Virus record (IMG/VR): IMGVR_UViG_3300008261_000179
Location: 1-21,983 of that record
Length of the DNA stretch: 21,983 nt
Origin: a virus
Direction: 5' to 3' (one strand)
Under the pieces are notes generated by a model. That model was not told the origin of the DNA. It saw only the letters and a program-made list of their open reading frames with translations, and made no database searches. Below, piece after piece: positions 1 through 21,983 of this stretch (the first letter of the stretch is position 1; each line of letters opens with the position of its first letter). The position numbers were made by a program, and so were the translations under genes.

Positions 1-125
1 AGGACGGGCTTGAGGGTCTCCATCGTGTCGCCCGTCAGTTTCTCCAGCACGAAGGTGTGCGTCTTCAAGTCCCAGACGCAGATGCCTCCGTTGGCTCCAG
101 AGTCGATGCAGATTAGTTTGCTCAT
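1..125 (-). CDS. RuvC-like Holliday junction resolvase, N-terminal fragment
   Basis: Only the first 41 codons lie in the window; the rest runs off the left edge. The protein begins MSKLICIDSGANGGICVWD. The hydrophobic strand followed by D-x-G-x-x-G-G resembles the first catalytic strand of RuvC-type and RNase H-fold nucleases, in which the Asp binds metal (D9 here). Phage RuvC-like enzymes resolve branched DNA before packaging. The start codon overlaps the stop of the upstream membrane-protein gene as ATGA, which fixes the start and suggests translational coupling. The remaining catalytic acids cannot be checked here, so this could also be another RNase H-fold protein. Confidence 0.6.
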   Translation of the reverse strand, partial: MSKLICIDSGANGGICVWDLKTHTFVLEKLTGDTMETLKPV

Positions 126-748
126 AGGTTTTGTGTTCGTTCGAGTGCGGTCTTGTGGGCGTAGTAGCCGAGGCGGATAGCGTAGTGTTCCGAGCCTGTC
201 AGAGTCCAACGCTTAAAGAGGTAAAAGGTAGCCTCGTTCGTGTGGTAGAAGAACCGCTTGTGCTTCTTGAAGAGGTCAGCGTATGTCGTGCCGTCCTTCT
301 GGCAGATGGTCGGGATGTTGCTTGCCGTAAGTTCGCCCAGCAGGGCGAGAGACGAGTGATTGACCGCTCCAACCTCACGCAGTTCTTCCTCGAACTGCAT
401 ACGCAACTTGGACGCACGCCTCTCGTAATCGTAGAGCGTGTTGTTCCTCGCCTTGTAGGCATCAATCTTGTCTGCGAACCACTCCTTGATTTCATACCAT
501 TGGAGCATCAAGACGAGGAAAACAAAGAAGCCGATGAAGCACGCAACGATGAAGATGCCATTGTTGTGGGATTCGGCATCACGCTTCACCTGTTCGGCAC
601 GGCACTCCGCACAATGCTTGAGGTGGACGGAGAAGTAGATGTGCCCTCCGTTCTCCTTCATAATCTCCGCCTCCGACTTCTTAGGCGTGTTGTTCGTGAC
701 CACGATAACGGGAGGCATTATCGGATAAGTGATGGGAGTGACGGGCAT
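122..748 (-). CDS. hypothetical protein with one membrane helix and a coiled-coil segment
   Basis: 208 residues of no family I recognise. Residues 1-62 are polar and include an HCAEC motif (one Cys pair). Residues about 64-84 (GIFIVACFIGFFVFLVLML) form a single strong transmembrane helix. It is followed by an aromatic and charged stretch and a charged helix at about 105-130 that may be coiled coil. It sits between the lytic transglycosylase gene (the start overlaps that stop as TGATG) and the RuvC-like gene (ATGA overlap). A membrane protein beside a peptidoglycan-cleaving enzyme could take part in lysis, but one helix in mid-protein is not a typical holin or spanin layout, so the role is open. 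Confidence 0.75.
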   Translation of the reverse strand: MPVTPITYPIMPPVIVVTNNTPKKSEAEIMKENGGHIYFSVHLKHCAECRAEQVKRDAESHNNGIFIVACFIGFFVFLVLMLQWYEIKEWFADKIDAYKARNNTLYDYERRASKLRMQFEEELREVGAVNHSSLALLGELTASNIPTICQKDGTTYADLFKKHKRFFYHTNEATFYLFKRWTLTGSEHYAIRLGYYAHKTALERTQNL

Positions 749-1224
749 CAGCGTGGCGGAATCTCTTTCAGTTGTGCCGCTATGATACCGATTGCCCGCT
801 TGGTGCGAGCGGGAAGTTCCGAATACTTGTAGTCGTGTTCGTCACGGAAGGTGGTCGGCCCTCGTGCGTATGAGGCGTAGACCTCCCAGAAGGTCGGCTT
901 GCGTCCAAGTTCCTTCTCAAGCACGGAGCCACACCATCGTAGGTATTCGATGGCATACTGACGAGACACGAACGCATCGTGTGCGTAAGTCCACGGGTAG
1001 CGGTAACGCTTCTCCTTGGCACGCTCCTTGTTCACCTGCTCCCAAGCGATACGCCACATCTGATAAGCCCCACGGGCTTTCCCAGAATCCCCGACCGCCT
1101 GCGTGTCGTTGTTGCTTTCCGCAATCGCTACGGCACTCGCCAAACTATTATAATCGAATCCCATCCCGATGGTAGGCAACAGGAGCAGGAGCAGGTTAAT
1201 CTGGGAGCGGAGGGTCTTGTTCAT
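748..1224 (-). CDS. exported lytic transglycosylase-like (SLT-fold) protein
   Basis: 158 residues. The start at 1224 is chosen because it gives MNKTLRSQINLLLLLLPTIG, a short basic N-terminus and hydrophobic run typical of a signal peptide or signal anchor. The longer open frame would overlap the upstream gene heavily. Residues about 32-55 read AIAESNND, then AVGD and ARGAYQM, matching the SLT lysozyme-like fold: the Glu after AIA is the expected general acid, and G-x-Y-Q lies in the substrate cleft. The reaction would be cleavage of the MurNAc-GlcNAc bond of peptidoglycan. Roles could be endolysin-type lysis or local wall opening; the nearby membrane-protein gene fits either. Assignment rests on motifs only. 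Confidence 0.75.
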   Translation of the reverse strand: MNKTLRSQINLLLLLLPTIGMGFDYNSLASAVAIAESNNDTQAVGDSGKARGAYQMWRIAWEQVNKERAKEKRYRYPWTYAHDAFVSRQYAIEYLRWCGSVLEKELGRKPTFWEVYASYARGPTTFRDEHDYKYSELPARTKRAIGIIAAQLKEIPPR

Positions 1225-1519
1225 CTTCGGAAGGGTCGAGCGTCTCGTTGAGTATTTCGAGCGTTGCCTCGTAGTCTTCCGATGTGCCCTCTGGCATATC
1301 TTCGACTTCGATTTCAACGATAGCCTCAATCATACGGGCGAGTTTGCCCGCTTCCATTCTATCACCCTTGGCAAGTGCAATGTTCATTGAGAACCAGATG
1401 AGGTTCGTAGCCGCTGCCACCGAAGTGCTAATGTTGTCGTTATCCACGGGTTCGCAGAGGGGCGGGACAGTTTTGCCACCGATTTCCTGCGGCTCAAAGA
1501 CGGAGATTTGACGAACCAT
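1196..1519 (-). CDS. hypothetical acidic protein
   Basis: 107 residues of unknown function, first gene of the leftward operon. The middle (about 35-70) is predicted helical, and the C-terminal 40 residues are strongly acidic with the tail PSEDEQDPPLPD. Its 3' end overlaps the start of the transglycosylase gene by 29 nt, which suggests coupled translation. The ATG at 1519 is the first in frame after the divergent control region. I recognise no domain. Confidence 0.65.
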   Translation of the reverse strand: MVRQISVFEPQEIGGKTVPPLCEPVDNDNISTSVAAATNLIWFSMNIALAKGDRMEAGKLARMIEAIVEIEVEDMPEGTSEDYEATLEILNETLDPSEDEQDPPLPD

Positions 1520-1553
1520 AGCACCACTTGCCGTGTGTCATCCTCGAATATCG

Positions 1554-1577
1554 GTGTGAAGAAAAGTTTGTTCACAC
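1554..1577. promoter_or_regulatory. inverted repeat in the divergent control region, candidate operator
   Basis: GTGTGAA (1554-1560) and TTCACAC (1571-1577) form a perfect 7-bp inverted repeat with a 10-nt centre. It lies between the leftward operon start (1519) and the rightward promoter at 1591-1619, where a repressor could control both. It could also form an RNA hairpin in a leader. No protein partner is identified. Confidence 0.4.
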
Positions 1578-1590
1578 GCAAAAGTTCCTG

Positions 1591-1619
1591 TTGACGGATG
1601 ATGGTCAGCGACCCATAAC
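1591..1619 (+). promoter_or_regulatory. promoter of the recombination operon
   Basis: TTGACG (1591-1596), 17-nt spacer, CATAAC (1614-1619), with the annealase ATG 20 nt further on. The same -35, exact spacer and -10 occur at 4024-4052 and on the other strand at 11096-11124, and all three have CCTsTTGAC at the -35. The recurrence at gene starts makes this stronger than a single match. Confidence 0.65.
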
Positions 1620-1638
1620 AGGTTCCGCACAACGCACT

Positions 1639-2472
1639 ATGTCCAACGACACCAACGGAGAAATCATCGAGGTCAACTCCAACCTCGCCAACGCTTCCAA
1701 CAGCGTGGGCATCTACAACAAAATCACCGACCCCATCCAAGCCATCGAGAAGATGGGCGAGATGATTTGGGCTTCTGGTATGTTCGGTTGCGTCAAGCCC
1801 GAACAGGGAATGGTTCTGGCGATGCAATGCCTCGCTGAAGGCAAGGCTCCGCTCGAACTCGCCAAGACCTACCACATCATCGAAGGCAAACTCACGATGC
1901 GTGCTGACGCTATGCTGGGTCGCTATCTGACCACGGGTGGCAAGGTGAAGTGGCTCGTCCGCTCCGACACCGAAGTCCGTGCCATCTGGAGCAAGGACGG
2001 CAACGATGTCGAAATCGCCTCCACGCTCGAAGAGTTCAAGAACAACGGCATCGCCCTCTCCGCCAAGGGTGGTCTCAAGGACAATTGGCGTAAGTTCCCG
2101 AAGCAGATGCTCACGGCTCGCAATGTCTCCGAAGCCGTCCGCCTGCTCGCTCCGCAAATCATCTCTGGCATCTACACACCCGAAGAGGTGTCCGACTTCT
2201 CCTCGCAGGACAAGCCCCTGCCGAAGCCCGTGGAATACCAGCGTATCGAGACCAAGCCCGAAGTCGTGGTTGACCCCGCACAGGCTGTCATCGCCCGTCT
2301 GGACGAAGTGCTGGCAAAGTATGAGCCTCACGCCAGCAACTACCTTATCGAGAAGAAACTGCTCCGTGAGGGGCAGACCTACAAGAATCTGGACGCTATG
2401 ACCGCCCAGCGAGTCCTCTCCAATCCTGCCAAGATTGTGGGCATCCTCGAAGGCATCGTGAACGCCTCTTGA
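1639..2472 (+). CDS. recT: RecT-like single-strand annealing protein
   Basis: 277 residues. RecT-family proteins coat single-stranded DNA and anneal complementary strands in phage recombination and replication. Residues about 150-185 contain a K-Q-M-L-x-A-R segment, then SEAVRLLAPQ and SGIYTPEEV, which matches the RecT signature of an Arg/Ala helix followed by a proline-containing loop and G-x-Y-x-x-E-E. The N-terminal half has a W-A-S-G-M-F helix and a strand-rich core. The start at 1639 is preferred over 1528 because it lies just after the promoter at 1591-1619 and gives MSNDTNGEII. The partner exonuclease follows immediately, the usual annealase-exonuclease pairing. The subfamily (RecT versus related annealases) is less certain. 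Confidence 0.8.
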   Translation: MSNDTNGEIIEVNSNLANASNSVGIYNKITDPIQAIEKMGEMIWASGMFGCVKPEQGMVLAMQCLAEGKAPLELAKTYHIIEGKLTMRADAMLGRYLTTGGKVKWLVRSDTEVRAIWSKDGNDVEIASTLEEFKNNGIALSAKGGLKDNWRKFPKQMLTARNVSEAVRLLAPQIISGIYTPEEVSDFSSQDKPLPKPVEYQRIETKPEVVVDPAQAVIARLDEVLAKYEPHASNYLIEKKLLREGQTYKNLDAMTAQRVLSNPAKIVGILEGIVNAS

Positions 2473-2479
2473 CAAGAGG
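2465..2479. promoter_or_regulatory. perfect palindrome over a -35-like element at the recT-like stop codon
   Basis: CCTCTTGACAAGAGG is a 7+1+7 perfect palindrome centred on the last base of the annealase stop codon. It includes TTGACA (2469-2474), 37 nt before the exonuclease ATG. CCTCTTGACAA also occurs at the promoter at 11096-11124 on the other strand. It may be an operator over a secondary promoter, although no CATAAC lies 17 nt downstream (the bases there are CACACC). Confidence 0.4.
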
Positions 2480-2510
2480 GCGAACCACGCACACACCAAT
2501 CGACACGACT

Positions 2511-3446
2511 ATGACCGATACCAATAACACACCCGCTCTCTCTACTGCTTTTGCCCTTGCCTCTGGCGGGAAGCAGGATGCCCCGTCCATCGCACAGGGG
2601 TCGTATGACAACATCCAAGCAGAGGACTACCATCGTATCCTTGGGCTTACGAAGAGTGGTCTGATGATGCTCCGCAAATCCCCCGCACACTTCTGGCATT
2701 GGATGACCTCTCCCGCAGAGGAGTCTACCAAGGCTATGTCCATCGGCACGGCTACGCACCTTGCGGTGTTTGAGCCTCACAAGTTCGCAGAAGAAATCGT
2801 GGTCGTCCCCGATGATGCCCCGAAGAAGCCGACCAAGGCACAGATGGAAGCCAAGAAGCCCTCGGAGGATGCCGTCTCCGCCATCGCTTGGTGGAAGGAT
2901 TTTTACTCCAAGAACGAGGGCAAGATTATCCTCTCGCAGGACGAGAACGCCCAAGTGCAAGGTATGGCTACGAGCGTCCGCTCGAACAAGGAAGTGGAGC
3001 CTTACCTCACCCACGCCTCCGCCAAGGTCGAAGTCTCTATCGTCTCGGTGGAGAAGGTGAACGGGCTGGACATCGTCTGCAAGGGTCGTGCCGACCTCAT
3101 CACGATGGACAACACAGTTATCTGTGACCTAAAAACTTGTGAGGACGCATCGGCTGACGGCTTCAACAAGAGTTTTATGCAGATGGGCTATTGGATGCAA
3201 GCCGCCCACTATGTCGCCATCTGCCGTAAGGCTGGTATCCCCATCCAGAAGTTCATCTTCATCGCCGCGGAAAAGAATCCGCCTTACTGCACGGCTCTTT
3301 ACGAGTTGGATGTAAACTCGATGGAGAAAGCGTTTGCAATCCGTCAGCGTCTGATGGAGAACCTCTCCGTCTGTATCGCCAACAACGATTTTCCTGTCCA
3401 CACCAAGGGCGTGACGCAGTTCACGCTCCCTCCGTGGATTAACTAA
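2511..3446 (+). CDS. PD-(D/E)XK exonuclease (RecE / exonuclease VIII-like)
   Basis: 311 residues. The expected role is resection of double-stranded DNA ends to give the single strands used by the neighbouring annealase. After a low-complexity N-terminus, residues about 45-90 read SGLMMLRKSPAHFWHW, then GTATHLAVFEPHKF, the opening motif of the RecE/PDDEXK exonuclease group. The catalytic core is G-R-A-D (D195) followed by DLKT (D206, K208), the D...D-x-K metal site. The final third contains AEKNPPY, typical of these enzymes. The ATG at 2511 is preferred to an upstream TTG at 2469 because it has the leader CACGACTATG, shared with two other genes here. There are 38 nt between the recT-like stop and this start. 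Confidence 0.85.
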   Translation: MTDTNNTPALSTAFALASGGKQDAPSIAQGSYDNIQAEDYHRILGLTKSGLMMLRKSPAHFWHWMTSPAEESTKAMSIGTATHLAVFEPHKFAEEIVVVPDDAPKKPTKAQMEAKKPSEDAVSAIAWWKDFYSKNEGKIILSQDENAQVQGMATSVRSNKEVEPYLTHASAKVEVSIVSVEKVNGLDIVCKGRADLITMDNTVICDLKTCEDASADGFNKSFMQMGYWMQAAHYVAICRKAGIPIQKFIFIAAEKNPPYCTALYELDVNSMEKAFAIRQRLMENLSVCIANNDFPVHTKGVTQFTLPPWIN

Positions 3447-3494
3447 TTCCCAGCAGGGATACCCAAAACCAAAAACCAAAAAACACACACCATA

Positions 3495-3914
3495 ATGAGT
3501 AAGTTCAAAGTAGACCTCAATGCGGGCGACCGCCCCGAACGCTTCACCGATGAAGGCGACTACACAGTCGTCATCGACAGCGTGGAACAGCAGATGACCC
3601 CGCAGGGTTTCGAGAAGGCTCTCATCGTCTTCAAGGACTCCGCCAACCGCTCGTGCAAGGACGACCTCCTCAACAAGGATACTGTCTATTGGCGGCTCAA
3701 CCAACTCATCGTTGCCACGGGTATGAAGGTTCCCAACGGCACGGAGTATGACTTCACCAAGCGTGGCGAGTTCTTCAACTTCGTCCGCTCGTTCGTGGGA
3801 ATGAAACTGACTGTCACTCTCAAGAAGGATTCCTACGAGAAGAACGGGGAGACCAAGACCTTCCTCAAGGTCGCCAAATACGGCAAGCCCAAGGGCGAAG
3901 ACAGCCCGTTCTAA
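3495..3914 (+). CDS. probable single-stranded DNA-binding protein (DUF669-like)
   Basis: 139 residues. The protein has a compact strand-rich core (DYTVVIDSVEQQ, then GFEKALIVFKD and FVRSFVGMKLTVTLKK) and ends KYGKPKGEDSPF. The acidic tail ending in Pro-Phe mimics the C-terminal tip by which SSB recruits replication partners. Proteins of the DUF669 type often lie in phage recombination operons, and this one follows an annealase and an exonuclease. The start has an A/C-rich leader (ACACACACCATAATG) and no Shine-Dalgarno sequence. The gene is the last before the terminator at 3976-4013. The assignment is by context, length and tail rather than a decisive motif. Confidence 0.65.
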   Translation: MSKFKVDLNAGDRPERFTDEGDYTVVIDSVEQQMTPQGFEKALIVFKDSANRSCKDDLLNKDTVYWRLNQLIVATGMKVPNGTEYDFTKRGEFFNFVRSFVGMKLTVTLKKDSYEKNGETKTFLKVAKYGKPKGEDSPF

Positions 3915-3921
3915 TGACCTT

Positions 3922-3941
3922 CCCCCGTGTGAGAGCGGGGG
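3922..3941 (+). other. GC-rich hairpin after the SSB-like gene
   Basis: CCCCCG (3922-3927) pairs with CGGGGG (3936-3941) around an 8-nt loop, 7 nt after the stop codon. It lacks a U-tract, so it is more likely an RNA 3'-end stabiliser or part of a double terminator with the hairpin at 3976. Confidence 0.4.
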
Positions 3942-3975
3942 CAAGTTGGTAGTCATAGTCGTTGTTGAATACCAA

Positions 3976-4013
3976 GGGGTGGGGGCGTAAAAACCCCCGC
4001 CCCTCCTTTTTTT
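3976..4013 (+). terminator. Rho-independent terminator of the recombination operon
   Basis: GGGGTGGGGG (3976-3985) pairs with CCCCCGCCCC (3994-4003) with one G-U pair and an 8-nt loop, followed by TCC and seven T (4007-4013). The wobble is a G-U pair only on the plus-strand transcript, so the signal is strand-specific. It directly precedes the promoter at 4024. Confidence 0.85.
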
Positions 4014-4023
4014 CATTTTCCTG

Positions 4024-4052
4024 TTGACAATGCTCAACCACTTGACCATAAC
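4024..4052 (+). promoter_or_regulatory. promoter of the 4076-9415 operon
   Basis: TTGACA (4024-4029), 17-nt spacer, CATAAC (4047-4052), with TTCCTG just upstream as at 1585-1590. It lies between a strong terminator and the ATG at 4076, where a promoter is required. Confidence 0.7.
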
Positions 4053-4075
4053 ATAAGACATAGAAACCAAACCTT

Positions 4076-4357
4076 ATGCAAGCCTCCCTCCTCAATCCTC
4101 CGTCCGTCGCCCTAGAAAATGTCGAGTCCCTCTACATCGGCAAAGGTCATTGTTGCCGTTGCGGTTGCGGTGGTAACTACTTCCGCATCGAGGAAGACCC
4201 CAAGAACGCCAAGAAGATTAAGCACTACCTCAAGAAACTCGCCTCTGGCAAGTATTCCGTGCTGGTGCAGGATGGCAACATCTTGGAAATCGAACTCTCG
4301 AAGTCGGGTCACGACCGAGTCGCTACCTTCTACCTCCACAACAAGATTGCCGTCTGA
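4076..4357 (+). CDS. hypothetical protein with a Cys cluster
   Basis: 93 residues. Residues about 24-35 (GKGHCCRCGCGG) hold four cysteines and a histidine that could bind zinc or form part of a ribbon. The rest is a short helix rich in Lys (KNAKKIKHYLKKL) and two strands. It is the first gene after the promoter at 4024-4052. Its stop overlaps the next start as TGATG. I recognise no family. Confidence 0.65.
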   Translation: MQASLLNPPSVALENVESLYIGKGHCCRCGCGGNYFRIEEDPKNAKKIKHYLKKLASGKYSVLVQDGNILEIELSKSGHDRVATFYLHNKIAV

Positions 4358-4551
4358 TGAAACCCGTATTCTTCCCCATCACGATGCTCCCCTGTGGGGA
4401 CATTGGCATCGACCTCGCACAGTTGGATAACGCCACCTTGAGGGTTGCCTACGAACAGTTCCGCAAGCCCAGCAGGGATTGGGAGCGGGCTTCCGCTGAC
4501 AGGCGGGAGTTTGCCCGCATCTGTGAAGAGATGCACTCCCGTGGCATCTGA
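4357..4551 (+). CDS. small hypothetical protein
   Basis: 64 residues, no recognised domain. The C-terminal half (LRVAYEQFRKPSRDWERASADRREF is the region at about 28-53) is a charged helix. The start shares one base with the preceding stop, which supports a genuine coupled gene. It is separated from the first tagged gene by 28 nt. Confidence 0.55.
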   Translation: MKPVFFPITMLPCGDIGIDLAQLDNATLRVAYEQFRKPSRDWERASADRREFARICEEMHSRGI

Positions 4552-4579
4552 ACGGGGTAGACAGCGAACCATTACCATT

Positions 4580-5203
4580 ATGGCACGAGGAACACAAGCA
4601 TCACAAGGTCGAGCCGCTCGTTCGGAGGGAGGCTTCTCATTTCAAGGGCCAGCAGGACAGGCTGGGGCTTCCTTTATGAAGTCTCAACGCAATGAGGTCG
4701 GACTTATCAGAAACGGAGAAATAAAGGAGGCAACCCTTGTTGCCGTCTCCAACGCCCTCAATGAGATTGCGGATAATCTTCTCCCCACAAAGCCAACCAC
4801 ATTGGTTGACCTTTACGACAATCAAACCAAAGCCTACGACAGGTTGCTTTCCGTTAAGAACGATGAAGTCGTTGGTAGCAAGGGCGTTAAGAAGCAACTC
4901 AAGGAATTGACATACGCCACAGACAAGGATGAGCGTGTGGGGGAAGGCATTGGTTATCTCCAAGAGAATTATGGTCGTGGCGAGAGAATCGTTGTCCGCC
5001 TTGCCAACGAACTTATGATGAAAGCGTTTGTTCAAGGTCAGCGTTCTTTCTCTGGCTTTGCACAGTTAAGTATTTCCGACCTTACGCCCCGATTTGGAGC
5101 CGAAGTGGCGACCAAGTTGGTTGACCTAGCATTGCGTGAGGGCTTTGAAAGAATGAAGCGTGCTGGTATGACTTGGGCGGAAGAAGACCCTCGTCTTAAG
5201 TAA
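4580..5203 (+). CDS. tagged cassette protein 1 (MARG...GRAARSE N-terminus), function unknown
   Basis: 207 residues. It begins MARGTQASQGRAARSEGG, the clearest copy of a tag shared with genes at 5232, 6144, 7476, 8157 and 9086. The start at 4580 is set by this tag; the open frame extends further upstream, but the added residues look non-coding. After a Gly/Phe/Gln linker (about 19-35) the body is mostly helical (SNALNEIADNLL, then VKKQLKEL and LVDLALREGFERMKRAG). I recognise no catalytic motif, signal peptide or membrane helix. The tag is basic and low in hydrophobics, so it is not a Sec signal. A common sorting or processing signal is plausible. Confidence 0.75.
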   Translation: MARGTQASQGRAARSEGGFSFQGPAGQAGASFMKSQRNEVGLIRNGEIKEATLVAVSNALNEIADNLLPTKPTTLVDLYDNQTKAYDRLLSVKNDEVVGSKGVKKQLKELTYATDKDERVGEGIGYLQENYGRGERIVVRLANELMMKAFVQGQRSFSGFAQLSISDLTPRFGAEVATKLVDLALREGFERMKRAGMTWAEEDPRLK

Positions 5204-5231
5204 CATTCGTTGACACGACCCCAAAGGCACT

Positions 5232-6140
5232 ATGGCACGAGGAAGCAGAGCAAGCGAAGGCAGGGGTCGGCTGGCAGAGTCCGAAGCGGGCGACCGCCTG
5301 CGGGCACAGGCTCAAGAGCGATACCAGAAGGGTATGGAAGAACTCAAAGCCCAACTTGAGCGTGGTCTTGCGTATGCTGGACAACAGGACATTGCAGACG
5401 ACAAACAGGATGCCAAGGTTGCCAAGGCTCAAAAGGAGTTCTATGCCTATCGTGGTGGACTTGGTTCTGACGGCTTAAGAGACGATGTGGCGGAGGTTGG
5501 TGGTTCAAGCGAAGCCATTATGGATAAGGCGAACCAAGCCTTCCGTGAAATTGACGAACTTTGGTATAACAGCCCAGAGGGTAGCAAACCGACAAAGAGC
5601 GATGGAACGCCATTCACAAGTAATCGTGAATGGAGAAACTCACCAGAACACGACAGAATGATTGGCGTGGCTGGCAGAGATTTAAGGATGAAAAACGCAG
5701 AACTTACCGCAAACGCAGAAGAAATGATTAAGCGTTCGGGAGACCTACTTGCCGCAAAGTTTGGCGTAGACAAGAAGAGCGGTCTTTCGCTCATCGGGTT
5801 TGAGCCGGGCTTCTACTCCAACCAATCTGGCAGAAGGGCTGGCTTTGGTGAAATTATTGGTCGTATCGCCAAGGCGAAGGCTGACGGAAAGCCTTACGAC
5901 AACGCTGTTATCCTTGCCGCCAAGGCTTTTCTTGCTGGGCAAAAGGTGCTTTACGCCAATAAGTCCAGCCTCGCTTCCGAAAGGCTTTCTCGAACATACG
6001 AACCCGCTCCCGCAAAGCGTGGTCAAACCAATTGGCATCACACAAACCTGTATCGAGAGCAGGGTAAGTTTTACAAGTCGAGAGACTCCTACCGAGCGGT
6101 CAGAGAGATGGAGGAAGCCCTCAACAAGGCTATCGCATAA
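5232..6140 (+). CDS. tagged cassette protein 2 (MARG...ESE N-terminus), function unknown
   Basis: 302 residues. The N-terminus MARGSRASEGRGRLAESEAG is a variant of the cassette tag with extra residues before the S-E. Residues about 24-70 form a long charged helix or coiled coil (RAQAQERYQKGMEELKAQLE). The central part is polar and the C-terminal third is helical, ending EMEEALNKAIA. A segment with GFEPGFYSNQSGRRAGFGE at about 196-214 looks like a loop-rich functional site, but I cannot assign it. TTGACA sits 16 nt before the ATG, too close for a promoter of this gene. It is 28 nt after gene 1 and 3 nt before gene 3. Confidence 0.75.
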   Translation: MARGSRASEGRGRLAESEAGDRLRAQAQERYQKGMEELKAQLERGLAYAGQQDIADDKQDAKVAKAQKEFYAYRGGLGSDGLRDDVAEVGGSSEAIMDKANQAFREIDELWYNSPEGSKPTKSDGTPFTSNREWRNSPEHDRMIGVAGRDLRMKNAELTANAEEMIKRSGDLLAAKFGVDKKSGLSLIGFEPGFYSNQSGRRAGFGEIIGRIAKAKADGKPYDNAVILAAKAFLAGQKVLYANKSSLASERLSRTYEPAPAKRGQTNWHHTNLYREQGKFYKSRDSYRAVREMEEALNKAIA

Positions 6141-6143
6141 TTT

Positions 6144-7001
6144 ATGGCAAGAGGACAAAACGCATCCACAGGTCGAGCCGCACGAAGCGAAGCCGGCACA
6201 ATCTATCGTGGCGACACGGCACAGGCTCGCATTGAAAGAGCCAACAAACTGCTTCAAAATAGCGAGTTAATGCTTGGCCCCCAAGGTGGCGGTGAGGTCA
6301 AACAGGCGGACGGCAGTATGAAGAGCGTCTCTGAAGAGACCCGTGCTATCCTTATGGGCGACCGCCCAAAGAAAGACGCTTACGAAATCCGCCTCGAAGG
6401 CTATGACTCGCTAAAGCCCGCTGGTAAGTTGAACCTACTTGAAGGAACGATTGACGGAAAGAAGATTGATACCGCCCAGCAGGACAAGGGTGCGTTTGAC
6501 CGCTCTGGCACGAAGTCCAGAAACTCCGAAGATGCGGCGGCAGGGTTTGAGACGGGCAAGGCTTCAGCAAACAGAGAGCAGGGCTTTGTCTTCGCCGCTG
6601 ACGATGACGACAAGGTTTACGCCATTCCGCACACTTGGGACACCAACAACCCGCAAGGCACAGTCGGCATTTTCCGTGGTGACCGCATCACGAATGTTGG
6701 CGACAAGGGCAAGGTGCTGAACCTACGAGTGATTGGGACATTTGACTCGTCTCCTCGTGGTCTTCAACTCGCCGCCGCCGCCTCTGGCGACTTCATCGGT
6801 CGCACGAACGGCATCAAGCAGACGGCAACAGTCTTGACCGAATCGTATGGTGGAAAATACAAGGTCGATAGTGTCGTTGCTGGTCTTAAGGTCGGAACAA
6901 GCGTCCTCCAAAGAGCGGGTAATGACATCAAGCGTGGCAAGTTGGGCGACAAGTCTGACGGCTATGGCGGTCTGAAGAAATTGGACGAACGCCTCACTTA
7001 A
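6144..7001 (+). CDS. tagged cassette protein 3 (MARG...GRAARSE N-terminus), function unknown
   Basis: 285 residues beginning MARGQNASTGRAARSEAG, almost the same tag as protein 1 (differences at positions 5, 6, 9 and 17). The middle is Gly/Asp/Lys-rich and probably flexible. Residues about 155-215 are strand-rich (QGFVFAADDDDKVYAIPH, then TVGIFRGDRITNVG and VLNLRVIGTFD) and could form a small beta domain. The segment LQLAAAASGDFIG follows. No catalytic motif is identified. The gene starts 3 nt after gene 2 and is followed by the HNH gene after 26 nt. Confidence 0.75.
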   Translation: MARGQNASTGRAARSEAGTIYRGDTAQARIERANKLLQNSELMLGPQGGGEVKQADGSMKSVSEETRAILMGDRPKKDAYEIRLEGYDSLKPAGKLNLLEGTIDGKKIDTAQQDKGAFDRSGTKSRNSEDAAAGFETGKASANREQGFVFAADDDDKVYAIPHTWDTNNPQGTVGIFRGDRITNVGDKGKVLNLRVIGTFDSSPRGLQLAAAASGDFIGRTNGIKQTATVLTESYGGKYKVDSVVAGLKVGTSVLQRAGNDIKRGKLGDKSDGYGGLKKLDERLT

Positions 7002-7027
7002 GTTGACGAATAACCACCCTGCAAGGG

Positions 7028-7489
7028 ATGAAACCTTGCAAGTGTTGTGGGAAGTTAATTGCTCCGAGGAAGCGTAACCCCGCTCGCCCCATCGTCTACT
7101 GCTCGCCACGATGTCAGAACGATTGGCAGAACGCCCAGACCATAAAGGCTTGGAAGGCGGGTAAGTTCAGCGGGATAAGAGGCGAGCAACTTCAATTGTC
7201 CCAGACAATCCGCAACTACATCCTCGATAGGAGGGGTCACGAGTGTAGCAAGTGCGGTTGGAATGAGCGTCATCCCATTTCGGGCAAAGTGCCCGTGCAG
7301 GTTCACCACAAGGACGGCAATCCACATAACACCAAGGAGAAAAACTTGGAGGTGCTGTGTCCAAATTGCCACGCCCTAACCCCAAATTGGGGGGCAGGGA
7401 ACCGAGGTTCGGGGCGAACCATTGCATATCGCCAGCGAGGGTTGACGGGGGGCAAGAAGCAAACCAAGCACCAATATGGCGAGAGGTAG
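7028..7489 (+). CDS. HNH endonuclease, probably free-standing (homing type)
   Basis: 153 residues. An N-terminal Cys cluster (C4, C6, C7 with C25, C29) probably binds zinc. The HNH core has C73-x-x-C76, then H93-H94, N107 and C111-P-N-C114-H115, the usual beta-beta-alpha-metal nuclease with a structural zinc. A basic Gly-rich tail follows. Such genes often move between phage genomes and sit between unrelated neighbours; this one separates tagged genes 3 and 4 and overlaps the latter by 14 nt. It lacks the cassette tag. Function as a site-specific nickase or nuclease is inferred from the motif. The start has a weak GCAAGGG element. Confidence 0.85.
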   Translation: MKPCKCCGKLIAPRKRNPARPIVYCSPRCQNDWQNAQTIKAWKAGKFSGIRGEQLQLSQTIRNYILDRRGHECSKCGWNERHPISGKVPVQVHHKDGNPHNTKEKNLEVLCPNCHALTPNWGAGNRGSGRTIAYRQRGLTGGKKQTKHQYGER

Positions 7490-8153
7490 CAACAAAAGAG
7501 ACGGAAGAGTAGCACGCTCCGAAGGCGTGCCATATGACCCCAGCAGGGGTAACGCCTTTTTTGATGTGATGGCTCTTACTACGGGCTTTAAAGGCGACCA
7601 GAAAACCGACTTGGAGAGTGTCGCATCGAAGTTGGAAAAGGGCTTGGGGAACTTGGATGAGGCGACCAAGACTCGTGTCTTTGACTCGTTCAAGTCTAAC
7701 GGACAGACGGGCTATTACCTTGATAAACCTACTGTGGACTTCGTAAAGGAACAAGCGGAGTTTGTCTGGGAGCGGAAACTGCAAGGGCCGTTCCGCTACC
7801 TTCGATACGAGTTCCCCGATGAGTTCAAGGAGTTCACGAAGGATTGGGCGTTCAGCAAGACCAGCACGACCCCCACAGTCGAGGCGAAAGGTAAGGACAT
7901 CTTTATGGATGCTATGGTTCGCAGGGTGTCCGCTCTAATCAACGGAGCAAGGGGAGGCTATGACGGCAAGTTAGCCATCAAGAACTACGAGCGTATGCAA
8001 CAATACGCCCCTTACGAATACCAAGCCAACCAAACCAAGAGTAGGGACTTCCAGACCGCAGTCACCAAGGCACTCAATGATGCCGTCTTCCTCACCAGAG
8101 AAATCGTCCTCGACCGAATGGAGAAGGTTCTCTACAAAGACGAGGGACGATAA
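7476..8153 (+). CDS. tagged cassette protein 4 (MARG...GRVARSE N-terminus), function unknown
   Basis: 225 residues starting MARGSNKRDGRVARSEGV. The tag matches proteins 1 and 3 in M-A-R-G and G-R-x-A-R-S-E, while the codons differ (GCG AGA versus GCA CGA), so selection is on the protein. The body is mixed helix with an aromatic, charged centre (VWERKLQGPFRYLRYEFPDEFKEF, region about 92-117) and a helical C-terminus. I recognise no domain. The first 14 nt overlap the HNH gene, and the next tagged gene starts 3 nt after the stop. Confidence 0.75.
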   Translation: MARGSNKRDGRVARSEGVPYDPSRGNAFFDVMALTTGFKGDQKTDLESVASKLEKGLGNLDEATKTRVFDSFKSNGQTGYYLDKPTVDFVKEQAEFVWERKLQGPFRYLRYEFPDEFKEFTKDWAFSKTSTTPTVEAKGKDIFMDAMVRRVSALINGARGGYDGKLAIKNYERMQQYAPYEYQANQTKSRDFQTAVTKALNDAVFLTREIVLDRMEKVLYKDEGR

Positions 8154-8156
8154 CCG

Positions 8157-8870
8157 ATGTCACGAGGAGCGAATGGCAGAGGCACACGAGGGGCGGGCAG
8201 GGTAGCCCGTTCTGAAAGCCCACAGGTGCGTGCCGTTATGAGCCAGAAGAGCATCGACATCAAGAATGTCGGCAATCTGGCGAAGTCCAAGCCACTCATC
8301 GAGGACGCAAAGGGCAACTTGATTGAGGGCGAGGATGTGCCACCTACGCAGGAACTGCTGAAGATGGCGGGGCAGGATTTGAGCGGGGCTGAAAAGGTCA
8401 TCGCCAATTCCGAAGTTGAACACGGAGCCATCTACACGGATGACGGCAAGCAGGTGATGATTAAGACCTCGCACGACAGGGGTGCGGTGTTCCTCTCCAA
8501 CAAAGAAATGAAAGCAATGAAAGGCAAAGTGTTTACACATAACCACCCCGTAGTCGATGGGGTTTCGCTTCCGTTTTCACGAGCGGATGTGACCCTCCTA
8601 CACTTCACAAAGGCAAGGGAGTTTCGTGCGGTTGCAGGCAAGGTCGCCTTCAGCCTCTCGCCTCCAGAGGATTCAAAGTTTTGGAAAATGAAGGAGTCGG
8701 CAGTCGATAAGATGCTGAACTCCGCAAGAGAGGTGGCATTCGCCAGCCTCGGCTACACGCCAGACAGAATCCCATTCGCCAAAACGGCAGACCTCGCAGT
8801 CGCATTGGATAAGATGCTGACAATGGTTGACCGAAAACTTAACCTCGGATACAAGAAAACAAATCTATGA
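8157..8870 (+). CDS. tagged cassette protein 5 with a JAMM/RadC-like metal motif
   Basis: 237 residues. The tag MSRGANGRGTRGAGRVARSE ends in the same G-R-V-A-R-S-E as protein 4. Residues 82-150 resemble the JAB/JAMM fold: a Glu (E86 or E88) in SEVEHGAIY, then T-H128-N-H130-P and S141-R-A-D144. JAMM metallopeptidases and RadC share E...H-x-H-x(7)-S-x-x-D; here ten residues, not seven, separate the second His and Ser, so a loop insertion is needed. Related HNHP...S..D domains occur in phage virion and toxin proteins. A zinc peptidase or a non-catalytic fold member are both possible. The stop overlaps the next start as ATGA. Confidence 0.75.
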   Translation: MSRGANGRGTRGAGRVARSESPQVRAVMSQKSIDIKNVGNLAKSKPLIEDAKGNLIEGEDVPPTQELLKMAGQDLSGAEKVIANSEVEHGAIYTDDGKQVMIKTSHDRGAVFLSNKEMKAMKGKVFTHNHPVVDGVSLPFSRADVTLLHFTKAREFRAVAGKVAFSLSPPEDSKFWKMKESAVDKMLNSAREVAFASLGYTPDRIPFAKTADLAVALDKMLTMVDRKLNLGYKKTNL

Positions 8871-9061
8871 GCAAAGGACGCACCACAGGAGACAATATGG
8901 ACGGCAACGAGAGAGACCCAAGCAAGCAACTTGGGCCGAACTCCAAGCCCGTGAAGTTGACCCCAGAGCAAGAGGACGCTATCCTCGAAGCAACGCTGAA
9001 TGGTCTTTCTGAAAAGAAGATTAAGGCGTTGATTTCCAAGATGTTGGAAGAGGGTAAGTGA
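8867..9061 (+). CDS. small hypothetical protein, degenerate relative of the tag at its start
   Basis: 64 residues beginning MSKGRTTGDNMDGNERDP. M-S-K-G resembles M-S-R-G of the preceding gene, but the G-R-x-A-R-S-E part is absent, so membership of the tagged set is doubtful. The C-terminal half (TPEQEDAILEATLNGLSEKK, then KALISKMLEEGK) forms two short helices resembling a helix-turn-helix or UBA-like bundle. It overlaps the previous gene by 4 nt. Confidence 0.6.
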   Translation: MSKGRTTGDNMDGNERDPSKQLGPNSKPVKLTPEQEDAILEATLNGLSEKKIKALISKMLEEGK

Positions 9062-9085
9062 GCGTTGACATAACGCCACGGGCGT

Positions 9086-9415
9086 ATGGCAAGAGGTCAA
9101 AGTAGACCACGCTCAAGCGTGCAGGGCATCAGCGTCCGTTCGGTCGCAGATGAGCCTCGTATCGTGCGTGTGTCGGAAGCCTTCGCCAACGACAAGGATG
9201 CGACCTTGCGTGACCTGTATGAGGCAGGTGACAAGGTGCGTCTGTTCGACAACGGAGAGTATGCGTATGTCCGTGTAAAGGAGGTCAAGGGGCGGTCGAT
9301 TACCGCAACCCCCGAAGGCTCCACCCAACCTGTTAGGCTTGTCCTTGAAAAGGACTTACAAGGTCGTGTGGTCGGTCTGAAAGAGTCTGGCGTTAAGGGA
9401 CGAAGAGTCGTCTAA
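9086..9415 (+). CDS. tagged cassette protein 6 (MARG N-terminus, divergent), function unknown
   Basis: 109 residues, start MARGQSRPRSSVQGISVRSV. M-A-R-G-Q matches protein 3, and R-S recurs at 18-19, but the G-R-x-A part is lost. Residues about 45-95 are strand-rich (GDKVRLFDNGEYAYVRVKEV, then SITATPEG and VRLVLEKDL) and look like a small SH3 or KOW-like barrel. It is the last gene of the operon; its stop overlaps the stop of the converging gene by 3 nt, and I see no terminator between them. Confidence 0.7.
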   Translation: MARGQSRPRSSVQGISVRSVADEPRIVRVSEAFANDKDATLRDLYEAGDKVRLFDNGEYAYVRVKEVKGRSITATPEGSTQPVRLVLEKDLQGRVVGLKESGVKGRRVV

Positions 9416-9669
9416 ATGAAGCCGATGGGGCGGTGCATCTCATCGCTCTGGTCTTCAATCGTCTTGTCTGGGTCGCAGAGCCAACGCACGGGCTTCTTGC
9501 ACTTGAGGCACATCGTCTCCGACTTCCACAGCCTCGTAGGCGTGCTGTGAAACAGCGTGGTGCTTGCCCAATGCCGACCCTTGCACTTCGGGCACGGGAA
9601 TCGTGGTGAACAATTCTGTGTCGAGACCAAATCCTGCTCCGTGTAACCAAGGGGGTTATCGTTGCTCAT
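9412..9669 (-). CDS. small zinc-ribbon protein
   Basis: 85 residues. C-P-K-C (about 26-29) and C-L-K-C (about 54-57) form a four-Cys zinc ribbon separated by a Trp- and Thr-rich stretch; W-L-C-D-P-D follows. Such ribbons bind nucleic acid or protein. It is the last gene of a leftward run and meets tagged gene 6 tail to tail. The start ATG at 9669 is preceded by 42 nt after the upstream stop. Confidence 0.65.
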   Translation of the reverse strand: MSNDNPLGYTEQDLVSTQNCSPRFPCPKCKGRHWASTTLFHSTPTRLWKSETMCLKCKKPVRWLCDPDKTIEDQSDEMHRPIGFI

Positions 9670-9711
9670 CGTGGTCTACTTGTGGCAAACCACGAAAGGC
9701 GGAGCAAGGTT

Positions 9712-9954
9712 TCATTCAAATCGTCTGGCTACAAATACGATGTCGTGCGTGTCCTCCACGGAGACTGTGACCATAATGCGACCGATGGCTACATCGCTTC
9801 GCAGGACAGCGTGGGGCATCTTCTCATTGAAGCGGGCACACGCATCCGCAACCATTTGCTTGGCGGTCGCCCCGTCCCCTGCGTCCAAAGTCATCTGTGC
9901 CCCGTCTATGTCCTCCGCCAGATTGGCGAAGATGTTGGCATCCTCACGAGTCAT
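9712..9954 (-). CDS. small hypothetical protein
   Basis: 80 residues, probably alpha/beta: helices at about 3-45 (EDANIFANLAEDI, then KQMVADACARFNEK) and strands at 50-78 (IGRIMVTVSV, then HDIVFVARRF). No family recognised. Its start overlaps the preceding gene by 11 nt. It lies in a leftward series of five genes shorter than 91 codons. Confidence 0.6.
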   Translation of the reverse strand: MTREDANIFANLAEDIDGAQMTLDAGDGATAKQMVADACARFNEKMPHAVLRSDVAIGRIMVTVSVEDTHDIVFVARRFE

Positions 9955-10216
9955 AACGCTTGGGGGCTACATCGACATAACGGGAGCCGAACTTTTTGGA
10001 GTATCGCACCTTGGTTAACCCAAGGTCTCCGAGTTGCCCCTTGGACAGCCCGTAGAGGCTGTTTGGGATGGGAGCCTTGCCATCTACCAGCATACCCAGC
10101 ACATCGGGGTTCTGGGAGGCAAGGGTAAGGTCAATCGTCAGAGGGGTTAGGGGCGGTGTCGGCTTCTCCGAGGCGGGTAACCGAAACTTGAATCGGAATG
10201 TGAGAGGCTTGGTCAT
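9944..10216 (-). CDS. small hypothetical basic protein
   Basis: 90 residues with a basic, strand-forming N-terminus (KPLTFRFKFRLP) followed by a Pro/Thr-rich stretch. Residues about 38-80 contain DVLGMLVDGKAPIPNSLYGL and a C-terminal basic tail. I recognise no domain. It overlaps the upstream gene by 4 nt and the downstream gene by 11 nt. Confidence 0.6.
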   Translation of the reverse strand: MTKPLTFRFKFRLPASEKPTPPLTPLTIDLTLASQNPDVLGMLVDGKAPIPNSLYGLSKGQLGDLGLTKVRYSKKFGSRYVDVAPKRYDS

Positions 10217-10419
10217 ACGGGTCGCACAATGGGGATGGTCGTGTCGGGCATCAAGGACAGACTCGCAGGGCGGTTGTCCGAGAGCGTGATAGCCACGGAG
10301 CGGTCGGCTTCCTCAATCATCTTCACGCACTCACGGATGAGTTGCAGGTCAACGGGCTTGAGAACCACATCGCAGAAGAGGTCGTGGTTGCGGAGGTTGT
10401 GAGAGCGAATGTGTTGCAT
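10213..10419 (-). CDS. small hypothetical protein
   Basis: 68 residues; starts MQHIRSHNLRNHDLFCD and has a central helix (DLQLIRECVKMIEEADRS). No family is recognised. The start directly follows the stop of the next gene upstream, with the leader CCCTACCATAAATG that is repeated 204 nt away at another start in this run. Confidence 0.55.
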   Translation of the reverse strand: MQHIRSHNLRNHDLFCDVVLKPVDLQLIRECVKMIEEADRSVAITLSDNRPASLSLMPDTTIPIVRPV

Positions 10420-10634
10420 TTATGGTAGGGCTTCAAGGTCGTAGCCATTGCCAGCCTTGCGAGGCTCCATCTTGTGGACGGCAAGGTCGCTGTTGGTCGC
10501 GGCAAGGGTCTGCATCTTGTGACGCAGGATAGAGTCGGCTTCATTCTGCGAGTTGGCAGGGACTTCCATCTCAACGAGGATGGTCATAGCCGTGTAGTAG
10601 ACGGGCTTACTTGTTTTCTTCATTTATGGTAGGG
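10417..10634. repeat. 14-bp direct repeat at two successive start sites
   Basis: CATTTATGGTAGGG occurs at 10417-10430 and 10621-10634. On the minus strand it reads CCCTACCATAAATG, ending in the start codon of the genes that begin at 10419 and 10623. The repeat covers the place of a ribosome-binding site, so it may be a conserved initiation signal or a trace of gene duplication; the two proteins do not look alike. Confidence 0.6.
10420..10623 (-). CDS. small hypothetical protein
   Basis: 67 residues. A beta strand (YYTAMTILVEMEVPA) is followed by a helix (QNEADSILRHKMQTLAA) and a polar tail, a ferredoxin-like half repeat perhaps. Unknown function. The first 17 nt overlap the 38-codon gene upstream. 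The start has the repeated leader CCCTACCATAAATG. Confidence 0.6.
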   Translation of the reverse strand: MKKTSKPVYYTAMTILVEMEVPANSQNEADSILRHKMQTLAATNSDLAVHKMEPRKAGNGYDLEALP

Positions 10635-10723
10635 GCTGGTTTCTTTTCGAGAGCGTCAGCGATGCGTTCCAAGGCTTTCGCAATGCGAGCCAGAAGGGCG
10701 TGCTGGGGGTCGGAGTAGTGCAT
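10607..10723 (-). CDS. 38-residue helical microprotein
   Basis: MHYSDPQHALLARIAKALER then IADALEKKPAPTINEENK. The start at 10723 shares one base with the preceding stop (TGATG), which favours it over a longer frame upstream. Residues 8-27 make an amphipathic helix with repeated A-L-E-R-I-A-D-A-L-E, a pattern common in tiny phage proteins of unknown role. Oligomerisation through the helix is likely. Confidence 0.6.
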   Translation of the reverse strand: MHYSDPQHALLARIAKALERIADALEKKPAPTINEENK

Positions 10724-11082
10724 CAGAGGGGCGACATCCCAAGCGGGTAAGTCTTGCGGTTGAAGTGGTCGCTCACACGACCAGCGGAGCCGAGGCTGTC
10801 TTCGAGGTTCTTGCACAGGACGGCAAGTTCACCAGCGAGCAGGGCGTGCTTCACCTCGACCTTGGCAAGGTCTTCCTTGGCTTTGGCAACGCTGTCCTCG
10901 TCAGCCCACTCTTCGCCTTGGGCAACGCCATCGAGTTCCTCTTGGAGGCATTCCCGTGCCCACAGGAGGTCTTGGTCGATGTCTTGGTATTCCTTCGCCT
11001 TCTCGAAAGCCTCGTCCAGAGCGGACTTGGATTCAGCGAGGAGGGAGACGATTTTGATAATGTTCGGGTCGGTCTGTTTCAT
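10723..11082 (-). CDS. hypothetical coiled-coil protein
   Basis: 119 residues, almost all helical and highly charged: KSALDEAFEKAKEYQDID, then SVAKAKEDLAKVEVKHALLA. A short basic tail (SDHFNRKTYPLG) follows. The start at 11082 is fixed by the promoter 14 nt upstream and by the leader CACGACTATG shared with the genes at 2511 and 12593. I recognise no family. It heads the run of small genes down to 9412. Confidence 0.65.
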   Translation of the reverse strand: MKQTDPNIIKIVSLLAESKSALDEAFEKAKEYQDIDQDLLWARECLQEELDGVAQGEEWADEDSVAKAKEDLAKVEVKHALLAGELAVLCKNLEDSLGSAGRVSDHFNRKTYPLGMSPL

Positions 11083-11095
11083 AGTCGTGTCTGAT

Positions 11096-11124
11096 GTTAT
11101 GCTCAACGGATTGAGTTTTGTCAA
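11096..11124 (-). promoter_or_regulatory. leftward promoter for the small-gene run
   Basis: On the minus strand: CCTCTTGACA, with -35 TTGACA at 11124-11119, a 17-nt spacer, and -10 CATAAC at 11101-11096. It lies between a terminator and the ATG at 11082. It is the third exact copy of this -35/spacer/-10 arrangement. Confidence 0.7.
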
Positions 11125-11129
11125 GAGGC

Positions 11130-11165
11130 AAAAACAAAAGGGGCGAGAGATTTCTCTCCCGCCCC
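11130..11165 (-). terminator. Rho-independent terminator after the DUF932 gene
   Basis: On the minus strand GGGGCGGGAGA pairs with TCTCTCGCCCC (11 bp, one G-U) around a GAAA tetraloop, followed by TTTTGTTTTT (11139-11130). It lies 15 nt after the DUF932 stop and only 5 nt before the next promoter's -35. Confidence 0.85.
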
Positions 11166-11180
11166 AGCGTTGCTTTCGGA

Positions 11181-12050
11181 TTAGTTCAACTTGATGAGCA
11201 AGTCCTCGATGCGGTTCGCACGGACGGCACGGACGAGCGTGTTCATCACGCTGGAGTTGAGGCGTTCAGCCAACTCGAAGCGGGGCTTACCACGGGAGCC
11301 AGCCTCGACATTGTGAGTGAAGTGCTGGGTGCAGGCGTTGTAGAGGTTCCACAGGTTACGCTTGCTGTCCTCCTTGAAGGTCGGGGACTGCCAGATGGCA
11401 TCCACGGCTTCAGCGTGGCGTTCGCTCATCACCTTGCGGTCAGCGAGGTTGAACAGGATGCGGGAGCCGTCCTTCATCGACACGGGCATCTCGCTCATAC
11501 GCTGGAAGGCGGGGATGGCATTGTGGAAGGACTGCACAGCGTTGTCCAAGGCACGACCCACGAAGTCCACATCGAGCGAAGTCGTGTGCTTCTTGGTGAG
11601 GTTGAGCGTGTTCACGGGAGCCGCCATACCATTGGTGCAGATGAGGCGAACCATCCCGACTTGGAACGAGGCACGGAGCGACCCGTCAAACGAGTTCTGG
11701 ACGGACAGGCGGAAGGTGAGGTCTTGACCATCGACCTTGGCTCCGATGTTCGGGAAGTCGTAGAGGGCACGCATCCTCGCACCCCCGTGGGTGACGATTT
11801 CCTTACGCTTGAAGACAGACATACCCTTGTCCTTGAAGAGGGCTTCAGAGGAGTTGAGCAGGGTGTCGTTCTGGAGGATTTCGTAGCGGTCGGTCACAGT
11901 AGCGAACACTTCGCCCGTGTCGGTGCGGCGAGTGCCGAAGAAGCGGGTCGCCTGCCCGTCCTGCGTGAGCAGGGGGACTTGCTCGACTTGGTAGTCGAAC
12001 TTGGAGGAGATGCGTTCGTCCGTGGTTTCGTTGGTATCGGTGTGTATCAT
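11181..12050 (-). CDS. DUF932 family protein
   Basis: 289 residues. The family signature is clear: TRRTDTGEVFATVTDRYEIL near residue 40-60, then LTFRLSVQNSFDGSLRASFQ and G-M-V-R-L-I-C-T-N-G-M at about 130-165. DUF932 proteins are widespread in phages and plasmids, and their molecular role is not established as far as I know. This copy has its own terminator, and a TTGACA element 58 nt upstream, so it is probably a single-gene unit. The leader is CA-rich (ACACACACATATG) with no Shine-Dalgarno sequence, like the gene that starts at 13149. Confidence 0.85.
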   Translation of the reverse strand: MIHTDTNETTDERISSKFDYQVEQVPLLTQDGQATRFFGTRRTDTGEVFATVTDRYEILQNDTLLNSSEALFKDKGMSVFKRKEIVTHGGARMRALYDFPNIGAKVDGQDLTFRLSVQNSFDGSLRASFQVGMVRLICTNGMAAPVNTLNLTKKHTTSLDVDFVGRALDNAVQSFHNAIPAFQRMSEMPVSMKDGSRILFNLADRKVMSERHAEAVDAIWQSPTFKEDSKRNLWNLYNACTQHFTHNVEAGSRGKPRFELAERLNSSVMNTLVRAVRANRIEDLLIKLN

Positions 12051-12079
12051 ATGTGTGTGTATCTGGGTTGGAGAAATGT

Positions 12080-12108
12080 GTTTGTGCGTATGCCGAAGCG
12101 TTTGTCAA
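12080..12108 (-). promoter_or_regulatory. possible promoter of the DUF932 gene
   Basis: TTGACA (12108-12103 on the minus strand, preceded by CTG as in other promoters here) with ACAAAC 17 nt downstream. The -10 is a weaker match than CATAAC. Position, 30 nt from the -10 to the ATG, is reasonable. The -35 lies within the 3' end of no gene, just below the stop at 12117. Confidence 0.45.
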
Positions 12109-12116
12109 CAGTCTTT

Positions 12117-12287
12117 TTATTGAGCGTTGCGGATAGCCTGCTCACGGCAGAGGTCAGCGAGGGCGGAGTAGATACGGAGCATCGTCTCCTTGTCGTAGCG
12201 AGGGGCATCGTAGCGTCCCTGCCCCCACGAGCCTTGTGCCCACGCAAGAGCGTCTTGGGCGATGGCGTTGATTTGTTCTTGGGTCAT
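12117..12287 (-). CDS. small hypothetical protein
   Basis: 56 residues: MTQEQINAIAQDALAWAQGS then a Gly/Tyr/Asp-rich turn and a helix (ETMLRIYSALADLCREQA). The start at 12287 is chosen because it lies 4 nt after the preceding stop; the longer frame would overlap that gene. No family is recognised. Confidence 0.6.
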   Translation of the reverse strand: MTQEQINAIAQDALAWAQGSWGQGRYDAPRYDKETMLRIYSALADLCREQAIRNAQ

Positions 12288-12291
12288 AGGA

Positions 12292-12519
12292 TTATTCGTC
12301 AGAGTCTTCGCTGTCGTTGGAGTCGATTTTGAAATCGACATACTTCATACAGATACGGAGCATCCCGTCATAGTCCGTGCCGTCAGTCATAGCGACCTTG
12401 GTGTCGCTGGTGAAGGACTTGAGGGCATCTGGGGTCTTGCGGAGTGCCTTGCGACACGCCCCAAGGATGAAGAAGATGTTGCCGTCTGGGTTACGGACGA
12501 TGGGCTTGCTGGTGGACAT
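12292..12519 (-). CDS. small hypothetical protein with acidic tail
   Basis: 75 residues: MSTSKPIVRNPDGNIFFILG then CRKALRKTPDALKSF, a strand-rich part (DGMLRICMKYVDFKID), and the tail SNDSEDSDE. The motif GNIFFILGACRKALRK with a short acidic C-terminus resembles small phage proteins annotated as unknown. The start at 12519 overlaps the stop of the membrane microprotein by one base (TAATG). Confidence 0.65.
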   Translation of the reverse strand: MSTSKPIVRNPDGNIFFILGACRKALRKTPDALKSFTSDTKVAMTDGTDYDGMLRICMKYVDFKIDSNDSEDSDE

Positions 12520-12593
12520 TAGAGCGAGGCGAGGATGAGGCACAGGGCGATAGCCGTGAGCGTGAAGAAGAAGGTAAGGAAGGCGTTAAACAT
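12519..12593 (-). CDS. 24-residue single-helix membrane microprotein
   Basis: MFNAFLTFFFTLTAIALCLI then LASL. The whole peptide is one hydrophobic helix. Three things support it as real: the leader CACGACTATG is the same as at 2511 and 11082, the stop overlaps the next start as TAATG, and it is the first frame after the hairpin at 12613. Such tiny membrane proteins can modulate host membrane proteins or act as lysis or superinfection factors; no function can be assigned. Confidence 0.6.
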   Translation of the reverse strand: MFNAFLTFFFTLTAIALCLILASL

Positions 12594-12604
12594 AGTCGTG
12601 GGGA

Positions 12605-12642
12605 AAAGGGATGGGGGCGGGAGCCTTGCGACTCCCACCCCC
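12605..12642 (-). terminator. probable terminator after the 166-residue protein gene
   Basis: On the minus strand GGGGGTGGGAG (12642-12632) pairs with CTCCCGCCCCC (12623-12613), one G-U pair and an 8-nt loop, followed by ATCCCTTTTCCCC. The G-U pair is a mismatch on the other strand, so the hairpin is specific to the leftward transcript. The U-tract is short, so some read-through into the downstream genes is likely. Confidence 0.6.
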
Positions 12643-12648
12643 GTTTGA

Positions 12649-13149
12649 TTAGCCGTTAGCGACTTCGGCTTCGGAGACCTCGCCATTGAAGGAGACGAGG
12701 TTGGCTTCCTTGATGTTGAAGACTTCGGTCGGAGCCTTGGCGGAGGAGCGGGCGGAGGGGACGAGGAACTTCTCGAACTCGTCTCGGCTGACTTCCGTGC
12801 CGTTCACCTTGAAGGTGGACTTGGACTTCACGCCATTGACAGTCGTGAGGCGGAGGAACCGCTCACCCTTGTGGGCGATGACGAAGGGGAACTGCTCCCA
12901 CGAACCCCAAGCGAGGGGCTGGACTTCGGTGCGTTCACCCGTGGCGAACTCCGCCTTGGTGGAGGCGAGGTTGGCGAAGTTGACACCAGAGCGGAACACG
13001 CCCGTGGTGGTCTTCTCCAGCGTCACGCCCTTGAACTCGGCGGCGGGCTTGGGGTTGGACTTGAAGGTCACCGAAGCGAACTGTCCAGCGGAGGACAGGA
13101 AGGCGTTGATGACATTGTTGGTATTGGCGGGGGTCATAGCGTTGGGCAT
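12649..13149 (-). CDS. hypothetical protein, 166 residues
   Basis: No family recognised. The N-terminus is Asn/Ala-rich (MPNAMTPANTNNVINAFLSS), the centre strand-rich (ASVTFKSNPKPAAEFKGVTL, region about 25-45, then GSWEQFPFVIAHKGERFLRL), and the C-terminus reads GEVSEAEVANG. The aromatic and basic strands would suit a nucleic-acid or protein-binding barrel, but this is a guess. The start at 13149 is chosen for the CA-rich leader and ATATG context shared with the DUF932 gene; 13137 is an alternative. It has a dedicated 3' hairpin and lies next to the palindromic AT-rich region, which suggests a well-expressed protein. Confidence 0.7.
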   Translation of the reverse strand: MPNAMTPANTNNVINAFLSSAGQFASVTFKSNPKPAAEFKGVTLEKTTTGVFRSGVNFANLASTKAEFATGERTEVQPLAWGSWEQFPFVIAHKGERFLRLTTVNGVKSKSTFKVNGTEVSRDEFEKFLVPSARSSAKAPTEVFNIKEANLVSFNGEVSEAEVANG

Positions 13150-13399
13150 ATGTGTGTGTGTGGGTGAGAGAGTGGGTGGGAGGGAGCGGGTGATGTGTGC
13201 TGGGCGGGTGTCGGTTATTTCGATGTTGGAAGTAAGAACGATTTTCAAGCGGTTGCCAAGAACATTTTTCAGTCTGAAAACAAAAAAGTTGTAACTCATT
13301 GATAATCAACGACTTACGAAACTAACTTTTTTCTGTTTTGGAAAAGAAAATCGGAGAACAGAGTCGCAAACGGGGCGACAAAGCCCCAAGTTCGCACCA
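13150..13399. promoter_or_regulatory. AT-rich divergent region with nested palindromes (candidate origin or operator)
   Basis: The 250 nt between two divergent genes hold a perfect 7+1+7 palindrome, TTTTCAGTCTGAAAA (13266-13280), the palindrome TTGATAATCAA (13299-13309), and an inverted repeat of AAAACAAAAAAGTT (13277-13290) with AACTTTTTTCTGTTTT (13324-13339). The stretch 13260-13360 is far richer in A/T than its surroundings. This fits a replication origin or a regulatory region with bound protein. The gene-proximal 50 nt toward 13149 are a CA/GT-rich leader. No gene is seen here. Confidence 0.45.
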
Positions 13400-13750
13400 A
13401 TGAAACGCTCTCCGCTCAAACGCAAAAGCCCGATGCGTTCAAACAGCACGCTCAAATCAAAAGGTATCCAGAATACATTACGCACACACAGACCGATGCG
13501 GAGAGTGAGCAAGCAAAGGCAAAAGGAAAACAAACTCTACTCCGAGGTGCGTAAGCAATATCTCACTACACACCCACGATGCCAAGTGTGCATCGACTCG
13601 CCTGCGTGCGACATTCACCACAGGCGTGGACGATGGAAGTCTCGTCTCTACGACACGACATACTTCCTCGCTGTGTGCCGTCCGTGCCACGACCGCATAC
13701 ATCACAACCCAGAGTGGGCATACGAAAAAGGTCTGCTCCTTCCCCGATGA
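13400..13750 (+). CDS. HNH nuclease of phage type
   Basis: 116 residues. A very basic N-terminal 45 residues (KRSPLKRKSPMRS, then RRVSKQRQKENK) likely bind DNA. The nuclease core is C61-x-x-C64, D-I-H73-H74-R-R-G-R, then C93-R-P-C96-H97-D-R-I-H101 and N-P-E-W-A. This C-x-x-C / HH / C-x-x-C-H pattern is common in small phage HNH proteins encoded near replication and recombination genes. The next gene starts inside the stop codon (ATGA). Confidence 0.8.
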   Translation: MKRSPLKRKSPMRSNSTLKSKGIQNTLRTHRPMRRVSKQRQKENKLYSEVRKQYLTTHPRCQVCIDSPACDIHHRRGRWKSRLYDTTYFLAVCRPCHDRIHHNPEWAYEKGLLLPR

Positions 13751-14247
13751 TTGTAAGGCTCTCAAAAGACGAGGTGCAGTTCTGCACGCAAGCCGCCGTC
13801 CAGCGTTGGCTCATCAAGTTTGGCTCTACCGACCGCCCCAACTACGCAGAAGGAAAGGCAAACGGAAAATTGGAACACGAACTCGTTGCGAGCATACGCA
13901 CGCTGGTTGCCGAGTGGGCGGTGGCGAAGCACTACAACCTCACTTGGACTTTCCCCGTCTACCCCAACGACCTGCACGGCAAGCGTTCAGCCTTACCCGA
14001 TGTCGGCTTCAACGGAGAGGTGCGAACCATCCGCACGCAGTCGGGCATCCCCTTCTGGACTAAAGACGCTCACAGGGTCATCTACGGGGCGAAGGTGCTG
14101 GACTCCGAATACTTCCAAGAGGTCAAACTGTTCACGCCCTTCAACGCATCGGAGGCGATGGTTGACGAGTATCGGGACGAGAGCATCCAAGGATGGAGGA
14201 TGCCAATCCATCTGATAGATTCCGCTTGCACTACCCCGAAGGCGTGA
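13747..14247 (+). CDS. hypothetical protein, possible nuclease-like fold
   Basis: 166 residues. The start at 13747 overlaps the HNH stop by 4 nt. Residues about 40-60 are a helix (ELVASIRTLVAEWAVAKHYN); then ALPDVGFNGEVRTIRTQSG at 79-97, with D and E-x-R spaced roughly as in PD-(D/E)XK nucleases. The Lys expected in the E-x-K motif is Arg here, so nuclease activity is doubtful. The downstream half is strand-rich (HRVIYGAKVLDSEYFQEVKL). Context among replication genes supports a DNA-related role. I do not assign a family. Confidence 0.7.
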   Translation: MIVRLSKDEVQFCTQAAVQRWLIKFGSTDRPNYAEGKANGKLEHELVASIRTLVAEWAVAKHYNLTWTFPVYPNDLHGKRSALPDVGFNGEVRTIRTQSGIPFWTKDAHRVIYGAKVLDSEYFQEVKLFTPFNASEAMVDEYRDESIQGWRMPIHLIDSACTTPKA

Positions 14248-14282
14248 CGATAACAGGTGGACGGCACGAAGCCCTATCATAA

Positions 14283-14831
14283 ATGAGCAATTGGCAAGAG
14301 CGTCTTGAATGGAATCTGGCGGAGACGAGGAAACTCGCCATCGTCAACGACAAGAAGGCTGAAGCCAGACGCAAGAAGTTGGAACAGGCGAAGAAGGAAC
14401 TCATCGCCAAAGGCATCGACCCGAACCTCCTTACCACAGTCCCTCAAACCATCTCCCAAACCACAGCACGCAAAATGGAAAAACACGAACTCGACCTTGG
14501 CGACATCTGCCAAGTCACCTCTGGCAAGTTTGCCGACAAGAAAGTCCTCGTCATCAAGGCGGGCATCCAAACCAAGTTTGGAATGAAGACCATCACAGTC
14601 GAATACTTTGCCAACGGGCAGACGGGCGAAAAGATTTGGGTCAGTCCCGAACAACTCTCCTTCAAGGGCGAAGCCGATATGGAGACCGCCAACGCCATCA
14701 AGGAAGCCGACTATCAAGAGTGGAAGGCTCGCAAGCAGGCTGGCGTTCCTCCTGCGTCCTCGTTTAAGAAGAAGACTTGGGGCAATAAGCCCAAGGCTCC
14801 CGAAGGCGACGGAGACGACTCGTTTCTCTGA
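14283..14831 (+). CDS. hypothetical protein with coiled coil, KOW-like barrel and acidic tail
   Basis: 182 residues. Residues 1-45 are a charged helix (KKAEARRKKLEQAKKELIAK). Residues about 72-130 read GDICQVTSGKFADKKVLVIK, then TITVEYFANGQTGEKIWVSP, a pattern seen in KOW or SH3-like barrels that bind RNA, DNA or RNA polymerase. A basic linker follows, and the protein ends EGDGDDSFL, an acidic tip like SSB. The final codons TTT CTC TGA are followed in the +1 frame by coding-looking sequence to 15687, raising the possibility of a frameshift product. Confidence 0.7.
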   Translation: MSNWQERLEWNLAETRKLAIVNDKKAEARRKKLEQAKKELIAKGIDPNLLTTVPQTISQTTARKMEKHELDLGDICQVTSGKFADKKVLVIKAGIQTKFGMKTITVEYFANGQTGEKIWVSPEQLSFKGEADMETANAIKEADYQEWKARKQAGVPPASSFKKKTWGNKPKAPEGDGDDSFL

Positions 14832-14910
14832 AGAGGAGGGCGAACAGCCCTCCGCCAAGAACCCAGAAGGTTGGGAGATACTTCCCGCACGCATACAGCC
14901 CCACACGGAG

Positions 14911-15687
14911 TTGTGTGCGTTCGTATGCTCGCCTACGAAGGGCAACGGCAAAAAGGATAACAAAGGCGAAGAGATAGTGAACTGTCAGTTGATGACAGAC
15001 CCAGACCTCATCCGCCTTGTCGTGTCGATTGAGGAGCGTGAGTTTGAATGCAAGGTGTCTTACTGTCTTCGCTCCCGACCGAACATAGACTTGTGGTGGA
15101 TTGAGAAGGAGGCGGACTTAAAGGAGTGGCTGACCCAGCACGGACACGAGGAACTTGTGATGCCCGTATGCTCGTGCGTAATGCGTATGCACACGCCCTT
15201 GCGTGCGAAGATAGCGAGCGAGCGTGCGGAACAGCCCCTAACCCCACGGGAAGAGGTCAAGGCGACCTTCCGATGGGCATACAGCGTCAAGCGTGCCGAG
15301 AAGGGCAATCTGGTCGTGGAGGCGAGCAACGGGGCGGACACAGTCACCATCGACTACCAGACTGTAATAGACAAGCAGGAGAGAGCGGTAGTGGTTCACG
15401 CCTCGATGCGTATGGGGGAGAGGCACGCAGTAGCCAAGAGCGTCTTCTCATACAAGGCGGATGCCAAGATGCACACAGTCGGCATATGGACGCAGGCACA
15501 GAAAGCGATACACGCACAGCAGGCGGAATCGAACGGGATACCGAGCGAACCAGCGTCCTACGCCTTCGACAAGGCAATGAACATCGTTTGGCAGGGTGTG
15601 CGGGATGCTCTGGACGAGAAGCACGAGAAGAAGTCCAAGGCAAAGACGGAAAAGGACAGCGGATTGTTTGACCTTGAAGGCATCTGA
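14911..15687 (+). CDS. hypothetical protein, start uncertain (possible +1 frameshift extension of the preceding gene)
   Basis: From a TTG at 14911 the product is 258 residues; an ATG at 14992 would give 231. The frame is open and looks coding right back to the stop of the previous gene (EEEGEQPSAKNPEGWEILPA precedes 14911) without an ATG, GTG or TTG there, so the true N-terminus may come from a +1 shift at CTC TGA (14826-14831). Residues include SRPNIDLWWIEKEADLKEW, a Cys-containing strand (VMPVCSCVMRM) and a helical C-terminus with DALDEKHEKKSKAK, ending GLFDLEGI. I recognise no family. It precedes the primase-helicase gene by 77 nt, so a replication role is possible. Confidence 0.65.
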   Translation: MCAFVCSPTKGNGKKDNKGEEIVNCQLMTDPDLIRLVVSIEEREFECKVSYCLRSRPNIDLWWIEKEADLKEWLTQHGHEELVMPVCSCVMRMHTPLRAKIASERAEQPLTPREEVKATFRWAYSVKRAEKGNLVVEASNGADTVTIDYQTVIDKQERAVVVHASMRMGERHAVAKSVFSYKADAKMHTVGIWTQAQKAIHAQQAESNGIPSEPASYAFDKAMNIVWQGVRDALDEKHEKKSKAKTEKDSGLFDLEGI

Positions 15688-15717
15688 AAAAGTTGAACGA
15701 ATGTTCATTAGTAGTGG

Positions 15718-15746
15718 TTGACAGGCGTTGAGAGCGTGCGAGACTG
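15718..15746 (+). promoter_or_regulatory. weak candidate promoter before the primase-helicase gene
   Basis: TTGACA (15718-15723), 17-nt spacer, AGACTG. The -35 is perfect and sits 47 nt before the ATG, as in the better promoters, but the -10 is poor. It may need an activator or may not be used. Confidence 0.3.
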
Positions 15747-15764
15747 TGTGGGCACACACCTCGA

Positions 15765-17837
15765 ATGACGACCACGACCCCTTACGAGCGAGCCGCACGC
15801 TTTATGGCGGCAACCCCTCCAGCAGTATCTGGGCAGGATGGGCACGGAATGACATATTCATTGGCTGTTTCGCTGTATCACGGCTTCAATCTTTCCGAAC
15901 AGGAAACGCTGACGCTGATGCAGGCTTACAGCCTCAAATGCTCGCCTCCGTGGGGCGAAAGCGAAATCCGCCACAAGGTCAGAGATGCGATGAACAAGTC
16001 GCACAACAAGCCGCGTGGATGGCTGTTGACGGGCGATAACTCTGACTTGGCTCCCCGTAGGCACGGGGGCACGCAGGCTTCGAGCGTCACTCAATCGGGC
16101 AAGTTCAAGGTCAACTTGGGCAATGTGGCGAGCGTGCCCGAAGTGGAGCGTTTCAGCATCGAGCAACTTCTTACAAACTGCTTCAAGAAGGACGAAGTCA
16201 TCTGCATCACGAACGAGGCGGGCGAGACGGACGAGGGCAAGTTCTTCCCTGCGTCCAAGGGCACATTCCAGACTGTGCAATGGTGGCTGGACACCTTTTT
16301 TGGACCTAATCCCACGGACAGAGAGCATTTCCGAGACAAGCCTCAAGGGGCGTGGATTCGCATCAACCCCATCAAGGAGGGCGACTACTCTGGGCGTGAC
16401 GACAGCGTCAGCGTCTACCGCCACCTGCTGGTCGAGTTCGACACTCGTCCCAAGGAGGAGCAGTTCGCCATCTTCAAGCAGTCCAACCTGCCCATCTCCG
16501 CCATCGTAGACAGCGGAGGCAAGAGCCTCCACGCTTGGGTGCGGGTCGATGCCAAGGACTTCGAGGAATGGAAGACTCGCAGACAGATGGTCTTCGACTA
16601 CCTCTCCGACTACGAACCAGACGAAATGACGAAGAATCCGTCTCGCTGGAGTAGATTAGGTGGCATCTTCCGAGGCGAACACGAGCAACGCATCGTCGCC
16701 CTCAATGTGGGCGTTTCCAATTGGGACGAGTGGGTGTCTTATCTTGAGTCGCAGGAAGTCCCGCAAGAGGTCTCCGTGGAAGAGTTGATGCAGTATGACA
16801 CCGAGAACGACCCCACGACAGTCTTGGGCAATCGCTGGCTGTGCCAAGGCGGGTCTCTGTGCGTCATCGGGCAGTCGGGCATCGGCAAGTCGTCCTTCTT
16901 GATGCAGATGGCGATTATGTTGGCTATCGGTCGCCCGTTCTTTAACATCCAAGTGACCCGTCCGTATCGTTGCATCGTGATGCAGGCGGAGAACGACACC
17001 GGGGATTTGGCGGAGGCTTTCAAGGGAATCGTGGGTTCTATGTCCCTAACCCCAGAGGAGAAGGGTCTTTTGAAGACCAATATCAAGTTCTACCGAGAGA
17101 CTGTGAAGGTCGGTCTGGAGTTCGTGAAGCAAGCCCGCAAACTCATCGTCCACAACAAGGCCGACTTTTTCTTCGCAGACCCGTTGCTTTCGTTCGCCGG
17201 TGGGGACATCTCCAATCAAGCATACGCCTCGCAGTTCCTCCGCAATTGGATTCAGCCCGTGCTGATGGAGACCAAGGTAGTCTGGGTGTTCTTGCACCAT
17301 ACGGGCAAGCCCAAGAAGGCTGAAGAGAACTCTGCGGCGACTGTGTCTGACCTTGCCTACTCCGGATTGGGTTCGTCGGAACTCGTGAATTGGAGCCGTG
17401 AAGTCGCTGTTCTTCGCAGAACGGACAAAATCCGCCCCTTCTTTGAGTTGGTTCTCACCAAGAGAGGGAAGCGGGCTGGCCTCCTCGACAAGGACGGCAA
17501 AGCCACAGCCTTTATGAACCTCCGACACGCAGAGGGACGCATCCTCTGGGAGGTCAATGATGAGAATGTCCTGTCCAACTTCTCGATGAAGGATTTGCAG
17601 AAGATGGCGGATATGCCTCCGACCGAACACAACAACGACCCCGAACAGAGCCAACTCGTCCGCTACATCGCCTCCAAATTGGGGGTAGGAAACGCTACCG
17701 CATTCGATGTGGCGAACCACCTCATCCGCCTCTCCAACACCAATCCCGTCATCCTCTGGAACCACTCACGAGGTCATTGGCACGGGGTCAAGTGGAGCGA
17801 TTCGGCTATGAAAACCCTCGAAGCCGACCCGTTCTAA
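15765..17837 (+). CDS. primase-helicase (PriCT-like, AEP-like and RecA-like helicase regions)
   Basis: 690 residues. Residues about 6-85 (ARFMAATPPAVSGQDGHG, then CSPPWGESEIRHKVRDA) match the small helical region often attached to phage and plasmid primases. Residues 220-300 have LLVEFD (E224, D226) and SGGKSLHAWVRVD (H256), similar to motifs I and II of archaeo-eukaryotic primases. The RecA-like motor has Walker A GQSGIGKSS (369-377, K375), Walker B ADFFFADPLLSF (D472) and sensor-like HHTGK (511-515), as in AAA_25/RepA-type helicases. A helical C-terminal domain ends EADPF, like an SSB tip. The combined primase and helicase would start and drive replication forks. Confidence 0.85.
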   Translation: MTTTTPYERAARFMAATPPAVSGQDGHGMTYSLAVSLYHGFNLSEQETLTLMQAYSLKCSPPWGESEIRHKVRDAMNKSHNKPRGWLLTGDNSDLAPRRHGGTQASSVTQSGKFKVNLGNVASVPEVERFSIEQLLTNCFKKDEVICITNEAGETDEGKFFPASKGTFQTVQWWLDTFFGPNPTDREHFRDKPQGAWIRINPIKEGDYSGRDDSVSVYRHLLVEFDTRPKEEQFAIFKQSNLPISAIVDSGGKSLHAWVRVDAKDFEEWKTRRQMVFDYLSDYEPDEMTKNPSRWSRLGGIFRGEHEQRIVALNVGVSNWDEWVSYLESQEVPQEVSVEELMQYDTENDPTTVLGNRWLCQGGSLCVIGQSGIGKSSFLMQMAIMLAIGRPFFNIQVTRPYRCIVMQAENDTGDLAEAFKGIVGSMSLTPEEKGLLKTNIKFYRETVKVGLEFVKQARKLIVHNKADFFFADPLLSFAGGDISNQAYASQFLRNWIQPVLMETKVVWVFLHHTGKPKKAEENSAATVSDLAYSGLGSSELVNWSREVAVLRRTDKIRPFFELVLTKRGKRAGLLDKDGKATAFMNLRHAEGRILWEVNDENVLSNFSMKDLQKMADMPPTEHNNDPEQSQLVRYIASKLGVGNATAFDVANHLIRLSNTNPVILWNHSRGHWHGVKWSDSAMKTLEADPF

Positions 17838-17865
17838 CCATACGGGCACAACTATCCATTAAGCC

Positions 17866-18084
17866 GTGAATCAAATCACACCAGCACAACAGGAGACAGC
17901 GAGACACCGCAAGGTGGCGAGCGTAAGTTCGGAATCTAATCCGTTTGGCCGTTCGTATGTCCTCTTTTGGGGGTTAGGAGCCTTTTGTCAAGTGCCTTTT
18001 TCCCAATTTTCTCAAGTCATAAGTCCCTCTAATGCGAACCATTACCTCCCCTTCGGGGATGACAAATCCCAACCCCTTGACTAA
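17866..18084 (+). CDS. possible small protein with GTG start
   Basis: A 72-codon frame from GTG at 17866 (MNQITPAQQETARHRKVASV) to a TAA that shares its last base with the next ATG (TAATG). That overlap is typical of real gene pairs in this genome. Against it: the start is GTG, codon use looks less biased, and the frame covers an otherwise intergenic AT-rich stretch. The mixed composition (FWGLGAFCQVPFSQFSQV) suggests no domain. Confidence 0.35.
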   Translation: MNQITPAQQETARHRKVASVSSESNPFGRSYVLFWGLGAFCQVPFSQFSQVISPSNANHYLPFGDDKSQPLD

Positions 18085-18758
18085 TGGACTCACAACCCTC
18101 TGACAGTCAGTATCGTGAGGTGTCCATACCCTCCAACAAGCAGGGTATAGAAGCATATGCTTATTGGTTCAGTCAACAGGATACAGAGACCCAACGCTCC
18201 CTCATAGCCCAAGGGCTGGGCCCAGAAGCCCGTGAGGGCGATGGCAACTACACATTCGAGGTCAAGGCTGACCACCAAGCCTTCTCATACGAAGAGGAGC
18301 CGGCCATAGACCCCGACCCCATACCCCAACGCACATACACGGAAGACGAAGTGCAAGAGGTGGTTCGCAGGGTGGTAATGGCTATGCAACTATCCGAGTC
18401 ACCAGACTGCCTCTTCCAAGCACGCTGTATCCTCATAGCCTTCGGCATCGGTGACCCGCCCACCGAGACCGAGTTAGCCAAGCAACGGGACTGCTCCCGT
18501 CAGTTCGTATCCAAGAAGGTCAAACGCATCCAACAACTATTCAACCTCGCTCCCTCCCAATATATGCGTAGCGAGGTAGCCTGCAAGGCTTACGCTGACG
18601 CTTGGCACAAGAACCAAGCCAAACGCCAAGCCAAGCACTCTAAACGCCTCTTAACCCAAGCACGCCATATTAAACTACCAGACCAAAAAACACCCCCCAC
18701 CCCCCCACCCCCCCTTAAGGAATCTATTATAAAGTCTCCCCCAAGTGCGGGGTCGTAA
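18084..18758 (+). CDS. helix-turn-helix DNA-binding protein, candidate late regulator
   Basis: 224 residues. The N-terminal 85 residues are acidic and polar. Residues about 85-120 are helical (EVQEVVRRVVMAMQL), followed at 126-150 by PTETELAKQRDCSRQFVSKKVKRI, which fits a helix-turn-helix with the second helix SRQFVSKKVKRI contacting DNA, similar to sigma region 4 or Trp-repressor-like folds. The C-terminus is Lys/Arg-rich, then a Pro run encoded by C-tracts at 18693-18714. Its place just before the terminase genes suggests a regulator of late transcription. An alternative is a packaging or DNA-binding accessory protein. Confidence 0.7.
   Translation: MDSQPSDSQYREVSIPSNKQGIEAYAYWFSQQDTETQRSLIAQGLGPEAREGDGNYTFEVKADHQAFSYEEEPAIDPDPIPQRTYTEDEVQEVVRRVVMAMQLSESPDCLFQARCILIAFGIGDPPTETELAKQRDCSRQFVSKKVKRIQQLFNLAPSQYMRSEVACKAYADAWHKNQAKRQAKHSKRLLTQARHIKLPDQKTPPTPPPPLKESIIKSPPSAGS
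18693..18714 (+). repeat. run of three cytosine tracts inside the regulator gene
   Basis: C6 (18693-18698), C7 (18700-18706) and C7 (18708-18714), separated by single A residues. They encode a short Thr/Pro stretch. Such tracts can slip, changing the C-terminal frame. Confidence 0.7.
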
Positions 18759-18824
18759 GACACCACGATTTTCCCCAACTTGTTTAGACTCTTTTGAGAA
18801 CAGTCATAAACCAATCATAAAAGA

Positions 18825-19607
18825 ATGGCACAACAGAATGAGATAGCAGCGGCACTTGGGTTGACCAAGGGGCGGGTGTCGCAACTCGTAAAGGAGGGTA
18901 TGCCAACGACCTCGATTGAAGAGGCTCGTGCTTGGCGAGACTCCCGTAGGACGGAGATGCAAAACAGGGGGCATATTAGCCAGCCCGTCCAGCCGTTGAA
19001 CTTGAGTGGGTTGGACTCCATTTTGCAGTCGGTCACGGGGGAGACGGGTAACTCGGAAATGGATACCCGTGTTAACGAGCAGACGGAGTTGTGCCGTTTG
19101 ACGAGGCAGGTGTTTATGCAGGCGTTGCAGTCGGGCGACCCAGCACAGGGGAAGTTGTATGCGAACTACGACAGGGCGGTGGCTACCCTACTGCGGTTGG
19201 AGAAGGAAAGATTTGTCCGTATCCAAGAGGAGGGTAAGTTGATTGATGCGGAGGCAGCAGCAGCGAGGTTCAGCAAAGTTCTGTCGCAACTGCGGAGCCA
19301 GATTGAGCGAGCGGAACTGACCTTCGCCCCGAAGGCTAACCCCGACAATCCGAGCAAAGCCCTCAAGGCATATCGGGAGTTCAAGGAGGATGTGTTTCGG
19401 AAGATAGCGGAATACAGCCCGATGGTGCGAGATGGTTCACCCCAGATTGGGGACGACACGATTGGCATCAAGCCCCCGAACAGCCCCCTGTCGCATCTCT
19501 TCCCCACAGTAGGAGACTTGGAAGACGACCCCACTCCCAAGGGTGGAGGGTCTCTGGAAGACTTCACGGACGATGCCCTCGATGAGATGGGAGACGAAGA
19601 CCAATGA
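18825..19607 (+). CDS. terS: terminase small subunit
   Basis: 260 residues. The N-terminus EIAAALGLTKGRVSQLVKEG (about 6-25) is a winged or simple helix-turn-helix as in Nu1-type small terminases, which recognise the packaging site. A long helical centre (about 75-170, with RLTRQVFMQALQSG and ARFSKVLSQLRSQIERAEL) would mediate oligomerisation. The C-terminus is acidic (LEDFTDDALDEMGDEDQ) and probably docks the large subunit. The gene overlaps the large-subunit gene as ATGA. The identification depends on this neighbour; the long acidic tail is unusual but not unique. Two CATAAA copies lie just upstream, too close to the start for a promoter of the usual type. Confidence 0.75.
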   Translation: MAQQNEIAAALGLTKGRVSQLVKEGMPTTSIEEARAWRDSRRTEMQNRGHISQPVQPLNLSGLDSILQSVTGETGNSEMDTRVNEQTELCRLTRQVFMQALQSGDPAQGKLYANYDRAVATLLRLEKERFVRIQEEGKLIDAEAAAARFSKVLSQLRSQIERAELTFAPKANPDNPSKALKAYREFKEDVFRKIAEYSPMVRDGSPQIGDDTIGIKPPNSPLSHLFPTVGDLEDDPTPKGGGSLEDFTDDALDEMGDEDQ

Positions 19608-21472
19608 CCCCCGCCCAGAAAGAGGCTATTGCCGACCAACTCGAAGCCCGCATTCGCAAGGTGTTCAAGCCCGATGAGGGTGGCGACATCGTGGCGTGGC
19701 TGGAGGCGAACATCCGCCAGATTCCTTTCTCCCCGATGCCGTCTGGGTTTCGGGTGTCGGAGACTCCGTGGTTGGCGGAACCCCTACGGGCGTATGCTGA
19801 CCCAGAGGTTAGATTAGCGGTTACCATTGCCCCGATTCAGTCGGGCAAGTCGTTAGCCGCCGAGATGCTGTCGTGCTTCATCATAGCCCGTCAACCAGCC
19901 CCGACTCTCTACCTCAATGACACGGACGATAATGCGGGCGATTGGATGCAGAGTCGTTTGAAGATTCTGTGGGAGAATGTGCCACCTGTCCTATCCAAGT
20001 TATCGAAGGACGAGACGGGGAAGAAGGGTAACGGAACTGTGCAGACGGAGGATATGACCTTCTGGTGCTTGGGTGCGTATAACGAGAAGAACCTCCAGCG
20101 ACGAAGCATTAGGTGGCTGGTCGGTGACGAGACTTGGTTATGGCCACAAGGGCATATGGCGGAAGCCTCCGCCCGTGTGACCTCCTTCGGCTGGATGGGG
20201 AAGCGAATCTTTATGTCGCAGGGGTCGTTCGTTGGGGACGACACCGAGGGTGTCTGGAACACGACCGACAAGCGGGTCTGGTCGTTTGCCTGCCCCGACT
20301 GTGGTCATAGGCAACCTTGGAATTGGGAGCAGGTCAAGATACCCGATGCCCAGATGTCCGATGGCGAATACGACTTCAACCACATCCGCAAGGAGACCAA
20401 GTATGAGTGCGAGGGATGCAAGAAGCGGTTTGACGATACGAGGTCTAACCGAGACGACTTCAACGCCCGTGGGTTCTACGCCATAACCAATCCGCTGGCA
20501 GACCCAGCGAACCACGGCTACACTTGGAGCGGTCTTGCGGCACGCTCGTGGGGCGTGATGGCGGAGATGTATGTCCGTGCGAAACTTGCCCTCGAAGTAA
20601 ACGGGGACTCGAAGCCCCTTCAGATTTTTCGCCAGAAGCAGTTGGCACAATTCTGGTCGGACGCACCCGATGACTTTGGTTCACTCGCCACGATTGGCGA
20701 TTACAAGATGACGGAGGATTGGGACAAGGAAGCCCGCATCGACCCAGCGACACGCAAACTACACACCGACCACAAACGGGAGAAGCAAATCCGTGCTAGG
20801 TTTATGACAGTCGATGTGCAGAGAGAAGGCTTCTTCTGTCTCGTGCGAGGATGGGCTGAAGGCGGAGACAGTCGTCTTGTGAAATGGCGTTATGTGCAGA
20901 CTTGGGAGGATGTGGTCAATATGGGCAAGGCGTTGGAGGTTCACCCCGCTCTGACATATGTAGACTGCGGTGACCAATTCGATGATGTTATTAGGCAATG
21001 CGGTATCAACAAATGGACAGCGTTGCGTGGTGACCAGCGATACGAGTTCACTTGGATGATTGAAACATCGAAGGGGCGTAAGCCCGTGGGCAAAGTGTAT
21101 TCACCGAGACGATTGGTGAATGTCGGAACAGGCCCCGTGAGCGTGCATCACTTTTCCAACTTGGCTCTGAAAGACCAACTCTCCCGTATGCGGAAGATTG
21201 GTAAGCACACAGTCGCCAGCGATGCTGGGCAGGACTATCTCGACCAGATGGAATCGGAAGTCCGCACGAAGTCTCCCGCTACGGGCAAGCCCGAATGGAA
21301 GCGGATTGGTAAGCGAGCGAATCACTTGTGGGACTGCGAGGTGATGCAGTTTGTGCCCGCCTTGGCGTTTGGATTCCTCGCCCCTCCTCCGCCTGCCCCT
21401 CCAGAGGAAAAGCCCGCAGAAGCCCAGCCAGAGGCTCCCCCTGCCCCAGAGGGTAAAATGCCCTCCGAGTAG
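19604..21472 (+). CDS. terL: terminase large subunit, lambda GpA-like
   Basis: 622 residues. It is the ATPase-nuclease that cuts concatemers and pumps DNA into proheads. ATPase domain: APIQSGKS (76-83, a variant Walker A), YLNDTDDNA near 103-111, and Walker B WLVGDE (D175, E176). A zinc ribbon follows with C230-x-x-C233 and C269-x-x-C272, characteristic of the GpA family. The nuclease domain has F-M-T-V-D404-V-Q, Y-V-D454-C-G-D and L-W-D577-C-E, the expected RNase H-like acids. The C-terminal 28 residues are Pro/Ala/Glu-rich. Start and stop are firm. GpA-type terminases usually produce cohesive ends. Portal and head genes would be expected next, but a terminator and a non-coding region follow instead. 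Confidence 0.95.
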   Translation: MTPAQKEAIADQLEARIRKVFKPDEGGDIVAWLEANIRQIPFSPMPSGFRVSETPWLAEPLRAYADPEVRLAVTIAPIQSGKSLAAEMLSCFIIARQPAPTLYLNDTDDNAGDWMQSRLKILWENVPPVLSKLSKDETGKKGNGTVQTEDMTFWCLGAYNEKNLQRRSIRWLVGDETWLWPQGHMAEASARVTSFGWMGKRIFMSQGSFVGDDTEGVWNTTDKRVWSFACPDCGHRQPWNWEQVKIPDAQMSDGEYDFNHIRKETKYECEGCKKRFDDTRSNRDDFNARGFYAITNPLADPANHGYTWSGLAARSWGVMAEMYVRAKLALEVNGDSKPLQIFRQKQLAQFWSDAPDDFGSLATIGDYKMTEDWDKEARIDPATRKLHTDHKREKQIRARFMTVDVQREGFFCLVRGWAEGGDSRLVKWRYVQTWEDVVNMGKALEVHPALTYVDCGDQFDDVIRQCGINKWTALRGDQRYEFTWMIETSKGRKPVGKVYSPRRLVNVGTGPVSVHHFSNLALKDQLSRMRKIGKHTVASDAGQDYLDQMESEVRTKSPATGKPEWKRIGKRANHLWDCEVMQFVPALAFGFLAPPPPAPPEEKPAEAQPEAPPAPEGKMPSE

Positions 21473-21488
21473 CCTTGGGCTACCCCGA

Positions 21489-21508
21489 TTTCTGCTCATA
21501 GGCAGAAA
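21489..21508. other. short hairpin after terL
   Basis: TTTCTGC (21489-21495) pairs with GCAGAAA (21502-21508) around a 6-nt loop. There is no U-tract on the plus strand, so it may protect the 3' end or assist the terminator just downstream. Confidence 0.4.
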
Positions 21509-21515
21509 AAAATGA

Positions 21516-21574
21516 TTCAGAAAACCCAATGTTTACAGGGGGTTTATGACTTTCTGAAAGATTTTTGTTTTTTT
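21516..21574 (+). terminator. Rho-independent terminator after terL
   Basis: TTCAGAAA (21516-21523) pairs with TTTCTGAA (21551-21558), with an inner ACCC/GGGT pairing, and is followed by TTTTTG and TTTTTTT (21562-21574). It ends the terS-terL transcript and so implies that what follows is transcribed separately. Confidence 0.7.
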
Positions 21575-21577
21575 CGC

Positions 21578-21604
21578 TTGTCAAACCCTTGGGTATAGTA
21601 TCTA
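21578..21604 (+). promoter_or_regulatory. possible promoter for the structured RNA
   Basis: TTGTCA (21578-21583) with TATCTA (21599-21604) after a 15-nt spacer, just after the terminator. Spacing is shorter than the phage's other promoters and the sequences differ from CATAAC, so this is tentative. Confidence 0.35.
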
Positions 21605-21609
21605 CTTCT

Positions 21610-21983
21610 CTCATCAGGGTTAACTACCCTCTGTTCTTTGAGTCGCCCGATAAATCTACCTTAAGTCCTCTGCAACAAGCAGGGGCTGTGAACCACGACC
21701 GAGGCTAACAACGGCAACGAGCGTGAGCGAAAAGGCTAAAGGCGACTCTCCAATTTCCGCAAGGTGTCCGTAAGACGGACGGAGTATCAGAAGGGGCTGG
21801 GGCGTGGTAACACGCTCTACAAAATGAAACAATCCCTTCCTCCAGAACCAACCCTTGTGAACTTTATGCGGTGTGTGGGACTGACCCCACCTGTGCAACC
21901 CGTCCGTGTGACGGGGGCTGGTAATCAAACCAGCCACACCGCTCCTCTTTCAGTTCTTTGACATCATCTCGTAAGTCGCCTCT
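21610..21983 (+). ncRNA. candidate large structured non-coding RNA
   Basis: No convincing gene is present. Perfect complementary segments are dense: GAGTCGCC (21640-21647) with GGCGACTC (21741-21748) enclosing a hairpin CCTCTGC/GCAGGGG (21667-21685); GTCCG/CGGAC (21766-21780); GAAGGG (21790-21795) with CCCTTC (21834-21839) enclosing GCGTG-GTAA-CACGC (21802-21815, a GNRA loop); and GCGGTGTG (21868-21875) with CACACCGC (21935-21942) enclosing three further hairpins, GTGGG/CCCAC, CCCGTC/GACGGG and GGCTGG/CCAGCC. The order of nested helices and junctions is that of an ornate RNA. Both ends are uncertain, and the right end may lie beyond the window. Identity (for example with GOLLD- or ROOL-type phage RNAs) cannot be judged without a covariance search. 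Confidence 0.6.

Follow-up and report, generated by a model that had tools for sequence, protein, structure and literature searches.

The RNA array at the end of the contig

What is encoded at the very end of the virus contig IMGVR_UViG_3300008261_000179, downstream of its terminase gene, where abundant pairing potential had led an initial annotation to propose one large structured RNA? The contig was analysed over its full length of 21,983 nucleotides (the window) and compared with viral relatives, which are labelled L002, L003 and so on below. Positions 21610-21983 comprise three RNA modules, termed M1, M2 and M3, together with the truncated beginning of another, M4, all belonging to a modular non-coding RNA array. 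The virus record ends at 21983 and the RNA element runs off that end, so that the window holds only the 5' part of a larger array. Phages usually give little of their genome to long untranslated sequence; the phages bearing this array reserve a stretch of 2-3 kb, in a constant position, for folded RNAs, most of which lie outside any known family. We consider it probable that the stretch represents the 5' end of a phage stable-RNA operon, whose transcription involves rRNA-style antitermination and whose transcript is cleaved into individual RNAs. The features of the locus are:

19604-21472, + strand: TerL gene of the GpA family, upstream neighbour of the array (Pfam GpA_ATPase, 8.6e-31, and GpA_nuclease, 7.7e-18; PHROG 15)
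21500-21579, + strand: terminator-like A/T-rich stem-loop and T run 3' of TerL (fold z -3.07, inverted repeat I1)
21578-21604, + strand: promoter-like region with TTGTCA at 21578-21583 and no clear -10 box (inferred from sequence comparison only)
21616-21630, + strand: leader hairpin AGGGT-TAACT-ACCCT (comparison with relatives, fold)
21633-21641, + strand: first copy of a boxA-like site, GTTCTTTGA (core shared with a Verrucomicrobium sp. BvORR106 spacer)
21640-21748, + strand: M1, a closing helix, two hairpins and the conserved core CTACCNTAAGTC...GTGAACCAC...GTGAGCGAAAAG (12 loci, covariation, model R1)
21758-21859, + strand: M2, a closing helix CGCAAGG/CCTTGTG, one hairpin and a long irregular stem with a GNRA cap at 21802-21815 (4 loci)
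21868-21942, + strand: M3, a four-helix cloverleaf without tRNA sequence features, with conserved single strands ACTGACC and of the CTGTGCAA type (12 loci)
21943-21961, + strand: linker TCCTCTTTCAGTTCTTTGA with a second boxA-like copy at 21953-21961 (repeat scan, core comparison)
21962-21983, + strand: 5' arm of M4 (CATCATCTCG...), truncated where the contig stops (comparison with L003)

A TerL search recovered 18 viral contigs at 66-95% identity, to which a TerL profile added more at 66-70%. In these relatives the array lies between the TerL and portal genes, the latter being recognised in L003, and in close relatives the sequence 3' of TerL, which has few long open frames, spans about 2-2.9 kb in complete arrays, the short array of L013 measuring about 0.4 kb. 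The units are folded RNAs joined by short linkers of the form CACTTT, CTCTTT or AACTTT, which are often directly followed by GTTCTTTGACATT, and beyond further modules they include true tRNAs and tRNA-like RNAs. M4 is complete in L003 (7247-7540), where it has a 10-bp closing helix with the 3' strand CGAGATGATG.

M1, M2 and M3 define three new RNA families

For 21604-21983 the folding energy is -133.6 kcal/mol, whereas dinucleotide shuffles average -111.6 (sd 6.7); the z-score is -3.3, and none of 100 shuffles folds as well. Folded singly against 200 shuffles, the modules give z -4.0 (21636-21752), -3.8 (21752-21862) and -4.2 (21866-21944), the signal being stronger for the three domains apart than for the stretch as a whole; unsupervised minimum-energy segmentation of the arrays did not separate the modules cleanly. 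The individual helices described in the initial annotation are borne out: a repeat scan recovered both perfect 8-bp helices (21640-21647 with 21741-21748 and 21868-21875 with 21935-21942), and the 6-bp helix GAAGGG/CCCTTC (21790-21795 with 21834-21839) and the GUAA-capped GNRA hairpin GCGTG-GTAA-CACGC (21802-21815) are found in the sequence and also form in the minimum-energy fold. The terminator that it had placed upstream is plausible, a long A/T stem-loop being followed by TTTTTGTTTTTTT (fold z -3.1).

M1 is found in 12 distinct arrays, near the start of each, and its fold is kept in all 12 through compensatory changes: the closing helix is GAGTCGCC/GGCGACTC in the window, TCTAGCAC/GTGCTAGA in L017 and GTTTCGGC/GCCGAAAC in L019, and the core is nearly invariant. 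In the M1 alignment (A2, a sequence-based MAFFT alignment from which the M1 structure was itself derived), 18 of 24 pairs have changed on both sides, compared with a shuffle mean of 7.1 and none of 500 shuffles reaching 18; 90.6% of the cells pair, a value that drops to about 40% when the partner is slid by one column. A pattern search with the M1 core returned the known arrays and contigs whose surrounding sequence does not resemble M1. The folds of M2 are much alike in its four loci, with compensatory changes in 11 of 20 pairs. For M3 they were seen in 15 of 23 pairs of an alignment of 12 loci (A6), which was fitted to the model and takes in one weak minus-strand match, in L002; its closing helix is imperfectly aligned between two subgroups. 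Slid-partner controls collapse for the compensatory signal of all three modules. The proposal of a conserved structured RNA is thus strongly supported by covariation, and we define M1, M2 and M3 as three new RNA families, two of them with searchable models. The cloverleaf of M3 is not that of a recognisable tRNA: ARAGORN and Rfam RF00005 detect no tRNA in the window, and a search for T-arms finds none there.

The suggestion of a new class holds insofar as no Rfam family matches the stretch. At the gathering score, the window and 14 relatives gave no GOLLD or ROOL match and only tRNAs, all in relatives; at permissive thresholds (up to E 10 for the window stretch, E 5 for two arrays) there was again no GOLLD or ROOL, but only sub-threshold noise and weak tmRNA matches. 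The suggested kinship with GOLLD or ROOL accordingly finds no recognisable match. Nor did we find a description of such an array in the literature.

Modular gain and loss of array units

Modules come and go at short ACUUU linkers among phages that are 91-95% identical in TerL. M2 is missing exactly between linkers in L002, L003 and L004, with flanks that are 92-96% identical, and the spacing between M1 and M3 is 119 nt in the window as against 10 nt in L003. The difference, 109 nt, is not divisible by three and so speaks against coding; on this ground, and because RNA structure explains the conservation, a protein-coding explanation of M1-M3 was rejected. On the 3' side of M3, M4 follows in the window and L003, and a different module in L002; the array of L018 is devoid of M1. 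Linker-based clustering sorts the segments into at least 16 recurrent families; the figure is approximate, as multi-module segments chain many others into one cluster. The linker pattern was found in 36 stretches of viral contigs, mostly in contigs with no other link to these phages, and most of the 36 are probably due to chance. That closely related phages swap modules in this way suggests that variety is selected for, much as it is in anti-defence islands.

More distant relatives (L042-L050) have a two-module version 3' of TerL, consisting of modules MA and MB, and MB is related to the module that ends the long arrays. In L043, L045, L049 and L050 the two modules are followed by a GC-rich hairpin, e.g. 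AAGGCAGGCC...GGCCTGCCTTATTT, and a T-rich tail. In two relatives the RNA array is interrupted by a conserved protein frame of 146-167 aa (L016 7178-7618, starting MSLNWNHTKVPKEH, and L017 2604-3107); no PHROG matches the L017 copy.

Taken as one large RNA the stretch was most likely misread. The structured part of that proposal stands and the single ornate RNA does not, since small modules are gained and lost independently and the helices belong to three separately inherited domains. The related idea that the entire array is a single long uncut functional RNA, a GOLLD- or ROOL-like scaffold or cage in which the modules are domains, appears unlikely to us. Such an RNA would accommodate an array that is continuous and on one strand, and also the tRNA lying inside a CCAAGTTTC/GAAACTTGG outer helix in L003 (~7570-7963), as tRNAs can occur in a GOLLD linker (PMC12286853), but it is at odds with the differing module content and order of close relatives, with a distant version that ends in a hairpin and T-rich tail after just two modules, with the missing Rfam match and with linkers that look suited to cleavage, their AC/UUU fitting the RNase E core RN/WUU, a specificity derived from Salmonella (PMC5222698). 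GOLLD and ROOL resemble the array in being phage-borne, located near tRNAs and extensively conserved in secondary structure (PMC12286853), with function unassigned in both; the array differs in consisting of many small independent modules rather than one RNA of several hundred nucleotides, and in its want of a sequence or model match.

Signals preceding and linking the modules

A sigma-70 scan of the window returned no promoter (no full match), and the putative start site is accordingly placed by a conserved TTGTCA-like box; in L014, L016 and L017 TATAAT- or TATACT-like boxes are seen at the promoter-like region. The leader position is occupied in most relatives by a hairpin of different sequence, which is not recognisable in L019. 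In a leader arm-swap pairing test the hairpins scored 0.92 with their own arms and 0.53 with swapped arms, the arms being hand-chosen and the test illustrative only. The leader hairpin and a boxA-like GUUCUUUGA precede M1, and the boxA-like core recurs in the linkers; the site is short, at 9-11 nt, and the core is not constant from linker to linker. The first copy resembles the boxA consensus GYTCTTTAANA (PMC5725501), which is gammaproteobacterial. The core of this copy is also seen in Verrucomicrobium sp. BvORR106 (L065, GGTTCTTTGAAAACTGAAC), a comparison that concerns the 16S-23S spacer of a genome whose 16S leader lies off the contig end and that presupposes the host assignment, itself inferred. 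BoxA recruits NusB/E against Rho (PMC5725501) and is described in PMC4807359 as binding NusB/NusE and as thought to counter Rho.

The same arrangement might be explained by a cis-acting leader, with M1-M3 as a put-like or riboswitch-like antitermination or regulatory element for the downstream head genes. We hold this to be quite improbable: M1 does come first after the leader where it is present, with boxA adjoining, but L018 dispenses with it, the array goes on for kilobases, the small versions end in a terminator-like hairpin ahead of the next gene, and the tRNA members have no need of a role in cis.

Host and genomic distribution

Based on TerL comparisons, the array-bearing phages probably infect Verrucomicrobiota: the nearest cellular TerLs are mostly from this phylum, with 42% identity in Verrucomicrobium sp. 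BvORR106, and matches to the TerL family occur in 27 of 388 genomes of the phylum, 11 of the 27 being below 1e-100. Among GenBank phages there is no close TerL (best about 24% identity), and a DNA search of the GenBank phage collection gave nothing for the window or L003; the matches listed for L018 are tRNA genes. The M3 model found no match in the 388 Verrucomicrobiota genomes, a set that holds no positive control. Five readable Verrucomicrobiota prophage loci, three others having been left out as no + strand TerL frame was found, have no array 3' of TerL and instead a short ORF or unrelated sequence.

A packaging role, raised earlier from the location, is scarcely credible, be it for a DNA-packaging RNA or for a packaging (cos/pac) DNA site beside the terminase gene: the position directly 3' of TerL and 5' of the portal gene is as claimed, but prophages with the same TerL family have no array there, the content varies by whole modules, tRNAs included, a DNA site has no need of RNA-type compensatory stems, and the whole Rfam library gives no phi29-type pRNA match in the window.

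tRNAs and tRNA-like RNAs in the arrays of relatives

The window stops short of any tRNA, and the evidence on tRNAs and tRNA-like RNAs comes entirely from relatives. Rfam RF00005 identifies tRNAs in L018 (two), L013, L007 and L009 at the gathering score among 14 relatives. T-arms, sought as a tRNA T-loop on a stem of 5 bp, number 40 in 35.7 kb of arrays, true tRNAs included; shuffles lead one to expect 0.2, and the 194 kb that flank the arrays contain one. Many of these T-arms have a matching 7-nt acceptor strand, giving units approximately 106-221 nt long; in some, ACCA is encoded at the 3' end. One slot, captured in alignment A8, holds tRNA-Phe in L007 and L009 and expanded tRNA-like RNAs in eight other phages; the latter have the acceptor, D-arm and T-arm as in tRNA-Phe, with about 75-145 extra nucleotides replacing the anticodon arm (roughly 50-150 nt across the tRNA-like RNAs overall), and the replacements carry conserved sequence of their own. 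Such slots, where one phage has a tRNA and another a tRNA body bearing a different domain, offer a direct route to the purpose of phage tRNAs and their mimics.

Examples of about 110-150 nt with a 7-bp acceptor, T-arm and encoded ACCA, and without a normal anticodon arm, are L017 4342-4450, L011 7837-7966 and L009 7633-7781. As at L003 ~7570-7963, a tRNA or tRNA-like unit is nested in a larger fold with a CCAAGTTTC/GAAACTTGG-type outer helix at L007 7365-7610. Weak similarity to tmRNA was detected in two tRNA-like units of L017, in one case at E 7.8e-5 and 18.6 bits (cut-off 47). Like tmRNA and viral tRNA-like structures, these RNAs combine an acceptor and T-arm with a replaced anticodon domain; they differ in keeping the D-arm in the aligned slot, and the L017 match is below the gathering score.

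The missing normal anticodon arms could recall a decaying tRNA cluster with degenerate remains and chance folds, but this is highly improbable, as compensatory changes and invariant core sequences point to purifying selection on structure and the replacement arms have conserved sequence of their own.

A proposed stable-RNA operon and its possible functions

In bacteriophage T4, tRNAs and the stable RNAs C and D lie in one region, from which a polycistronic transcript is processed into units. The array is similar in combining tRNAs with other structured RNAs, which in relatives share one array on one strand, as is characteristic of a stable-RNA operon, and it would be processed likewise; it differs from T4-type clusters in that non-tRNA modules are the majority, drawn from the segment families counted above, and in having rRNA-type boxA cores in the linkers and tRNA-like RNAs with replaced anticodon arms. 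With rRNA operons, which have boxB-boxA leaders, spacer tRNAs and spacer boxA, it shares a leader hairpin followed by a boxA-like core, the repetition of this core and the tRNAs; unlike them it has no ribosomal RNA, and its boxA is identified from sequence only.

We propose that in this stable-RNA operon the leader hairpin and boxA-like site would, as in rRNA leaders, enable host RNA polymerase and Nus factors to continue, without being stopped by Rho, through 2-3 kb of highly folded RNA that is not translated. RNase E, or an enzyme equivalent to it, may then cut this precursor at its ACUUU linkers, which are single-stranded, into compact separate RNAs, of which M1, M2 and M3 would be the first three released, and the tRNAs and tRNA-like RNAs would be finished by RNase P and CCA addition. 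The resulting set could constitute an exchangeable accessory repertoire. Our most likely guess is that this repertoire would target host translation or tRNA handling, by way of replacement tRNAs, tRNA mimics or anti-defence decoys. For M1-M3 such a role is suggested by the tRNAs and tRNA mimics that neighbour them in relatives and by reports (PMC10264068, PMC11555353) that phage tRNAs evade tRNA-targeting defences; as M1-M3 themselves have no tRNA features, it would be guilt by association. More tentatively, the array may be a phage locus of a new kind, an exchangeable cassette system of many unrelated small structured RNAs and anticodon-less tRNA mimics behind an rRNA-like antitermination leader, which would act as an RNA counterpart of accessory anti-defence islands. 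Elsewhere in the window (1528-3446), a gene for a RecT-like annealing protein adjoins one for an exonuclease VIII-like PDDEXK protein; the two form a recombination pair and could contribute to module exchange.
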